DNA from: Salipiger thiooxidans
GTDB taxonomy: Bacteria > Pseudomonadota > Alphaproteobacteria > Rhodobacterales > Rhodobacteraceae
NCBI RefSeq assembly: GCF_900102075.1
Contig: NZ_FNAV01000001.1
Coordinates: 62,001 to 126,000, forward strand
Length of the DNA stretch: 64,000 bases
Direction: 5' to 3'
This document shows positions 1 to 64,000 of the stretch, piece by piece. Numbering within the stretch: position 1 is the stretch's first letter; each line of letters begins with the position of its first letter. The translations under genes were made by a program, and so were the position numbers. The notes under the pieces are model-generated. The model made no database searches. It saw only the letters and a program-made list of their open reading frames with translations, and was not told the origin of the DNA.

Positions 1-2
1 CC

Positions 3-83
3 ATAACTGAGGCGGACATCCGTGCCAGCCGGGTCTTCCTGGGCGGGCTCGACGTGGACCGCGCGCAAGACGAACGAGCGTGA
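3..83 (+). CDS. 3' end of an unidentified upstream gene (partial)
   Basis: An open frame enters from the left edge and ends at TGA 81-83, twelve bases before the rpe start. The 26 visible residues include RASRVFLGGLDVDRA. The tight spacing suggests the gene is cotranscribed with rpe. Too little is visible to name the product. Confidence 0.4.
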   Translation: MTEADIRASRVFLGGLDVDRAQDERA

Positions 84-95
84 GGAGACCTGCGC

Positions 96-797
96 ATGAG
101 CTTTGACCGATCCATCAAGATCGCCCCGTCGATCCTGTCGGCGGATTTCGCAAACTTCGGCGCCGAGATCCGCGCCATCGAGGACCAGGGCGCCGACTGG
201 GTCCATGTCGACGTCATGGACGGGCATTTCGTGCCCAACCTGACCTTCGGCCCGCCCGCCGTTAAGGCCTTTCGCCCGCATGTGAAGACCTTCATGGACG
301 TGCACCTGATGATCGCGCCCGTGGATCCCTACATCGAGGCCTATGCCGAGGCCGGTGCCGACATGATCACCGCCCATATCGAGGCGGGCCCGCACATCCA
401 CCGCACCCTGCAGGCGATCCGCGCGCAGGGCGTGAAGGCGGGCGTGGTGCTGAACCCCGGCACCCCGGCCGAGGCCTGCGCCGACGTGCTCGACCTCTGC
501 GACATGGTGCTGATCATGACGGTGAACCCCGGCTTCGGCGGGCAGAAGTTCATCCATTCCGGCGTCGAGAAGACCCGCAAGGTGCGCCAGATGATCGGCG
601 ACCGTCCGATCCACATCCAGATCGACGGCGGCATCACCCCCGAGACCGCGCCGCTGGTGGTCGAGGCCGGCGCCGACGTGCTGGTCGCGGGCTCCGCCGT
701 CTTCAAGGGCGGCTCGGTCGACACCCCCGAGATCTACGGCCAGAACATGCGCGCGATCCGCGAGGCGGCCGAGGGCGCACGGGCAAAGGCGGCCTGA
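96..797 (+). CDS. rpe: ribulose-phosphate 3-epimerase
   Basis: Interconverts D-ribulose 5-phosphate and D-xylulose 5-phosphate in the cytosolic pentose phosphate pathway. The 233-residue length is normal for this TIM-barrel family. [11 protein letters not shown] (12-22) contains the first strand. [12 protein letters not shown] (37-48) carries the metal-binding His and Asp plus the phosphate-side DGHFVPN signature. [14 protein letters not shown] and QIDGGI follow in the expected order; the Asp of DGG is the other catalytic acid. GAGGAG lies 5' of the ATG. It is followed after three bases by the thioredoxin-like gene and then gph, a housekeeping run. No RuBisCO or other Calvin-cycle gene is visible, so a role in carbon fixation is not implied. 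Confidence 0.96.
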
Positions 798-800
798 GCT

Positions 801-1355
801 GTGGCCGTCATGCCTCCGGTCTGCAACTTCGGATGGCGCGCGCCGGGCTTTCACCTGCCCGGCGTGGACGGCCGCAGGTATCGCTTCGATGACATCGCCG
901 GGTCGAAGGGCACGCTGGTCATGTTCATCTGCAACCACTGCCCCTACGTGCTCGCGGTGCTCGACCGGATCGTCCGCGACGCGCGCGAACTGCAGGCGCT
1001 CGGCATCGGGGTGGCGGCGATCAGCGCCAATGATGCCCTCGCCTACCCGCAGGACAGTTTCGAGAACATGAAGGTCATGGCCGACGAGCGCGGTTTCCCC
1101 TTCCCCTACCTCTACGACGAGGCGCAGGGCGTCGCCCGCGCCTATGACGCCGCCTGCACGCCGGACTTCTTCGGCTTCGACGCCAAGGGCGGGCTGCAGT
1201 ACCGCGGCAGGCTCGACGCTTCGCGCAAGGAAGCCGGCGCGCCCGACCTGAAGCGCGAGCTCTTCGAGGCCATGAGACAGGTCGCGGAAACCGGACACGG
1301 ACCCCGGGAACAGATCCCTTCCATGGGCTGTTCGATCAAGTGGAAGGCCGCCTGA
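801..1355 (+). CDS. thioredoxin-family (redoxin/AhpC-TSA type) protein with CNHC motif
   Basis: A 184-residue thioredoxin-fold protein. FICNHCPYV places a CxxC pair at Cys44 and Cys47, in the position of the redox-active site. The later GRLDASRKEAG and IPSMGCSIKW segments are typical of the redoxin family often annotated as thioredoxin family protein. There is no signal peptide, so it is probably cytosolic. The start is taken as GTG 801; an in-frame ATG at 810 would remove only three residues. It sits between rpe and gph in the same direction with no room for a separate promoter on its 5' side. The physiological substrate is unknown. Confidence 0.8.
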   Translation: MAVMPPVCNFGWRAPGFHLPGVDGRRYRFDDIAGSKGTLVMFICNHCPYVLAVLDRIVRDARELQALGIGVAAISANDALAYPQDSFENMKVMADERGFPFPYLYDEAQGVARAYDAACTPDFFGFDAKGGLQYRGRLDASRKEAGAPDLKRELFEAMRQVAETGHGPREQIPSMGCSIKWKAA

Positions 1356-1378
1356 GCGGCACAGCAGAAGGACATCGC

Positions 1379-2068
1379 ATGACCGCTCCCATGGCCGCCG
1401 ACCCCAAGGCCGTCGTCTTCGACCTCGACGGCACGCTCATCGACAGCGCCCCCGACCTGCACCTCGCCGCCAACCTCGTGCTGCGCGACGAGGGCCTGCC
1501 CGAGATCAGCTTCGAACAGGCGCGCAGCTTCATCGGCAAGGGTGCGGGCGTTCTGATCTCGCGCGTTATGGAAGCCGTGGGGCTGGGCGACGACCCCGAG
1601 GAGCACGCCCGCCTGCTGGCCAAGTTCATGACCCATTACGAGGGCGAGCCCGCGAACACGCTGGTCTATCCCGGCGTGGTGGACGCGCTGGCGCGGCTCG
1701 AGACCATGGGCTGCGCCATGGGGCTCTGCACCAACAAGCCGGGCGCGCCCACGCGCATCGCGCTCGAGCATTTCGGGCTCGACCGCTTCTTCGCGGCCAC
1801 CGCGACCGCCGACACCCTGCCCCAGCGCAAGCCCGATCCGGCGCCGCTGCACCATGTGGTGCGCGCGCTTGGCGCGGGCAGCGCGCTTTACGTCGGTGAC
1901 AGCGAGGTCGATGCCGAGACTGCCCAGCGCGCCGGGCTGCCCTTTGCGCTCTACACCGGGGGCTACCGCAAGACGCCGCTCGCTGAGCTCTACCACAGCT
2001 ACACCTTCGACCACTGGGACGAGCTGCCCGAGATCGTCTCGCGCCATTTCGCCCGCGTCGAGGCTTGA
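1379..2068 (+). CDS. gph: phosphoglycolate phosphatase
   Basis: HAD-superfamily hydrolase that dephosphorylates 2-phosphoglycolate. The ATG at 1379 is preceded by AAGGA and yields 229 residues, the usual size; an upstream in-frame start inside the previous gene is rejected. Motif I is FDLDGTLID with the nucleophile and acid Asp near residues 15 and 17. CTNKPG supplies motif II, KPDPAPLH motif III and VGDSEVDAETA motif IV, so the catalytic set is complete. The 3' end overlaps the start of the following HAD gene (TTGA), indicating translational coupling. Among HAD phosphatases the gph assignment rests on the overall sequence and on the rpe neighbourhood usual in proteobacteria. Confidence 0.88.
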   Translation: MTAPMAADPKAVVFDLDGTLIDSAPDLHLAANLVLRDEGLPEISFEQARSFIGKGAGVLISRVMEAVGLGDDPEEHARLLAKFMTHYEGEPANTLVYPGVVDALARLETMGCAMGLCTNKPGAPTRIALEHFGLDRFFAATATADTLPQRKPDPAPLHHVVRALGAGSALYVGDSEVDAETAQRAGLPFALYTGGYRKTPLAELYHSYTFDHWDELPEIVSRHFARVEA

Positions 2069-2520
2069 CCCTGCGTGCGCTGATCTTCGACGTCGACGGC
2101 ACGCTGGCCGAGACCGAAGAGGCGCACCGACAGGCCTTCAACGAGACCTTCGCCGCCCACGGGCTTGGCTGGGACTGGAGCCGCGACGACTATCGCCGGC
2201 TGCTGCGCACCACCGGCGGCAAGGAACGGATCCGGGCCTGGCTGTCCGAGATCGGCACCGCCGGGGACGCGGTCGACGTGCCCGCGCTGCACGCCGCCAA
2301 GACCGAGCGCTACGTCGCGAAGCTGCGCGCGGGCGGCCTTGCCCTGCGCGAGGGCGTGGCCGCGCTGGTCACGCGCGCGCGGGCGGCGGGGCTGGGGGTG
2401 CTGGTGACGCCCTCGCTCTACACCGAGCACGAGGAATTCGGCACAGCGCCGGTGCTGCGCTCGCTGGCGCGGGGCGCGTTGCCCGACGATCTGCGCGCAG
2501 CGCTCTCGGTCAGCGTCTGA
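2065..2520 (+). pseudogene. CbbY-like HAD hydrolase with internal deletion
   Basis: It begins at TTG 2065, overlapping the gph stop. ALIFDVDGTLAETEEAHR is a clean CbbY-type motif I, followed by the helical cap (AFNETFAAHGLGWDW, GGKERI). After residue about 106 (ALVTRARAAG) the sequence jumps to GLGVLVTPSLYTEHEEFG, which resembles the extreme C terminus of the family. Motif II, the motif III lysine and the motif IV acidic pair, normally about 70-75 residues, are missing. At 151 residues it is far shorter than the roughly 220-230 of CbbY proteins. The frame is intact, so a protein could be made but should not be a phosphatase. The stop overlaps the convergent methyltransferase by 11 bp. Confidence 0.6.
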
Positions 2521-3103
2521 CCGCCACGAGGTCGATCAGCGCCGACATGCCCACATGGCCGGCGCCCTCGTCGAGTTCCGTCTCGTAGCTCTCCAGCACC
2601 TCGATCTCCATGTCGCCGAAGGCTTCGCGCAACAACTCGGGCGTGTAGAGGTTCTCGAGCACCTTGGGCCCGCCGGTGCCGTAGTCGAGCTGCTTCGGCG
2701 TGTAGCCGTGCAGCATCAGCGCGCCGCCGGGCTTCACCGCCGACTTCATCCGATCGAAGAGCCGGGCCCGCGCCTCGGGGCCGACGAACTGGATGAAGAC
2801 CCCGAGCACGAGATCGTAGGCCGCCTCGGGCCAGTCCCAGGTCTCTATGTCGGCCACCTCGTACTGCACCGGGACGCCGCGTTCCTCCGCCAGCGCCCGC
2901 GCCTTGGCCACCGCCGAGGGCGCGCCGTCCCAGGCCGAGACGACAAGGCCCTGCTCTGCAAGGAAGACCGAGTTGCGCCCCTCGCCATCGGCAACCGACA
3001 GCGCCGTGGCGCCGGGCGTCAGCCGGTCCTCGTGGCGCCGCAGGAACAGCGCGGGGGCGCGTCCGAACACGTACTCCTTGGTCGAAAACCGTTCTTCCCA
3101 CAT
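2510..3103 (-). CDS. class I SAM-dependent methyltransferase
   Basis: Start chosen at 3103 (MWEERF) because GGAGG sits seven bases 5' of it; the longer frame up to 3193 has no such site. The 197-residue product opens with a W-x-E-R-F segment found in small TehB/thiopurine-methyltransferase-like enzymes. TALSVADGEGRNSVFLAEQG is motif I, the SAM-binding loop, with Asp-Gly-Glu-Gly-Arg-Asn in place of the common GCGxGR. VADIETWDW and DLVLGVFIQF fit motifs II-III. The substrate cannot be inferred. It is convergent with the truncated HAD gene and stands alone. Confidence 0.8.
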   Translation of the reverse strand: MWEERFSTKEYVFGRAPALFLRRHEDRLTPGATALSVADGEGRNSVFLAEQGLVVSAWDGAPSAVAKARALAEERGVPVQYEVADIETWDWPEAAYDLVLGVFIQFVGPEARARLFDRMKSAVKPGGALMLHGYTPKQLDYGTGGPKVLENLYTPELLREAFGDMEIEVLESYETELDEGAGHVGMSALIDLVAVRR

Positions 3104-3278
3104 GATGCCGCCTCCCTTGCGTTTCCCCAGAGCTAGGCATGTCCCGGACGCCCGGCAAGCGCCGCGTTGAAACCTTTCTTGCGGCATTGTCATTTGACGC
3201 TACATCACCGCTCCTGCCAGAAGCAGGAAAACACTCATGAAATCCCGAGCCTGTTCGGGACCCACCGGGGGAAGACGA

Positions 3279-4481
3279 ATGAAGACCTTGCTCGCTTCAC
3301 TGGCGATGACAGCCGCGCTTGCACTGCCCGCCCTCGCAGATCCCGACCCGACCGACTGGGCGGTCGTGACCGCCGAGGCGCAGGGCCAGACCGTCTACTG
3401 GAACGCCTGGGGCGGATCCGAGCCCGTCAACGCCTTCATCGGCTGGATCGGCGAGAAGGCCGCCGAGCAGGGCGTCACGCTCGAGCACGTCAAGCTGTCG
3501 GACACCGCCGAGGCGGTGAGCCGGGTGCTGGCCGAGAAGAGCGCCGGCAAGGACGAGGGCGGCGGCATCGACCTCATCTGGATCAACGGCGAGAACTTCG
3601 CCGCGATGAAGGATCAGCAACTGCTGTTCGGGCCCTGGGCCGAGGCGCTGCCCAACCGGCAGCTGACCAACCCGTCGAACGCGGCGCTGACGTCGGATTT
3701 CACCGTGCCGACCGAGGGCATGGAAAGCCCGTGGGGCCTTGCGCAGCTGGTGTTCTTCCATGACAGTGCCCGCCTCTCCGAGCCGCCGCGCAGCATGCCA
3801 ACCCTGCTGGCCTGGACGCAGGCCAACCCCGGCCGCTTCTCTTATCCGCAGCCGCCGGACTTCATGGGCTCCACCTTTCTCAAGCAGGCGCTGATCGAGC
3901 TTTCGCCGGACATGATCGCCCTTGAAGGGCCGGTGGAGGACGCCGACTACGAGGCCACGACCGCGCCGCTCTGGGCGTTTCTCGACGCGCTCACTCCGAA
4001 CCTCTGGCGGCAGGGCAAGGCCTACCCGCAGAACGCCGCGCGGATGATCCAGCTGATGGCCGACAACGAGATCGACATCGCCTTCGAGTTCAACCCCAAC
4101 GCCGCCTCCAACGCCATCGCCAACGGCGAGCTGCCCGACACGGTGCGCAGCTACGTCCACGAGGGCGGCACCCTCGGCAACGCCAGCTTCGTCGCGATCC
4201 CCTTCAACGCCAATGCAAAGGCCGGCGCCATGGTGGTGGCCGACATCCTGCTCTCGCCCGAGGCGCAGGCGCGCATGGCAGATCCCGCGATGCTGGGCTT
4301 CGGCTCGGTGCTCGACTTCGACAAGCTCGAGGCCGCCGACGTGCAGCGCTTCGACGCCATCGACTACGGCCCCGCCGCCATCGCCTTCGACGAGATCGGT
4401 GCCCCCCTGCCCGAGCCGCACCCGTCGTGGATGGAGAAGCTCGAAGAGGACTGGGCGCAGCGCTACGGCGTGGCCGAGTGA
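3279..4481 (+). CDS. ynjB: ABC transporter substrate-binding protein, YnjB type
   Basis: Periplasmic binding protein of about 400 residues. The ATG at 3279 gives a standard Sec signal peptide (MKTLLASLAMTAALALPALA, cleavage after ALA). The body begins with QTVYWNAWGGSEPVNAFIGW and contains DLIWINGENFAAMK, the pattern of YnjB-like members of the extracellular solute-binding families. The TGA overlaps no start but is one base from the GTG of the permease, so ynjB-ynjC-ynjD form one transcription unit. The substrate of YnjBCD is not firmly known; thiamine or small-cation proposals exist for relatives and nothing here decides it. Confidence 0.82.
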   Translation: MKTLLASLAMTAALALPALADPDPTDWAVVTAEAQGQTVYWNAWGGSEPVNAFIGWIGEKAAEQGVTLEHVKLSDTAEAVSRVLAEKSAGKDEGGGIDLIWINGENFAAMKDQQLLFGPWAEALPNRQLTNPSNAALTSDFTVPTEGMESPWGLAQLVFFHDSARLSEPPRSMPTLLAWTQANPGRFSYPQPPDFMGSTFLKQALIELSPDMIALEGPVEDADYEATTAPLWAFLDALTPNLWRQGKAYPQNAARMIQLMADNEIDIAFEFNPNAASNAIANGELPDTVRSYVHEGGTLGNASFVAIPFNANAKAGAMVVADILLSPEAQARMADPAMLGFGSVLDFDKLEAADVQRFDAIDYGPAAIAFDEIGAPLPEPHPSWMEKLEEDWAQRYGVAE

Positions 4482-4482
4482 C

Positions 4483-6165
4483 GTGTCCCCCCTGCGGCTC
4501 GCGCCTGCGCTGACGCTGCTGGTGATGCTCGGCCCCGTGGCAGCCGGGCTGGCGGGCACGCTGCTGCCCGCCTTCGGCATCATGCCGGTTCTGGGCCGGG
4601 TCGAGCCCGGCCTCATGCCCTTCCGCGACCTCGCCATGTGGCCGGGCCTGCCGCGCGCCGCGGCGCTGAGCCTCGGCACCGGGCTGGCAGCGACCCTGCT
4701 GGCGCTGGCGCTGACCATGGCGGTCTGCGCCGGCTGGCAGGGCACCCGCGCCTTCCGCTGGCTCGAACGCGCGCTCTCGCCGCTGCTGTCCGTGCCCCAC
4801 GCGGCGGCGGCCTTCGGCCTCGCCTTCCTGATCGCGCCGTCGGGGCTTATCGCCCGCGCCGTGGCGCCGGTCGCGGGCTGGGATCGTCCGCCGGACGTGC
4901 TGATCCTGCAGGACCCGCTGGGGCTCTCGCTGATCGCGGGGCTGGTGGTGAAGGAGATGCCCTTCCTGCTTCTGATGACGCTCGCCGCCCTGCCCGCCCT
5001 GCGCCCGGTCCAGAGCCTCGCCACCGCGCGCAGCCTCGGCTACGGGCGCAGCGTGGGCTGGCTCAAGACCGTGTTCCCGAGGCTCTACCCGCAGATCCGC
5101 CTGCCGGTCTACGCGGTGCTGGCCTTCTCCATGAGCACCGTCGACGTGGCGATGATCCTCGGGCCCAACACGCCGCCGACGCTGGCGGTGCAGGTGCTGC
5201 GCTGGATGACCGACCCGGATCTTGCCATGCGGCTGCGGGCGGCGGCGGGGGCCCTGCTGCAGCTCGGGCTGACCGTCGCCGCGCTGGGTCTGTGGCGGCT
5301 GGGCGAGATCGTCGTGGCCCGCCAAGGGCGGCACTGGATCGAGGCCGGCGGCCGCGGCCGGAACGACGCCCCGCTGCGGACGCTTTCGCTCGGGCTCGGA
5401 ACGCTTTCGGCCGTGGCGGTGATCCTCGGGCTCGCGGTGCTGGGCCTCTGGTCAGTGGCCGGGTTCTGGGGCTTTCCCGCGCTCCTGCCCGACGCGCTCA
5501 CGCTCGCCGGCTGGCGGCGCAGCGGACCGGCGCTGCTGGCGCCCTCGCTCGACACCGCGCTCATCGCGCTGGTCTCGGTCGCCTGCGCGCTGGTGCTGGT
5601 CGTCGCCTGTCTCGAGGCCGAGGACCGCTTCGGCCTGCGCCCCTCGTCGCGGGCGCTGTGGCTGCTCTACCTGCCGCTCATCGTCCCGCAGATCGCCTTC
5701 CTGCCCGGGCTGCAGATCCTTGCGCTGGTGAGCGGCGTCGATGGCACCCGCGCGGCGGTGGTCGCGGCGCACCTGATCTTCGTTCTGCCTTACGTCTTCC
5801 TGTCGCTGTCGGACCCGTGGCGCGGCTGGGACGCCCGCCACGCTGCCGTTGCACGCGCCTTGGGGGCCGGGCCCTGGGGCGTGTTCTGGCGGGTGCGCCT
5901 GCCGATGATGCTGCGCCCGGTGCTGACCGCCGCGGCAGTCGGCTGCGCGGTCTCGGTCGGGCAGTTCCTGCCGACACTGCTGCTGGGCGCGGGCCGGGTG
6001 CCGACACTCACCACCGAGGCGGTGGCGCTGGCCTCGGGCGGGGCGCGGCGGACCGTGGGCGTCACCGCGCTGATGCAGACCGCCGCCGCCTTCGTGCCCT
6101 TCGCCCTGGCGCTGCTGGTGCCAGCGCTGGTCTGGCGCAACCGCCGGGGGCTGCACCATGGCTGA
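4483..6165 (+). CDS. ynjC: ABC transporter permease, double-length YnjC type
   Basis: Inner-membrane permease of 560 residues with GTG start at 4483, directly after the ynjB stop. It is a fusion of two binding-protein-dependent transport domains, each with about six membrane helices, as in E. coli YnjC and in iron or thiamine permeases of the FbpB/ThiP kind. The two coupling-helix regions read SLGYGRSVGWLKTVFPRLYP and ALGAGPWGVFWRVRLPMM, matching the EAA loop consensus. Much longer upstream in-frame codons lie inside ynjB and are not used. The last codons overlap the ynjD start by eight bases. Confidence 0.88.
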   Translation: MSPLRLAPALTLLVMLGPVAAGLAGTLLPAFGIMPVLGRVEPGLMPFRDLAMWPGLPRAAALSLGTGLAATLLALALTMAVCAGWQGTRAFRWLERALSPLLSVPHAAAAFGLAFLIAPSGLIARAVAPVAGWDRPPDVLILQDPLGLSLIAGLVVKEMPFLLLMTLAALPALRPVQSLATARSLGYGRSVGWLKTVFPRLYPQIRLPVYAVLAFSMSTVDVAMILGPNTPPTLAVQVLRWMTDPDLAMRLRAAAGALLQLGLTVAALGLWRLGEIVVARQGRHWIEAGGRGRNDAPLRTLSLGLGTLSAVAVILGLAVLGLWSVAGFWGFPALLPDALTLAGWRRSGPALLAPSLDTALIALVSVACALVLVVACLEAEDRFGLRPSSRALWLLYLPLIVPQIAFLPGLQILALVSGVDGTRAAVVAAHLIFVLPYVFLSLSDPWRGWDARHAAVARALGAGPWGVFWRVRLPMMLRPVLTAAAVGCAVSVGQFLPTLLLGAGRVPTLTTEAVALASGGARRTVGVTALMQTAAAFVPFALALLVPALVWRNRRGLHHG

Positions 6166-6805
6166 GGGGCTGGTGCTGGAGCGACTGCGCATCACGCAGG
6201 GCGACACCGAGATGGTGGCGGTAGATGCCTCCGTCGCCCCGGGCGAGATCCTGACCGTCATGGGGCCATCGGGCTCGGGCAAGTCGACGCTGCTTGCCGC
6301 GCTCACCGGCACGCTGGCGCCCGCCTTCACGCTCGGGGGGCGCATCCTGCTCGACGGGCGCGACATCACCGCGCTGCCGCCCGAGGCCCGGCGCACCGGC
6401 ATCCTGTTCCAGGACGAGCTGCTGTTCCCGCATCTCTCGGTCGGCGGCAACCTTGCCTTCGGTCTGCCGCCCGCGCTGAAGGGCCGCGCCGCGCGCCGCG
6501 CCCGGATCGAGACGGCGCTTGCCGAGATCGGCATGGCGGGCTTTGCGCCGCGCGATCCGGCGACGCTCTCGGGCGGTCAGAAGGCGCGGGTGGCGCTGAT
6601 GCGCAGCCTGCTGGCCGAGCCCCGCGCGCTGCTGCTCGACGAGCCGTTCTCGAGGCTCGACGCCGGGCTGCGCGGCCAGATCCGCACGCTGGTCTTCGAG
6701 CGCGCGCAATCGCAGGGCCTGCCGGTGCTGCTGGTGACGCATGATGCCGCCGACGCCGAGGCGGCGGGCGGGCGGGTCATCCTGCTGGGGCGACGGGACG
6801 ACTGA
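6158..6805 (+). CDS. ynjD: ABC transporter ATP-binding protein, YnjD type
   Basis: Cytoplasmic ATPase of 215 residues driving the YnjBC importer. Walker A is GPSGSGKSTLL, the signature is LSGGQKARVAL, Walker B is ALLLDEPFSRLD and the switch His is in LLVTHD. Its length matches compact YnjD-type subunits with no regulatory C-terminal domain. The ATG overlaps the end of the permease gene, indicating coupled translation. The next gene is convergent, so the operon ends here; no obvious hairpin terminator is visible in the short intergenic stretch. Confidence 0.9.
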   Translation: MAEGLVLERLRITQGDTEMVAVDASVAPGEILTVMGPSGSGKSTLLAALTGTLAPAFTLGGRILLDGRDITALPPEARRTGILFQDELLFPHLSVGGNLAFGLPPALKGRAARRARIETALAEIGMAGFAPRDPATLSGGQKARVALMRSLLAEPRALLLDEPFSRLDAGLRGQIRTLVFERAQSQGLPVLLVTHDAADAEAAGGRVILLGRRDD

Positions 6806-6815
6806 CGCGAAAGGC

Positions 6816-7286
6816 TCAGCCCTCGCGCTTCAGCCGGTCTTCGAGGTGGTTGGCATATTCCGCCATCTTCACCCGGAAGCGCTTGTCGATTGTGCCCTTG
6901 GCAAGCTTCATCGACTGCACCATGAGCCGCGCCGACAGGGTGCGCGGCAGCAGCTCGATCTTCACGCCGACCCGGGTGCGGCTGCGCGAGAGCGCCACGA
7001 AGTCGATGGTGCTGCGGGTCTCGAGCCCGCCGATCACGGTCTGGTAGACCATGCCGTTGGGCGGGTCGTACTCGACCAGCGTCACCTCGGCCTCGCGCGC
7101 CTTGCCGCGAAACCGGAACGAGGCGAGCCAGACCATGCGCGCGGCGGGCGCCGCGTGGTCGCCCGAGAGCCGGCGCACCTCTGCCCCGCGGCGCATCGCC
7201 TGCCGTTCGATCTGGTCGAAATCCGTCGCCTGGGCGAAGACCCGGTCCAGCGGCGCCTCGATGTACTCGCGTGTGGAAAACTCCAT
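6816..7286 (-). CDS. SRPBCC-family protein
   Basis: The start is taken at 7286 (MEFSTREYIEAP), preceded by AGAGGA; a longer frame to 7433 adds residues unlike the family. The 156-residue protein has the START/SRPBCC layout: REYIEAPLDRVFAQATDFDQIER at the N terminus, a run of beta strands, and a long C-terminal helix (MAEYANHLEDRLKREG). Such proteins bind lipophilic ligands or act as polyketide-cyclase-like folds; no function can be assigned. It lies between the ynj operon (convergent) and nudC (same strand, 55 bp upstream). Confidence 0.75.
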   Translation of the reverse strand: MEFSTREYIEAPLDRVFAQATDFDQIERQAMRRGAEVRRLSGDHAAPAARMVWLASFRFRGKAREAEVTLVEYDPPNGMVYQTVIGGLETRSTIDFVALSRSRTRVGVKIELLPRTLSARLMVQSMKLAKGTIDKRFRVKMAEYANHLEDRLKREG

Positions 7287-7341
7287 CTGCCCGGTCCTCT
7301 GCCCCATCATTTCGATGTTGTGGTTGGCCGCCAGTCTTGCT

Positions 7342-8307
7342 TCAATCCAGCCGGTCCGCAAGCCAGTTGCGCAGCAGAAAATGCGCGATGGATCCGCGCC
7401 TTGCGGGCTGGATCGACGGGTTGGTTCCGGCAAAAGAGGCGACGAGTTCCTCGCGCGTGACCCAGCGGGCGGTCTCGATCTCGTTGGGGTCGATGGTGAT
7501 CTCTTCGCTCTCGGCGATGCCGTGACAGCCGATCATCAGCGACGCCGGGAAGGGCCAGGGCTGGCTGGCGAGATAGGAGACCGCGCCGACTTCGACGCCC
7601 GCCTCCTCCCAGACCTCGCGGCGCACCCCCGCCTCGAGCGTCTCGCCAGGTTCGACGAAGCCCGCGAGGCAGGAATACATGCCCTCTGGCCAACCGGGAG
7701 AGCGGCCCAGCAGGCAGGAATTGCCGCGGGTCACCAGCATGATGACCACCGGATCGGTGCGCGGGAAATGCGGCGTGCCGCAGGACGGGCAAACCCGCTG
7801 CCAGCCCGCCTGGGCGACCTCGCTCTTCGCGCCGCAGCGGGCGCAGAAGCCGTGCGCGCCATGCCACGTGAACAGCGCCCGTGCCGTGGCGCCAAGCTCG
7901 GCATCGCGCGGGCCCAGCCGGTTCAGCAGGGCGCGCAGTTCGACGAAGCGCTGGTCGCCGGTGCAGGCAGGGTGCACCTGCTCGGAGCTGTCGAGAAAGC
8001 CCTCGGCCCCCGGTGCGCCCTCGTCCGGCTGCCATTCCGACAGGTCGCGGGCGAAGATCGCCTCGCCCTCCTCGCGCCCGAGGAAGATCGGCGCGGTCGC
8101 GGCGCCGTCGAACACCGGGTGCTCGAGCGGCAGGCGCACCAGCGTGGCGCTCTCGTCGCCGCTCACCAGCACCTTGCCGCGCCAGAGCGCGATGGTCCGG
8201 CTGCCCTCGGCCTGCACCAGTGCCGCCATCGCCGGGATGTCGCCCCGGAGCTCGGCCGCACGGTCGAGCCCCGAGCCTCCGAACGTCACCTCTTCCGCAT
8301 GTCTCAT
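7342..8307 (-). CDS. nudC: NAD(+) diphosphatase / NADH pyrophosphatase
   Basis: Hydrolyses NAD(H) to NMN(H) and AMP and, in characterised members, removes NAD caps from RNA. Start set at 8307 (MRHAEEV), giving 321 residues; the frame continues to 8487 without homology. An N-terminal NUDIX-like domain is followed by a zinc ribbon CARCG...CPSCG, then the Nudix box GFVEPGETLEAGVRREVWEE with all acidic residues, and finally SQPWPFPASLM, the array that separates NADH pyrophosphatases from other Nudix enzymes. It is divergent from cpdB across about 200 bp. Confidence 0.93.
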   Translation of the reverse strand: MRHAEEVTFGGSGLDRAAELRGDIPAMAALVQAEGSRTIALWRGKVLVSGDESATLVRLPLEHPVFDGAATAPIFLGREEGEAIFARDLSEWQPDEGAPGAEGFLDSSEQVHPACTGDQRFVELRALLNRLGPRDAELGATARALFTWHGAHGFCARCGAKSEVAQAGWQRVCPSCGTPHFPRTDPVVIMLVTRGNSCLLGRSPGWPEGMYSCLAGFVEPGETLEAGVRREVWEEAGVEVGAVSYLASQPWPFPASLMIGCHGIAESEEITIDPNEIETARWVTREELVASFAGTNPSIQPARRGSIAHFLLRNWLADRLD

Positions 8308-8507
8308 GTCCCGCCCCGCATCACGCACACCAGTCTCGGAGGCTTGCATGACACGGCTCGCGCGGGGTGGCAAACCGCTTGCCGCGAAACCTGCCCCTTG
8401 CGCGAAGCCTATCCTTCCGGTTGAGTTGAGGTCTGGCGGGCCGGCCCTCCCCGGGTCCCGGTCCCAGCGGTCACCGCACCAAGGCACCTGCCCAGAGGAG
8501 AGCTGCC

Positions 8508-10487
8508 ATGCCCCGTATCCGTCCTTCCGATCTCACCCGCCGCACCTTCCTGGCGGGCTCGGCCGCAGGCTCTGCCCTGATCGCGCTGCATCCCTATTCC
8601 GCCAATGCCGCCCAGAACCAGGCGCACTTGCGGATCATGGAGACCACCGACCTGCACGTGCACGTCTATCCCTACGATTACTACGCCGACAAACCGGTCG
8701 ACACCGTGGGGCTCGGGCGCACCGCCTCGATCATCCGGGGCATCCGGGCCGAGGCCACCAACTCGATGCTGCTCGACAACGGCGACTTCCTGCAGGGCAA
8801 CCCGATGGGCGACTACATCGCCTACGAGCGTGGCATGAAGGAGGGCGACATGCACCCGGTGGTCGCCGCGATGAACGCCGTGGGCTACGACGCCGGCACC
8901 ATCGGCAACCACGAGTTCAACTACGGGCTCGACTTCCTGATGAAATCCACCGCGGGCGCCGAGTTCCCGGTGGTGCTCGCCAATATCGCGACCGAGGCCG
9001 GGTCCTCGCCGCGCGAGGACAAGACGCTGTTTAAGCCCTACGTGATCCTCGACCGCGAGCTCACCGACGGCGCCGGGAACACCCACCCGATCCGCGTGGG
9101 GGTCATTGGCTTCACCCCGCCGCAGGTGATGAACTGGGACCGCAAGCACCTCGAGGGCAACGTCACCGCCCGCGACATCGTCGCGACCGCGCAGGCCTAC
9201 GTGCCGCAGATGATCGAGGAAGGCGCCGACATCGTCATCGCGCTCAGTCATTCGGGCATCGGCGCGGCGCAGTACGAGGAAGGCATGGAGAACGCCAGTG
9301 TGCCGCTCGCCGGGGTCGAGGGCATCGACGCGGTGATGACCGGGCACAGCCACCTCGTCTTCCCCTCGGCCGATTACGCCGACCGCGAGGCCATCGACCT
9401 AGACGCCGGCACCATCCACGGCAAGCCCGCGGTGATGGGCGGGTTCTGGGGCTCGCACATGGGGCTCATCGACCTGCTGCTCGAGCGCGACGGCGACGGC
9501 TGGCGCGTGGTCTCCACCGTCTCCGAGGCGCGGCCGATCTCGCAGCGCAACGAGGACCGCTCGGTCACCGCGCTGGTCGAGGACGACGCCGAGGTGCTGG
9601 CGGCCGCGGCGCAGGAACACGAGGAGACGCTGGCCTACGTGCGGCGCCCGGTCGGCAAGACCTCGGCGCCGCTCTACTCCTACTTCGCGCTGGTGGCGGA
9701 CGACCCGTCGGTGCAGATCGTGTCGATCGCGCAGGAATGGTACATCAAGCAGATGCTGGCGGGGACCGGGTACGAGGGGCTGCCGATCCTCTCGGCGGCG
9801 GCGCCCTTCAAGTCCGGTGGCCGGGGCGGCCCGGACTATTACACCGACGTGCCGGCGGGGGACGTGGCGATCAAGAACGTCGCCGACCTCTACCTCTACC
9901 CCAACACCGTCCGCGCGGTGAAGGTCACCGGCGCGCAGGTGAAGGACTGGCTGGAACGCTCGGCCGGCATGTTCAACCGTATCGAGCCCGGCGCGCAGGA
10001 CGCGACGCTGCTGAACCCCGATTTCCCGAGCTACAATTTCGACGTGATCGACGGGGTGACCTACCAGATCGACCTCTCCGAGCCGTCGAAATTCGCCGCC
10101 AAGGGCGAGCTCGCGAATCCCGACGCCAATCGCATCAAGGAGCTGATGTTCGACGGCGCGCCGGTCACCCCCGACATGGAATTCGTCATCGCCACCAACA
10201 ACTATCGTGCCTCGGGCGGCGGCAACTTCCCCGGCGCCATGGGCGACACAGTGATCTTCGAGGCCCCCGACACCAACCGCGACGTGATCGTGCGCTACAT
10301 CGTCGAGCAGGGCACCATCAATCCCAGCGCCGACGGCAACTGGAGCTTTGCGCCCATGCCCGGCACCACCGTGCTCTTCGAGACCGGACCGGGTGCGCGT
10401 GCCTATGCCGACGGGTTGCAGGGGCTTGCGATCGAGGAGGCCGGCGACACCCCCGAGGGCTTCGCGCTCTACCGCATCACGCTTTGA
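8508..10487 (+). CDS. cpdB: 2',3'-cyclic-nucleotide 2'-phosphodiesterase / 3'-nucleotidase
   Basis: Periplasmic bifunctional enzyme releasing nucleosides from 2',3'-cyclic and 3' nucleotides. The N terminus [19 protein letters not shown] is a twin-arginine (Tat) signal, which suits a metalloenzyme folded before export. The metallophosphoesterase domain shows [33 protein letters not shown] and TGHSH. The C-terminal 5'-nucleotidase domain follows (about 370-640). The 659 residues are the expected length. AGAGGAG precedes the ATG by seven bases. A 7-bp inverted repeat just 3' (around 10500-10522) could end transcription before the SRP RNA gene. Confidence 0.92.
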
Positions 10488-10553
10488 TCACGCGACCCGG
10501 CGTCAGCGACGGCGCCGGGGTTGCGAATCCGTCGCAATGCCCCTAAGTGATGG

Positions 10554-10654
10554 GTCGAGAGGTTGGCGCGGGCAGGCACCTCGCCAACCCGGTCAGGTCC
10601 GGAAGGAAGCAGCCGTAACGAGCCCCGCTTGGGTCGTTGTCCAGCCTCTCACCT
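10554..10654 (+). ncRNA. ffs: signal recognition particle RNA, small bacterial (4.5S) type
   Basis: The universally conserved apical loop region GGTCAGGTCCGGAAGGAAGC followed by AGCC is present at 10591-10614, with the GGAA tetraloop and the asymmetric loop that bind Ffh. The outer helix closes: GAGAGGTTGG at the 5' side pairs with CCAGCCTCTC at the 3' side, allowing one G-U. The exact ends are estimates within a few bases. Location upstream of dnaX is usual for Rhodobacterales, though here about 2.7 kb separates them. Confidence 0.93.
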
Positions 10655-11266
10655 CAACAGGGCAAGCCCGCCTGCCGGCGGACGGCCCATGCGCCAGACT
10701 GCGGCATCAGCCATCTTCCCCAGATCGACTGCCGCCGCCCGATGGCGCCAGGCGGGATTTTTCGCCAGAAGAATCTCGCTGCCCCCAAGTCCCCCGCCGC
10801 ATCCAATCCCCCGCTGCATCCAGGTCCCCCCGCTGCAACAGGCGTGCCGCTGCCGATGACCTCGGTATCGATCTACCTGACCCAGCCCCCTGCGATCTCC
10901 CAGCGCTGCGTTCCCGTGCGGCGCTCAGATGGTGCGCGCCGCGCTGTCGCCCGCGATCCTCGTGGATACCGCAGACCTCGCTCTTCACATTCGGAAACCC
11001 AGAGGCACCGCCGCGTGACACGGTGCCGCCGCGGACAGTGCGCCAGCGCCATGGCCTTGGCAATGCAGGCGCCCCGACCCCTAAAGCTTCGTGACGCTGG
11101 ATCACCGATGAAAGATGCGGAGCCGCCATCCCAGTCCTCTGCGCGCTGGCTTCAACGCCGAGAAGCCCGGCCCCTGACTCCCCGCACCTCAGAAACGCCC
11201 CTTCGCGCGCCCACCCGCACGCGTCGCGCCAGTACGCCGACCTCAGTGTCGCAGTGACCGGCTCCG
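10655..11266 (+). other. 612-bp interval without a convincing gene
   Basis: Open frames here have no recognisable motifs, and their composition looks like GC-rich background. Short runs of CCCCC recur around 10790-10830. I see no tRNA, hairpin terminator or conserved element. Together with 12615-13040 and 15156-15506 it forms a pattern of loosely packed sequence around dnaX. Confidence 0.5.
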
Positions 11267-11776
11267 TCAGTCGCCGCGGCGCAGGAACAGCGCCGCCTGG
11301 CGCGGGGCCGACATGGCCCAGTGCATCTGTGCGGTTGTCTCGACGGCGCAGGGCCGCACCGTGCGCAGCCGCGCCAGCGCGTCGTCCGGTGCCTCACCCG
11401 CCTCGATCATCAGCCGCAGCGCCACCATGCCCGAGCGGCCGCAACCGCCCCGGCAATGCACGAGCACCCGCCCGCCCCCGCTCAGCGCACTCCGCGCCAG
11501 CGCGCTGACCTTCGGCCAGCGGGCGAGGAACGCCTCGTCGGGCGTACCGAAGTCGGCGATGGGCAGATGCTCCCAGCGGGCGCCGTGATCCTGCACGTGG
11601 TGCCCGATCCCCGAGGCCCCGGCGGCGGCCATCTCAGCCGCCGAGGTCAGCGTCAGCACCATCGCCGGGCGCCACTCGGCCAGATGGGCCGCATCTCCGG
11701 CAAAATCGCCTCCGGCCCCCGGCAGCGGCGAGATGGCGAGGATGCCGCCGGCCACTGGGAGCGCGTGGAGGATCAT
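11267..11776 (-). CDS. protein-tyrosine / dual-specificity phosphatase-like protein
   Basis: The 169-residue protein carries the cysteine phosphatase signature VHCRGGCGRSGMVALRL, the HCx5R loop that forms the phosphocysteine intermediate. An upstream acid of the general-acid loop is plausible in HLPIADFGTPDE. The arrangement resembles CDKN3/Cip1-interacting-type and DSP-like bacterial phosphatases. There is no signal peptide. The ATG lies one base after the ypfJ-type stop on the same strand, so the two are probably cotranscribed. Physiological targets are unknown. Confidence 0.78.
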   Translation of the reverse strand: MILHALPVAGGILAISPLPGAGGDFAGDAAHLAEWRPAMVLTLTSAAEMAAAGASGIGHHVQDHGARWEHLPIADFGTPDEAFLARWPKVSALARSALSGGGRVLVHCRGGCGRSGMVALRLMIEAGEAPDDALARLRTVRPCAVETTAQMHWAMSAPRQAALFLRRGD

Positions 11777-11777
11777 C

Positions 11778-12614
11778 TCAGAGCTGTTCCGCGGAGAAGG
11801 TGTTGCAGGCCCGGATGTCGCCCGAATCGTAGCCCCGTGCGAACCAGCTCGCGCGCTGTTCCGAGGTGCCGTGGGTGAAGGTGTGCGGCTGCGGCACCTG
11901 CCCCGCCCGCCGCTGCAACCGGTCGTCGCCGATCATCCGCGCCGCGTTCAGCGCCTCTTCGATGTCGCCGGGCTCGAGAAGCCCGTCCACGTGGGTCGCC
12001 CAGACCCCGGCGAGGCAATCGGCCTGCAGCTCGAGCCGCACGGTCAGTGCGTTGGCCTGGGTCTGGCCGGAGCTGCGCCGGGCCTCGTCGACCTTGCCAA
12101 GGATGCCGAGCTCGTTCTGGACGTGATGGGCGACCTCGTGCGCGATGACGTAGGCCGAGGCGAAATCCCCCGAGGCGCCAAGCTGCCGCGAGAGCGTCGC
12201 GAAGAATTCGGTGTCGAGATAGGCCTTCTGGTCGATCGGGCAGTAGAACGGGCCGGTGGCGCCGCTCGCACCGCCGCAGGGCGATTGGGTCTGCCCGGAG
12301 AAGAGCACCAGCACCGGCGCCGCGTAGCTGCGGCCGACCTGCTCGGGGAAGATCTGGGTCCAGACCTCCTCGGTGGTGGCGAGCACCTGCGACGAGAACT
12401 CGGCCGCCCGCTCTTCCTCGGCGCTGATCTGGCGCGGGGCGCCGCTCTGGCCCGACAGGTCGCCGAGCAGCGGGGTGACGTCGATGCCGGCGAAATATCC
12501 GATGGCCAGCACCACCAGAAGGCCGATGCCTCCGATCGGGGCGATCCCGCCCCCTCCCGACCTGCGACGGCGATCCTCGACGTTGCTGCTGCGACGAACT
12601 CCCCTGAGACGCAT
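11778..12614 (-). CDS. ypfJ: YpfJ-family neutral zinc metallopeptidase
   Basis: The 278-residue product starts with MRLRGVRRSSNVEDRR, a hallmark N terminus of this family, followed by a Gly-rich linker and one membrane helix (IGGIGLLVVLAIGYFAG). The active-site helix is VIAHEVAHHVQ, with the HExxH zinc ligands, and YCPIDQKAYLD and HVDGLLEPGDIEEAL are family-conserved blocks. The catalytic domain should face the periplasm. Substrates are not established for the family. It is the first gene of a two-gene unit with the phosphatase. Confidence 0.88.
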   Translation of the reverse strand: MRLRGVRRSSNVEDRRRRSGGGGIAPIGGIGLLVVLAIGYFAGIDVTPLLGDLSGQSGAPRQISAEEERAAEFSSQVLATTEEVWTQIFPEQVGRSYAAPVLVLFSGQTQSPCGGASGATGPFYCPIDQKAYLDTEFFATLSRQLGASGDFASAYVIAHEVAHHVQNELGILGKVDEARRSSGQTQANALTVRLELQADCLAGVWATHVDGLLEPGDIEEALNAARMIGDDRLQRRAGQVPQPHTFTHGTSEQRASWFARGYDSGDIRACNTFSAEQL

Positions 12615-13040
12615 CCGGCGACCCTTTCTGGTGATGGCTCGAGGGGATCATAGCCCCCCCGTGGCGTAGCGTTAATAGACAACGAACGCGCAGGGGACGG
12701 TTTGGATCCCGCACCGCCAGCGCCGTGCCGCGCCTTCACGCCCGCGGCGGGGCCGGATAGTGCGGCGGCGGAGGGTCGGGATATCGCACCCGAGGCGGTT
12801 TGGGCGATCTCGCCGGAGACGGGGCGAGGAATTGCGTCGGCCGCTCGCAGGCGCGTCGCGGACATGCACACGGTGACCACGCTCGGCCAGCCTGCCGCCG
12901 CGATTCTGACGGAGCGGCCCCCAGCGTGGTCCTGCCACAGCGCCACCGCTACAGCACAGCGCCTCCGTCACAGCACAGCGCCTCCGTCACGCGCGGCCGC
13001 GCCTTCGTGGAACGACCGCGCGCCAAAGCCCTACGTAGGG
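12615..13040 (+). other. 426-bp interval, no gene seen, contains a 19-bp tandem duplication
   Basis: No frame carries a recognisable motif. The only structure noted is the perfect tandem duplication at 12951-12988, reported separately. It lies between the ypfJ promoter side and an ankyrin-gene remnant. Confidence 0.5.
12951..12988 (+). repeat. perfect 19-bp tandem duplication
   Basis: ACAGCACAGCGCCTCCGTC occurs twice head to tail (12951-12969 and 12970-12988), with a partial related copy just upstream (CCACAGCGCCACCG). Two copies are too few for a CRISPR or functional array call; it looks like replication slippage. Confidence 0.85.
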
Positions 13041-13325
13041 TCAGACGGCCTGCCCCGGATGTGCCTCGACCCAGTCCTGCAGGAAGGCCGCCGCGTCCTC
13101 GCGCACGGTGCTGCGGATCGCGCTGTGCGGCAGGGCCACGCCCGCGTGCAGCGCCAGCTCGAGGCAGGCGATGTGGTCGGCCCCGTCGCGGTCCGGCGCG
13201 TTCTCCGAGCCGTGCAGGGTCGTCGACAGCAGCGTGCCGCCGTAGCGGTCGATGTGCGACAGGTCCGGGCGCCGGCCCAGCAGGTCAGACATGACCTCGG
13301 GCGCGCAATCGGCTTTTCTGCGCAC
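13041..13325 (-). pseudogene. C-terminal remnant of an ankyrin-repeat protein
   Basis: The 94-codon frame contains LLGRRPDLSHIDRYGGTLL and LHGSENAPDRDGADHIACL, typical of the last repeats of alphaproteobacterial ankyrin-repeat proteins, and ends AAAFLQDWVEAHPGQAV. Such proteins are normally several repeats longer, and upstream of 13325 there is only 63 bp before dnaX, with no start codon in a credible context. I infer that the 5' part was lost. Confidence 0.55.
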
Positions 13326-13388
13326 GCCGGTTTACCTCGGGCGGCGGGGCGCATACCTTGGCCCGGTCCATCACCGCAACAGGCCCCC

Positions 13389-15155
13389 ATGTCCGAGCAA
13401 AGCCCGAAGTATCAGGTCCTCGCCCGCAAGTACCGCCCCGAGACCTTTGCCGATCTCGTCGGACAGGATGCCATGGTGCGCACCCTGAAGAACGCGTTCA
13501 AGGCTGGCCGGATCGCCCAGGCCTTCATCATGACCGGCATCCGCGGCACCGGGAAGACCACCACGGCGCGGATCATCGCCAAGGGCATGAACTGCATCGG
13601 CCCCGACGGCGAGGGCGGCCCCACCACCGAGCCCTGCGGCGTCTGCGAGCATTGCAAGGCGATCATGGAAGGCCGCCACGTCGACGTGATGGAGATGGAC
13701 GCGGCGTCGAACACCGGCGTCGGCGACATCCGCGAAATCATCGACAGCGTGCACTATCGGGCGGCCTCGGCACGCTACAAGATCTACATCATCGACGAGG
13801 TGCACATGCTGTCCACCTCGGCCTTCAACGCGCTGTTGAAAACGCTTGAGGAACCGCCGGCGCACGTGAAGTTCATCTTCGCCACCACCGAGATCCGCAA
13901 GGTTCCGGTAACGGTGCTGTCGCGCTGCCAGCGCTTCGACCTGCGCCGCATCGAGCCCGAGGTCATGATCGCGCTGCTGCGCAAGATCGCCTCGTCCGAG
14001 AGCGCCGAGATCACCGACGACGCGCTGGCGCTGATCACCCGCGCCGCCGAGGGCTCGGCCCGCGACGCGACCTCGCTGCTCGACCAGGCGATTTCGCATG
14101 GCGCGGGCGAGACCACGGCCGAGCAGGTGCGGGCGATGCTGGGGCTCGCCGACCGAGGCCGGGTGATGGATCTCTTCGAGAAGATCATGCGCGGCGACGC
14201 GCCCGGGGCCCTGACCGAGCTCTCCGAGCAATACGCCGACGGGGCTGACCCGCTGGCGGTGCTGCGCGATCTGGCCGAGCTCACGCACTGGGTGTCGGTG
14301 GTGAAGATCACCCCGGAGGCGGCCGAGGATCCGACGATCTCGCCCGACGAGCGCGCGCGCGGACAGGCGCTGTCGGCGAACCTCGGGATGCGGGCACTGA
14401 CCCGGATGTGGCAGATGCTGCTCAAGGCGCTCGACGAGGTGGCGCAGGCGCCCAACGCGATGATGGCCGCCGAGATGGCGGTGATCCGGCTGACCCACGT
14501 GGCCGAGCTGCCCTCGCCCGAGGAGCTGATCCGCCGGCTGCAGGACACTCCCCCGCCGCCCCCGCCCGGTCCCGGTGGCGGTGGTTACGCGCAGGCGCCC
14601 GGCGGTGCCGCGACGCAGGCGATGGGCCATCCGCAGCAAACCCACCCCGGTCCCGGGCCGTCGGGCCCCGTCGCCTCGCAGGGCAACGCGGTTCTGGCGC
14701 TGGCCGCCGACGGGGCGCTGGCGCGCTTCCCGAGCTTCGAGCACGTGATCGAGCTGATCCGCGCCAACCGCGACGGGCTGCTTCTGGCGCAGGTCGAGCG
14801 GCACGTGCGGCTCGCGGCCTACCAGCCCGGCCGGATCGAGTTCACGCCGACCGACAACGCGCCCGCCGATCTTGCGCAGAAACTCGGCAGCGCGCTGCAG
14901 CGCTGGACCGGCAACCGCTGGGGGGTCTCGGTGGTGAACGGCTGCGAGACGCCGACGGTCTACGAAAAGAACCACGCCGCCGAGCTCGCGATGAAGGCCG
15001 AGGCCACGGTGCACCCGCTGGTACAGGCCGCCATCGCCGCCTTCCCCAGCGCCGAGATCGTCGAGATCCGCACCCCCGAGGCCGCGATGCAGGAAGCCAC
15101 CGCCGAGGCTCTGCCCGAGGTCGAGGACGAGTGGGACCCGTTCGAGGAAGACTGA
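13389..15155 (+). CDS. dnaX: DNA polymerase III subunits gamma and tau
   Basis: Clamp-loader ATPase of 588 residues from ATG 13389; the frame extends 5' but without homology. YQVLARKYRPETFADLVGQ opens the AAA+ domain. Walker A is GIRGTGKTTTAR. The zinc module is C-G-V-C-E-H-C after an earlier Cys. Walker B is IYIIDEVHML, SRC is in VTVLSRCQRFD, followed by domain III and a proline/glycine-rich linker (PPPPPPGPGGGG near residue 390) leading to the tau-like C-terminal domain. I see no strong A-rich slippery sequence for gamma production. The usual ybaB and recR genes do not follow. Confidence 0.96.
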   Translation: MSEQSPKYQVLARKYRPETFADLVGQDAMVRTLKNAFKAGRIAQAFIMTGIRGTGKTTTARIIAKGMNCIGPDGEGGPTTEPCGVCEHCKAIMEGRHVDVMEMDAASNTGVGDIREIIDSVHYRAASARYKIYIIDEVHMLSTSAFNALLKTLEEPPAHVKFIFATTEIRKVPVTVLSRCQRFDLRRIEPEVMIALLRKIASSESAEITDDALALITRAAEGSARDATSLLDQAISHGAGETTAEQVRAMLGLADRGRVMDLFEKIMRGDAPGALTELSEQYADGADPLAVLRDLAELTHWVSVVKITPEAAEDPTISPDERARGQALSANLGMRALTRMWQMLLKALDEVAQAPNAMMAAEMAVIRLTHVAELPSPEELIRRLQDTPPPPPPGPGGGGYAQAPGGAATQAMGHPQQTHPGPGPSGPVASQGNAVLALAADGALARFPSFEHVIELIRANRDGLLLAQVERHVRLAAYQPGRIEFTPTDNAPADLAQKLGSALQRWTGNRWGVSVVNGCETPTVYEKNHAAELAMKAEATVHPLVQAAIAAFPSAEIVEIRTPEAAMQEATAEALPEVEDEWDPFEED

Positions 15156-15506
15156 TGTCTTGTGCCCGGCCGGGGGCGCCGGCGACAGGCCGGCGCGTGC
15201 TGGCACCTCTGGGGCGCGGGTGGCTGCGCACCCCGATGGCAGGCGGGTATCTGCGGGCCCATGGACGTGCGGATTTTCGAGGGCCCTGCCGCCGGTTGGA
15301 TCGCTGGCTAGCGCCGACGCATGAAGTTCAGGTGCGCCTCTCTCCTGTGGAGGACGGACCACGCCTCTGTCGTGTCGACTCGGACCACGCCGCCGTCGCG
15401 TGGGTGTCGAACCACGCCTCTGTCGTGCGGACGCCGGAGCCGCACATCGGGCCGAAGGCCGGGCCACGCACGCGGCGCATGTCGTCCTGACAGCTGAAAA
15501 CCACGC
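15156..15506 (+). other. 351-bp interval after dnaX without a gene
   Basis: Nothing codes convincingly here. It contains three imperfect 26-27 bp direct repeats (15355-15433, listed separately). In relatives ybaB and recR commonly occupy the position after dnaX, so this is probably a rearrangement junction; that last step is inference. Confidence 0.5.
15355..15433 (+). repeat. three imperfect 26-27 bp direct repeats
   Basis: Units begin at 15355, 15381 and 15408 and share CGGACCACGCC or CGAACCACGCC followed by a CTGTCGTG or CCGTCGCG segment. Units one and three are the most similar. They abut without spacers. Confidence 0.75.
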
Positions 15507-16433
15507 TCAGTCGGTCGCGGGTCTCCGGGCGTAAACCTCGGCGGCGCGGCGCAGGCCGTCCTCGATGCCGATCTCGGGGCTCCAGCCCAGAAGCGCGCGG
15601 GCGCGGGAAATGTCGAGCACGCTCGATTTCAGCTCGTTCTCCAGCGGCTCGCGCCGCAGGTCGAGGCTCTGCCCCGTCACCTCCTGCACCAGCGCCACCA
15701 GCCGTGCCAGCGAGGTGCCCTGACCGGTGCCGAGGTTCAGCGTGGTGACCCGCTCGGGCAGGTCCACGGTCACCACCCGCTCCACCGCGCAGGTGAAATC
15801 CGCCACGTGCAGGTAGTCCCGCAGGCTCTCGCCCGTGCCGAACAGCCGGAACGGCGCGCCGCTGCGCAGCGCCTCGAGCAGGATCGTTACCACCCCGAAG
15901 CCCGGGCCCGCGAGCGGCGAGCCGTAGGCATTCGCAAGGCGCAGCACCGTGAGCCGGAAGCCGTGCCGCTCGGCCAGCATCCGCAGCGCCTGCTCGGTGG
16001 CGGTCTTCTGCAGCGCGTAGAAGGATTTCGGCACCAGCGGCGCGGTCTCCGGGATCGGCAGGTCGTCGGTGTCGCCGTAGACCCCGGCGGAGGAGACGTA
16101 GACGAGATGCCCCGCCCAGCCGCGCGCCACCAGCGCCTCGGCAAAGGCGGCCTGCGGTTCGATCTCGCGGCGGCTGAGGTCCTCGAAACGGGCGAAGGGC
16201 ACGCGCGGGCTGGCGAGGCCGGCGCAATGCACGATGGTAGCCGAGCGCTCGTCCCCGGGCAGCCAGTCCGGCGTCAGCACACCGGGCGTGACGATCTGCG
16301 ACAGCGTCTCGGCGCGGAGCGGCAGCGGCTTGCGGGCGACCCCGGTAACCCTGCCCGGCAGCGCCGCCGAGAGGTGGTCGAGCAGCTCGAAGCCCAGCAC
16401 GCCCGAGCTGCCGGTGACGTAGACCGCGCTCAT
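15507..16433 (-). CDS. NAD-dependent epimerase/dehydratase (extended SDR)
   Basis: The 308-residue protein starts at ATG 16433, overlapping the upstream stop as ATGA. VYVTGSSGVLGFELLDHL is a GxxGxxG Rossmann motif for NAD(P). YVSSAGVYGD and the later SFYALQKTATEQ give the active-site Ser/Thr and the YxxxK pair. TVLRLANAYGSPLAGPGFG and NLGTGQGTSLARLV are typical of sugar-nucleotide epimerases and dehydratases (GalE/WbiG-like). The sugar is not identifiable. It is translationally coupled to an FAD amine oxidase, an unusual partner for a sugar-nucleotide enzyme. Confidence 0.85.
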   Translation of the reverse strand: MSAVYVTGSSGVLGFELLDHLSAALPGRVTGVARKPLPLRAETLSQIVTPGVLTPDWLPGDERSATIVHCAGLASPRVPFARFEDLSRREIEPQAAFAEALVARGWAGHLVYVSSAGVYGDTDDLPIPETAPLVPKSFYALQKTATEQALRMLAERHGFRLTVLRLANAYGSPLAGPGFGVVTILLEALRSGAPFRLFGTGESLRDYLHVADFTCAVERVVTVDLPERVTTLNLGTGQGTSLARLVALVQEVTGQSLDLRREPLENELKSSVLDISRARALLGWSPEIGIEDGLRRAAEVYARRPATD

Positions 16434-17533
16434 GCCGCGGCCGCCGCGAAACGGGCGGGCGCGAGCGCGGCGCAGGTGGCGGCGTCGAGCGCGGGCGTTT
16501 CGCCAAGACAGAGCGCCCGGGCGAGCCCGGCCAGCGCCGGCGCGGTCTGGATGCCGTGGCCGCCCTGCCCCGCCAGCCAGAGGAACCCCTCGGCGCCCGT
16601 GTCGAAGCCGCAGACCGGGGTCTTGTCGGGCGCGAAGCTGCGCAGACCGGCCCAGCTCGAGACCATGCGCGTCACCGGGACGGTGACCGCGGTCTCGAAG
16701 CGGTGCAGCCCCTCGGCCAGCACCATGTCGTCGGGCCATGCGTCCTGCGGCGGCACCGGGTCGGCGTCGGCGGGGCTGACCATGAGCTGGCCGCCCATGG
16801 GCTTGGCGTACCAGGTCTCGGCGATGGAGCCGAAGAGCGGCCAGCGGGCGCAGGGCTGGCCGTCGGGCGCGGGAATCACCGCCGCCGAGCGCCGGTGCGG
16901 GGTGATCGCGATATCCTGCGCCCCCGCCATGCGCGCCACCTCCGAGGCCCATGCCCCGGCGGCATTGACGACGATGGGCGCGGTGTGGATCTCGCCCCCC
17001 GCCGTCACCTGCCAGAGCCCGTCGACGCGGCTCAGCCCGGTCACCGCCGCGCTGGTCCGCAGCGTGCCGCCGTTGGCCTTCAACCGCCGCAGGTAGCCCT
17101 GCAGCATCATGTCGACGTCGATGTCCCGGGCGTCGGGCTCGTAGATCCCGCCCGCCACGAGGTCCGGCTTCAGGATCGGCACCATCGCCTCGGCCTCGGC
17201 GCCGGTCAACCGTTCGAGCCCGGCGCTGCCGGCGAGGTAGTCCTCGAGCGTCGGCATCTCGGCCTCGGTGGCGACCATGAGCTCGCCGCGCGGGGTCAGC
17301 AGCGGCGCGTCGATGTCGAGGTCCGGCGCCTCGAAGAAGCCCACGGCCTCGTCGCTGAGCGCCCGCAGCGCGGCGTTGCCGTAGTTTCGGATGAAGATCG
17401 CGGCAGAGCGCGCGGTGGAGTGGCGCCCCGGCCCCGGCTCGGTCTCCAGCAGCAGCACTTCTGCGTCTGCGGACAGGGCCGCCGCCGCGCTCATGCCGGC
17501 CATGCCGCCGCCGATCACGATGATGTCAGCCAT
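16430..17533 (-). CDS. FAD-dependent oxidoreductase, DAO family (DauA/D-amino-acid dehydrogenase-like)
   Basis: The 367-residue flavoprotein starts at ATG 17533 (MADIIVIGGGMAGMSAAAAL), which contains the GxGxxG dinucleotide fold for FAD. RHSTARSAAIFIRNYG closely resembles the HSTGRSAA segment of D-arginine dehydrogenase-type enzymes. GGIYEPDARDIDVDMMLQGY and the C-terminal GFLWLAGQGGHGIQTAPA complete the DAO fold. It probably oxidises a D-amino acid or related amine; substrate unknown. First gene of a two-gene operon with the epimerase. Confidence 0.85.
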   Translation of the reverse strand: MADIIVIGGGMAGMSAAAALSADAEVLLLETEPGPGRHSTARSAAIFIRNYGNAALRALSDEAVGFFEAPDLDIDAPLLTPRGELMVATEAEMPTLEDYLAGSAGLERLTGAEAEAMVPILKPDLVAGGIYEPDARDIDVDMMLQGYLRRLKANGGTLRTSAAVTGLSRVDGLWQVTAGGEIHTAPIVVNAAGAWASEVARMAGAQDIAITPHRRSAAVIPAPDGQPCARWPLFGSIAETWYAKPMGGQLMVSPADADPVPPQDAWPDDMVLAEGLHRFETAVTVPVTRMVSSWAGLRSFAPDKTPVCGFDTGAEGFLWLAGQGGHGIQTAPALAGLARALCLGETPALDAATCAALAPARFAAAAA

Positions 17534-17782
17534 GCGCCCTCCGTTCGCCTCCGAGGGGCCGGGAAAGCCCCTATCCCGGACCGGGATAGACAGTGCTGCA
17601 CCTGCACGCAAGCGATGCTCCGCCGATGCCCGGATCCGGGGGCGCGTCCTTGCGGCAACGCAAGCCCAACAATGCGCCGGATCTGCGATTGGTTACTGGC
17701 CAGCGCCCGGTCCCTACCCTAGTGTCTAAACGCACCCGCCCCGGAGCCGCCCCTCCGCGAGGCAAGAAAAAGGACCACGCCC

Positions 17783-19585
17783 GTGACCCTTAGGCGCACC
17801 TCTGTCGCTCTTGGCATCGCTCTGTCCCTCTCCGCCATCCCGGCCGCGGCCATCGAGACGGTGAACTTCTCGACCCCCGGCATGGACGAGGATCTCAGGG
17901 CCCAGATCAAGAGCAACTCCGCGCTTGCGGCGGCCGAGGACGAGGGCCGCGTCTCCGGTCAGGACGTGCTCGCGGCGGCGCTGTCGGATTACGGCGTGCT
18001 GCTCGAGACACTCTATGCCAACGGCTATTACGGCGGCACCATCAGCATCACCCTCGACGGGCGCGAGGCGGCTGACATCCCGCTGCTGCAGACCCCCGAC
18101 GCGGTCAACCGGGTGGTGGTCGACGTCCGGAGCGGGCCCAAGTACAAGTTCCGCACCACGCGGCTCGAGCCGCTGGCCCCCGAGACCGAGCTGCCCGAGG
18201 GCTTCGCCCCCGGCAACACCGCCCGCGCCAGCATCGTGGGCGAAGCCGCTGACGCCGGCATCGACGGCTGGCGCCAGCTGGGCCGCGCCAAGGCCGAGCT
18301 GACCTACCAGCAGGTGACGGCGAACCACCCCGACCGCCGGCTCGACGTCGACATGCGCATCACCCCCGGGCCGGAGCTGCGCTTCGGCAAGCTGCGCACG
18401 CTCAACGACAGCGCCGTGCGCAGCGCCGCGCAGCGCCGCATCGCGGGCCTGCCGACCGGCGAGCGTTTCGACCCCGACGAGCTTGACGAGGTGGCCCGCC
18501 GCCTGACCGACACCGGCGCCTTCTCGAGCGTGACGCTGCGCGAGGAAGAGGTGCCCAACGCCGACGGCACGCTCGACATCGAGCTGCGCGTCGCCGATGC
18601 CAAGCCCCGGCGCTTCGGCTTCGGCGCCGAGATCAGCTCGCAGGACGGGCTGACGCTCACCACCTACTGGCTGCACCGCAACCTGCTCGGCGGCGCCGAG
18701 CACTTCCGCGTCGATGCCGAGGTCTCGGACATCTCGAGCGAGACCAGCGAGATGGACGCCAGCCTCACCGCCCGGCTCGAGGTCCCCGCCGCCATCGCCG
18801 AGCTGGGGCCCGACACCAACGCCTTCTTCCAGGCCGCACTCTCGAGCGCCAATGAGCCGACCTACAACTCGGACAGCATCGGACTGACCGCGGGTTTCAC
18901 CCGGCGCTTCACCGATAAACTGACCGGCGAGATCGGCGTGGGGCTGCTCTACTCGCAGACCGAGGACGACCTCGGCGACCGCGAGTTCCTGCTCTTCACG
19001 CTGCCGACCTCGCTTACCTGGGACAAGCGCGACGACGACCTGAACGCCAAGTCAGGCTTCTACACGAACACCGAGTTCACGCCCTTCATCGACCTCGACG
19101 GCAACAGCAGCGGCGCCCGCCTCTACACCGACCTGCGCGGCTACTACGGCTTCGGCGAGTCCAAGAACACGGTTCTGGCCGGCCGGCTGCAGCTTGGGTC
19201 GGTGATCGGCCCCGAGCTCGAAGACACCCAGCCCGAGTTCCTGTTCTACTCCGGCGGCGCGGGCTCGGTCCGCGGCCAGCCCTACCAGTCGCTGACCGTC
19301 GATCTCGGCGACGGTGACGAGACCGGCGGGCGCAGCTTCCTCGGGCTGTCCGGCGAAATCCGGCAGGATTTCGGCGCCAACTGGGGCGTCGTGGCCTTTG
19401 CCGACGCCGGCTTCATCAGCGCCGACAGCGCCCCGGGCGGCGACGGCGAATGGCATTCCGGCGCCGGTCTCGGCGTCCGATACAACACCCCCATCGGCCC
19501 GCTCCGGGTGGATGTCGCGGCGCCCACCAGCGGCGACACCGGCGAAGGGGTCCAGCTTTACATCGGCATAGGTCAGGCGTTTTGA
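17783..19585 (+). CDS. tamA: translocation and assembly module outer-membrane protein TamA
   Basis: Omp85-family protein of 600 residues with a GTG start (AAAAAGGA 5' of it) and signal peptide RTSVALGIALSLSAIPAAA. Three POTRA domains occupy roughly residues 20-260; FDPDELDEVARRLTDTGAFS is a typical POTRA motif. The 16-strand barrel follows, with GGAGSVRGQPYQSL as the conserved loop-6 (V/I)RGY-like element, and the chain ends in an aromatic residue (GIGQAF), the outer-membrane insertion signal. The stop overlaps the tamB TTG start, so the two partners are coupled. Confidence 0.93.
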   Translation: MTLRRTSVALGIALSLSAIPAAAIETVNFSTPGMDEDLRAQIKSNSALAAAEDEGRVSGQDVLAAALSDYGVLLETLYANGYYGGTISITLDGREAADIPLLQTPDAVNRVVVDVRSGPKYKFRTTRLEPLAPETELPEGFAPGNTARASIVGEAADAGIDGWRQLGRAKAELTYQQVTANHPDRRLDVDMRITPGPELRFGKLRTLNDSAVRSAAQRRIAGLPTGERFDPDELDEVARRLTDTGAFSSVTLREEEVPNADGTLDIELRVADAKPRRFGFGAEISSQDGLTLTTYWLHRNLLGGAEHFRVDAEVSDISSETSEMDASLTARLEVPAAIAELGPDTNAFFQAALSSANEPTYNSDSIGLTAGFTRRFTDKLTGEIGVGLLYSQTEDDLGDREFLLFTLPTSLTWDKRDDDLNAKSGFYTNTEFTPFIDLDGNSSGARLYTDLRGYYGFGESKNTVLAGRLQLGSVIGPELEDTQPEFLFYSGGAGSVRGQPYQSLTVDLGDGDETGGRSFLGLSGEIRQDFGANWGVVAFADAGFISADSAPGGDGEWHSGAGLGVRYNTPIGPLRVDVAAPTSGDTGEGVQLYIGIGQAF

Positions 19586-22500
19586 AACGGCTTCTCCTCC
19601 TCCTCCCCCTCCTCTTCTGCCTGTGTCAGCCCGCCCAAGCGCAGGATGACGACGAGGGCACGCGCCTCGAACGGCTGATCGAGGACGCGCTCTCGTCCGA
19701 GGGCACGCAGGTCACCGTGCGCGGCTTCCGCGGCGCGCTCAGCTCGCAGGCGACGATGGAGCGCATGACCATCGCCGACGAAGACGGCATCTGGCTCACC
19801 CTCGAGAACGCTGAGCTCGACTGGAGCCGCCTGGCGCTGCTGCGCGGGCGGCTGCAGGTGGACACGCTCTCGGCCGAGCGGCTCGAGGTGGCGCGCACGC
19901 CGACGTCGAACACCGAGGCCCCTGCCCCAGAGGCCAGCGGCCAGCCGTTCTCGCTGCCCGACCTGCCGGTCTCGGTGAACGTGGGCGAGTTCCGCGTCGA
20001 CCGGGTCGAGCTCGGCGCGCCGCTGATCGGCGAGCCGGTGGTGCTGACGGTCTCGGGCGCGGCGCAGCTCGCCGACGGCGATGGCAACGTCGAACTCGAG
20101 GTGCAGCGCGTCGACGGTCCCCGCGATGCGCTCACCTTCGCCGGCAGCTATGCCAACGAGAGCCGCCAGCTGTCGCTCGACCTCGTGCTCGACGAGGCCT
20201 CGGGCGGCCTGCTGACCACCAAGGCCAACCTCCCCGGCGCCCCGGACCTGCGGCTGACGCTGCAGGGCAAGGGCCCGATCGACGACTTCACCGCCGCGCT
20301 GGCGCTCGCCACCGAGGGCGAGGACCGGTTTTCCGGCGACATCACGCTGCAGGGCTCGGTGGGCGCGGATCACCGCTTTGCCGCCGACCTGTCGGGCGAC
20401 CTGCGCCCGCTGTTGCCGGACGAGCAGCGCGCCTTCCTCGGCGACAACCAGCTGCTGCGCACCAGCGGCGTGGTCGAGGCCGCGGGCGCCATCGAGCTCG
20501 ACACGCTGGAACTGCGCACCGCCGCTGTCGACCTGACCGGCGCCGCGCGCATCGGCGCCGACGGCTGGCCCGAGCGGCTGGCGCTCGACGGGCGCATCGC
20601 CTCGGAAGACGGCAGCCCGGTCACGCTGGCCTTTACCAGCGACGTCACCCGGATCGACGAGGCGGTGCTGACGCTGTCCTACGACCGCGCGCAGGGCGAC
20701 GGCTTTACCCTCGAGGTGCTGGCGCAGGGCATCGACCGCCCCGAGCTGGCGCTGCGCGAGGCGAAGATCACCGGCGAGGGCACCATCTCGCGCAACGCCG
20801 ACAGCGCCACGCCCGGCGAGATTGCAGGCCAGCTTCAGCTCGCGGTGGACGGGCTGGCGCTTGCCGACGAGAACCTGCAAAGCGCCGCGGGCGACGCGCT
20901 CGAGGGCGCTCTGGCCTACGACTGGCAGCAGGGCAACGGCTTCGACCTGACCGACATCGACATCGCCGGCGCGGGCATCTCGATCACCGGCGACGTGGCC
21001 TTCTCGGGCCTCGCCGAGGGCGAGGATCCGGCCATCGAGCCGAACCTCGCGATCCGCACCGACGACATCGCGCGCTTCTCGGGACTGGCCGGGCGCGACC
21101 TTGGCGGCGCCGCCGCCTTCGATCTCGAGGCCCGCGCCGAGCCGGTCTCGGGCCGCTTCAACGTCAATCTCGCGGGCACCGCCACCGACCTCTCGGCGGA
21201 CATCCCGCAGGTTGACGGGCTGCTCGCAGGCGAACTCAGGCTGGCGCTTGCCGCCGAGCGCAACGAACAGGGCACCTTCCTGCGCAACCTCGACCTCGAC
21301 GGCGATGGCATCGTGATGACCGCCAGCGGCGAGCTGCGCACCGGCGCCAGCACCGGCAGCTTCGACCTCTCGCTGCCCGACCTCTCGCGGGTGCAGGACG
21401 GCATGTCCGGCCCGCTGACCGTGAACGGCGACCTGCAGGAAAGCGCCTCGGCCTACACGCTCGACTTCACCGCCGCCGCGCCGGGCCGCACCGCGCTCGA
21501 CGGCGTCCTGACCGCCACCAAGGACGAGGCCGGGGCGGTCGAGAGCCTGACGTTCAACGGCACCGCCGCCTCGGACGAACTCGCGGCCTTTGCCGCCCTC
21601 GCCGGGCGCCCCCTGCGCGGCTCGGTGAGCTTCGAGGGCCAGGGCTCCTACGCGCTCGACGACGGCACCGCCAGCGCCATCGGCGCGCTGGTGACGCAGG
21701 ATGTCGGCATCGGCATCCCGCAGGCCGACGGGCTGCTCGAGGGCCGGGTGACGATGAACGTCAACGGCTCGCGCAGCAGCGAGGGCATCTTCCTGCGCAC
21801 GCTCGAGATCGACGGCCCGGCCATCACCCTCGACGCGCAGGGCCAGATGGTGCCCGACGCCAGCACCGCGACCTTCGACCTCGTGCTCTCGGACCTTGCG
21901 AAGGTGCAGGACGGCATGTCCGGATCCGCCGCGCTCAAGGGCGACCTTCAGGAAAACGGCGAAGCCTACGTGGTGAACTTCAGCGCCACCGGCCCCGGCG
22001 AGACCGCGGCGCAGGGCGTCGTCACCGCCGGCAAGACCGACGCGGGCGAGATCGCCACCGTGGCCTTCGACGGCACCGCCTCGGCGCGCCGGCTCTCGGC
22101 ATTCGCGCCGCTCACCGGGCAGGCGCTGCGCGGCTCGCTCGATTTCGACGGCGAGGGCTCGTATTCGCTCAGCGATGGTTCGGCCCGCGCCGACGGCACG
22201 CTGACCACGCAGGATCTGGGGCTCGGCATTCCCACCGCCGACCAGCTGATCGGCGGCACCGGCCGCGCCGTGGTCTCGGCCTCGCGCGATGCCGACGGCA
22301 CCATCACCGTGCAGCAATTCGACCTCAGCACCGCCGAGATCACCGCCTCGGCCAGCGGTAGCCTCGGTCAGTCCGGCGACAGCGCACTGACCTTCGACGT
22401 GGCGCTGCGCGACCTCGGACTGCTGGTCGAACAGCTTCCCGGCCGCGCCACCGCCAGCGGCACCGTTTCGGCCACCGGCACCGGCCCCTATCAGATCAAC

Positions 22501-23856
22501 ACCACCCTCTCCGCCCCCGGCGGCACGCAGGCGCAGGTGAGCGGCAGCATCGCCCGCAGCTTTGACAGTGCCAACATCGCGGTGAACGGCAACGCGCCGC
22601 TGTCGCTGGCCAACCGCATTGCCGAGCCCAACCTGCTGAACGGCACCGCCCGCATCGACCTGCGCCTCGACGGGCCGCTGGCGGTGTCGTCGCTGTCGGG
22701 CTCGGTGCGCGTGAACGGCGCCGACATCGTGCTGCCCGGCCCCGCGCTCACGCTGACCGGCGTTGACATCGACACCCAGCTCGGCGGCGGGCAGGCGCAG
22801 CTCACGGTCGAGGGCGCGCTCTCGAGCGGCGGCAGCCTGCGCAGCCAGGGCACCATCGGTCTCACCAGCCCCTACAACGCCGATCTCCGGGTGCGGCTGC
22901 GCGACCTGCTTCTGCAGGACCGGCGGCTCTACCAGGCCACCGCCAGCGGCAACGTGACGGTACAGGGCCCGCTGCTCACCGGCCCAGCCATCGGCGGGTG
23001 GGTCGAGATCGAGCAGGCCGAGATCCGCATCCCCGAAACCGGGCTCGGACCGGGCAGCCGCAGCTTCACGCTCACCCACGTGCGCGAGCCGGCGCCGGTC
23101 CGCCAGACCCGTCTCCGCGCCGGTCTCGTGGAGACGGAACAGCAGGGCCGCGGGTCGTCCTACACGCTGCCGCTCGACCTCGAGATCCGCGCCCCGCAGC
23201 AGATCTTCGTGCGCGGCCGTGGCCTCGATGCCGAGCTCGGCGGCTCGCTGACGCTTACCGGCACCTCGGCCGACATCGTGCCCTCGGGCCAGTTCGAGCT
23301 GATCCGCGGCCGGCTCGACATCCTCGGCCAACGGCTGGTGCTGGAAAAGGCCGTCCTGCAGCTGACCGGCGACTTCATCCCGACCATCGACGTGCTCGCC
23401 ACCACCGAGGTCGAAAGCGCCACGGTCTCGGTCGCGCTTAAGGGCGAGGCCACCTCGCCCGAGGTGACCTTCTCGTCCAACCCGGCCCGCCCCGAGGAAG
23501 AGGTGCTCGCGCTGCTGCTCTTTGGCCGCGATCTGGGCGAGCTCTCGGCGCTGCAGGCGCTGCAGATCGCCTCGGCGGTGAACTCTCTCGCCGGGCGCGG
23601 CGGCGAGGGCATCATCGGCAACCTGCGGCAGGGCTTCGGGCTCGACGATTTCGACGTCACCACCGACTCCGAGGGCAACGCGGGCCTGCGGCTGGGCAAG
23701 TACATCACCGAAAAAATCTACACGGATGTCGAGGTGAGCAGCGGCGAAAGCTCGATCAACCTCAACTACCAGATCAACCGCAACATCAAGGCGCAGACCA
23801 GCGCCACGTCGGACGGCGACACCACGCTCGGGATCTTCTTCGAGAAGGACTACTGA
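19582..23856 (+). CDS. tamB: translocation and assembly module protein TamB
   Basis: AsmA-like bridge protein of about 1424 residues linking inner membrane and TamA, involved in outer-membrane protein and phospholipid traffic. I place the start at TTG 19582, sharing bases with the tamA stop; this gives a classic leader KRLLLLLPLLFCLCQPAQAQ, whereas the open frame further 5' lies within tamA and lacks a leader. The body is repetitive beta sequence. The C-terminal DUF490 domain includes LIRGRLDILGQRLVLEKA, EVLALLLFGRDLGELSALQA and ends TTLGIFFEKDY. An exact 513-nt triplication lies in the middle. A hairpin terminator follows 50 bp downstream. Confidence 0.92.
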   Translation: MKRLLLLLPLLFCLCQPAQAQDDDEGTRLERLIEDALSSEGTQVTVRGFRGALSSQATMERMTIADEDGIWLTLENAELDWSRLALLRGRLQVDTLSAERLEVARTPTSNTEAPAPEASGQPFSLPDLPVSVNVGEFRVDRVELGAPLIGEPVVLTVSGAAQLADGDGNVELEVQRVDGPRDALTFAGSYANESRQLSLDLVLDEASGGLLTTKANLPGAPDLRLTLQGKGPIDDFTAALALATEGEDRFSGDITLQGSVGADHRFAADLSGDLRPLLPDEQRAFLGDNQLLRTSGVVEAAGAIELDTLELRTAAVDLTGAARIGADGWPERLALDGRIASEDGSPVTLAFTSDVTRIDEAVLTLSYDRAQGDGFTLEVLAQGIDRPELALREAKITGEGTISRNADSATPGEIAGQLQLAVDGLALADENLQSAAGDALEGALAYDWQQGNGFDLTDIDIAGAGISITGDVAFSGLAEGEDPAIEPNLAIRTDDIARFSGLAGRDLGGAAAFDLEARAEPVSGRFNVNLAGTATDLSADIPQVDGLLAGELRLALAAERNEQGTFLRNLDLDGDGIVMTASGELRTGASTGSFDLSLPDLSRVQDGMSGPLTVNGDLQESASAYTLDFTAAAPGRTALDGVLTATKDEAGAVESLTFNGTAASDELAAFAALAGRPLRGSVSFEGQGSYALDDGTASAIGALVTQDVGIGIPQADGLLEGRVTMNVNGSRSSEGIFLRTLEIDGPAITLDAQGQMVPDASTATFDLVLSDLAKVQDGMSGSAALKGDLQENGEAYVVNFSATGPGETAAQGVVTAGKTDAGEIATVAFDGTASARRLSAFAPLTGQALRGSLDFDGEGSYSLSDGSARADGTLTTQDLGLGIPTADQLIGGTGRAVVSASRDADGTITVQQFDLSTAEITASASGSLGQSGDSALTFDVALRDLGLLVEQLPGRATASGTVSATGTGPYQINTTLSAPGGTQAQVSGSIARSFDSANIAVNGNAPLSLANRIAEPNLLNGTARIDLRLDGPLAVSSLSGSVRVNGADIVLPGPALTLTGVDIDTQLGGGQAQLTVEGALSSGGSLRSQGTIGLTSPYNADLRVRLRDLLLQDRRLYQATASGNVTVQGPLLTGPAIGGWVEIEQAEIRIPETGLGPGSRSFTLTHVREPAPVRQTRLRAGLVETEQQGRGSSYTLPLDLEIRAPQQIFVRGRGLDAELGGSLTLTGTSADIVPSGQFELIRGRLDILGQRLVLEKAVLQLTGDFIPTIDVLATTEVESATVSVALKGEATSPEVTFSSNPARPEEEVLALLLFGRDLGELSALQALQIASAVNSLAGRGGEGIIGNLRQGFGLDDFDVTTDSEGNAGLRLGKYITEKIYTDVEVSSGESSINLNYQINRNIKAQTSATSDGDTTLGIFFEKDY
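21202..22740 (+). repeat. three tandem 513-nt (171-codon) repeats within tamB
   Basis: The segment GIPQADGLLEG and its relatives begin at 21202, 21715 and 22228, exactly 513 nt apart each time. VQDGMSG occurs at 21391 and 21904, again 513 nt apart, and the LAGRPLRGS and LTGQALRGS blocks hold the same register. The third unit is the most diverged. Boundaries are set by the first recognisable block and could be shifted in phase. Confidence 0.85.
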
Positions 23857-23907
23857 GCCCCCTCCCCGTCTCGACCGGCACTTCCTGAAGACCACCGGAC
23901 CACGCAG

Positions 23908-23946
23908 AAGGGGCGCCCGCCATGCCGCGAGCGCCCCCTTTTCTTT
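23908..23946 (+). terminator. intrinsic terminator after tamB
   Basis: AAGGGGCGC pairs with GCGCCCCCTT across a loop of about 14 nt (one bulged C), followed by TTCTTT. It sits 52 bp beyond the tamB stop. Confidence 0.8.
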
Positions 23947-24158
23947 GAGGGTTTGCCGGACGCAGCCATGGCGCCTGGCCCGCTGCGGTCTCACGAGGCG
24001 TGGGGCATTGGCCCCCAACCTCCCCGCACGCCGACAGCCCCAGAGAACGAAGAGGGCACCCGCTTCACAGCGCACGCCCTTGCGTTCATGGAACCGCCGA
24101 CCTCTGGCGGCGGTCACCCTGCCCCTCCGACCCGGCACTGCCCGGGCGGAGGCAGGCC
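23947..24158 (+). other. interval between tamB terminator and nuclease 3' end
   Basis: No gene or conserved element is seen; with the terminator it makes about 300 bp between convergent genes. Confidence 0.5.
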
Positions 24159-27100
24159 TCAGCTCAGGCCGAGCCCGAAGTCGAGCCCGACGATCAGCGG
24201 GTCGTGGTCCGAGCTGCCGAAGACGCCCGCGTCGTAGAAGGCGCTGTCGACGAAGCTCTCGTCGTAGCTCAGAAGGTCCGGCTCGTCGGCGTTGATATGC
24301 CACTCGGTGACCCCGGTGACGAAACCCGCCAGCATGTCGTCGGCGAAGCCCTGATCCAGCGTGCCCTGCTGGCCGTCGAAGACGTAGGAATAGGCCTCCT
24401 CCTGCCCGATGTAGGCGTCGATGAGGTCAGTGAAGCCCGCGTCGTCGTCGAGATACTGGACCGGGTCCTCCTCGGCGTAGGAGTTCATGTCGCCCAGCAT
24501 CACCACGTTGCTGACGCCGCCGCCGTTGTACCCGGTGCCGATCCACTCGGCGAGCTCGACCGCGGCGTCGGTGCGCACACCGTTCCAGAAGCCCTGCCCG
24601 TCGCCCTGGTCGAAGTTGGCATCGGCATAGAGCGCGTCGAGATCGGCCTGCGTGATCGCCGTGCCGCCGCCTGCGAGATGGTCCTCGGCGGCCGAGGCCA
24701 GCGCCGCAAGCCCGCTGTCGCCCTTGGACTTGAAGTGCGAGGAGACCACGGTGAAGGTCTCGCCGCTGGAATTGTCCTGGAAGGTCGCGGCGACCGAGGG
24801 GCGATTGGACTGGTCGTAGGCCTCGAAGTCGTAGCCGATGGCGTCGGCGATGGCGGTCGCCAGCGCGTTGGTCACCGCCGCCGAGCTTTCCTCGTAGGCG
24901 ATGAAGTCGCTGTAGAGCAGCGTCACCGCGTCCGCGTCGTAGATGATGCCGGTGGTGATGGCGTCGGTGCCGATGAACCCGCCGCTGCCGGTCGGATCGA
25001 CGTAGCCGAAGTTCGCCCCCGGATCGTTGGCGTTGATGAGATCCGTCAGCGTGTCGATGGCCGAGCCCTCGCCCGAACCGTTGTTCTCGATCTCCTGCAG
25101 CGCGAGCACCTCGGCGCCGCTGCCAAGGATACCGCCGACCAGCTTGTCCGCCTGCCGCTCGAACTCGGCGGCGGTGTCGGCGCCGCGCGGGTCGAGATCG
25201 CCGTCGGGACCCGTGAGCGCGCCGTCGTCGAGCGTGGTGAAGAAGTTCAGCACGTTGTAGGACGCCACCTGCAGCGTGCCGCCAACGTCATCGGGCGTGT
25301 CCTGACGGGCGCCCGAGTTGGTGCTTTCGTCGATGGTCACCGTCCCGGAGGCGTTCACCGTCCACTCGTCGAAGCTGTAGGTCAGCACGCCCTCGACGGT
25401 GCTGGTGATCTCGGCGCCGAGGCGGATGGTGCTCAGCGAGAAATCGTCGCCCGCGTCGAGATAGCCGTTGCCGTTGTCGCCGGCGCCACCGGGCAGGAAC
25501 TCGAAGCTGTCGGGGTTCTGCGCCGAGCTGCCATCGTCGATCAGCAACGAGGCGTTGGCATTGGCCTCGGCCAGCGCCGCCACCTCCGCCGCCTCGGTCT
25601 GGGCGTCGAAAAGCTGCGTGGGCTGGGTCTGGATGCCCGCCGAGACCCGGATCTGGCCGTAGCGGTCGAGATTGTAGTTCTCGGTGATGGTCAGCGCCTC
25701 GCTGGTGCCGGTGGTGACCGAGACGCTCATGCCCTCCATGGCCTCGTAATCCGGGGCCGCGTCGGGCGTCAGCAGGATGCTGGCCGCGGTGGGCGCGGTC
25801 ATGCCACTGCCGAGCACCGTCACCTCGCTGACCGAGGTGAGCTCGGTGAGGCCCTGGTATTCCGCCACGGTGCCAGTTGCCTGCACCAGATCGCCCACGG
25901 CGGCCCTCGGCGCGCTGCCGGTGTAGATGAAGAGCCCTTCCGAGGTTGCCGCATTGCCGTCGGCATCCGCGTCCTCTTCCTGCAGGAAGAAGCCAGTGGA
26001 GGTGACGTAGGTAACCACCGCCTCGACCGTGACCTCGTCGCCTTCCATGGTGCTGGCGTCGCCGCTGCCCTGCACGGCGCTGATCAGAGTGACCTCGGCG
26101 GGGGCGGTGTCGTCGCCGGTCTCGACCGGTTCGAAGATGCCCACGTTGTCGATGAAGAGGCTCTCGGACGAGGCGTTGCTGTCGAGCTCCACCACCAGCC
26201 GGGCGCTGTCGATGTCGGCGCCGAGGCTGGTCTCGAGCGTCATCCACGCCCCCTCGATGCCAAGGTCGTCGATGTCCTGCCCGGTGCTGTCGAGCAGCGC
26301 GACGGTGCCCTGATCGGTCTCCACGTAGATGTTGACGAGGTCGTCCGCCTCCCAGCCGGTCTCCTGCAGGAAGACGTCGAGCGAGACGGTGACCTCGCCG
26401 GTGTTGGACAGGTTCACGGTCTGGAAGGTCAGGCGCAGCAGGCCGTCGGCGTCCTGAAGCTCGTAGCCCTGCGCGCCGTCGGTGTAGGCGCCCACGGTGC
26501 CGGTGAAATCCTGCACGCCGATGTAATCGCCGTCCGAGATGCCGGTGTCGCCGCGGGTGTTCACCCACGACAGGTCATAGCCCAGCCCCGCGAAGCTGGT
26601 GCTGTCCACCGTCGCCTGCCCGGCGTTGTTGACCAGATCGACCGCTTCGCCGAGGGCGGTGATCGCCCCGTCGGCCTCGGCGCTGACGTATTGCCCGCCG
26701 ACGCTCTCGGTCTCGAAGCTCTCGGAGATGCGGAGCAGCCCCTCGTCCACATCCGCGACGGTGACGCCGAGATCGGCGCTGTCCGAGCCGCCGTTGCCGT
26801 CGCTGACGGTCACGGTGATCTCGTAGCTGTTGTCGCCGTCGGCATCGCGCGGCAGCTCGAAGTCGGGGGCCCCGGCAAAGGCCAGCGCGCCGGTGGCGGC
26901 GTCGATGGTGAACTGCGCGGCATCGGACCCGGACAGCGCGTAGCTCAGCGTCTCGCCGTCGACATCGCTGGCAGAGATCCCGGCGTCGATGGCGAGCGTG
27001 CCCTCGTCGACGCTCACGGTCTCCGGCACCACCAGCACCGGAGCGTCGTTCTCGCCGGTCACCGTGACGGTCACGGTGGCAACGTCGGTGCCGCCCTTGC

Positions 27101-27710
27101 CGTCATCGACCACGTAGGTGAAGCTGTCCTGCGCGGTCTCGCCCGCGGCGAGGTCGTCGAAGGCGCTACCCGGGTCGTAGGTCACTGTGCTGCCGTCGAA
27201 GCCGACAGTGGCGCCGCCGGTCGAGAGCCCAGCCACCGAGACGATCGTGAGGGTGTCGCCGTCGAACTCGCGGTCATTGGCCAGAAGGTCCGCGGCAGAG
27301 ATCTGCAGCAGCGCGTTCTCGGTGGTTTCGGCGCTGTCGTCGCCCGCCAGCGCGGCGTTGTTGGTGCCGTCGAGGTGCAGCGTGTAGCCGTCGGCCGCGA
27401 AGTAAAGCGCCTCGACCCCGATCAGCGTGTCGGTGCCGGTCTCGGGCGCGCCCCCGAGCGCGGTCACGGTGACCGGGCCGAGGCCGAAGAACCCCTGCCC
27501 GATGCCGTAGTCGTCGATCCCGCCGGCATATTCGGCCACGTCCTTGCCCGCCCCGCCGATCAGCAGGTCCCAGCCGTCGCCGCCGTTCAGCGTGTCGTTG
27601 CCGGCAAGCCCGAGCAGCAGGTCGCTGCCATCGGTGCCGACGAGCGAGTCAGCCCGGCGCGTACCGAGCCACGCGGAACCGGCGGCTCCGTAGAAGATGC
27701 TGAATGCCAT
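24159..27710 (-). CDS. large secreted ExeM/NucH-type endonuclease with RTX and cadherin-like domains
   Basis: The start at 27710 has GGGGGAA 5' of it; the frame further upstream is not used. The 1183-residue product begins with a short RTX calcium-binding block (GNDTLNGGDGWDLLIGGAGKD, about 37-57) instead of a Sec leader. VCBS/cadherin-like repeats follow (DRDFDGDTL-type and LVVPETVSVDEG, about 110-330), then a lectin-like module and an OB-like DNA-binding segment. The nuclease domain (about 810-1183) has LQVASYNVLNFF, LALQEIENNG, VVSSHFKSKG, VVMLGDMNSY and SSDHDPLIVGLDF, the full endonuclease/exonuclease/phosphatase set. It probably degrades extracellular DNA and is secreted by type I or a similar route (inference). 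Confidence 0.87.
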   Translation of the reverse strand: MAFSIFYGAAGSAWLGTRRADSLVGTDGSDLLLGLAGNDTLNGGDGWDLLIGGAGKDVAEYAGGIDDYGIGQGFFGLGPVTVTALGGAPETGTDTLIGVEALYFAADGYTLHLDGTNNAALAGDDSAETTENALLQISAADLLANDREFDGDTLTIVSVAGLSTGGATVGFDGSTVTYDPGSAFDDLAAGETAQDSFTYVVDDGKGGTDVATVTVTVTGENDAPVLVVPETVSVDEGTLAIDAGISASDVDGETLSYALSGSDAAQFTIDAATGALAFAGAPDFELPRDADGDNSYEITVTVSDGNGGSDSADLGVTVADVDEGLLRISESFETESVGGQYVSAEADGAITALGEAVDLVNNAGQATVDSTSFAGLGYDLSWVNTRGDTGISDGDYIGVQDFTGTVGAYTDGAQGYELQDADGLLRLTFQTVNLSNTGEVTVSLDVFLQETGWEADDLVNIYVETDQGTVALLDSTGQDIDDLGIEGAWMTLETSLGADIDSARLVVELDSNASSESLFIDNVGIFEPVETGDDTAPAEVTLISAVQGSGDASTMEGDEVTVEAVVTYVTSTGFFLQEEDADADGNAATSEGLFIYTGSAPRAAVGDLVQATGTVAEYQGLTELTSVSEVTVLGSGMTAPTAASILLTPDAAPDYEAMEGMSVSVTTGTSEALTITENYNLDRYGQIRVSAGIQTQPTQLFDAQTEAAEVAALAEANANASLLIDDGSSAQNPDSFEFLPGGAGDNGNGYLDAGDDFSLSTIRLGAEITSTVEGVLTYSFDEWTVNASGTVTIDESTNSGARQDTPDDVGGTLQVASYNVLNFFTTLDDGALTGPDGDLDPRGADTAAEFERQADKLVGGILGSGAEVLALQEIENNGSGEGSAIDTLTDLINANDPGANFGYVDPTGSGGFIGTDAITTGIIYDADAVTLLYSDFIAYEESSAAVTNALATAIADAIGYDFEAYDQSNRPSVAATFQDNSSGETFTVVSSHFKSKGDSGLAALASAAEDHLAGGGTAITQADLDALYADANFDQGDGQGFWNGVRTDAAVELAEWIGTGYNGGGVSNVVMLGDMNSYAEEDPVQYLDDDAGFTDLIDAYIGQEEAYSYVFDGQQGTLDQGFADDMLAGFVTGVTEWHINADEPDLLSYDESFVDSAFYDAGVFGSSDHDPLIVGLDFGLGLS

Positions 27711-28100
27711 GATATTCCCCCGAACCCGGAAAACTGAATCGCCGAAAGCTGTGTCTCCGTTCACTGTAACCAAGGAATGACATCGGGCGAGCCTCGCGTC
27801 GGGGAGGCACCGCCGCTTGGCGGGGTTCTGCCAACCGGTTGGGCAGCGCGGGTCAATGGCGGAAGACTGTCCCGGCGAACCCCGGGAAGCGCCTTGGGAA
27901 TAAGGACGCTGTCTTGCGAGACTGGCGGCACATGGAACACCTTCCCACGACGGCACGCCGCACCAATCAGGCGTCCGGATGTGCGAAAGGCACCGGGCGG
28001 CTGTTCCGCCCGAACGGGCGCCGTTCAGGCAGCCGACCCTTGCGGTCAGGCGCAGTTCAGCCAATTACACGGGAAACCACTCAGAACGGGAAGCCTTCCG
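27711..28100 (+). other. 390-bp divergent intergenic region
   Basis: It separates the nuclease (leftward) from the rhodanese gene (rightward) and must hold both promoters. I see GC-rich short inverted repeats around 27813-27845 (TTGGC...GCCAA) but no confident -35/-10 pair. No gene is apparent. Confidence 0.45.
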
Positions 28101-29042
28101 ATGAAACGTCATGTCATTGCCATTGCCGCCGCGCTCTCCGGTCTCTCGGCGACCGCTTCCTTTGCCGCCACTCTCGGCCCGCTGGTCACCGCGACCGAGC
28201 TCGACGCCGCGCTGCAGGACGGTGCCGAGGCGCCGGTCGTGCTCGACATCCGCGGCGACGCCTATGCCGGCGGCCATATCGACGGTGCCATCGCCGCGCC
28301 CTACGGCCTGTTCCGCGGCCCGGCCGACAACCCCGGCCAGACCGTGCCGGTCGACCAGCTCGAAGCCACCTACGAGAAGCTCGGGCTCGAGCCCGACGAC
28401 GCGGTGGTGATCGTGGCGCAGGGCGCCACCGACACCGAGTTCGGGGCCGCAGCACGGGTCTACTGGACGCTGAAGAGCTCGGGCTTCACCGAGCTGTCGA
28501 TCCTCAACGGCGGCGCGCAGGCCTGGGTCAACGCCGGCCTGCCGGTCTCGAAGGAAGCGGTGACGCCCGAGCCGACCGAGCTCTCGATCAGCTGGGACAA
28601 CACCTGGACCGCCGAGACCCCCGAGGTCGCCGACGTCATCGCCGGCAAGCGGCAGGCACTGCTGCTCGACGCCCGCCCCGAAGCCTTCTTCGAGGGCAGC
28701 AAGGCGCATGAGGCCGCCGAGAAGCCCGGCACCCTGCCCGGCGCGCAGAACTACCCCTACACCCGCTTCTTCCAGAGCGGCGCCACCGCCATCGGCCAGA
28801 TCTCGGACGTGCAGGAGCTGAAGGCCTCGCTCGGCGTCAGCGACGGCGAGGAGATCGTCTCGTTCTGCAACACCGGCCACTGGGCCGCGACCAACTGGTT
28901 CGCGCTGAACGAGATCGCCGGGCTCGGCAACGTCAAGCTCTACCCCGGCTCGATGGTCGAGTACTCGCACACCGACGGCGAGATGGCCAACGCGCCCGGC
29001 CTGTTCAAGAACCTGATGAACCAGCTCAAGGGCAGCAACTGA
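28101..29042 (+). CDS. periplasmic rhodanese-type sulfurtransferase, two domains
   Basis: The 313-residue protein has a Sec signal peptide (MKRHVIAIAAALSGLSATASFAA). Two rhodanese domains follow. The first (about 30-145) has VVLDIRGDAYAGGHIDGA but lacks a catalytic Cys in its active-site loop (VVIVAQGATDTEFG). The second has SFCNTGHWAATNWFALNE with Cys256 in the loop, so only this domain should transfer sulfane sulfur. The next gene, a YeeE/YedE transporter, overlaps by one base; together they suggest sulfane-sulfur or thiosulfate capture in the periplasm coupled to uptake (inference). Confidence 0.87.
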   Translation: MKRHVIAIAAALSGLSATASFAATLGPLVTATELDAALQDGAEAPVVLDIRGDAYAGGHIDGAIAAPYGLFRGPADNPGQTVPVDQLEATYEKLGLEPDDAVVIVAQGATDTEFGAAARVYWTLKSSGFTELSILNGGAQAWVNAGLPVSKEAVTPEPTELSISWDNTWTAETPEVADVIAGKRQALLLDARPEAFFEGSKAHEAAEKPGTLPGAQNYPYTRFFQSGATAIGQISDVQELKASLGVSDGEEIVSFCNTGHWAATNWFALNEIAGLGNVKLYPGSMVEYSHTDGEMANAPGLFKNLMNQLKGSN

Positions 29043-30178
29043 TGACACAGACGGCAACCGAGGGCGCGGTCTCCGCGCCCGCCGGAGCCTGGGGCAAACG
29101 CGCCGGCCTTCTGGTCGGCGCGCTTGTGCTCGTGGCCCTCGTGGCGCTTTTCGCGGGGGCGCGCTACGGCTTCCTGCTGCTGATCGGGCTCGGCTTCGGC
29201 ATCGTGCTCGAGGGCATGCGCTTCGGCTTCGCCGGGCCGTGGCGGGCGATGATCCTGCGGCGCGAGCCCTCGGGCGTGATCGCGCAGCTGCTGTCCATCG
29301 CGCTGGTCTCGGCCGTGGCGATCCCGCTGCTGGCCAGCCACCCGGGCGAGCTCGTGGGCGCGCAGGCCCCCGTGGGCTTTGCCATGATCGGCGGCGCCTT
29401 CATCTTCGGCGCCTGCATGCAGATCGTGCTGGGCTGCGGCTCGGGCACGCTGGTCAATGCAGGCAGCGGCAACCCGGTGAGCCTGCTCGCCCTGCCCTTC
29501 TTCGCGCTCGGCAGCTTTGCCGGGGCGTGGAACCTGATCTGGTGGACCGACCTCGGCGCGCTGCCGATCCTGACGCTGCAGGGCACCTCGGGCCTCGCGG
29601 TGACGCTGGTGCTGCTGGCGCTGGCCGCGGGGCTGTTCCTGTGGCGCGCGGCGCCGGGCACGGTGAAGCTGAGCCGCCGACACGCCATCGCGGCGCTGCT
29701 GCTGGCGGCACTGGCCATCGGCAACCTCGTGGTCGCGGGCCAGCCCTGGGGCGTGGTCTACGGGCTCGGGCTCTGGGCGGCCAAGGGCTACGCGGCGCTT
29801 GGCGGCGACTTCGCGGGCTCGGCGTTCTGGAGCGCCCCGGGCTCGATGGAGCGCGTGCAGGCAAGCCTGCTGACCGACTATACCTCGCTCACCGACATCG
29901 GCATCATCGCGGGCGCCTTCGGCGTCGCCGCGTGGCGCCGTGGCGCGCTGTCGGCGGCGCTGCCCGGCTACCCGGCGCGGGCGTGGATCGCCACCGTCGT
30001 GGCGGGATTCCTGCTGGGCTACTCGTCGCGGCTGGCCTTCGGCTGCAACGTGGGAGCGTTCTTCTCGGGGATCTCGACCGGCAGCCTGCACGGCTGGGTG
30101 TGGTTCGTCGCGGCCTTCGCGGGCGCCTTCCTCGGCATCCGCCTGCGCCCTGTGCTCGGGCTGGAGGCGCGCGCATGA
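29042..30178 (+). CDS. YeeE/YedE-family membrane transporter (thiosulfate/sulfur compound type)
   Basis: The 378-residue polytopic protein has about nine or ten membrane helices. FGACMQIVLGCGSGTLVNAG and LAFGCNVGAFFSGISTGSLHGW are the paired conserved cysteine motifs of this family, whose TsuA member imports thiosulfate via cysteine relays. The start overlaps the rhodanese stop (ATGATG region) and the stop overlaps the next small gene as ATGA, so three genes are translated together. The precise sulfur substrate is inferred from family and context. Confidence 0.88.
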   Translation: MTQTATEGAVSAPAGAWGKRAGLLVGALVLVALVALFAGARYGFLLLIGLGFGIVLEGMRFGFAGPWRAMILRREPSGVIAQLLSIALVSAVAIPLLASHPGELVGAQAPVGFAMIGGAFIFGACMQIVLGCGSGTLVNAGSGNPVSLLALPFFALGSFAGAWNLIWWTDLGALPILTLQGTSGLAVTLVLLALAAGLFLWRAAPGTVKLSRRHAIAALLLAALAIGNLVVAGQPWGVVYGLGLWAAKGYAALGGDFAGSAFWSAPGSMERVQASLLTDYTSLTDIGIIAGAFGVAAWRRGALSAALPGYPARAWIATVVAGFLLGYSSRLAFGCNVGAFFSGISTGSLHGWVWFVAAFAGAFLGIRLRPVLGLEARA

Positions 30179-30339
30179 CCCGCACCTTCACCGCGTCGCT
30201 GGCGATGCTCTTCATCGTGGGGCTGGTGGGCTTCGACCTCGCCACCTCCGAGCTCAACCCCTACCAGGCGCCCGCCGCCTTTGCGCTGGGATCCGGGACC
30301 GCGGCCTCCGGCGGGTTCTGCGGCGCGCTGCCGAACTGA
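30175..30339 (+). CDS. 54-residue small membrane or exported protein after YeeE
   Basis: This short frame starts at ATG 30175, overlapping the transporter stop by four bases. The sequence FTASLAMLFIVGLVGFDLA is a hydrophobic helix or leader, followed by ELNPYQAPAAFALGSGTAAS and a single Cys near the end (GGFCGALPN). A perfect terminator follows 20 bp later, so it is the last gene of the operon. No family is recognised; the lone Cys could join the sulfur relay, which is speculation. Confidence 0.6.
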   Translation: MTRTFTASLAMLFIVGLVGFDLATSELNPYQAPAAFALGSGTAASGGFCGALPN

Positions 30340-30360
30340 CCGCCGCTCCTGGAAACGACG

Positions 30361-30392
30361 AAGGCCCCGCGCGATCTGCGCGGGGCCTTTTT
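30361..30392 (+). terminator. perfect 12-bp stem intrinsic terminator
   Basis: AAGGCCCCGCGC pairs perfectly with GCGCGGGGCCTT around the loop GATCT and is followed by a T run. It ends the rhodanese operon and, having an A-rich 5' flank, may also serve the convergent CYTH gene. Confidence 0.92.
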
Positions 30393-30415
30393 GTCGGCCG
30401 GACAAGCGCGCGGGA

Positions 30416-30874
30416 TCAGGCCCCGCCGCCGCTCGCCAGCACGTTATTGGAATAGGCGTGGTTGCCGGTGACATCCGCGCCGAACCAAGCGGGCGGTTCA
30501 AAGGCCGCGGCCTCGGCCTCGGAGGCGAATTCCACCTCGACAAGCCGCAGCTCGCGGTCCTCGAAGAGGTCGAGCTCGTAGACATGGCCGTTCTCGAGCC
30601 GTCCGGTCCAGCGCACCTTCTCGATGCGGCGGTCGCCGGTCGAGGGCCACATCGCCTCGAAGGCCTCGGCCGAGATCTCGGCCTCGTGCTCGCTGCGGAC
30701 CAGCCCGCCCTGCCCCTTCACCGTGAGGAAGAATTTCTCGCCCTTCTGGCGCAGCCGCACCTGCACCGAGTCGCTGGGCACGGTGACATAGCCCTGACGG
30801 ATCTTCCTGGCCTCGGCCTCACCGAGATCGGGGAGCGATGCCACGAGGAACTTGCGTTCGATTTCCTGCGCCAT
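30416..30874 (-). CDS. CYTH-domain protein (triphosphate tunnel metalloenzyme family)
   Basis: A 152-residue protein with the defining N-terminal strand MAQEIERKFLV (ExExK), then RQGYVTVPSDSVQVRLRQKG and FFLTVKGQGGLVRSEHEAEI, the charged strands lining the tunnel that binds triphosphate or inorganic polyphosphate. Small stand-alone CYTH proteins include tripolyphosphatases and predicted adenylate cyclases. The gene is two bases after the ParA-like gene and is third in an operon led by a CHAD protein, which favours a phosphate-polymer role (inference). Confidence 0.88.
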   Translation of the reverse strand: MAQEIERKFLVASLPDLGEAEARKIRQGYVTVPSDSVQVRLRQKGEKFFLTVKGQGGLVRSEHEAEISAEAFEAMWPSTGDRRIEKVRWTGRLENGHVYELDLFEDRELRLVEVEFASEAEAAAFEPPAWFGADVTGNHAYSNNVLASGGGA

Positions 30875-30876
30875 GG

Positions 30877-31620
30877 TCAGAGCCTCTTCTGCACGGTCTG
30901 GCAGAGCGCGTCATAGGCCTTGGCCGCGGCGCCGCTGCGGGCGAAGGTCGCGACCGGCGCGCGGTGCACACCCATCTTCTCGACCTCGGTGCTGAACGGG
31001 ATCGCCACGTCGAGCAGGCGCTTGGGATAGGCCTTGCGCATCCCCTCCATGGTCTCGGCGTGCAGTTTCTTGGTGCCCTGCACCATCGAGAAGAAGCCCA
31101 TGATCTTCTTCTGCGGCAGCTCCTGCTCGGCGAAGAATTCGAGCAGCTGCTCGAAGGTCCGCTCGGAGAGCGTCGTCGGGATCACCGGCACGAGGATCGC
31201 GTCGGCGCTGCGGAAGATGTTCTCGGACAGGGTCGAGATGTTCGGCGGGCAGTCCAGCAGCACCACGTCATAATCGCTGTCGACGCTCTTCAGCGCCTTC
31301 TTCAGCCGCGAGCGAGAGTTCTTCATGCGCGACAGGAACACGTCGAAATCGCGGAAGGTCATGTTGGCGGGCAGGATGTCGAGATTGTCGAAGTCGCTGC
31401 CGCGGATCGCGCTGGTGAACCGCTTCACGTCGGTGAAGAACCGGTCGTCGGTCAGCTTCTTCGACGGCTTCACCCGGAAATAGAACCCCGAGGCCCCCTG
31501 CGGATCGAGATCGCAGAGCAGGACACGCTGCCCCGCCTTCGCCAGCCCGTAGGCCACGTTCACCGAGCTCGCGGTCTTACCCACGCCACCCTTGTTTGAG
31601 TAGCAGGCGATGATCTTCAT
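30877..31620 (-). CDS. ParA/MinD-family ATPase
   Basis: The 247-residue protein begins MKIIACYSNKGGVGKTASSV, a deviant Walker A with the signature lysine (KGGVGKT). LLCDLDPQGASGFYF is the switch I/A' motif and DVVLLDCPPNISTLS is Walker B. These features mark the dimerising ATPases that position plasmids, chromosomes and organelles on the nucleoid. No parB or parS is nearby; the neighbours are CHAD (overlapping start, ATGA) and CYTH genes. A role in placing a polyphosphate-associated body is attractive but unproven. Confidence 0.9.
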   Translation of the reverse strand: MKIIACYSNKGGVGKTASSVNVAYGLAKAGQRVLLCDLDPQGASGFYFRVKPSKKLTDDRFFTDVKRFTSAIRGSDFDNLDILPANMTFRDFDVFLSRMKNSRSRLKKALKSVDSDYDVVLLDCPPNISTLSENIFRSADAILVPVIPTTLSERTFEQLLEFFAEQELPQKKIMGFFSMVQGTKKLHAETMEGMRKAYPKRLLDVAIPFSTEVEKMGVHRAPVATFARSGAAAKAYDALCQTVQKRL

Positions 31621-33143
31621 GTCGCGGCTCCTTCCGGCTTGAAGAGCGAGCGGAACTGCGCCCGGGTCTCGAGCGCGTCGAATGCGGCGAAGGAGTCGGT
31701 CACGCGGGCCCGTTCCTCGACCTGCCCCTGATGTAGCACGGTCACCAGCGCGCCAAGGCTCGTGGCGATTTCGACCGCATCCGACTTCGACCCGGCGGTC
31801 AGGCCCTCGGACATGTCCTGCAGCGCCGCCTGCTGCACCGAGTAGTCGTTGAAGGCGCCAAGGTTGTCCTGCAGCCGCTTCAGCGACTTGATCAGCGTCC
31901 GCACCTCTTCGTCGCCGAACAGCGGGGCGAAGAACTCCATCAGGTAGCGCAGCTTCTTGCAGTGGATGCGCAGCTCGTGCACGTCCTCGTCGGGCGTGTG
32001 CTCGCCGATGCTGCGGGCGATGGCGCAGACCCTCTTGTAGCGCTTCCAGATCAGCATCTTGGCGTAGTCCAGCGCGTGGCGGTCGGCCTCGGGCCCCTTG
32101 CCGAGCCGCTTGGGCCGGTCGAACAGCTTCTCGAGCTTCGCCATCTCCTTGGCATAGCCCTTGCTGCCGAGATAGGCCGCGAGCTCGGCCTGTGCCTCGC
32201 CCCGGTTTCCAGCGAAGGTGGCGAAGAGCTTCTCGAGGCCACCGCGGAACTTGGCGGGCACCAGCGCGATGTAGCGGTCGCGCTCGAGCATATAGACGTC
32301 GAGATCGCGCAGCGCCCCGGTGCGCGCCATGATGGCGCCGAAGCGGGCCTTGAGATCGGCGGTCTGCTTCTCGTCGTAGACGCCCTTGAAGAGCGAGATC
32401 ACCGAGCGCACGCGGCGCAGGGCGACGCGGTACTCGTGCAGGAACTCGCTGTCGAGATCGGCGATCACGCCGGCCTCGTTGCGGCGGGCCAGCGCGATCT
32501 GGGCCCCGATGATGTCGTTGGCGGCCCTGAAGGCGCGCTCGTCGGGGGTCATCGTGATCCGCAGTTTGCCGGTCATCGTGGGGTCTTCGCCGCGCAGCAC
32601 GGCGCAGGCCTCGGCCGCGTTGGTGACGGACCCGCCGCGGGCGCCCGCAAGCGCCGAGGCGAATTGCTTGAACGACTTGTCATAGCCGCGCAGCGCCCGC
32701 AGGTCGAAAATGGTGACCGTGCCGTCAGCGGTCGCGAGCACCCAGGCATCGCCGCGCAGGTGGGTCTTCTCATAATCGTCGAGCACCCGCACCGGCGCAT
32801 GGGACAGCGCGCCCTCGGCCACGGTCATCAGGGTGCGCAGGGGCGACACCACGCCGGCAAGCGCCTCGGTCACCGGGCCCGCGGGCATGCGTTCGACGAA
32901 ATCCGGCTCGGCCGGGTCCTGCGTCAGGATACCGCCCTCTCCGAGCAGCATCAGCGCGTCGCCGGTGGCGACCAGCAACCGGCCCTTGGCCGCGATCTGG
33001 GCGTCGAACGTGTCGATCAGGCGGATCTCGGTCGCGGGGGCCGCCTCTTCCGTGACCACGGAGAGCCCGCCAAGGTCAAGCCCGGCGAGGTCGGTCCGAA
33101 GGTCTCCGGCCCGAAACAGGGCTAAAGTCGCGGTCGCGGTCAT
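31617..33143 (-). CDS. CHAD-domain protein
   Basis: The start at 33143 (MTATATLAL) gives 508 residues; the longer open frame lacks family character. Residues 1-200 look like a degenerate CYTH-like region (EIRLIDTFDAQIAAKGRLLV, HLRGDAWVLATADG). The helical CHAD domain (about 215-500) has the conserved histidine/arginine pairs FLHEYRVALRRVRSVI and DVHELRIHCKKLRYLMEFF. CHAD domains are known to bind inorganic polyphosphate and to localise to polyphosphate granules. It leads the operon CHAD > ParA-like > CYTH, with a four-base overlap to the ATPase gene. Confidence 0.9.
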   Translation of the reverse strand: MTATATLALFRAGDLRTDLAGLDLGGLSVVTEEAAPATEIRLIDTFDAQIAAKGRLLVATGDALMLLGEGGILTQDPAEPDFVERMPAGPVTEALAGVVSPLRTLMTVAEGALSHAPVRVLDDYEKTHLRGDAWVLATADGTVTIFDLRALRGYDKSFKQFASALAGARGGSVTNAAEACAVLRGEDPTMTGKLRITMTPDERAFRAANDIIGAQIALARRNEAGVIADLDSEFLHEYRVALRRVRSVISLFKGVYDEKQTADLKARFGAIMARTGALRDLDVYMLERDRYIALVPAKFRGGLEKLFATFAGNRGEAQAELAAYLGSKGYAKEMAKLEKLFDRPKRLGKGPEADRHALDYAKMLIWKRYKRVCAIARSIGEHTPDEDVHELRIHCKKLRYLMEFFAPLFGDEEVRTLIKSLKRLQDNLGAFNDYSVQQAALQDMSEGLTAGSKSDAVEIATSLGALVTVLHQGQVEERARVTDSFAAFDALETRAQFRSLFKPEGAAT

Positions 33144-33522
33144 GTCCGGTCTCCGAAGCTGGGTCGCAAGGTCTTTCTGAGCCTCCCTGGCAAGGTCCGT
33201 GCCCGATCGGGCGGTCTCTGTCGGTGAAGAGCCGTTCTTCCCTGAAATTATTACAGACCTCAAGATCGCAATTCGACCGAAAGCGCACCCTGACGTGTTG
33301 ACGCGGGCCCGCTGCCCGCCTTCTGAGGCCACGGGCAGCGCCAGAGCCCAACTGTCTTGCGACCCGCAACGGGACCGCTCACCACAGCGAACAACGTGGA
33401 CAGAACGGCGCCGACGAGATACCCTTTAGGTAGATTCATCCCAGTTCGTTTCCGCCATTATGTGAGAGACGGAACGACCTCGAATAGGTTCAAGCACTTT
33501 TCAGGCCCGGGAGGGACGACCC
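33144..33522 (+). other. 379-bp divergent intergenic region
   Basis: It lies between the CHAD operon and the MetA_deg-type gene. It includes an AT-richer stretch at 33240-33275 (AAATTATTACAG) that could hold the CHAD-operon promoter on the minus strand. No gene is seen. Confidence 0.45.
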
Positions 33523-34497
33523 ATGACGTACGAGGTTCCCAGCATCAGTTTCAGGACGGCAACCCGCGGCGCGGCAGCCTGCGGGCTCGCGCTTTTCGCC
33601 AGTACCGGCGCGGCGCTGGCGGCGGAGGGCGGCATCGGCTTCTACCTTCTCGGCTCCAAGGGCCCCTACGCCGGGGTTCTGGCGCCGCCGGGCACCTACA
33701 TCAACAACGACCTCTACTTCTACACGGGCAACGCCTCGGCCAGCGAGTCCCTGTCGCTGGGCGGCGAGATCACCGCCGATGTCGACGCCATCGCCCGGCT
33801 CGACGTGCTGACAGGCATATGGGTGCTGCCCAACGAGGTGCTGGGCGGCAACCTCGCCTTCACCCTGTCGCTGCCCTTCGGCTATCAGGACGTCAAGGGG
33901 AAGGCGGCGGTCACGGGCACCGCGCTCGAGGCCTCGGTCAACGACGACGTCTTCACCATGGGGGACCCGGTCCTCGGGGCGACGCTGGGGTGGCACAGCG
34001 GCAACCTGCACTGGACCACCGGCGCGCTCGTCAACGTACCCATCGGCGACTACCACGAGGGCGATCTCGCCAATATCTCGTTCAACCGCTGGGGTCTCGA
34101 CCTCACCGGCGCGCTGACATGGTTCGACCCGGCCACCGGCTGGGAAGTCTCGGGCGCCGCGGGCTTCACCTTCAACGGCGAGAACCCCGAGACCGACTAC
34201 CGCACCGGCACCGAGTTCCACTTCGAGACGGCGGTCACCAAGACTTTCCCCTCGTCCTTCTCGGCGGGGCTCGTCGGCTACTATTACGAGCAGATCAGCG
34301 AGGACAGCGGATCGGGCGCCACGCTCGGCGACTTCAAGGGCCGGGTGAGCGCGCTGGGGGCGACCTTCGGCTACAATTTCCAGATGGGCAACACGCCCGT
34401 GTCGATGCGGCTCAGGGTGCTGCAGGAGTTCGAGGCGCGCAACCGGCTCGAGGGCACGGCGGCCTTCCTCACCCTGAGCTTCCCGCTCGGCGGCTAA
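33523..34497 (+). CDS. outer-membrane beta-barrel protein, MetA-pathway (Phenol_MetA_deg/SphA) family
   Basis: The 324-residue precursor has a signal peptide ending AALAAEGG, with GGGAGG 5' of the ATG. EGGIGFYLLGSKGPYAGVLAPPG is the characteristic N terminus of this family, followed by alternating beta strands and TLSFPLGG at the end. Members are thought to be passive channels for hydrophobic or aromatic compounds; no catabolic genes adjoin it, so the substrate is open. Confidence 0.82.
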   Translation: MTYEVPSISFRTATRGAAACGLALFASTGAALAAEGGIGFYLLGSKGPYAGVLAPPGTYINNDLYFYTGNASASESLSLGGEITADVDAIARLDVLTGIWVLPNEVLGGNLAFTLSLPFGYQDVKGKAAVTGTALEASVNDDVFTMGDPVLGATLGWHSGNLHWTTGALVNVPIGDYHEGDLANISFNRWGLDLTGALTWFDPATGWEVSGAAGFTFNGENPETDYRTGTEFHFETAVTKTFPSSFSAGLVGYYYEQISEDSGSGATLGDFKGRVSALGATFGYNFQMGNTPVSMRLRVLQEFEARNRLEGTAAFLTLSFPLGG

Positions 34498-34593
34498 CGG
34501 CAAGGTTGCATCTGACCCAGCGTCAGATCTTGCCCGCTGACGGGCAGCGTCACCATATCGGACCCGGGCCAGAGAAGAAGATGGAGAGAAACG

Positions 34594-35355
34594 ATGCGGA
34601 CCAAGACGGTATGGCGCGGCGGCCTTGCGCTGATCGGCGTGTGTTGTGCCCTGGCGGGCGGCGCCGCCGTGGCTGAGCCGGCTGAGCTTCCGGTGATCGT
34701 GCGGCTGGCAGATGGCGCCACCCTGCCCCCCGACGCCACGCTCGAGGTCTCGCTGCTGGACGTGTCGCGCGCCGACGCGCCGTCGGTGACGATCTCCGAG
34801 CGCGACTACAAGATCTCCGAACTGCCGGTCGAGATCCGCCTGCCCTACGACAGCGACAAGATCGACGAGCGCATGAGCTACATCGTCTCGGGCAAGGTCG
34901 CCGTGGGCGACACGGTGCTGCTGCGCACCACCACCGCCTATTCCGCCCTCACCCGCGAGGCGCCCGAGCGGCCCGAGATCGAGCTCGAGCAGGTCGCGAC
35001 GCTGGCCGCCACGCCGCGCATCAGCGGCGTCGAATGGGCGGCATTCGAGATCGGCGGACGGATGCTGGTGGCCGAGGACCCGCCCACCATCGCCTTCCTC
35101 GACGACGGCAGTTTCTCGATGTACGGCGGCTGCAACACCTTCCGCGGCAAGGCCGAGATGGGCAACGGCACGCTCCGCATCAGGGAGCCCTTCGCCGGGA
35201 CCAAGCGGCTCTGCCCCGAGCCGCGCATGGAGCTGGAGAAGACCATGGTGGACGCGCTCAACGCGACCCGCGGCTATGTCCGCGTCGACAACCGCCTGAG
35301 CCTGACCAACGAGGCCGGCGTCACCACGCTGCGCCTGACCGAACGGCCCGAGTAA
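34594..35355 (+). CDS. periplasmic YbaY-like plus META (HslJ-type) domain protein
   Basis: The 253-residue protein has a signal peptide (LIGVCCALAGGAAVA); a CC pair near residue 13 could make it a lipoprotein, though no canonical lipobox is present. The first domain (about 28-130) resembles YbaY/YscW (VIVRLADGATLPPDATLEV, LPVEIRLPYD). The second (about 145-253) is META: FLDDGSFSMYGGCNTFRG is the diagnostic GGCN segment. META proteins are linked to stress resistance and envelope integrity. Two hairpins (ATCTGAC/GTCAGAT and GCCCG/CGGGC) lie 5' at 34509-34545 and may end the previous transcript. Confidence 0.82.
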   Translation: MRTKTVWRGGLALIGVCCALAGGAAVAEPAELPVIVRLADGATLPPDATLEVSLLDVSRADAPSVTISERDYKISELPVEIRLPYDSDKIDERMSYIVSGKVAVGDTVLLRTTTAYSALTREAPERPEIELEQVATLAATPRISGVEWAAFEIGGRMLVAEDPPTIAFLDDGSFSMYGGCNTFRGKAEMGNGTLRIREPFAGTKRLCPEPRMELEKTMVDALNATRGYVRVDNRLSLTNEAGVTTLRLTERPE

Positions 35356-35383
35356 CGCCCTGCAACACAGACCCCGGGGCCCG

Positions 35384-35716
35384 TCAGGGGCCCGCGGTCC
35401 AGTGCGCCTCGGGGTGGGCCTCGCAATAGGCGCCGAGCCGCGACAGCGCCACGCTGTAATCCTCGCCGCTCGCCGCCGCGTATCCCTTCACATAGGCGAA
35501 GACGAAGAGCATGCTCACGACGTCGCCGTCGGGCATGTCCGAGGCCACCGAGGGATCGACCCGGAAGAGCTCGCGCACATCGCCGCAGGTGGCCTCATCG
35601 AAGAGCCATGTCTCCGAGGCGCTCACCACCTCGAGCGTGGCCGGATCGGCCATGACGAAGGCGGGGGCGAAGGCCGGCAGAACCAGCGCGAACAGCAACG
35701 CAACAGAGGCTTTCAT
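35384..35716 (-). CDS. small periplasmic HdeA/HdeB-like protein
   Basis: The 110-residue precursor has a leader ending AFVMADP. The mature part contains ATCGDVRELFRVDP and GAYCEAHPEAHW, a two-cysteine helical layout like HdeA-type acid chaperones, with YVKGYAAASG between. The assignment is by pattern and is strengthened by the hdeD-type gene 110 bp upstream on the same strand. It may prevent aggregation of periplasmic proteins at low pH. Confidence 0.6.
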   Translation of the reverse strand: MKASVALLFALVLPAFAPAFVMADPATLEVVSASETWLFDEATCGDVRELFRVDPSVASDMPDGDVVSMLFVFAYVKGYAAASGEDYSVALSRLGAYCEAHPEAHWTAGP

Positions 35717-35827
35717 CGGTCTTGTGACCTCTTGGGGGGCGCGGCGGGACGCCTCGCCCGGTGTCGTTGTGCCGGGGGCGACGGTGTTGCCGCCGCCGCC
35801 CGCCCGGCCAGTCGATTGCGCCCGGTC

Positions 35828-36367
35828 TCAGGCGTGCAGGCCCCGCTCTTCCGGCGGCAGCTTGCGGGCGGCAAGGGCGAAGGCCACCATGGTCACGCCG
35901 CTCGAGATCAGCTCGATGGCGAGCAACACGCCCAGCAGCACCGCGCTCGACTGCAGGAAGTTGCCGAAGACCATGACCCCCAGCGCCACCGACAGCACGC
36001 CCGACAGGAGTGCCACCCAGAAGTAGCCGCTGCCGCGTGCGCCAAAGGCCATGACGATCTTCAGCACGCCGTTCACCATGAACATGATCGCCACCATCAT
36101 GGTCAGCGTGATGATCCCAACCAGCGGATTGCCAAGCAGCGTCACGCCAAGCCAGACGTAGGCGATGCCCAACAGCACGCCGAGGATCTTCGACCCCCAG
36201 CCATCGGCGCGCAGGGCGGCAACGAGCTGCCCGATGCCGCCGAAGACGAAGCACCATCCGGCGATCTGCTCGGCCGCGACGCTGGCGGCGAAAGGGTTCA
36301 TCAGGGCGAAGATGCCGCCGAGGATCAGCACGATCCCCACGATCAGCCAGAGCAACCAGTTTTTCAT
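35828..36367 (-). CDS. hdeD: HdeD-family acid-resistance membrane protein (DUF308)
   Basis: The 179-residue protein has six predicted membrane helices, opening NWLLWLIVGIVLILGGIFAL and containing paired DUF308 repeats (GWCFVFGGIGQLVAAL; LTMMVAIMFMVNGVLKIVMA). GGAGGATGAGACA precedes the ATG. The family is named from the E. coli acid-stress island. It is upstream of an HdeA-like gene in the same orientation, a plausible two-gene stress unit. Confidence 0.87.
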   Translation of the reverse strand: MKNWLLWLIVGIVLILGGIFALMNPFAASVAAEQIAGWCFVFGGIGQLVAALRADGWGSKILGVLLGIAYVWLGVTLLGNPLVGIITLTMMVAIMFMVNGVLKIVMAFGARGSGYFWVALLSGVLSVALGVMVFGNFLQSSAVLLGVLLAIELISSGVTMVAFALAARKLPPEERGLHA

Positions 36368-36805
36368 TGTCTCATCCTCCAGACGTGATGCGCCGCCCCC
36401 GAACCGGAGGCCGCGCGCGAAAACGGATTGACGGTAATTTCGGGACGGCCGGACAAAGGCATGCCCTCCGGGACTTCGGGATTCCCGGGGCGGAAAAGCG
36501 ACTCCCGCAAGCCTCGGTCACGAAAGCCAGGCACGGCATAACCCTCTCCCAAGCAACGGTTTCATAAAACAATCGGCCGCAAGCAATATATTGGTAACCC
36601 GAAAAATGCGGTCCGAGAACAGGCAATGTTCCGGTCCCCGTACATAAAGTCCCCTTGGAATTGCGGCGCCACAATACGGGCCATGCAGCCCCGCTCTCCG
36701 CGCCTCGTGACGCAGCTCCCGCGGCCGCCGCTGCGCTTCGGTCGCCGTTGACCGCGGGCGCGGGCGTCTCTAGCCTGAACTGCAGGGGAGAGTTTCGGGG
36801 GGAAC
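36368..36805 (+). other. 438-bp divergent intergenic region
   Basis: It separates hdeD and the phospholipase D-type gene. It includes an AT-rich patch at 36560-36610 (TTTCATAAAACAATC...GCAATATATTGG), which is a likely promoter zone. CCGGGACTTCGGGATTCCCGG at 36466-36488 is a strong short dyad. No coding sequence is supported. Confidence 0.5.
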
Positions 36806-38359
36806 ATGCGGTTTCTGAGGTTCGTCGTCGCGCTCGCGCTGGTGGTCGTCATCGTGGGGATCGCGGTCTTTACCATGCGCGTGCTCTACCCGCTGCCCGA
36901 GCTGGAAGGCCGCAGCGAAAGCACCCACCTGCAGCCCTCGGTCGAGACGCCGCTGGGCAAGGCCCTGCTGCCCGCGACCGACGCCCACCCCGGCCAGAGC
37001 GGCATCTGGCCGCTCGCCGACGGGCGCGAAGCCTTTGCCGCACGCATCCTGCTCGCCCGCCGCGCCCAGCAGAGCATCGACGTCCAGTACTACATTTGGC
37101 AGACCGACACGACCGGGTGGATCCTGCTCGATGAATTGAGACAGGCCGCCGAGCGCGGCGTGCGGGTGCGGATGCTGCTCGACGACAACGGCATTCCCGG
37201 GCTCGACGCCGAGCTCGCGGCACTGAACGCGCTGCCCGATGTCGAGATCAGGATCTTCAACCCGTTCACCCTGCGCAGCCCCAAGATTCTGTCCTACGCC
37301 TTCGACTTCCCGCGACTGAATCACCGGATGCACAACAAGTCGATGACCGTGGACGGCGCCGCAACCGTGGTCGGCGGGCGCAACATCGGCGACATCTACT
37401 TCGATTACGGCAACGGCGTGCATTACTTCGACGCCGACGTGCTGGCGGTCGGTCCCATCGCGGCCGAGGTCGAGGGGGCCTTCGACGAATACTGGTCGAG
37501 CGGCTCGTCCTACCCGGCCGAGACCATCCTGCCCGACGCCCCCGACGGGATGGAAAGCCTTCTGGCCCACGCGCAGCAGGCCCGCGAGACCGCTGTCGGC
37601 TCGGATTACGCGCAGGCCGTGGCCGACACACAGCTGGTGCAGCGGCTCGAGGCCGGGACGCTCGAATTCGAGTGGGGCGAGGTCTCGCTGTTCTACGACG
37701 ATCCTGCCAAGGGTCTGGGCGAGGCCGAGGCCGACGCGCTGCTGATCAGCCACATCCTCGAGATCGCACAGCCCACGAAGAGCTTCGACCTCGTCAGCGC
37801 CTATTTCATTCCCGGCCACGCCGGAACCGAGATCCTCAACGGCTTTGTCGAGAGCGGCGTGAAGACGCGGGTGCTCACCAACGCGCTGGCCGCCACCGAC
37901 GTGCCGCCGGTACACAGCGCCTACATGCGCTATCGCGGCGATCTGGTGGATGGCGGCGTCGATGTGCTTGAACTGCGTCCGCAGGCGGACCGGGTGAAGG
38001 AGCGCGATCTCTCGAGCATGATCGTGGGCTCCGCCTCGAGCCTGCACGCCAAGACCTTTACCATCGACGGCGAGCGGATCTTCGTGGGCTCGTTCAACTT
38101 CGATCCGCGCTCGGCGCAGCTGAACACCGAGATGGGGCTGCTGATCCCGAGCGCCGCCATGGCACAGGCGCTTGGCCAGGTGCTCGACGATCCCCGGCAG
38201 TTCTACGTCATCGAGCGCGATCAGGACGGCGAGCTGGTCTGGATCGAGACCGCTGAGGACGGCACCGTGACCACGCTCCACGACGAGCCGGAGACCGGCG
38301 CGTTCAAGCGGGGACTGGTGCGGTTCATGAGTTGGCTGCCGATCGAGTGGCTGCTCTGA
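36806..38359 (+). CDS. phospholipase D-superfamily (cardiolipin-synthase-like) protein
   Basis: The 517-residue protein has an N-terminal membrane anchor (FLRFVVALALVVVIVGIAVF). Two HKD motifs are complete: HNKSMTVDGAATVVGGRNIGD (about residues 173-193) and HAKTFTIDGERIFVGSFNFD (about 415-434). This pairing is that of bacterial ClsC/YmdC-like phosphatidyl transferases or phospholipases D in the periplasm. GGGGGGAA lies 5' of the ATG. Its place among envelope-stress genes agrees with lipid remodelling; the exact reaction is not determined. Confidence 0.87.
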   Translation: MRFLRFVVALALVVVIVGIAVFTMRVLYPLPELEGRSESTHLQPSVETPLGKALLPATDAHPGQSGIWPLADGREAFAARILLARRAQQSIDVQYYIWQTDTTGWILLDELRQAAERGVRVRMLLDDNGIPGLDAELAALNALPDVEIRIFNPFTLRSPKILSYAFDFPRLNHRMHNKSMTVDGAATVVGGRNIGDIYFDYGNGVHYFDADVLAVGPIAAEVEGAFDEYWSSGSSYPAETILPDAPDGMESLLAHAQQARETAVGSDYAQAVADTQLVQRLEAGTLEFEWGEVSLFYDDPAKGLGEAEADALLISHILEIAQPTKSFDLVSAYFIPGHAGTEILNGFVESGVKTRVLTNALAATDVPPVHSAYMRYRGDLVDGGVDVLELRPQADRVKERDLSSMIVGSASSLHAKTFTIDGERIFVGSFNFDPRSAQLNTEMGLLIPSAAMAQALGQVLDDPRQFYVIERDQDGELVWIETAEDGTVTTLHDEPETGAFKRGLVRFMSWLPIEWLL

Positions 38360-38375
38360 GGTCAGCCACCCGGCC

Positions 38376-38831
38376 TCATTGCGGCGCCGGGGGCTCGAGC
38401 CCGAGCAGCCCGGTCAGCGCCACCGCCACGCTGCGGCCAAGGTTGCCGAAGGCGGCTTCCACCCCGTCCGAGATCGCCGGGTAGAGATCGGCCTCGATGC
38501 GCTTCAGGGTCTCGTTGAGCTCGCCGATGCGTTGCTCGGCGCGGGCGACCTGTGCCTCGAGCGCGGTGCAGATGTGCAGGTCCGGCCCCCCGCCCTCGCG
38601 CAGCTCGGCGATGTTGGCGCGGGTCTCGGCGATCTGCCCGGTCAGCGCGCGGATCTCGGAGCGTACCGGAAGGATGGTCTCGGTGATCCCGGCGAGGTCG
38701 TCGGTGATGTGCTCGACCTTGGACAGCGCGCTCCACCCCAGCCAGAGGCAGAGCGCCAGCAGGATCAGCGTCGCGTTGAGAAGCGCCAGCACGAGATTCC
38801 AGAGCGTCCGCCCGAGGCTTCGGCGTTCCAT
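38376..38831 (-). CDS. membrane-anchored coiled-coil protein, unknown function
   Basis: The 151-residue protein has one N-terminal helix (NLVLALLNATLILLALCLWLG) and then a long amphipathic helical stretch (TETILPVRSEIRALTGQIAE; ALEAQVARAEQRIGELNETL) interrupted by GGGPDLHIC. A C-terminal hydrophobic segment VALTGLLGLEPPAPQ could be a second anchor. No family is recognised. It is 25 bp downstream of a four-helix membrane protein gene. Confidence 0.65.
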   Translation of the reverse strand: MERRSLGRTLWNLVLALLNATLILLALCLWLGWSALSKVEHITDDLAGITETILPVRSEIRALTGQIAETRANIAELREGGGPDLHICTALEAQVARAEQRIGELNETLKRIEADLYPAISDGVEAAFGNLGRSVAVALTGLLGLEPPAPQ

Positions 38832-38856
38832 CGGTCCCTCTCCCCGCGCCGCGCCG

Positions 38857-39255
38857 TCAGGCCTTCTTCTTGTCCTTGGCGTTTTCGGCGAGTTGCTTGA
38901 AGACGTAGATCGGGATCAGGATGGTGGCGATGAGGCTGCCCAGCCAGACCAGCAGGGTCGCGCCGAGCCAGTTGGCCACGCCACCGATCGACATGCCCGG
39001 CAGCAGCAGGTCGGTGATCAGAAGCCCGATGGAGACCGTCACCAGCGCCACGCCGCCCATCAGCTGCGGCAGGTGCTTGAGCGAGATCTTGGTGATCAGC
39101 GGGCCGAGCACGGCCTGGATGACCGAGAAGGCAACGACCACGACGACAAAGGACAGCGCGTCGATCTGGAAGCCTTGCAGCAGCAGGACGGCCAGCAGAA
39201 GACCCACGGCGTTGGCGATCAGGTAGGCGGCGGCGGAAAGGGCTAGGCGGACCAA
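38857..39255 (-). CDS. four-helix membrane protein, phage-holin-superfamily type
   Basis: The 132-residue protein starts at TTG 39255, chosen because GGAGG lies eight bases 5' and the first helix follows at once (AAYLIANAVGLLLAVLLLQG). Three more helices follow, including VVVVAFSVIQAVLGPLI and WLGATLLVWLGSLIATILIP, and a charged tail (AENAKDKKKA). It resembles the chromosomal DUF/phage holin family IV proteins; nothing suggests a prophage here. Confidence 0.7.
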   Translation of the reverse strand: MVRLALSAAAYLIANAVGLLLAVLLLQGFQIDALSFVVVVVAFSVIQAVLGPLITKISLKHLPQLMGGVALVTVSIGLLITDLLLPGMSIGGVANWLGATLLVWLGSLIATILIPIYVFKQLAENAKDKKKA

Positions 39256-39572
39256 AATCAGTGCCTCCGAAATGTCCCGGGAGCCACCGGGTCAGACAAT
39301 GACCGAGGCCCGGGAAATGACAATCTCAAGTTGAAGTCTGCCAGCGGAATTCGACAGGTCAAGGACATTCGTGCCAGGGCGGGAGACGCTTCCCTGACAG
39401 GTGTACCAGGCTTTGTCCGGGGGTTGTCACGACTCCTGCTGCGGCTCTAAGGTCGCCCTGAGGGTGTATGCGCCACCCCGCGCGCGCCCGGGACATGCGA
39501 TACCGGCGACCATTCCCGGGGCCGGCCCACACTGCCCCGCCACCAGCCGCAGCCAGGACAGGAATCGACGAC
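39256..39572 (+). other. 317-bp divergent intergenic region
   Basis: It lies between the four-helix protein gene and the octaheme cytochrome gene. Open frame continues 5' of the cytochrome start, but its sequence (Arg/Pro-rich) is unlike a leader. No other feature is seen. Confidence 0.45.
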
Positions 39573-41534
39573 GTGCGCAGATCCACCCGAAGCAGACCGC
39601 AAAGCGTCTGGCGCGTCCTGGCCGTGGTCTTCGCCAAGGCGCTGCTCGCGACGCAGGCCCCCGCGCAGGAGGACGGCTATGTCGGCTCCGACGCCTGCGC
39701 CGGCTGCCACACCGACGCGGCCGAGGCCTGGGAAGGCTCACACCACGCGCTGGCCTGGACGGAGGCCACGCCCGAGAACATCCTCGCGGATTTCGACGGC
39801 ACCGAGTTCGTGCTCGCCAATATGCGCGTGCGCTTCCGCATCGGCGAGGACGGCACCCGCTTCGCCTCGGTGACCGAGCGTGGCGGCGTCACCACCGAGT
39901 ACCCGGTGCAGGCCGTCGTCGGCGTCGCGCCGCTGCAGCAGTATCTCTTCGAGACGGAACCAGGCCGCCTGCAAAGCTTCGACGTGGTCTGGGACACCGA
40001 GAAGGGCGACTGGTTCCACCTCTACCCCGGCACCAATCCGCCCCCCGAGGACGCCTTCCACTGGTCCGGTCCCTACAAGACCTGGAACGCCCGTTGCGCC
40101 ACCTGCCACGCCACCGGCTTTGCGGCCAACTACGACATGGCGACGCGCAGCTATGCATCGGAACAGGTCGAGATCGGCGTCGGCTGCGAGGCCTGCCACG
40201 GCCCGGGTGCGCGCCATGCCGAGTGGGCGGAACAATGGCAGACCACGCAGGCAGCGCCGCCCGAGAACCACGGCTTCCCGCGCGACCTGTCGGACCCTGC
40301 GGCGTTCCTCGACACCTGCGGCGGCTGCCATTCGCGGCGCGAGGCCTATTTCGACGGCACCCCGCCGGCGGGGACGTCCTATCACGACGCCTACAACCTC
40401 TCGCTGCTGCGCCCCGGGCTTTACTGGCCGGACGGGCAGATCCGCGACGAGGTGTACGTGCTGGGCTCGTTCCTGCAGTCCAAGATGCAGGACAAGGGCG
40501 TCACGTGCAGCAATTGCCACGATCCCCACAGTGCCGAGCTGATCGCCGAGGGCAACGCGGTCTGCACCACCTGCCACAGCGCCGCCGGCAACCCGGACTT
40601 CCCGAGCCTGCCGCTCGAGGTCTTCGACAGCCCCGAGCACCATCACCACCCCGAGGGCAGCACCGGCGCGCAGTGCAGGTCCTGCCACATGCCCGAGCAA
40701 GTCTACATGGGCAACGACTGGCGCGCCGACCACTCCTTCCGCATTCCGCGTCCGGACCTGAGCGCCGAGACCGGAGCGCCCGACGCCTGCACCTCGTGCC
40801 ACACCGAGCGCAAGCCCGACTGGGCGGCCTCCGAGATCGCGAGCTGGTTCCCCGACAGCACCCACCGCGGGCCGCATTACGGACAGGTGCTGGCGCGCGC
40901 GGTCAACAGCCCGGAGCCGGTCACCGACGATCTGGCGGCGCTGGCGACGGAAGAGGCGCAGCCCGGCATCGTGCGCGCCACCGCGATCTGGCTGATGGCG
41001 CAGGAAGGTACGGCGCTCGACGCGGCAACGCTGGAGCGGCTGCTGGCCGATCCCGACCCGCTGGTACGGGCCTCGGCGCTCGACGCCGGGCGCAGTGCCG
41101 AGCAGCCCGAGATCCTGCTGCTGATCGCGAGCATGCTCGATGATCCCTCGCGCACAGTGCGCATCGCCGCCGCCAAGGCCATGCTCGGCGCGCCCATTGC
41201 GCATCTTCCGGGGGCAATGTCGGTGCAGCTGCAGCAGGCGCAGGGAGAGTGGCAGGCGGCTCTGTCCTCGCGGCTCGACTTCCCCGAGACCCACCTGCAG
41301 CTCGGGGGCATGGCGCTCAGCACCCGGCGTTTCCCCGCCGCGGCGCAGGCCTTTGCCGAAGTCACCCGGCTTGATCCGCAGCACGTGGACGCCTGGGTGA
41401 TGCGGGCGCGGCTGGCGGCGGCGCTCGAGGACGTGGACGCGGTGCGCGAGATCCTCGAGGCGGCGACCGCCGCCAACCCCGAGGCCCCGGCGCTGCAGGG
41501 GATGATGTCGCAGATCGACGCCCAGTCGCCCTGA
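39573..41534 (+). CDS. octaheme c-type cytochrome with HEAT and TPR C-terminal region
   Basis: I place the start at GTG 39573, preceded by GGACAGGA, giving 653 residues and a leader SVWRVLAVVFAKALLATQAPA. Eight CxxCH haem sites occur: CAGCH, CATCH, CEACH, CGGCH, CSNCH, CTTCH, CRSCH and CTSCH, all within about residues 35-415. The remainder is helical: HEAT-like repeats (PGIVRATAIWLMAQEG, LADPDPLVRASALDAG, LDDPSRTVRIAAAKAM) and then TPR-like helices (FPAAAQAFAEVTRLDPQHVD). It should be periplasmic. The haem arrangement recalls cytochrome c554/NrfA-like families, but the redox partner and reaction are unknown. No cytochrome maturation or reductase genes adjoin it. Confidence 0.88.
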   Translation: MRRSTRSRPQSVWRVLAVVFAKALLATQAPAQEDGYVGSDACAGCHTDAAEAWEGSHHALAWTEATPENILADFDGTEFVLANMRVRFRIGEDGTRFASVTERGGVTTEYPVQAVVGVAPLQQYLFETEPGRLQSFDVVWDTEKGDWFHLYPGTNPPPEDAFHWSGPYKTWNARCATCHATGFAANYDMATRSYASEQVEIGVGCEACHGPGARHAEWAEQWQTTQAAPPENHGFPRDLSDPAAFLDTCGGCHSRREAYFDGTPPAGTSYHDAYNLSLLRPGLYWPDGQIRDEVYVLGSFLQSKMQDKGVTCSNCHDPHSAELIAEGNAVCTTCHSAAGNPDFPSLPLEVFDSPEHHHHPEGSTGAQCRSCHMPEQVYMGNDWRADHSFRIPRPDLSAETGAPDACTSCHTERKPDWAASEIASWFPDSTHRGPHYGQVLARAVNSPEPVTDDLAALATEEAQPGIVRATAIWLMAQEGTALDAATLERLLADPDPLVRASALDAGRSAEQPEILLLIASMLDDPSRTVRIAAAKAMLGAPIAHLPGAMSVQLQQAQGEWQAALSSRLDFPETHLQLGGMALSTRRFPAAAQAFAEVTRLDPQHVDAWVMRARLAAALEDVDAVREILEAATAANPEAPALQGMMSQIDAQSP

Positions 41535-41612
41535 GGCGCCGATCAGCCGATCAGCCACTCAGACGGGCGGCCCGGGTCGGCCCCGGCCTCCGAGTTAGCC
41601 CCGGCGTCCGGC

Positions 41613-42479
41613 TCAGCCCTGACGGCGCGACGACAGCCAGCGCACCCAGTCGCTCTCGCTGCCGGCGAAGGCGTTGAGATCCACCGTCCCGCGCACCCCC
41701 GGCACCAGCCCGGTGCCGCTGTACTGCCAGAAGCTCCAGCGTTCGTTGGGGTAGCGGTCCTGCGGATGGGCGGTGACCGAGCGCAGCCAGAACTCCTGCC
41801 CGCGCAGCTGGCCGAGGTCGTTGCGCGCGTAGAAGTCCGGAGTCGTGTAGATCAGCGGCGCGGTGCCGTAGTGGCGCTGCACGATCCGGGTGAATTCCTC
41901 GATGCTCGCGCGCACCGAGGCCGGGTCAGGCCGCAGCTTGCAGGTGGGCGAGAGGTGGTTCCACTCCATGTCGAGGATCGGCGGCAGATCGCCCCGCACC
42001 CGCGGCACGTTGGCGATGAACCACTCGGCCTGCTCGCGCGCCGTCCTGCAGAAATAGTAGAAATGGTAGGCGCCCACCGGCACCCCCGCCCCGCGCGCCG
42101 CGGCGGCATTCTCTCTGAACGCAGGATCCAGAAGGTCGCCGCCCTCGGTCGCCTTGAGCCAGGCAAAGCGGATGCCGGCCTTGCGGGCGGAGAACCAGTT
42201 GATCTGCCCCTGATAGCGCGCGGCGTCGAGCCCGTGCACCGGGTAGTTCGCGGGCGAGATCCGGCCCCACGCGTGCGGGTCGGTGTCGCCGAAGCGGTTG
42301 GGAATGCCCTCGGCGCGGTTCTCGCGAATGTAGAGCTCGGAGACGCCGGAGACCGGCGCCGAGGCGCCCGTGGTCCTGACCTGGGGGCTGCTGCTGCCGC
42401 ACGCCGCGAGCAATGTCATGGCGATCGTGAGGCCGAGAGCCGTGGCTCGTGCCCGGCCCGGTCGAGTTGTCTTTCGCAT
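41613..42479 (-). CDS. GH25-family muramidase, predicted lipoprotein
   Basis: The start is ATG 42479 with AGGCAGG 5'; 288 residues. LTIAMTLLAACGSS is a lipobox-containing leader (LAAC), so the mature enzyme is probably lipid-anchored. The GH25 barrel begins VHGLDAARYQGQINW with its acidic residue, and DLPPILDMEWN carries the catalytic acid pair. AYHFYYFCRT and RWSFWQYSGTG are conserved substrate-groove segments. It cleaves peptidoglycan or acts on muropeptides. It stands alone, upstream (on its strand) of nothing related. Confidence 0.9.
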   Translation of the reverse strand: MRKTTRPGRARATALGLTIAMTLLAACGSSSPQVRTTGASAPVSGVSELYIRENRAEGIPNRFGDTDPHAWGRISPANYPVHGLDAARYQGQINWFSARKAGIRFAWLKATEGGDLLDPAFRENAAAARGAGVPVGAYHFYYFCRTAREQAEWFIANVPRVRGDLPPILDMEWNHLSPTCKLRPDPASVRASIEEFTRIVQRHYGTAPLIYTTPDFYARNDLGQLRGQEFWLRSVTAHPQDRYPNERWSFWQYSGTGLVPGVRGTVDLNAFAGSESDWVRWLSSRRQG

Positions 42480-42602
42480 CCTGCCTGTCCCTGCTGCCTG
42501 TTCCGGTTTCTTGCCTGGCAACAAGGATAGCGCGAAAACCTGTATCACGCATCAACTGCGTGGCCGGGCAGGATCACAATTCCCGCCCGGCCGCTGTAGC
42601 GC

Positions 42603-44260
42603 TCAGCGCTGCGCGGCTTCCCAGTTCGGGTGGATCCACGGCGCATCGTTGCGCGGCGGCAGCGGGGCGCGGCCGAGGATGTGGTCGGCGGCCTTCTCGC
42701 CGGTCATGATCGACGGCGCATTCAGGTTGCCGTTGGTGATGCGCGGGAAGATCGAGCTGTCCGCCAGCCGCAGCCCCTCGACGCCGATGACCCGGGTTTC
42801 GGGATCGACCACCGCCGTGGGATCGTCGGCGCGACCCATGCGGGCGGTGCCGCAGGGGTGGTAGGCGCTTTCCACGTGCTGGCGGATGAAATCGTCGAGC
42901 TCGTCATCGCTCTGGACATCGGCACCCGGCTGGATCTCGTGCTTGTAGTAGGGCTTGAAGGCGTCCTGCTCGAAGAGTTCGCGGGTGAGCCGGATGCACT
43001 TGCGGAAGTCCGCCCAGTCCTTCTCGTGGCTCATGTAGTTGAAAAGGATGCGCGGCGCCTCGTGCGGATCCGAGGACCGCAGCGTGACCTCGCCCCGCGA
43101 CGGGCTTCGCATCGGGCCGACATGGGCCTGGAAGCCATGGCCCTCGGCCGCGACCTGGCCGTCGTAGCGCACGGCGATGGGCAGGAAGTGGTACTGGATG
43201 TCGGGATATTCCACGCCCGCGTCGGAACGGATGAAGCCCGCGCTCTCGAACTGGTTCGTGGCACCGGGCCCGGTGCGGGTGAAGAGCCAGCGTGCCCCGA
43301 CGTAGGCCTTGCCGAGCAGGTTCCAGTACTTGAAGAGGCTCACCGGCTGGCTCGCTGCCGCCTGAATGTAGAGCTCGAGATGGTCCTGCAGGTTCTGACC
43401 AACGCCGGGACGGTCGGCCACCACCTCGATGCCGTGCTCGGCGAGATGCGCCGCCGGACCGATCCCCGAGAGCATCAGCAGCTTCGGCGAGTTGATCGAC
43501 GAGGCGGCGAGGATGACCTCGGCCCCGGCCCGGATCACCTCGATCTTGCCGCCGCGCTCGACCTCGACGCCGACGGCGCGGCCGTCCTCGATCACCACGC
43601 GGCGGGCGAAGGCGCGGACCAGATCGCAGTTCTCCATCTTCAGAGCCGGGCGCAGGTAGGCCTTGGCAGCCGAGAAGCGTTCGCCCTTCCAGACGGTCAT
43701 GTCGTAGGGCCCGAAACCTTCCTGCTGATGGCCGTTGTAGTCGGGCGTGACGGGGTAGCCCGCCTGCTGCCCGGCCTCGACGAAGGCCTGCGTCAGCGGG
43801 TTGTCGCGCCGCCCGCGGCTCACCCGCAGCGGGCCGTCGGTGCCGCGCCAGCGGGCATCGCCGCCGTGGCCGCCGTCGCTCCAGTTCTCCTGCCGCTGGT
43901 AGTAGGGCAGCACGTCGGCATATCCCCAGCCATCGGCGCCCTGATCGCGCCAGTGGTCGAAGTCGCGGGCGTGGCCGCGCACGTAGATCATGCCGTTGAT
44001 CGAGGACGAGCCGCCGATGACCTTGCCGCGCGGCGTCGCCAGCCGGCGTCCGCCGAGATGGGGCTCGGGCTCGGACTGGAAACCCCAGTCGTAGCGCGAC
44101 ATGTTCATCGGGTAGCTGAGCGCTCCCGGCATCTGGATCAGCGGCCCCACATCGGTGCCGCCGTGCTCGATCACCAGCACCCGCCGGCCCGCCTCGGCGA
44201 GCCGGTAGGCGATGGCGCAGCCGGCGCTCCCGGCCCCGACGATGACGTATTCGGCCTGCA

Positions 44261-44261
<1 letters not shown>
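42603..44261 (-). CDS. betA: choline dehydrogenase
   Basis: GMC-family flavoenzyme of 552 residues that oxidises choline to betaine aldehyde and on to glycine betaine. [20 protein letters not shown] is the FAD-binding Rossmann motif, [18 protein letters not shown] the first GMC signature, and [12 protein letters not shown] the active-site His region. [17 protein letters not shown] closes the FAD domain. The ATG shares one base with the betB stop. Last gene of betICBA. Confidence 0.96.
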
Positions 44262-45718
<1,457 letters not shown>

Positions 45719-45739
45719 CGGTCATCCTTTGTCGAAAGG

Positions 45740-47251
45740 TCATTCGCCGCGCGGGTAGCGGGCGTTTTCCTCGACCACGTTCAGGTCCATGTGGTTGCGC
45801 ATGAAGCGGTCGCTGGCCTTCTGCAGCGGTTGGTAGTCCCAAGGGTAGTAGGCGCCGTTGCGCAGGCTTTCATAGACGACCCAGCGCTTCGCCTGGCTCT
45901 TGCGGACCTCGGCGTCGAAGCGGTCGAGATCCCAGCGCTCGTCGGCCATGGCGCGGAACCGCGCCAGCGTCTCGGCATGGGCCGGATCGGCGGCGAGGTT
46001 GGTCAGTTCGTGCGGGTCGGTGGCAAGATCGAAGAGCTGCTCGGGGTCGAGCGTGCAGCGGGTGTATTTCCAGTCGCCCTCGCGCAGCGCGACCAGCGGC
46101 GCGTAGGAGGCCTCGGCGGCGTATTCGATCGCCACCGGCCCGCGCCCCTCGCCCCTGGCGACCGGCACCAGCGTCTCGCCCGCGGTCCAGGGCATCACCT
46201 CGTCCATGCTGACGCCGGCGAGATCGCAGAGCGTCGGGCAGACGTCGATGTTGCTCACCGGCGTCTCGACCAGTCCCGGCGCGACCCCGGGGGCGGCCAT
46301 CATCATCGGCACGCGAGAGGAGCCCTCGAAGAAGTTCATCTTGAACCACAAGCCGCGCTCGCCGAGCATGTCGCCGTGATCCGAGACGAAGAGGATCGCG
46401 GTGTTCTCGGCCTGGCGGGTGCCCTCGAGCGCCTCGAGAATCTCGCCGATCTTGTCGTCGAGATACGAGATGTTGGCGAAGTAGGCCCGGCGCGAGCGGC
46501 GGATGTCCTCTTCGGTGATGTCGAAGCTGCGCCAGTCGTTGGCGTCGAAGATGCGCTGCGAATGTGGATCCTGGTTGTCGTAGCCGAGATCGCCCACCTC
46601 GGGCAGCAGGTGCTCGCAATCCTCGTAGAGATCCCAGTACTTGCGCCGCGCCACGTAGGGGTCGTGCGGGTGGGTGAAGCTGACCGTGAGGCACCACGGC
46701 CGGTCGTCCTTGCGCCGCCCGAGGTCATAGACCTTGCGGGTGGCGTGGTAGGCGACCTCGTCGTCGTATTCCATCTGGTTGGTGATCTCGGCCACCCCTG
46801 CCCCGGTCACCGAGCCCATGTTGTGATACCACCAGTCGATGCGCTCGCCCGGCCTGCGGTAGTCCGGCGTCCAGCCGAAGTCGGCCGGGTAGATGTCGGT
46901 GGTCAGGCGCTCCTCGAAGCCGTGCATCTGGTCGGGACCGACGAAGTGCATCTTGCCCGAGAGACAGGTGTGGTAACCTGCGCGGCGCAGATGGTGGGCG
47001 TAGGTCGGCAGGTCCGAAGGGAACTCGGCGGCGTTGTCGTAGACCCCGGTGACCGACGGAAGCTCGCCCGACATGAAGCTGGCGCGGCCCGGCGCGCAGA
47101 GGGGCGAGGCGGTGTAGCAGTTGCGAAACCGCACCGACCGCTTCGCCAGCGCCTTGAGGTTGGGCGCGTGCAGCCAGTCGGCCGGACCGTCGGGGAACAG
47201 GGTACCGTTGAGCTGGTCCACCATCAGGATCAGGAGGTTCGGTCGTGTCAT
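45740..47251 (-). CDS. betC: choline-sulfatase
   Basis: A 503-residue type I sulfatase that hydrolyses choline-O-sulfate to choline and sulfate. RPNLLILMVDQLNG is the metal-binding N terminus; SPLCAPGRASFMSG contains CxPxR, whose Cys becomes formylglycine. LSGKMHFVGPDQMHGF and SDHGDMLGERG are metal or sulfate ligands, and YYPWDYQPLQKASDRFMRN is the choline-sulfatase-type C-terminal tail. There is no leader, so it is cytosolic, as in rhizobial BetC. Its ATG overlaps the betI stop (ATGA). Confidence 0.95.
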   Translation of the reverse strand: MTRPNLLILMVDQLNGTLFPDGPADWLHAPNLKALAKRSVRFRNCYTASPLCAPGRASFMSGELPSVTGVYDNAAEFPSDLPTYAHHLRRAGYHTCLSGKMHFVGPDQMHGFEERLTTDIYPADFGWTPDYRRPGERIDWWYHNMGSVTGAGVAEITNQMEYDDEVAYHATRKVYDLGRRKDDRPWCLTVSFTHPHDPYVARRKYWDLYEDCEHLLPEVGDLGYDNQDPHSQRIFDANDWRSFDITEEDIRRSRRAYFANISYLDDKIGEILEALEGTRQAENTAILFVSDHGDMLGERGLWFKMNFFEGSSRVPMMMAAPGVAPGLVETPVSNIDVCPTLCDLAGVSMDEVMPWTAGETLVPVARGEGRGPVAIEYAAEASYAPLVALREGDWKYTRCTLDPEQLFDLATDPHELTNLAADPAHAETLARFRAMADERWDLDRFDAEVRKSQAKRWVVYESLRNGAYYPWDYQPLQKASDRFMRNHMDLNVVEENARYPRGE

Positions 47252-47820
47252 GCGAGGGCCCTCAGTTCGTTTTCGAGCGCGGCCAGGACGTGGGCCGAGG
47301 CGTTCTGCTCGGGCTCGTCCGACGGGAAATGCGCGAAGCGCAGGTAGATCCCGTCGATGAGCGCGGCGATGCGCCGGGCGATGCCCGGGGCGGCGTCGCC
47401 GGCCAGTTGTTTCAGGTCGCGGGTCAGGTTGGAGTGCAGGCGGCGGTGATAGACCACCAGAAGGCGCTGCGCCTCGGTGGAGCGATGCGCCAGCACATAG
47501 AAGTTCAGCCAGGAGGCGATCACGTTGTGGCTGAAGTTGGTTTCGCTGAAACTGGCACGAATTACGCCCTCGAGCCGGGCACGGGGCGATTCGGCCTCTC
47601 TCAGGGCGGCGCGCACCTCCTGCCCGTAGGCGCTCAGGATGTGCCGCATCGAGGCCAGGAACAGCCGGTCCTTGTCCCCGAAATAGTGGAAGGCAAGGGC
47701 CGGCGAGACCCCTGCACGCCTGGCGATTTGCCCTACCGTGACGGTCAGCGCACCGGTGGCGCCGATCTCCTGGATCGTCGCCTCAATAAGCTGCGTTCTG
47801 CGCTGTGCCTGAGCCGACAT
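47248..47820 (-). CDS. betI: TetR-family choline-responsive repressor BetI
   Basis: The start is set at ATG 47820 (MSAQAQRRTQLIEAT) with GGAAGGG 5'; a TTG at 47850 would add ten residues. The 190-residue length is normal. GQIARRAGVSPALAFHYFGDK is the HTH recognition helix, almost diagnostic for BetI. The C-terminal domain senses choline in characterised members. First gene of betICBA, divergent from choX across a 99-bp spacer that contains a short dyad. Confidence 0.93.
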   Translation of the reverse strand: MSAQAQRRTQLIEATIQEIGATGALTVTVGQIARRAGVSPALAFHYFGDKDRLFLASMRHILSAYGQEVRAALREAESPRARLEGVIRASFSETNFSHNVIASWLNFYVLAHRSTEAQRLLVVYHRRLHSNLTRDLKQLAGDAAPGIARRIAALIDGIYLRFAHFPSDEPEQNASAHVLAALENELRALA

Positions 47821-47868
47821 CGCGGGCCCTTCCAACAAAAATGGTTGCAATACTCAGATAATCAGGCA

Positions 47869-47892
47869 CTGTTTGACTGGTCAATCAATAAA
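47869..47892. promoter_or_regulatory. candidate BetI operator and betI promoter -35
   Basis: TTGACTGGTCAA (47873-47884) is a dyad with perfect 5-bp arms in the betI-choX spacer. Read on the minus strand, its TTGACC could act as a -35 with GATTAT or TTATCT 15-17 bp on, pointing to betI. Binding here would repress betICBA and possibly choXWV in the absence of choline. This rests on position and symmetry only. Confidence 0.4.
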
Positions 47893-47919
47893 ACGCAGCC
47901 AACGAACAGGGGAAGCAAC

Positions 47920-48840
47920 ATGAAGCTCCGCACAGCAATTTCGGCCATCGCACTCACTGCCGCGGGCGCGGGCGCGGCCTTCGCAGACTGCGACGCAGTC
48001 TCGATGTCCGACGTGGGTTGGACCGACATCACCACCACCACCGCCGCCGCCAAGCACGTGCTCGAAGGGCTCGGCTACGACGTCGACGTGAAGGTGCTTT
48101 CGGTTCCGGTGACCTTCGCCTCGCTCGAGAGCGACGACGTGGACGTGTTCCTCGGCAACTGGATGCCCGCACAGAACGGCGCCATCAAACCCTATCTCGA
48201 CAGCGGCGAGATCGAGTCGATCAACACCAACCTCGAAGGCACCAAGTACACGCTGGCCGTCCCCGCCTATGCCTATGAGGCCGGCCTGCAGAGCTACGCC
48301 GACATCGCCAAGTTCGAGGACGAGCTCGACGGCAAGATCTACGGCATCGAGCCCGGCAACGAGGGCAACGCCTATCTCGTGAGCCTGACCGAAGAGAACA
48401 AATTCGGCCTTGGCAACTTCGATGTCGTGGAAAGCTCGGAACAGGGCATGCTCGCGCAGGTCGCGCGCTTCTACAAGAAAGAAGAGCCCGTGGTCTTCCT
48501 CGGCTGGGAACCCCACCCGATGAACGCCACCTTCGACCTCAAGTACCTGCCCGGCGGCGAAGACTTCTTCGGCGGCGAGGGTGTGGTCCACACCGTGACC
48601 CGCAAGGGCTTCTCGGAAGAGTGCCCGAACCTCGGCAAGCTCTTTGCCAACATGGATTTCACGCTCGAGATGGAAAACAAGATCATGGGCGAGATCCTCG
48701 ATGACGGTGCCGACCCGGCCGAGGCCACCGAGGCCTGGCTGAAGGAGAACCCCGACGTTCTCGACAGCTGGCTCGACGGGGTGACCACCGTCGACGGCGG
48801 CGACGCGGTCGCGGCGGTCAAGTCCAGCCTGGGAATGTGA
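47920..48840 (+). CDS. choX: choline ABC transporter periplasmic binding protein
   Basis: The ATG at 47920 follows AGGGGAAG and gives 306 residues with leader LRTAISAIALTAAGAGAAFA. DVGWTDITTTTAAAKHVLEG and DVFLGNWMPAQNGAIKPY carry the aromatic residues that box the trimethylammonium head in ChoX/OpuAC folds; VFLGWEPHPMNATFDLKYL completes the second lobe. It is divergent from betI and followed by choW and choV, as in Sinorhizobium meliloti. Confidence 0.93.
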   Translation: MKLRTAISAIALTAAGAGAAFADCDAVSMSDVGWTDITTTTAAAKHVLEGLGYDVDVKVLSVPVTFASLESDDVDVFLGNWMPAQNGAIKPYLDSGEIESINTNLEGTKYTLAVPAYAYEAGLQSYADIAKFEDELDGKIYGIEPGNEGNAYLVSLTEENKFGLGNFDVVESSEQGMLAQVARFYKKEEPVVFLGWEPHPMNATFDLKYLPGGEDFFGGEGVVHTVTRKGFSEECPNLGKLFANMDFTLEMENKIMGEILDDGADPAEATEAWLKENPDVLDSWLDGVTTVDGGDAVAAVKSSLGM

Positions 48841-48851
48841 TCCCGAGACAT

Positions 48852-48884
48852 CGCCCGCGGACCCGCTCCACGGGCGGTTCTCTT
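48852..48884 (+). terminator. weak hairpin between choX and choW
   Basis: CGCCCG pairs with CGGGCG over a 13-nt loop and is followed by GTTCTCTTT. It could act as an attenuator that keeps the binding protein more abundant than the membrane subunits. Confidence 0.45.
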
Positions 48885-48956
48885 TCCGGCCCCCGGCGGG
48901 TACGGAGCGCAGAAATCCGAACATAAAAAGGCAAGAACCGAGGGAGTTCCTACGCA

Positions 48957-49793
48957 GTGGAGTGGCTGACCGAATACAAGATACCCGTGGGGGACGCGGC
49001 AAGCGCAGTCTTCGAATGGATCAGGGACAACGGCGAGTTCGTTCTCGATGCCATGTCCACGTTCATGGAAGGGATGATCGACGGGATCCTCTGGATCCTG
49101 CAGGAGCCTCCAGAGCTCATCGTGATCCTCGCCTTCGTGGCCATCACCTACGCGCTCCAGCGGAACTGGAAGACGGCCCTGTTCGTGTTCGCGGGCTTCC
49201 TGTTCATCCTCAACCAGGACTACTGGGAAGAGACCACCGAGAGCCTGACGCTGGTGCTGTCCTCCTGCCTCGTCTGCATGGCGATCGGCGTTCCCATCGG
49301 GATCTACGCGGCGCACAGGCCCAAGCTCTACACATACCTGCGGCCGATCCTCGACCTGATGCAGACGCTGCCGACCTTCGTCTACCTGATCCCGGCCATC
49401 GTCTTCTTCGGCATCGGCATGGTCCCCGGCCTCATCGCCACGGTGATCTTCGTGCTGCCCGCGCCGATCCGCCTGACCTATCTCGGCGTCTCCTCGACCC
49501 CGAAACCGCTGCTCGAGGCCGCCACCGCCTTCGGCGCCACCTCGAGCCAGACGCTGTTCAAGGTCGAGCTGCCCTACGCGGTGCCGCAGATCATGGCAGG
49601 GCTCAACCAGACCATCATGCTGTCGCTCTCCATGGTCGTCGTTGCCGCACTCGTGGGCGCGGACGGGCTCGGCGTGCCGGTGGTGCGCGCGCTCAACCAG
49701 GTGAACACCGGCCTCGGCTTCGAGTCGGGCTTCGTCATCGTCGTGGTCGCCATCATGCTCGACCGCATCCTCAACGTCGGAGGGCGCAAATGA
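48957..49793 (+). CDS. choW: choline ABC transporter permease
   Basis: GTG start at 48957 with GAGGGAG nine bases 5'; 278 residues with about six helices. The EAA-type coupling region reads AATAFGATSSQTLFKVELPY, followed by LPYAVPQIMAGLNQTIMLSL, typical of ProW-type permeases. The stop overlaps the choV start by four bases. Confidence 0.92.
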   Translation: MEWLTEYKIPVGDAASAVFEWIRDNGEFVLDAMSTFMEGMIDGILWILQEPPELIVILAFVAITYALQRNWKTALFVFAGFLFILNQDYWEETTESLTLVLSSCLVCMAIGVPIGIYAAHRPKLYTYLRPILDLMQTLPTFVYLIPAIVFFGIGMVPGLIATVIFVLPAPIRLTYLGVSSTPKPLLEAATAFGATSSQTLFKVELPYAVPQIMAGLNQTIMLSLSMVVVAALVGADGLGVPVVRALNQVNTGLGFESGFVIVVVAIMLDRILNVGGRK

Positions 49794-50812
49794 CCGCAGC
49801 CGTCAACATCGACAACGTCTCCATCGTCTTCGGAGACCACCCGAAACGCGCCCTGCCCCTGATGGACGCGGGCCAGCAACGGGCCGAGATCCAGACCGAG
49901 ACCGGGCAAGTCCTGGGCGTGCACAACTGCGACATCACCGTGAAGCAGGGCGAGATCCACGTGCTCATGGGGCTCTCGGGCTCGGGCAAGTCGACGCTGC
50001 TGCGTGCCGTCAACGGGCTCAACCCCGTGGTGCGCGGCAAGGTCGAGGTCAACGACGGCGACAAGATGGTCGACGTCACGCACGCCGACCCGGCGACGCT
50101 GCGGCGCATCCGCATGCGCCAGGTCGCGATGGTGTTCCAGCAGTTCGGGCTCCTGCCCTGGCGCACGGTGCGCGAGAACGTCGGCCTCGGCCTCGAGCTT
50201 GCTGGCATCAAGGCCCGCGAGGCCAACGAGCGCATCGACGAGCAGCTGTCTCTGGTGGGTCTCTCGGACTGGGCCGACAGCAAGGTGAGCGCGCTCTCGG
50301 GCGGCATGCAGCAGCGCGTGGGCCTCGCCCGGGCCTTCGCCACCCGGGCCCCGATCCTGCTCATGGACGAGCCCTTCTCGGCGCTCGACCCGCTGATCCG
50401 CACCAAGCTGCAGGACGAGCTTCTCGAGCTGCAGGAGCGGCTGAAGCGCACCATCCTGTTCGTGAGCCACGATCTCGACGAGGCCTTCAAGCTGGGCAAC
50501 CACATCTCGATCATGGAGGGCGGCCGGATCGTCCAGAGCGGCGCGCCGCAGGACATCTTCACCGACCCCCGGAACGACTACGTGGCCGAGTTCGTGCAGC
50601 ACATGAACCCGCTGGGCGTGCTGCGCGCCCGCGACCTGATGCAGCCGCTGGCAGGAAATCCCACCGCCACCATCGAGGCCGACTGCCTCGTGCGCGACGG
50701 CTTCGACACGCTGCTCGCGGCGAACGTCCCGCTGGGCGTGGTCGAGAACGGCCAGCTCGTGGGCCAGCTCGGCAAGGACGACGTCCTCCGCGGCCTCCGC
50801 GCCTCGCACTGA
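49790..50812 (+). CDS. choV: choline ABC transporter ATP-binding protein
   Basis: 340-residue ATPase starting at ATG 49790. Walker A is GLSGSGKSTLLRAVNG, the signature LSGGMQQRVGLAR, Walker B ILLMDEPFSALD and the switch His in LFVSHDLDEAF. The N-terminal extension (about 25-45) before strand one is typical of ProV-type subunits. A single CBS-like segment (VRDGFDTLLAANVPLGVVENG) ends the chain. A strong inverted repeat follows 17 bp downstream. Confidence 0.93.
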   Translation: MTAAVNIDNVSIVFGDHPKRALPLMDAGQQRAEIQTETGQVLGVHNCDITVKQGEIHVLMGLSGSGKSTLLRAVNGLNPVVRGKVEVNDGDKMVDVTHADPATLRRIRMRQVAMVFQQFGLLPWRTVRENVGLGLELAGIKAREANERIDEQLSLVGLSDWADSKVSALSGGMQQRVGLARAFATRAPILLMDEPFSALDPLIRTKLQDELLELQERLKRTILFVSHDLDEAFKLGNHISIMEGGRIVQSGAPQDIFTDPRNDYVAEFVQHMNPLGVLRARDLMQPLAGNPTATIEADCLVRDGFDTLLAANVPLGVVENGQLVGQLGKDDVLRGLRASH

Positions 50813-50829
50813 GCGACGGCACAAGCAAA

Positions 50830-50858
50830 GCGACCGCCGGACCCCGCCCGGCGGTCGC
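50830..50858 (+). terminator. 11-bp perfect stem after choV
   Basis: GCGACCGCCGG pairs with CCGGCGGTCGC across ACCCCGC. The T run is poor (CGCATATTCTT), so termination may be partial. It marks the boundary between the cho operon and the IS-rich pocket. Confidence 0.75.
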
Positions 50859-50903
50859 CGCATATTCTTGGGTGTTTGATCCCACGGTTTGATGGTGTGA
50901 TCC

Positions 50904-50923
50904 GGAATTTGTGCACAAATTCC
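50904..50923. repeat. perfect 20-bp palindrome at the left edge of the first IS
   Basis: GGAATTTGTGCACAAATTCC reads identically on both strands. Its right half (TGCACAAATTCC) corresponds to the inverted repeat of the element, seen at the other end as GATTTGTGCAACAGAG. The left half may be host or a rearranged IS end. Confidence 0.8.
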
Positions 50924-51052
50924 GTGGGGGATTCATCTCGTGAATCCAGAGTGGTAGCTGGGATGCATTGGCTAACCCACACCCCCAGCCTCAGGACCAG
51001 GAACTGGCCGGCCTGCAATGAAGCGCTCAAGCGCCGTGGCTCTCTGACGATC

Positions 51053-51092
51053 CGTTGACCGTCAGTGCATTGCGCAGCAATGTCACGAGAGG
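51053..51092 (-). repeat. 40-nt head-hairpin-tail unit A (reverse orientation)
   Basis: It interrupts the transposase between LTI and WFDP. In its own direction: head CCTCTCGTGA, arms CATTGC and GCAATG around loop TGC, tail of 15 nt with TGAC/GTCA, then GATC of the target. The empty site is inferred from the expected protein, because copy 2 lacks this part. Confidence 0.75.
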
Positions 51093-51366
51093 TTGGTTCG
51101 ATCCCACCATGACCTGGTATGCCGCACAGACAGGCAGGCGTGGCCGGCAGCGGACCTGCAGCGACGCCGCCATCCAGTCGTGCCTGACGATGAAGGTGTT
51201 GTTTGGTATGGCCCTGAGACAGACGACAGGGTTTGTCGACAGCCTGTTGCGACTGGTGGGCCTCGACTGGTCGGTGCCCGATTTCAGCACTCTATCCCAC
51301 CGCCAGCAGACCCTTGCCGTGAACATCCCCTATCGCGGCTCCAAGGGGCCGCTGCACCTGTTGATC

Positions 51367-51406
51367 CCTCTCGGGACATTACTGCGCAATGCCCTGCCGG
51401 GCAGCG
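51367..51406 (+). repeat. 40-nt head-hairpin-tail unit B
   Basis: Head CCTCTCGGGA, arms CATTAC and GCAATG (one mismatch) around TGC, tail CCCTGCCGGGCAGCG, followed by target GACAGC. Copy 2 has no insertion at the matching site. Confidence 0.85.
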
Positions 51407-51696
51407 GACAGCACTTGGATCAGGGTCGAGGGCGAAGGTGAGTGGCACGCCCGCAAGCATGGGGCCCCAAAAGGCGGGGCTGGCGCAAGATCCACCTTGG
51501 GGTCGACGAGGAAACGCTGAAAATCCGGGCTGTCGACGTCACCGGAAGCCACATTGTCGATGTACCGTCTTGCCCGACCTTCTCGGCCAGATATCGGAGG
51601 GCCAGGAGATCGGCAGCGTCACGGCAGACGGCGCCTGCGATACTCGCAAATGCCACGATGCCATCGCTGACCGCGGCGCACATGCCGTCATCCCCC

Positions 51697-51760
51697 AGAG
51701 CTCCGCTCGTTCAGGGCTGAATTGATCCACCGGATCAATTCCAGGCCGCCCTTCAACCCC
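51697..51760 (+). repeat. about 60-nt palindromic insertion in IS copy 1
   Basis: The dyad at 51719-51741 has perfect 10-bp arms GAATTGATCC and GGATCAATTC with loop ACC. The whole insert is absent from copy 2, where the host frame reads IIPPRKNAKPWK. Outer limits are uncertain by a few bases. Confidence 0.8.
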
Positions 51761-51858
51761 GCAGGAACGCCAGGCCATGGAAGACTGTAACCGCTGACGC
51801 GGTCGCACGAAACGAGGCACTGCGCGCATCAAAATACCTCGGCCGGGCCATTTGGCGA

Positions 51859-51900
51859 CCCCTCTCGGCAGCATCCTGCGGATGCGCCTGCCGGGCAGTG
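51859..51900 (+). repeat. 41-nt head-hairpin-tail unit C (copy 1)
   Basis: Head CCCTCTCGGCA, perfect arms GCATCC and GGATGC around TGC, tail GCCTGCCGGGCAGTG, followed by target GATGGA. The same unit is at the same place in IS copy 2, so it was inserted before the copies separated. Confidence 0.85.
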
Positions 51901-51940
51901 GATGGAGCGGATACCACCGCCGGAGCCGTGTCGGGACGAA

Positions 51941-51981
51941 ACCTGCCGGGATCATGCTGCGCATGACCCTGCCGATCAGTG
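51941..51981 (+). repeat. 41-nt head-hairpin-tail unit D
   Basis: Head ACCTGCCGGGA, perfect arms TCATGC and GCATGA around TGC, tail CCCTGCCGATCAGTG, followed by target GATGCA. Copy 2 reads straight through the site (GAGCAAGATGAAC). Confidence 0.85.
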
Positions 51982-52172
51982 GATGCATTGCGTGAAACCG
52001 ATGGGCCAGCGGCTCATGGCACGGACCTTTGACAGTCAGGTCGCCGACCTCCAGGTTCGCATCGCCGTCCTGAACGGCTACACCGCGCCCGGCATCCCGA
52101 TCACGCTGGCCGCGGGATAGGTCTATCCGGGGAAGGGGTTACCCCGCCCATCACCCGATTTGTGCAACAGAG

Positions 52173-52422
52173 ACAGGCTAAATGCAGGTGCAAGTAAGTC
52201 GTCTGGTAAGGACAATTGCAGAGCTCTTTCAGCTTGTTTTGGTAGAAGGCGGCGGTGGGCATTGGGCCCGACGGCCACATAGGGATCGTAGCAGCCTTGC
52301 GGCAACGCGGCGGCGGCGCCCCGGAGCCAATCTTCTTCACCGGTCATTCGCGACATCGCTTGGTATCGCAGGGTCATGCGATGTCGACGCCTGGGCCGGG
52401 AGGGACGGATGGAGAGAGTCTC
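52173..52422 (+). other. 250-bp spacer before the integrase
   Basis: No gene is supported. A minus-strand open frame runs through it and the integrase, but its codon content over the integrase is that of a shadow; the part unique to the spacer (PQGCYDPYVAVGPNAHRRLL) is not recognised. Confidence 0.4.
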
Positions 52423-53055
52423 ATGTCCAAAATCCAGCTCCCCGCCATCAAGCCGAAGCGACGCCCTTGGAACCGTGGCAGGCTCGTCGGCCAGAAACGG
52501 CCTCTGCTGCCGAAACAGGTCTGGGCGATCCGTGCGCGCCTCGAACTCGCGGGCAACCTTTGCGATCTCGCTCTGTTCAAACTCGCCATCGACGGCAAGT
52601 TGCGGGGCTGCGACCTCGTCGGTCCGAGGGTCGCCGAGCTCGTTGTCGGCGATCGTGTCCGCGAACGCGTATCGGTCATCCAGAGCAAGACGCGCCGCCC
52701 TGTTCAGTTCGAAGTCACGGAAAACACCCGTGCTTTGATCTCGGCTTGGGTGAATCGGCCGGCGACGACCGGCTGCGCCTTCCTGTTCCCGAGCCGGTTT
52801 CATGCCAGACCGCACATTTCGACGCGACAATACGCGCGCCTCGTCCGAGAGTGGGTGACGGCGATCGGTCTCGAGCCGAGCGGCTACGGCACGCACTCGT
52901 TGAGGCGCACCAAGGCTGCACAAATCTACCGCAAGACAGGCAATCTTCGCGCAGTCCAGCTCCTGCTCGGTCACACCAAGGTGGACAGTACTGTCCGCTA
53001 CCTGGGCGTTGAACTTGAGGATGCTCTGAGCATCGCGGAGTCGGTCGACATTTGA
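52423..53055 (+). CDS. tyrosine-type site-specific recombinase (integrase)
   Basis: The start at ATG 52423 follows GGAGAGAG. The 210-residue protein is a compact catalytic domain without the usual N-terminal core-binding domain. Catalytic set: Arg in LAIDGKLRGCDLV, the HxxR box THSLRRTKAAQIY, His in LLLGHTKVDS, and nucleophile Tyr in TVRYLGVE. Similar short integrases are common on plasmids and islands of Rhodobacterales. It is intact between two broken IS copies, so it could be the mobile core of this pocket. No att sites were identified. Confidence 0.87.
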   Translation: MSKIQLPAIKPKRRPWNRGRLVGQKRPLLPKQVWAIRARLELAGNLCDLALFKLAIDGKLRGCDLVGPRVAELVVGDRVRERVSVIQSKTRRPVQFEVTENTRALISAWVNRPATTGCAFLFPSRFHARPHISTRQYARLVREWVTAIGLEPSGYGTHSLRRTKAAQIYRKTGNLRAVQLLLGHTKVDSTVRYLGVELEDALSIAESVDI

Positions 53056-53062
53056 TACCTTC

Positions 53063-53086
53063 GGCGGACGGCGCACGCCGTTCGCC
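53063..53086 (+). terminator. 10-bp stem just after the integrase
   Basis: GGCGGACGGC and GCCGTTCGCC pair with one mismatch around GCAC, eight bases after the stop. No T run follows, so the terminator role is tentative. Confidence 0.45.
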
Positions 53087-53232
53087 AGCCGAGACCGGAC
53101 GTGCGAGGAGATACGTGCCGACGTGGGCTTCGAGCCCACAGCTGTCGCTCTTGTCGGGCGCAGCGAAAGACGAAGTCGGACCCGAAGGCGGAGTTTCTCC
53201 GGGCACGAAGTGCGTGCGGCCTTCGTACGCCT

Positions 53233-53604
53233 TTAGCTGTCCGTGGAGCAGGTGACGGCCTCCCAGTCATCGATTTCCTGGAGCATCGCATGAAGCCGCT
53301 TGCGCACAAGGCCGAGCGCGTCGCTGCCGAGCAGAAGCTGCGGCGGGGGAGTGTCCGACATCACGAGGCCGAGGACGGCCTCAGCGAGCTTGGCGGGGTC
53401 GCCGAGCTGGGCGCCGTGCTTTTCCTGCCGCGCTTGGCGGATCGGGTCGAAGAAACTGTCGTAATCGCTGATAGAGCGTTCGCTCCGAACCATGGATCGA
53501 CCTGCCCAGTCGGTGCGGAAGGAGCCGGGGCAAAGTGCCGTTACATGCACCCCGAATGGCGCCATCTCGCTGCGCATGACCTCGGAGATGCCCTGCAGTG
53601 CGAA
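53233..53604 (-). pseudogene. SDR-family oxidoreductase, 5' part removed by IS copy 2
   Basis: The surviving C-terminal third has MAPFGVHVTALCPGSFRTDW and LGDPAKLAEAVLGLV, typical of short-chain dehydrogenases after the YxxxK site. Reading upstream, FALQGISEVMRSEM is still in frame up to about 53604, where a stop appears and IS sequence begins. The Rossmann fold and catalytic residues are gone from this locus. Confidence 0.85.
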
Positions 53605-53769
53605 CTACCGCGGCGGCGCGGGTCCGCTGAACCTGCTGATCTGTCTACAGGCATCAAGGCCGAAGGCGAAGGCGAGTGGAACGCTCGCAAGCACGGGGGC
53701 TCAAAGCGCCGCATCTGGCGCAAGATACACATCGGCATCGACGAGGAAACGCTGGAGGTTCGGGCCGTC

Positions 53770-53812
53770 CATTGCCCGACAGGCGATTTGCATGGCAAAT
53801 CTGCCGAGAGGG
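53770..53812 (-). repeat. 43-nt head-hairpin-tail unit E (reverse orientation)
   Basis: In its own direction: head CCCTCTCGGCA, perfect 7-bp arms GATTTGC and GCAAATC around loop CAT, tail GCCTGTCGGGCAATG, followed by target GACGGC. IS copy 1 has no insertion at the matching site. The arms share no sequence with those of units A-D beyond chance. Confidence 0.85.
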
Positions 53813-54077
53813 GAGGTCACGGGAAGCAATGTGGGCGATGCGCCCGTCTTGCCTGACTTGCTCGACCAGATCCCGTCCGATGAAGAGATCGGTTCCGTGA
53901 CGGCAGATGGCGCATACGATACCCGCAAGTGCCACGAGGCAATCGCTGCCCGTTGTGCCGCTGCGATCATCCCGCCCCGCAAGAACGCCAAGCCGTGGAA
54001 ACCGACGAGCCCCGGAGCCATCGCCCGCAATGAGGCTCTGCGCGCTTCCAAATATTTGGGTCGCGCCATCTGGCGAC

Positions 54078-54118
54078 CCCTCTCGGCAGCATCCTGCGGA
54101 TGCGCCTGCCGGGCAGTG
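54078..54118 (+). repeat. 41-nt head-hairpin-tail unit C' (copy 2)
   Basis: Identical to unit C of copy 1 with the same junctions (TGGCGAC before, GATGGA after). Confidence 0.85.
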
Positions 54119-54351
54119 GATGGAGCGGATACCACCGCCGGAGCCGGGTCGAGAGCAAGATGAACTGCATCAAGCTGCTCGGCCAATCCCTCATGGCCCG
54201 AGACTTCGACCCCCAGGTCGCCGAGTTGCAGGGTCGTATCGCCGTGCTGAACGGCTACACAGCGCTCGGCATACCCGTCGCGGAAGCTGTGGGATAGGTC
54301 CGTCCGGGGAAAGGGGAACCTCGGTGTTCAGACGATTTGTGCAACAGAGCC

Positions 54352-54514
54352 CCGATGACGCCAAAGTTATTGTTGATAATAGGACGTAAAGCTGTCGCAG
54401 GTCGATTTGAATTGATCGGGTGGGAATGTGCTGAAATGCGATCCCTGGTAATGTACACTTGCCGGTCTTTAGGCGGCGCGCTCGCCAAGTTCGTAGAGAG
54501 GGACGAGTGTTCAG
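54352..54514 (+). other. AT-richer spacer between IS copy 2 and the split gene
   Basis: The stretch has visibly lower GC than the rest of the window (TTATTGTTGATAATAGGACG). No gene is supported; it is probably imported DNA. Confidence 0.4.
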
Positions 54515-54658
54515 TTAGGCGATGTATGAGAACGTGTTCTTCGCTTTGATCTCATCGTCTACGAAAAATTCCGGCCCACGGATAACAAGGGCTTTTAGGT
54601 CGTGTTGACAAAAGGGCTTCACAGAGCGCGCTGATCATGATTCAAGCTGGTATCTGCG

Positions 54659-55492
54659 ATGGAGACCAGCTTGGCACGAGACCTGATGTCGGACGAGGAG
54701 TGGGCGTTCTTTGAGCGGTTCATCCTGGCTGTCCGCGCCCAGAATGGGCGCAAACCGACCAACCACCGCCTTGTGCTTGACGGGATATTCTGGATTTCCC
54801 GAACCGGTGCCCCTGGGCGTGACCTGCCCGAAGAGTTCGGCAAGTGGTCGAATGTCTATCGGCAGTTCCGACGCTGGACGCTGGCGGGATTGTGGGAGGA
54901 CATCATGGACGCGCTGAACCAAAGCCGGGCGGTGCCGGACGCCCTGCAGATGATCGACAGCACCGTGATCCGCGCCCATCATCAGGCAGCGGGCGCAAAA
55001 GGGGGACTCCGTGTCAGGGTTTTGGCCGTTCGCGAGCGTCCGATGGGAAAACAGTCCGCTGGACTGTTTTCTGGACCATCTTCCACTTCACGACCAAGAT
55101 CCACTTCCGCGTCAACTCAGCAGGCCTGCCCATGAGAACCGAAATCACGCCGGGCCAGACTTCCGATTACATGGGCTTTGATCTGGTGATGGCCGACAAT
55201 CTTCCTGAGCCGAGCGTCCTGGTGGCCGATAGAGGCTATGATGCTGACAGCATTCGGAAAAAGATGGAGGCGCGGGACGTTCTCACCCAAATCCCCATGC
55301 GCAAATCCAAGGAAGATGCGCGTCGGTGTGGATCACTCCCTGTATTCGTGGCGCAACTTGCTCGAACGGTGCTTCAACAAACTGAAGAACGCTCGCCGGG
55401 TCGCAACCCGCTACGACAAGACCGCTGAGAGCTTCCTCGGCTTCATAGACATCACCTCCATCCGCCTCTGGCTGCGTCTTTTGTCAACATGA
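54659..55492 (+). pseudogene. IS5-family transposase, frameshifted (third element)
   Basis: Starts METSLARDLMSDEEWAFFER. DDE residues are in MIDSTVIRAHHQ, VLVADRGYDADSIRKKM and ERCFNKLKNARRVATRYDK. The frame changes at a G run near 55008 and again near 55310, more breaks than a single programmed frameshift. Between them a palindromic insert adds about 15 residues without a stop. Confidence 0.88.
55041..55086 (+). repeat. about 45-50 nt palindromic insertion in the third IS
   Basis: The dyad at 55047-55071 has perfect 11-bp arms GAAAACAGTCC and GGACTGTTTTC with loop GCT. It replaces the usual short GG of GRSRGGFTTK with ASDGKTVRWTVFWTIFH, in frame. Confidence 0.8.
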
Positions 55493-56247
55493 CCTAGTGT
55501 GTCGAAGTTTTCACGCCTAACTGTTGCGAGAATCCGCTGCGACGCGCCGGCGCGTTCAGCAATGCTCCGGCCGGGCTGGCGGCTGAGCCAAACCATAGAT
55601 GCGCGGTCCATTTCCCGAACGCGATCAAGCGGGGTAAGTTCCCTGTGCCTGCGCAAGACCCTGCGGATACGCCTTTCCAAATCATGCAACACCGGTTGCA
55701 TCCGGCGTGCCTGGCGCACGATCTCGGCCATCTCCGGGTCGGCTTCATTCTCGGCGCGCTTCCAAGCGCCCCTTAGGCGCCCCCAGGTATCGCTTGGGTC
55801 TTCAAGTGCGTCTTCTAGCTCCTGAATGCGGGCGAGGACTTCGTTCATGTGCCGAAGCGCCTCCGCTCCTTCCTCTTCTGCCGCGGTTGCCGGATCGTGC
55901 CCCGATTTGGGTCGGACTGGAAAAACCAGACGAAGCGGTGCTCTTCCCTCTTCGCGCTTGGGATATGGGGCAAGCACCAAGCTTGTATTGGTGCCCTTCA
56001 GGAGAACAGAGTGCGCACGGCAAAGCAACGATGGCCGACCGCCACTGGTCCGATCATCAGGGGCGAGCGCGCGCCCGGTGGAGCACACCCGCGCTCGCCC
56101 GTTTGCGGTTCGACGCAGGGCCTGTTATCTACTGAATAAATGTTGAAAAGAAACGCAAAATGAACGCTTGGCATGTCCTGAACATGCCATCCCTCATGGC
56201 GTGCGCTGTCCTTTCGCATTCAAATGAAAGTCACAAAGGAGAACCTC

Positions 56248-57240
56248 ATGCGTACTATGAAGCTCGCATCTACTGCCCTCGTTGCCACCCTCGTACTGCC
56301 GCTGGCCAGTCAGGCGCAGGCCCAGGACGACGCAGGCCGGTGCGGCGAAGTTTCGATCGCCCAGATGGGCTGGGCCGCTGCCGAAGTGACGACAAACATC
56401 GCCAAGTTCCTGCTTGAGCAGGGGTATGGCTGCGATGTCACCTTGGTGCAGTCCGACACCATCCCCGCCATCACCTCGGTCGCCGAAAACGGCGAGCCGG
56501 ACGTTGTGACCAACCTGTGGCTCAACTCGGGCGGCGAAGCCTATACCAAGCTCGAAGAAGGCGGCACCATCCAGCGCCTGACCTCGGTGCTCGAGCCGGG
56601 CGGTGTCGAGGGCTGGTGGATCCCTACCTCGCTCGCCGAAGAGCACCCCGAACTGAAGACCATCGACGGTATCCTTGAGAACCCCGAACTGGTCGGCAGC
56701 CGTTTCAACAACTGCCCCGATGGCTGGGGTTGCCGCGTGGTGTCGGATAACCTGGCACGCGCGCTGGATCTCGAAGGTCATGGCATCGAGGTCTTCAACC
56801 ACGGCTCGGGCGAGACGCTCGCGACGTCGATGGGCGCGGCTGTGACCGGCGGTGAGCCCTGGTTCGGCTACTACTGGGGTCCGACCGTCCCGCTCGGCAA
56901 GTACGACATGACCAAGGTGGACCTGGGCGGCTATGACGAGGCGGCCTTCACCCCGCTGCAGAACCCCGACACCCCCGACCCGCAGGTCTCGGATTTCCCC
57001 GCGGCGCCGATCCTGACATCCGTCACCACCGAGTTCGCCGAAGAGAACCCCGAGGTGACCGAGTTCTTCACCAAAATGACCTTCGCGACCGACCAGATGT
57101 CGGGCCTCCTGGCATGGAAGGACGAGAACAACGCCTCGAACGAGGAAGTCGCCGTCTACTTCCTGTCGACCGCATCCGACACCTGGACCAACTGGGTCAG
57201 CGACGAGGCGCGCGAAAACCTCTCGGCACTCGTTCAATAA
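56248..57240 (+). CDS. quaternary-amine ABC transporter substrate-binding protein (OpuAC family)
   Basis: ATG 56248 has AAAGGAG seven bases 5'; 330 residues with leader LASTALVATLVLPLASQAQA. QMGWAAAEVTTNIAKFLLEQ, EPDVVTNLWLNSGGEAY, GEPWFGYYWGPTVPLGKYDM and the paired cysteines in FNNCPDGWGCRVV fit the OpuAC fold with aromatic boxes. Substrates of such proteins include glycine betaine, proline betaine, DMSP and TMAO; TmoX-like TMAO binding is possible and cannot be settled here. It heads a three-gene importer. Confidence 0.87.
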   Translation: MRTMKLASTALVATLVLPLASQAQAQDDAGRCGEVSIAQMGWAAAEVTTNIAKFLLEQGYGCDVTLVQSDTIPAITSVAENGEPDVVTNLWLNSGGEAYTKLEEGGTIQRLTSVLEPGGVEGWWIPTSLAEEHPELKTIDGILENPELVGSRFNNCPDGWGCRVVSDNLARALDLEGHGIEVFNHGSGETLATSMGAAVTGGEPWFGYYWGPTVPLGKYDMTKVDLGGYDEAAFTPLQNPDTPDPQVSDFPAAPILTSVTTEFAEENPEVTEFFTKMTFATDQMSGLLAWKDENNASNEEVAVYFLSTASDTWTNWVSDEARENLSALVQ

Positions 57241-57273
57241 TCGAGTGCTCGGCCCATCGGGGCGCAGACTCTC

Positions 57274-57306
57274 AACGGGGCCGGGCAATCGGCCCCGTTT
57301 TGGTTT
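57274..57306 (+). terminator. attenuator-like hairpin between binding protein and permease genes
   Basis: AACGGGGCCG pairs perfectly with CGGCCCCGTT around GGCAAT and is followed by TTGGTTTT. Partial termination here would favour the binding protein. Confidence 0.85.
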
Positions 57307-57345
57307 TCAACAACAAGGAGGGCCTGCAAGGGCCGCAATGCTCAT

Positions 57346-58380
57346 ATGGCAACCTATGATGGTCTCTTCGACACCCTTGGCCTGAGGGATTGGTGCGGCA
57401 CGCAGGACTCCGGCGCACCAATGTCAATGGCCGACCTGCTGGCCAAGTCAAGCGGCGCCGTTGCCGACAGCTCGTTGCGGGATTTTCCATTTCCTTCGCT
57501 CGATGCCCTGCACGAGGCCTGCTCGGCCATTCCGCAGTCGCGCGATCTGACGCTTGGGCTGGAAACCGGCTTTCTCGGCATTCGCGATGCACTGCGCGTG
57601 GTCGTCGATCCGCTGACGCAACCGCTGAGCTGGGCGCTTGAGGACATGCTTTGGGTGATGACCGAAACGCCCTGGTGGGCCATGGTTCCGATACTTCTTG
57701 TGATCACCTGGGTGGTGGGCCGGTCATGGAAGGTCGTAGGCTTCGTGGCGCTGGTGCTTGCGAGCCTCGCCTTTGTCGACCACTACGAGGTCGCCATGCA
57801 GACCCTCGCGATCATTTTCGTCTGCGCCTTCATATGCGTATTGCTCGGGGTACCCATAGGGATCGCCATGTCACGCAGTGATCGCCTGCAGAGCGTGCTG
57901 ACGCCGGTGCTGGACATGCTGCAGACCCTGCCGCCATTCGTTTACCTGATCCCGCTGATCTTCCTTTTCTCGGTGACCGAGCCCAAGCTTTATGGGATCG
58001 CCGTCATCCTCTACGCGATCGTGCCGGTGGTGCGTCTGACCAACCTCGGTATCCGGCTTGTCAATCCGGACGTGATCGAAGCGGCCGACGCCTTTGGCAT
58101 GACCAAAAGCCAGAAGCTTTTTGGTGTGCAGATCCCGCTGGCCCTGCCCAACATCATGGCGGGCGTGAACCAGACGATCATGATGAGCCTTGCAATGGTG
58201 GTCATCGCCTCGATGGTCTCGGCCCCGGGCCTTGGCATCCTGGTGCTGCGCGGCATCCGCAACCTCGAGCTGGGTGTCGGTCTGATCGCCGGTCTTGGCA
58301 TCGTGGTTCTGGCCATTGCGCTCGACCGCGTGACCAAAGCCTCGCTCGCGCGCATCGATGCCAGCCAGACCAGCCGCTAA
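57346..58380 (+). CDS. quaternary-amine ABC transporter permease (ProW type)
   Basis: 344 residues. About 100 N-terminal residues precede the first main helices (WWAMVPILLVITWVVGRSW), as in E. coli ProW. VLTPVLDMLQTLPPFVYLIP and ADAFGMTKSQKLFGVQIPLA (coupling loop), then LPNIMAGVNQTIMMSLAMVV, match the choW product in this same window, so the two importers are paralogous in fold. The ATPase gene starts ten bases after the stop. Confidence 0.91.
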   Translation: MATYDGLFDTLGLRDWCGTQDSGAPMSMADLLAKSSGAVADSSLRDFPFPSLDALHEACSAIPQSRDLTLGLETGFLGIRDALRVVVDPLTQPLSWALEDMLWVMTETPWWAMVPILLVITWVVGRSWKVVGFVALVLASLAFVDHYEVAMQTLAIIFVCAFICVLLGVPIGIAMSRSDRLQSVLTPVLDMLQTLPPFVYLIPLIFLFSVTEPKLYGIAVILYAIVPVVRLTNLGIRLVNPDVIEAADAFGMTKSQKLFGVQIPLALPNIMAGVNQTIMMSLAMVVIASMVSAPGLGILVLRGIRNLELGVGLIAGLGIVVLAIALDRVTKASLARIDASQTSR

Positions 58381-58390
58381 GGAGACGGAC

Positions 58391-59434
58391 ATGACCAGGA
58401 AGAACGTGAAAGTCTCGATCAGGCACCTTTACAAGATCTTCGGTGGGGACCCCAAAGGGGCCCTTGCCAAGGTCCGCGAAGGGATGACGAAGGCCGAGCT
58501 GCTGGAGCAGACGAGCCATGTGCTGGGCCTGCAGGACATCAACGTCGACATGAAAGAAGGCGAGATCACCGTCATCATGGGCCTTTCGGGCTCGGGCAAG
58601 TCGACGCTGATCCGCCACCTCAACCGGCTGATCGAACCCACGGCTGGCGAGGTGCTTGTCAATGGCGAGGACATCCTGTCGTGGAACGACGCGCAGATGC
58701 GCACCCTGCGCCGGGAATCCATGTCGATGGTGTTCCAGAACTTCGCTCTGCTGCCGCACCGGACCGTGCTGGAAAACGCTGGCATGGCGCTGGCCACGCG
58801 CGGCAAGGCGCGCCGCGACTATGAGGGCGAGGCCAACAAGTGGCTCGACCGGGTCGGACTTGCCGGTCAGGGCGAGCAGTATCCCCACCAGCTCTCGGGC
58901 GGCATGCAGCAGCGCGTCGGTATTGCGCGGGCTCTGGCATCAAACTCGGACATCATGTTGATGGACGAGGCGTTTTCCGCCTTGGATCCGCTGATCCGCA
59001 CGGACATGCAAAACCTTCTGCTCGAGCTGCAGGACGAACTGCACAAGACGATCATCTTCATCACCCACGATCTTGATGAAGCACTGAAGCTTGCCGATCA
59101 TCTGGTGATCCTGAAAGACGGCGCAGTGGTGCAGCAGGGCCAGCCGCAGGAAATCTTGCTGAATCCTGCAGACCCGTACATCGAGGAATTCGTCGCCGAC
59201 ATCAATCGCGCGCGCGTGCTGCGCGTGCGTTCGGTGATGACGGATCGCAAGCCGGACGCTCCGATCGACGGGGAGGTCGCTCCAGGCGACAACCTGGAGA
59301 GCATCATCGCGCTGGCCGAGGGCAATCTGGACCGTGTCTTCGACGTAAAGAACGAAGGCGAAACGTTGGGTTATATCGACATGAAATCCGTCGTGCAGGC
59401 CCTGGTGCCGCGGCGCGTTGAAGCAGCAGGTTGA
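58391..59434 (+). CDS. quaternary-amine ABC transporter ATP-binding protein (ProV type)
   Basis: Start at ATG 58391, after AAGGAGA; 347 residues. Walker A GLSGSGKSTLIRHLNRL, signature LSGGMQQRVGIAR, Walker B IMLMDEAFSALD (Ala in place of the usual Pro), switch His in IFITHDLDEAL. The C-terminal 60 residues contain a CBS-like segment (VRSVMTDRK, GYIDMKSVVQALV) that in relatives senses ionic strength. Last gene of the operon. Confidence 0.92.
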   Translation: MTRKNVKVSIRHLYKIFGGDPKGALAKVREGMTKAELLEQTSHVLGLQDINVDMKEGEITVIMGLSGSGKSTLIRHLNRLIEPTAGEVLVNGEDILSWNDAQMRTLRRESMSMVFQNFALLPHRTVLENAGMALATRGKARRDYEGEANKWLDRVGLAGQGEQYPHQLSGGMQQRVGIARALASNSDIMLMDEAFSALDPLIRTDMQNLLLELQDELHKTIIFITHDLDEALKLADHLVILKDGAVVQQGQPQEILLNPADPYIEEFVADINRARVLRVRSVMTDRKPDAPIDGEVAPGDNLESIIALAEGNLDRVFDVKNEGETLGYIDMKSVVQALVPRRVEAAG

Positions 59435-59742
59435 GCCCTGACCACCGCAATCGCCTGCCACGCTGCGCGAGATGAAAGCTCCGCGCGTCGGGCGATTGCT
59501 CAACCCGCGCCAACCGGCGTAAATACCAACCGGACTCCGGTCGCGGCTGGATGAAAGTTCAGTGGCAGGTCAGGTTGGCACTATGGCCCCTGGGGTGCGC
59601 ATTCCGGGCTTCGCGGAAAGCGTTTCCAATGGCAAGCGGACAGACATTCCGGGGCTCGCGGACAATCGTTCACGAATGTGATCCGGACGCAGGGCGCGCT
59701 GAGACAAGGCTTCTCGCTACCCCCGCCCAAACTCGAGCCACC
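59435..59742 (+). other. 308-bp interval with a 26-bp imperfect direct repeat
   Basis: Between the ATPase gene and the 3' end of the gpD-like gene. CATTCCGGGCTTCGCGGA at 59600 and CATTCCGGGGCTCGCGGA at 59645 are repeated 45 bp apart. No gene is seen; it may hold remnants of the missing 3' part of the gpD-like gene, but I find no matching motifs. Confidence 0.45.
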
Positions 59743-60795
59743 TCAGACGCGGTCCTCGAACCCAAGGAAAACGCTTGTCTGCCACGCACCACTCTCAACG
59801 ATGTGACGCACCGAGGTCATGTATGCGTTGCCGTTGAAGCGATCTCCGAGGCCGTTCAGCTCCAGCAGGTGACCTGCAACGAGAGAGGCATTCCCCGGGA
59901 GCAGGACCTCCCCCGTGACGCGAGAAAGGCGGCTTTCGAACAAGATCGCGTCGGCCCATGCCTGAAGCCTTTCCGGCTGCATGGCGGAGTCGCTCATCAC
60001 CGAACGGGTGACATCGAGCACTCTGGACAGCACCTTGCCGGTCAGGTTGCCGTGCGCATTGACCGACGGCTCTGAAGCCGTCGCGCTGATCCGTTCGTGA
60101 CCTTCGGCATCGAAAGCCTCGACCCGGACAGCGGCGTCTTGCGTCGCTGCGTTCATGCTCAGCTCCAGCCCGAGGATGCTGTCACCATACGCGGCAAACA
60201 AGTCCGGCGCGTCGAAGCTCGGCGCAGCAAGTACCACCCGGCCATTGCCGACCGAAACCACAAGGCCGTTCGCCGATGCAATTCCGAGCAGGCAGTCCCA
60301 GGCCGTCGCCCCCTGTCGCACTTCCCGGGCGGAGCGGCCGCTCATCCGGGCGAGATCCGCGTCGAGGCCGGCCCCCTGCAGGATTTCCGCGACCATGTCT
60401 TCGTCGTTCAGATCGTCTCCGACAACGGGAGCCGTGAGCCGCGCCAGCTTCTCTGCCCTGTCCCCGCAGGTGACGATCAGGACAGGGCTGCCAACAGCTT
60501 CGATCCGGATGGACTGCGCAAGCACGATGCCCTGGAACACGCGGGTGTGCTGTCCATGGTATCCGAGCGCCAGTGCGATCCCGGCACCGGGAACGAAGAG
60601 CGAGGCGCTGCTGACATCGAAGGCCTGCTCGGCGGCATTGCCGTCCTCGACCACGATGCGGACGCGCGGCAACCTATTCAGCCCCTGATCGACCTCGAAG
60701 CTGCGCACCACGATGTCGTCGGGAAGCGGAGCGTCGTCAATCAGGAGTTCGAAGGAAACCAGATCGGCATTGGGCGAACGCACGGAACGGGACAT
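59743..60795 (-). CDS. phage late control gpD / VgrG-like baseplate hub protein, probably truncated
   Basis: 350 residues from ATG 60795. FVPGAGIALALGYHGQHTRV, VFQGIVLAQSIRI and LIVTCGDRAEKLARLT form the gp27-like hub domains; GATAWDCLLGIASANGLVV and the strand LLPGNASLVAGHLLELNGLG lead into the OB region, ending QTSVFLGFEDRV. VgrG and extracellular-contractile-injection relatives usually continue another 200 or more residues into a spike, which is absent. No sheath, tube or baseplate genes are near. Either a short gpD or a remnant. Confidence 0.7.
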   Translation of the reverse strand: MSRSVRSPNADLVSFELLIDDAPLPDDIVVRSFEVDQGLNRLPRVRIVVEDGNAAEQAFDVSSASLFVPGAGIALALGYHGQHTRVFQGIVLAQSIRIEAVGSPVLIVTCGDRAEKLARLTAPVVGDDLNDEDMVAEILQGAGLDADLARMSGRSAREVRQGATAWDCLLGIASANGLVVSVGNGRVVLAAPSFDAPDLFAAYGDSILGLELSMNAATQDAAVRVEAFDAEGHERISATASEPSVNAHGNLTGKVLSRVLDVTRSVMSDSAMQPERLQAWADAILFESRLSRVTGEVLLPGNASLVAGHLLELNGLGDRFNGNAYMTSVRHIVESGAWQTSVFLGFEDRV

Positions 60796-60998
60796 ATGGA
60801 TTTCCTGAACGTTGGATCGAAATTCTTTTTGGGCCGCCGCACCGCGGAAATCGCGATCAATTCGGGTGACCAGAACTCGGTGGCACCCATAGTGCGGGGC
60901 GAGCCTCCCCTTGGCAACATTCGACGTCGCCCGGCGCGAAGACCGTGTCCGCCGGTCATTCGCCCAAGAGGCCCGTCGCACGCTGCGACCACCTTTGA

Positions 60999-61634
60999 TC
61001 ACGCGTCGGGGGGCGGAAACATGCGGTCCTTCATCTCGCCGGTCATGAAATGAGGCAGAACGGCCTTCCACGCATCCAGCAGGCGCTTGAAGTAGGCCGG
61101 ATCCTGCCGCAGCACGGTCTGTATGCCCATGCCGCGCAGCAGGCACAGGGTCATGTTCAGCACCACTGCCGCTTCCTGCGCCGAGAGGTCCGTCGGCTCG
61201 CAAAACCCTCTCCAGATCTCGTCGAGCGCCTCGTGGAATTCCCGAACCACCGGAATCATCCGGGCGCGAAGCTCGGCATCCGTTCTCGAGCCGTTGATGA
61301 ACTCGACGGCCAGGTAGAAGAAGCGCCCCGAGAAGAGCTGGTGCAGCCAGTCGATGAAGGCATCGAGACCGATCTCGTTGCGCGAGACCGAGGCCGCCAT
61401 GTCGCGAATCTCGTCGGTGCCGCCGCGCAGGAGCGTCTCCATGGACGCGACCATGATGTCGGACCGCGCCGGGAAGTGATGCAGGAGCGCGCCGCGGGAC
61501 ACTCCGGCCCGCCGCGAGAACTCGGGCGTCGAGGCTTTTTCGTAGCCGACGTCGAAGATCGTATCCAGCGCCGCCTCGATGAGCTTTTCCCGCGTCACCA
61601 CGCTGCGCGCCTGAACCGGTCCGTCTCGTTTCAC
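60999..61634 (-). CDS. TetR-family transcriptional regulator
   Basis: 211 residues from GTG 61634. TREKLIEAALDTIFDVGYEK and PEFSRRAGVSRGALLHHFPA form the HTH domain. The C-terminal ligand domain (GLDAFIDWLHQLFSGRFFYL) resembles the TetR_C groups that bind small organics. It is encoded downstream of, and on the same strand as, the TRAP genes, so it may control them; no operator is evident in the 132-bp spacer. Confidence 0.88.
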   Translation of the reverse strand: MKRDGPVQARSVVTREKLIEAALDTIFDVGYEKASTPEFSRRAGVSRGALLHHFPARSDIMVASMETLLRGGTDEIRDMAASVSRNEIGLDAFIDWLHQLFSGRFFYLAVEFINGSRTDAELRARMIPVVREFHEALDEIWRGFCEPTDLSAQEAAVVLNMTLCLLRGMGIQTVLRQDPAYFKRLLDAWKAVLPHFMTGEMKDRMFPPPDA

Positions 61635-61766
61635 GTCTGGACCCCTCTTCTGCTAAACATTCCTCAGGTCGCAAGCGACCCGAGGCCCCCTCTCCGATCG
61701 GCCAGCACGTCTCGGCGCGCCGGGGGTGGAGCGCTCCGGGCCACTCCCCCCCTACACTGATAGGGC

Positions 61767-63074
61767 TCAGTAGGCGAGCGACGGAAGCCACAGCGAGATC
61801 ATCGGGAAGGCGATCAGGATCAACAGCGTCAGCAGGTCCATCGCAAGGAACCACGTGATGCCCCGGAATATCTCGGGCAGTGTCACCGCGTTCTTCAAGG
61901 CGCCGTTTATCATGTATACGTTCAGCCCGATCGGCGGAGTGATCAGACCGATCTCCAGCAGCTTGATCACGATGATCCCGAACCAGACCGCATTTATCCC
62001 TGAGGCGTCGATCATCGGCACCAGGATCGGCAGGGTGAGCAACAGCAGGCCGATGCTGTCGATGAGCATCCCGAGCACGAGGTAGATCACCGCGACGGCG
62101 AAGAGGATCCACCAGGTCTGGTCGCTGACCGACAGGATCGCGTTGCTGAAGGCGCGCGGAAAGCCGGAAAGCGCCAGGAAGCGCGTGAAGAACAGCGAGC
62201 CGATCAGGATGATGAAGATCGACGCGGTCGAGATCATCGCCTGGCTGACGGCCTCGACGAAGGTCTTCCAGTTCAGCTTGCGGCGCACCAGCGCGATCAG
62301 TGCGGCGAAGAATGCGCCGAGCGCGCCTGCCTCGGTCGGAGAGAAAACGCCCGTGAAGATGCCTCCGAGCACGAGCAGGATCAGCGTCGGCAGGGGCCAG
62401 ATGTCGCGCATCGCCTCGCGGCGTTCCTCGTCGGTGACGACAACCTTTCCGCTGCCCGCGAGTTCGGGCTTCAGCTTCACCCGGACAATGATCATGGCCA
62501 TGTAGATGAGCGCGGACAGCAGGCCGGGCAGGAAGCCCGCCATGAACAGCTGTCCGACCGAAACCTGTGCGTAGACACCGTAGAGGATCAGCAGCACCGA
62601 CGGCGGGATGAGCGAGCCGAGCGTGCCAGAGGCGGCAATGGTGCCGGTGGCAAGGCCCCTGTCATAGCCGTTCTCGAGCATCTCCGGCACCGCCATGCGC
62701 GACATCGCCGAGGCGGTCGCGACCGACGATCCCGAGGCCGCCGCGAAGAAGGCGCAGGCCCCCACCGAGGTGATGGCCAGGCCTCCCGGCAGGCGCGACA
62801 GGTAGATCCGCAACGCGAGGAACAACCCCCGCGTCATGTCCGTGGACGAGCACAGGAAGCCCATCAGCAGGAACATCGGCGCCGCCGACAGCTCCCACTG
62901 GCCGACATAGTCGAAGGGCGTGGCCGAGATCATGCCCCATGCCACGTTCATGTTGAACATCAGGGCGATGCCGCCGATGGAGACCAGCCCGAGCGCCAGC
63001 CCGACCGGCACGCGCAGGGCAATCAGCACGAGGGCCAGGACGACACCGCCGATCCCGACGTCAAGGTTGCTCAT
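61767..63074 (-). CDS. dctM: TRAP transporter large permease (DctM type)
   Basis: The start is ATG 63074 with GGAGAA 5'; 435 residues, about twelve helices. VGLALGLVSIGGIALMFNMN, GSSVATASAMSRMAVPEMLE and GTLGSLIPPSVLLILYGVYA are conserved DctM blocks. It transports an acidic organic solute with Na+ together with the small permease and the periplasmic binding protein. Transcribed from the dctP side. Confidence 0.93.
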   Translation of the reverse strand: MSNLDVGIGGVVLALVLIALRVPVGLALGLVSIGGIALMFNMNVAWGMISATPFDYVGQWELSAAPMFLLMGFLCSSTDMTRGLFLALRIYLSRLPGGLAITSVGACAFFAAASGSSVATASAMSRMAVPEMLENGYDRGLATGTIAASGTLGSLIPPSVLLILYGVYAQVSVGQLFMAGFLPGLLSALIYMAMIIVRVKLKPELAGSGKVVVTDEERREAMRDIWPLPTLILLVLGGIFTGVFSPTEAGALGAFFAALIALVRRKLNWKTFVEAVSQAMISTASIFIILIGSLFFTRFLALSGFPRAFSNAILSVSDQTWWILFAVAVIYLVLGMLIDSIGLLLLTLPILVPMIDASGINAVWFGIIVIKLLEIGLITPPIGLNVYMINGALKNAVTLPEIFRGITWFLAMDLLTLLILIAFPMISLWLPSLAY

Positions 63075-63095
63075 CACAGGTTCTCCAGAGCGGGG

Positions 63096-63590
63096 TCACA
63101 GCGCCTTGCGCTGCGATACGGAAGTTAGAAGGTTGGCCATGACCGCGAGGAAGGCGGCGGCGAAGCCGATCGGCAGCGACCAGCGCGAGGGCCAGATGAT
63201 GAAGCGGAAGTTGCTCATCGCCTCCTCGCCGCTGCTGGTGGCGCGGATCGCGTCGTGCAGCGTCTGCCAGAACAGCATCCCGAAGAAGATCAGCCCCAGC
63301 ACGCAGGCCAGAAGGTAGAGCGCGAACTGCACCGGCCTCGGCATCATCTGCGCAAACAGGTCGACCCGGATGTTCTCGTGCTTGAGTTCGACGAAGCCGA
63401 AGGCGAGGAAGACCAGAGCCACCATGTAGTAAAAGGACACCACTTCAAGCGTGCCCACGATTTGCCCGTTGAAGAAGTAGCGATTGGCGACATCGAGCGT
63501 GATGTGCAGCATCATCAGCACCATCATCGCGCTCGCCAACGTTGCACTTCCGATGTTGAGCCAGCGGATTGCGGTCATGAGTCGCTGCAT
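63096..63590 (-). CDS. dctQ: TRAP transporter small permease (DctQ type)
   Basis: 164 residues, four helices. ANRYFFNGQIVGTLEVVSFY is the DctQ signature, with LGLIFFGMLFWQTLHDAIRA further on. The start is ATG 63590 with GGAGA 5'; an alternative ATG at 63578 would shorten it by four residues. It is 21 bp ahead of dctM. Confidence 0.9.
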   Translation of the reverse strand: MQRLMTAIRWLNIGSATLASAMMVLMMLHITLDVANRYFFNGQIVGTLEVVSFYYMVALVFLAFGFVELKHENIRVDLFAQMMPRPVQFALYLLACVLGLIFFGMLFWQTLHDAIRATSSGEEAMSNFRFIIWPSRWSLPIGFAAAFLAVMANLLTSVSQRKAL

Positions 63591-63653
63591 CGGCAGTCTC
63601 CGCGTCAGGGGATTGCAGGGCGGGCCCGCGGGTGCGGATCCGCCCGGTGTGCC

Positions 63654-64000
63654 TTAGTCCGCGCCGTAGGTGGCCGGGTCGATCTTGCTGTAGATCTCCT
63701 GCATCGCAAGCTCGGTGAGCGCGTCCTCGTCATCCGGCGCGACATCGGCCAGCAGCCCCTGCCACTTTTCCATCTTGCCGAGGAAGTCGTCGATGACCTC
63801 CTGCCCGTTGCTCAGGCCATACTGTTCCTGCGCGGTGGCATAGACCGAGTCGATGGCCTTCTGGCGGAAGGCGGTCACCGAGGCGAGCAGATCATCGCCC
63901 GGCTCGTAGACGTTGCCGCCCGCCTCCTGCGAGGCCTTGAGGCCCGCCTCGGCATTGGCGGTGTAGGCAATGATCATGCGCGCCATCGAGCGGGCCGAGG
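63654..64000 (-). CDS. dctP: TRAP transporter substrate-binding protein (DctP type), 5' truncated by window edge
   Basis: Only the C-terminal part of about 115 residues is visible; the frame runs off the right end. DSVYATAQEQYGLSNGQEVI and MQEIYSKIDPATYGAD are consistent with the C-terminal helices of a TRAP periplasmic receptor. Identity rests mainly on its position upstream of dctQ and dctM. Substrate unknown. Confidence 0.75.
   Translation of the reverse strand, partial: SARSMARMIIAYTANAEAGLKASQEAGGNVYEPGDDLLASVTAFRQKAIDSVYATAQEQYGLSNGQEVIDDFLGKMEKWQGLLADVAPDDEDALTELAMQEIYSKIDPATYGAD

Follow-up and report, generated by a model that had tools for sequence, protein, structure and literature searches.

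Two IS5-like transposase remnants in Salipiger thiooxidans are interrupted by six short inserts of five kinds (A, B, C/C', D and E). These probably belong to a family of non-autonomous, hairpin-recognised insertion elements of about 41 nt, which lodge in insertion sequences (IS), break the transposase and move by IS copying and by recombination between IS copies. The window, that is the whole stretch of DNA analysed, covers 64,000 nt (GCF_900102075.1, NZ_FNAV01000001.1, forward strand, positions 62,001-126,000). An earlier note on this DNA had placed the inserts in two copies of an IS5 transposase; comparison with uninterrupted homologues, by which the exact limits were set, confirms this for all six. 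The features are as follows, with covariance model (CM) scores:

51007..52120 (approximate), + strand: IS5-like transposase remnant, copy 1, carrying four elements and additional frameshifts (projected tblastn extent, stop codon, frameshifting indels)
51053..51093, - strand: element A, 41 nt, in IS5 copy 1, antisense to the transposase (CM 58.3 bits; uninterrupted in L029, L034, L036 and L102)
51367..51406, + strand: element B, 40 nt, in IS5 copy 1, sense (CM 67.7 bits; uninterrupted in L081 and L102)
51860..51900, + strand: element C, 41 nt, in IS5 copy 1, sense (CM 69.6 bits; uninterrupted in L029 and L081)
51941..51981, + strand: element D, 41 nt, in IS5 copy 1, sense, with the variant head CCTGCCGGGA (CM 53.7 bits; uninterrupted in L075 and L081)
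53606..54297 (approximate), + strand: IS5-like transposase remnant, copy 2, 5'-truncated, with two elements (sequence, ORF end, alignment to L255)
53770..53812, - strand: element E, 43 nt with a 7-bp arm, in IS5 copy 2, antisense (CM 53.4 bits; absent exactly in L255)
54078..54118, + strand: element C', 41 nt, identical in sequence to C, in IS5 copy 2, sense (CM 69.6 bits; absent exactly in L255)

The assignment of the host to IS5 relies on a 186-aa piece of the L081 homologue, which matches Pfam DDE_Tnp_1 with an E value of 3.6e-32. The lengths first given for B, C, D and E (40, 41, 41 and 43 nt) hold, whereas A measures 41 and not 40 nt.

The element combines a conserved head, CCCTCTC, a covarying hairpin with its extrahelical A, and a tail, TGCCGGGCAGTG, that is conserved and nearly palindromic. 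That the core keeps its pairing while its sequence changes, as originally claimed, is borne out on 18 rows, where 98.3 % of cells are paired compared with 76.1 % in shuffles, and on 85 distinct sequences (96 % compared with 75 %). The stem extends further than first described: it comprises three outer pairs, the extrahelical A and 6-7 pairs, and the outer pair adjoining the extrahelical A also alternates between G-C and C-G. Across the 85 distinct sequences the extrahelical A is kept and the 3-nt loop mostly so; the small tail stem is present but weaker than this core, its third pair being broken in 18 of the 85 rows. There are 103 distinct stem-loop sequences; among 209 parsed copies, 192 have the extrahelical A, 180 a 6-bp arm with a 3-nt loop and 148 a perfect stem. 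Folded singly, four element strands do only modestly better than shuffles (z -1.3 to -1.7). No Rfam family matched between positions 50900 and 54400 of the window up to an E value of 1.

The covariance model detects 79 copies in the window's genome (78 under the stricter filters, with which the per-genome counts are complete). Chance is excluded as the origin of this pattern because the strict head-to-tail arrangement occurs 23 times in the genome read forward and never in the backward reading. Within the same genome, 17 of 18 head matches belong to full elements and the 18th to a decayed one, all 11 tail matches belong to full elements, and these head and tail searches revealed no larger parent carrying the same ends. 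Elements are present in 27 of 37 genomes of the same family, Rhodobacteraceae, and in none of 24 genomes of other families; copy numbers reach 74 in G011, 30 in G001, 16 in G002 and 15 in G017, and a separate search for copies in related genomes listed at least 116 stretches. The covariance-model search proposed in the earlier note thus yielded many further copies, and its idea of a small mobile element recognised by its structure and lacking a known name is supported by covariation, filled/empty pairs and these copies. No description of the family was found in the open-licence PMC literature.

Such elements reside almost exclusively in IS. Out of 243 copies with distinct flanks (repeated flanks and flanks shorter than 100 nt on either side being excluded), 219 lie, as a raw count, within recognised IS of ten families. 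The IS were named with 62 references picked by eye from those same flanks; a Pfam check of 17 of these placed nine above and four below the cut-off and left four without confirmation. In the window's own genome this location applies to 71 of 72 rows, representing 31 distinct sites. Seven of the 219 sit in the noncoding end of IS110, both orientations occur, and three of the 243 copies are found within tyrosine-recombinase genes. Copy number rises with the number of IS5 matches (23 genomes; rho 0.63, p 0.001), a correlation that is partly circular because a single IS5 copy interrupted by an element yields several matches. The bias towards IS could reflect either survivorship or target choice. 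A stronger version of the latter, in which a dedicated system puts the 41-nt hairpin into IS DNA as a class, making the element a genome-wide IS inactivator or a transposon-specialised parasite, appears rather unlikely.

Comparison of filled and empty sites shows that the elements are real insertions and not ancestral IS sequence. An uninterrupted homologue was found among the fetched loci, to which the search was confined, for 129 of the 243 copies, and a congeneric genome has an IS5 copy (L255), 97 % identical to window copy 2, from which E and C' are exactly missing; the filled/empty comparison suggested earlier therefore shows the blocks not to be ancestral to the IS. That diverged IS copies carry blocks at the same site would suit blocks that were ancestral parts lost from some copies, but the same block interrupts IS of ten families as well as a few other genes, and L138 and L029 regain their frame when it is removed, so that such losses are extremely improbable. 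Insertion occurs directly before GA(T/C): downstream of 136 distinct sites the bases are G (121), A (116), T or C (83 and 40) and G (89), the pattern used to collect loci having fixed the G and the A but not the next two positions. The upstream flank of these sites carries no informative signal. The 3' junction, before GATG, is precise, while the 5' junction is looser and varies in its number of Cs. No target duplication is longer than one base; E and C' add exactly 43 and 41 nt, and at most a single base might be repeated at the 5' junction. Beside C', additional mismatches to L255 are seen, but 28 pooled pairs showed no such co-conversion next to insertions.

Elements recur at the same site in diverged IS copies, and part of this recurrence is, judging from the IS5 tree, inheritance or conversion. 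On this tree, site B, with 16 rows filled and 26 empty, requires at least nine filled/empty changes, four of them forced by well-supported branches, and filled rows cluster more tightly than shuffling would give (13.0 changes on average, with 15 of 500 shuffles equally low); the cores common to copies at one site suggest the same. At site C three filled rows need three changes, no fewer than in shuffles. The IS copies themselves are mosaic: between C and D, window copy 1 shares 98 % identity with L051, compared with 83 % overall, and just upstream of C it is 97 % identical to L100, where L051 reaches 73 %. Exchange of elements between IS copies by homologous recombination is therefore supported. 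This mosaic exchange, the near-restriction to IS of many families and the one-sided target GA(T/C) were beyond the sight of the earlier note.

Could the interrupted transposases still function, the elements being tolerated, cut out of the mRNA or skipped during translation? The frames of L138 and L029 are intact but for one element, element A contains a TTG start codon in frame with the transposase, and an IS lineage bearing A is found at the ends of eight contigs. Moreover, dN/dS is 0.17-0.28 for multi-element IS copies and 0.07-0.12 for intact or single-element pairs (ranges that omit pairs with the badly aligned or truncated copies L074, L077, L087, L089, L090 and L026, at 0.22-0.96). Values of multi-element copies so far below 1 are odd for long-dead genes unless death was recent or recombination intervened. 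However, the elements lie both ways round in the transposase, a length of 41 nt is not divisible by three, L069, L051, L100 and the window copy contain other frameshifts, and G017, G009 and G019 have several element-free, multi-copy transposases open across the whole 186-aa query. Ribosomal bypass was rejected since take-off and landing codons, read by eye, differ at the four sites compared, B, C and D among them. Continued function is thus very unlikely.

As to the mover, none was found among the Y1 transposase, reverse transcriptase and local tyrosine recombinase candidates. A REP-like element moved on single-stranded DNA by an HUH Y1 transposase (IS200/IS605 or RAYT) is conceivable, albeit unlikely. 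Viewed on the opposite strand, the element is immediately 3' to 5'-CATC/CGTC, and an extrahelical T sits on the 3' side of its hairpin; a tetranucleotide flank and a hairpin with an extrahelical T are typical of IS200/IS605 substrates, and the lack of a target duplication beyond one base also fits. Y1 genes occur in 8 of the 37 genomes. Yet the element has a single hairpin, no PF01797 match exists in the window's own genome with its 79 copies (a control search was positive in 5 of 14 reference genomes) nor any Y1 gene in G011 with 74, and Y1 presence does not correlate with copy number (rho 0.08). The Y1 genes of L132 and L246 are near elements lodged in other IS, and their adjoining hairpins differ by eye; L243, L244 and L245 gave no match up to an E value of 5. 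Retro-insertion of a short structured RNA by target-primed reverse transcription would suit the precise 3' junction and the variable 5' Cs, and a single RVT_1 match is present in the window's genome. It is nevertheless improbable, given that RVT_1 has no match in G011, G001, G002 or G017 and does not follow copy number (rho -0.09). A tyrosine recombinase encoded between the two IS copies (a Phage_integrase ORF) was likewise discarded as driver: it shows no copy-number correlation (rho 0.18) and has no match in the element-carrying G017, G019 and G006.

The analogy first drawn with REP and Rickettsia palindromic elements (RPE) is valid in that all are small palindromes but fails on more specific features. 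REP of the GTAG/CGTC super-families are described as dispersed palindromic repeats of 20-40 bp with alternative covarying stems, the CGTC type being common in alphaproteobacteria without a dedicated transposase (PMC3733652). The element shares such a palindrome with a covarying stem. However, it lacks a terminal unpaired GTAG/CGTC, ending in CCCTCTC and CAGTG at 136 distinct sites; CATC/CGTC is here the host flank outside the element; its conserved head and tail are long; and REP are predominantly extragenic, unlike this IS-borne element. In GTAG-type REP a RAYT (Y1) gene is flanked by the repeats, a gene that the window's genome lacks. RPE also lodge inside genes, but in-frame, whereas 207 of the 243 copies are 41 nt long and therefore break rather than extend the protein. 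Like MITEs, the elements are short, non-autonomous and dispersed, with filled and empty sites; unlike them, they have no terminal inverted repeats, no target duplication of more than one base and, in the own genome, no parent sharing only their ends. Group II introns often share residence in mobile elements and rarely interrupt housekeeping genes, according to PMC6003770, but the 41-nt element gives no sign of splicing and does not track reverse transcriptase.

In the insertion-element reading favoured here, an enzyme supplied in trans would recognise the folded single strand by its hairpin and extrahelical base, its ends and a flank of 3-4 nt, and would insert it before GA(T/C), disrupting the transposase frame. 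Copies outside IS would be rare, being lost or never multiplying, while those inside would multiply and spread along with the IS. Once within an IS family, elements also cross between its copies by homologous recombination, as the mosaics support. The exact filled/empty pairs, the strict fold with its extrahelical base and the short one-sided target should allow the moving enzyme to be tracked down experimentally, and the near-confinement to IS raises the choice between survival, hitch-hiking and transposon targeting. If true, this reading adds a widespread small mobile element to the Rhodobacteraceae, an important marine family, and would account for many of its transposase pseudogenes.

Six short blocks break up both IS5-like transposase gene remnants of the window (G000:C39:62001-126000, part of a 5.87 Mb draft genome). 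The earlier note's description of these inserts was correct overall and one base off in A, which measures 41 nt against uninterrupted homologues.

Inserts and their hosts in the window (element limits from uninterrupted homologues)
about 51007-52120, first IS5-like transposase gene remnant
51053-51093, antisense (-), element A, 41 nt
51367-51406, sense, element B, 40 nt
51860-51900, sense, element C, 41 nt
51941-51981, sense, element D, 41 nt
about 53606-54297, second IS5-like transposase gene remnant
53770-53812, antisense (-), element E, 43 nt
54078-54118, element C', 41 nt

The same gene thus holds both orientations. A second insert type of about 62 nt (51696-51756) also breaks it; its palindrome is AATTGATCC-ACC-GGATCAATT (51720-51740), and the core of this insert is present three times in the genome, each time within a multi-element IS5 copy. 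A Phage_integrase ORF (tyrosine recombinase, 52255-53055) lies between the two remnants. The region's third IS5-like gene carries a palindrome, AAAACAGTCC-GCT-GGACTGTTTT (55048-55070), whose variants AAACAGTCC and AAACGGTCC recur among the fetched loci.

The elements are insertions. The comparison of filled and empty sites that had been proposed earlier yielded an uninterrupted homologue among the fetched loci for 129 of 243 copies with distinct flanks. In a congeneric genome, an IS5 copy (L255) that is 97 % identical over aligned bases to the window's second copy has exact gaps in place of E (43 nt) and C' (41 nt); the two copies also differ by 6-nt and 2-nt indels elsewhere. Target duplication is one base at most: a single repeated base is conceivable at the 5' junction because at sites A and D (the gene positions these elements occupy) the element's first base, A, adjoins a host A. 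Over 136 distinct sites, the downstream flank reads G (121), A (116), T (83) or C (40), G (89), where the first G and A were preset by the pattern that collected the named loci and the T/C and next G were free; the upstream flank of these sites gave no signal.

Length is 41 nt in 207 of the 243 copies. The plan runs from a head, CCCTCTC, through three outer pairs, an extrahelical A and six pairs to the tail TGCCGGGCAGTG. Among 209 copies parsed for the stem, the extrahelical A lies on its 5' side in 192, six pairs enclose a 3-nt loop (mostly TGC, TTC or TTT) in 180, and the stem is perfect in 148; 103 stem-loop sequences are distinct. The core stem covaries, as the earlier note had read from the window's few units: over 85 distinct rows, fitted to the covariance model's structure, 96.0 % of stem cells are paired and the covariation score reaches 0.471, against 75.3 % and 0.117 for shuffles, and shifting the partner by one column brings pairing below 40 %. 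In the initial 18-row alignment, which was not so fitted, pairing is 98.3 % versus 76.1 %. Two further measures are uninformative in the 85-row set, since many shuffles equalled them: 84 of 500 for pairs with two-sided changes and 109 for pair types. Single-sequence folding is only weakly better than that of shuffles. No Rfam family matched the element in the region of the IS5 remnants; the window's only gathering-level match is a bacterial small SRP RNA (10557-10653).

In the source genome, 23 copies fit a strict pattern that, read backwards, has 0 matches; at E up to 0.001 the covariance model detects 79. Further copies, sought with this model as had been suggested, occur in 27 of 61 genomes, by filters that lose some weak matches; all are among the 37 of the window's family, and the 24 from other families of the same class have none. 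A scan of named genomes gave at least 116 stretches with the element. Among 80 titles listed, all but one are Rhodobacteraceae/Roseobacter-group or unresolved Alphaproteobacteria or Rhodobacterales; the exception, L166, is labelled Enemella evansiae, probably wrongly. Plasmid records with matches number 146 and 118 (one count per consensus form), including some from Agrobacterium, Rhizobium and Sinorhizobium, and five viral contigs carry the element.

Hosts were assigned to 222 of the 243 copies by homology to 62 reference fragments, named by eye, and one IS110 end, named from plasmid annotation: IS5 113, IS3 63, IS481-type 10, IS66 7, IS110 noncoding end 7, IS30 6, IS256 6, IS21 4, tyrosine recombinase 3, IS1182 2 and IS1380 1. 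A Pfam check of 17 reference fragments confirmed 9 above cut-off and 4 below, with 4 left without confirmation. Of 21 unassigned copies, L094, L035, L109 and L186 are IS-like by eye. The assigned host was an IS for 71 of 72 rows from the source genome (31 distinct sites), and the remaining one, L094, clusters with an IS481-type group. An initial Pfam pass over 30 flank fragments found transposase or integrase domains in 7 (from 5 loci), other genes in 4 (LysR, Tle1-like domain, alanine racemase, HTH) and no match in 19. Elements also break a toxin-like gene adjoining a helix-turn-helix gene (L031 1501-1546, L239 1468-1513), a host seen in both a genome and a viral contig. In an IS110-like element, one noncoding-end position is filled in L098, L132, L146, L182, L189 and L229; plasmids contain homologues that are about 41 nt shorter by span.

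The spread of the elements probably has two layers, fresh insertion by a putative enzyme and then exchange among IS copies. On the IS5 tree, site B (16 rows filled, 26 empty) requires at least 9 changes, 4 of them forced by well-supported branches, and its filled rows still cluster more tightly than shuffled ones, which need 13.0 changes on average; site C, filled in 3 of 22 rows, requires 3. The core at any given site is usually identical between copies, and in most same-site pairs the element is more similar than its flanks. IS copies with several elements are mosaics. From C to D the window copy shares 98 % identity with locus L051; just before C this drops to 73 %, and it is L100 that is 97 % identical there. 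In L073 (1501-1546) and L112 (1983-2028) the left flank of site B is joined to the right flank of site D, hybrids that likely arose by deletion through recombination between two elements.

For the most part, the elements mark disabled IS copies. With the elements removed, L138 and L029 each have a single frame that stays open across the 310-aa reference, and so does L081, as follows from how that reference was built; L069, L051, L100 and the window copy have further frameshifts. In the compared part, intact IS5 copies free of elements are common, e.g., in the related genomes G017, G009 and G019. Site A is a possible exception: it lies near the gene start, and translation could restart at a TTG within the element. 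Pairs of intact or single-element IS5 copies have a dN/dS of 0.07-0.12, and L051, L100, the window copy, L054 and L069 have 0.17-0.28 among themselves, values that favour recent or repeated disabling over long neutral drift. Eight contigs end in an IS5 lineage with element A (L078-L080, L082-L086), as would be expected of a multi-copy IS whose gene carries an element close to its start.

Fold, ends, target, insertion and location of the element were observed; a putative enzyme acting in trans would recognise its folded single strand. Read on the complementary strand, it is positioned directly 3' of CATC/CGTC and its hairpin bears an extrahelical T, an arrangement reminiscent of IS200/IS605 substrates. 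No Y1 (HUH transposase) gene was found in the source genome. Across 23 same-family genomes, element copy number tracks neither Y1 (rho 0.08), reverse transcriptase (rho -0.09) nor the window's tyrosine recombinase (rho 0.18), and rises with IS5 matches (0.63, p 0.001), of which a broken IS5 copy gives several.

A search of an open-licence paper library found no description of the family. REPs carry GTAG or CGTC as tags, the CGTC type being predominant in alphaproteobacteria and without a dedicated transposase (PMC3733652). The family has size and stem variation in common with REPs but differs in tag and location; its length sets it apart from RPE and its ends from MITE. The elements form a real, widespread, structured insertion family that resides, unusually, in insertion sequences and is a variant of small palindromic mobile repeats.
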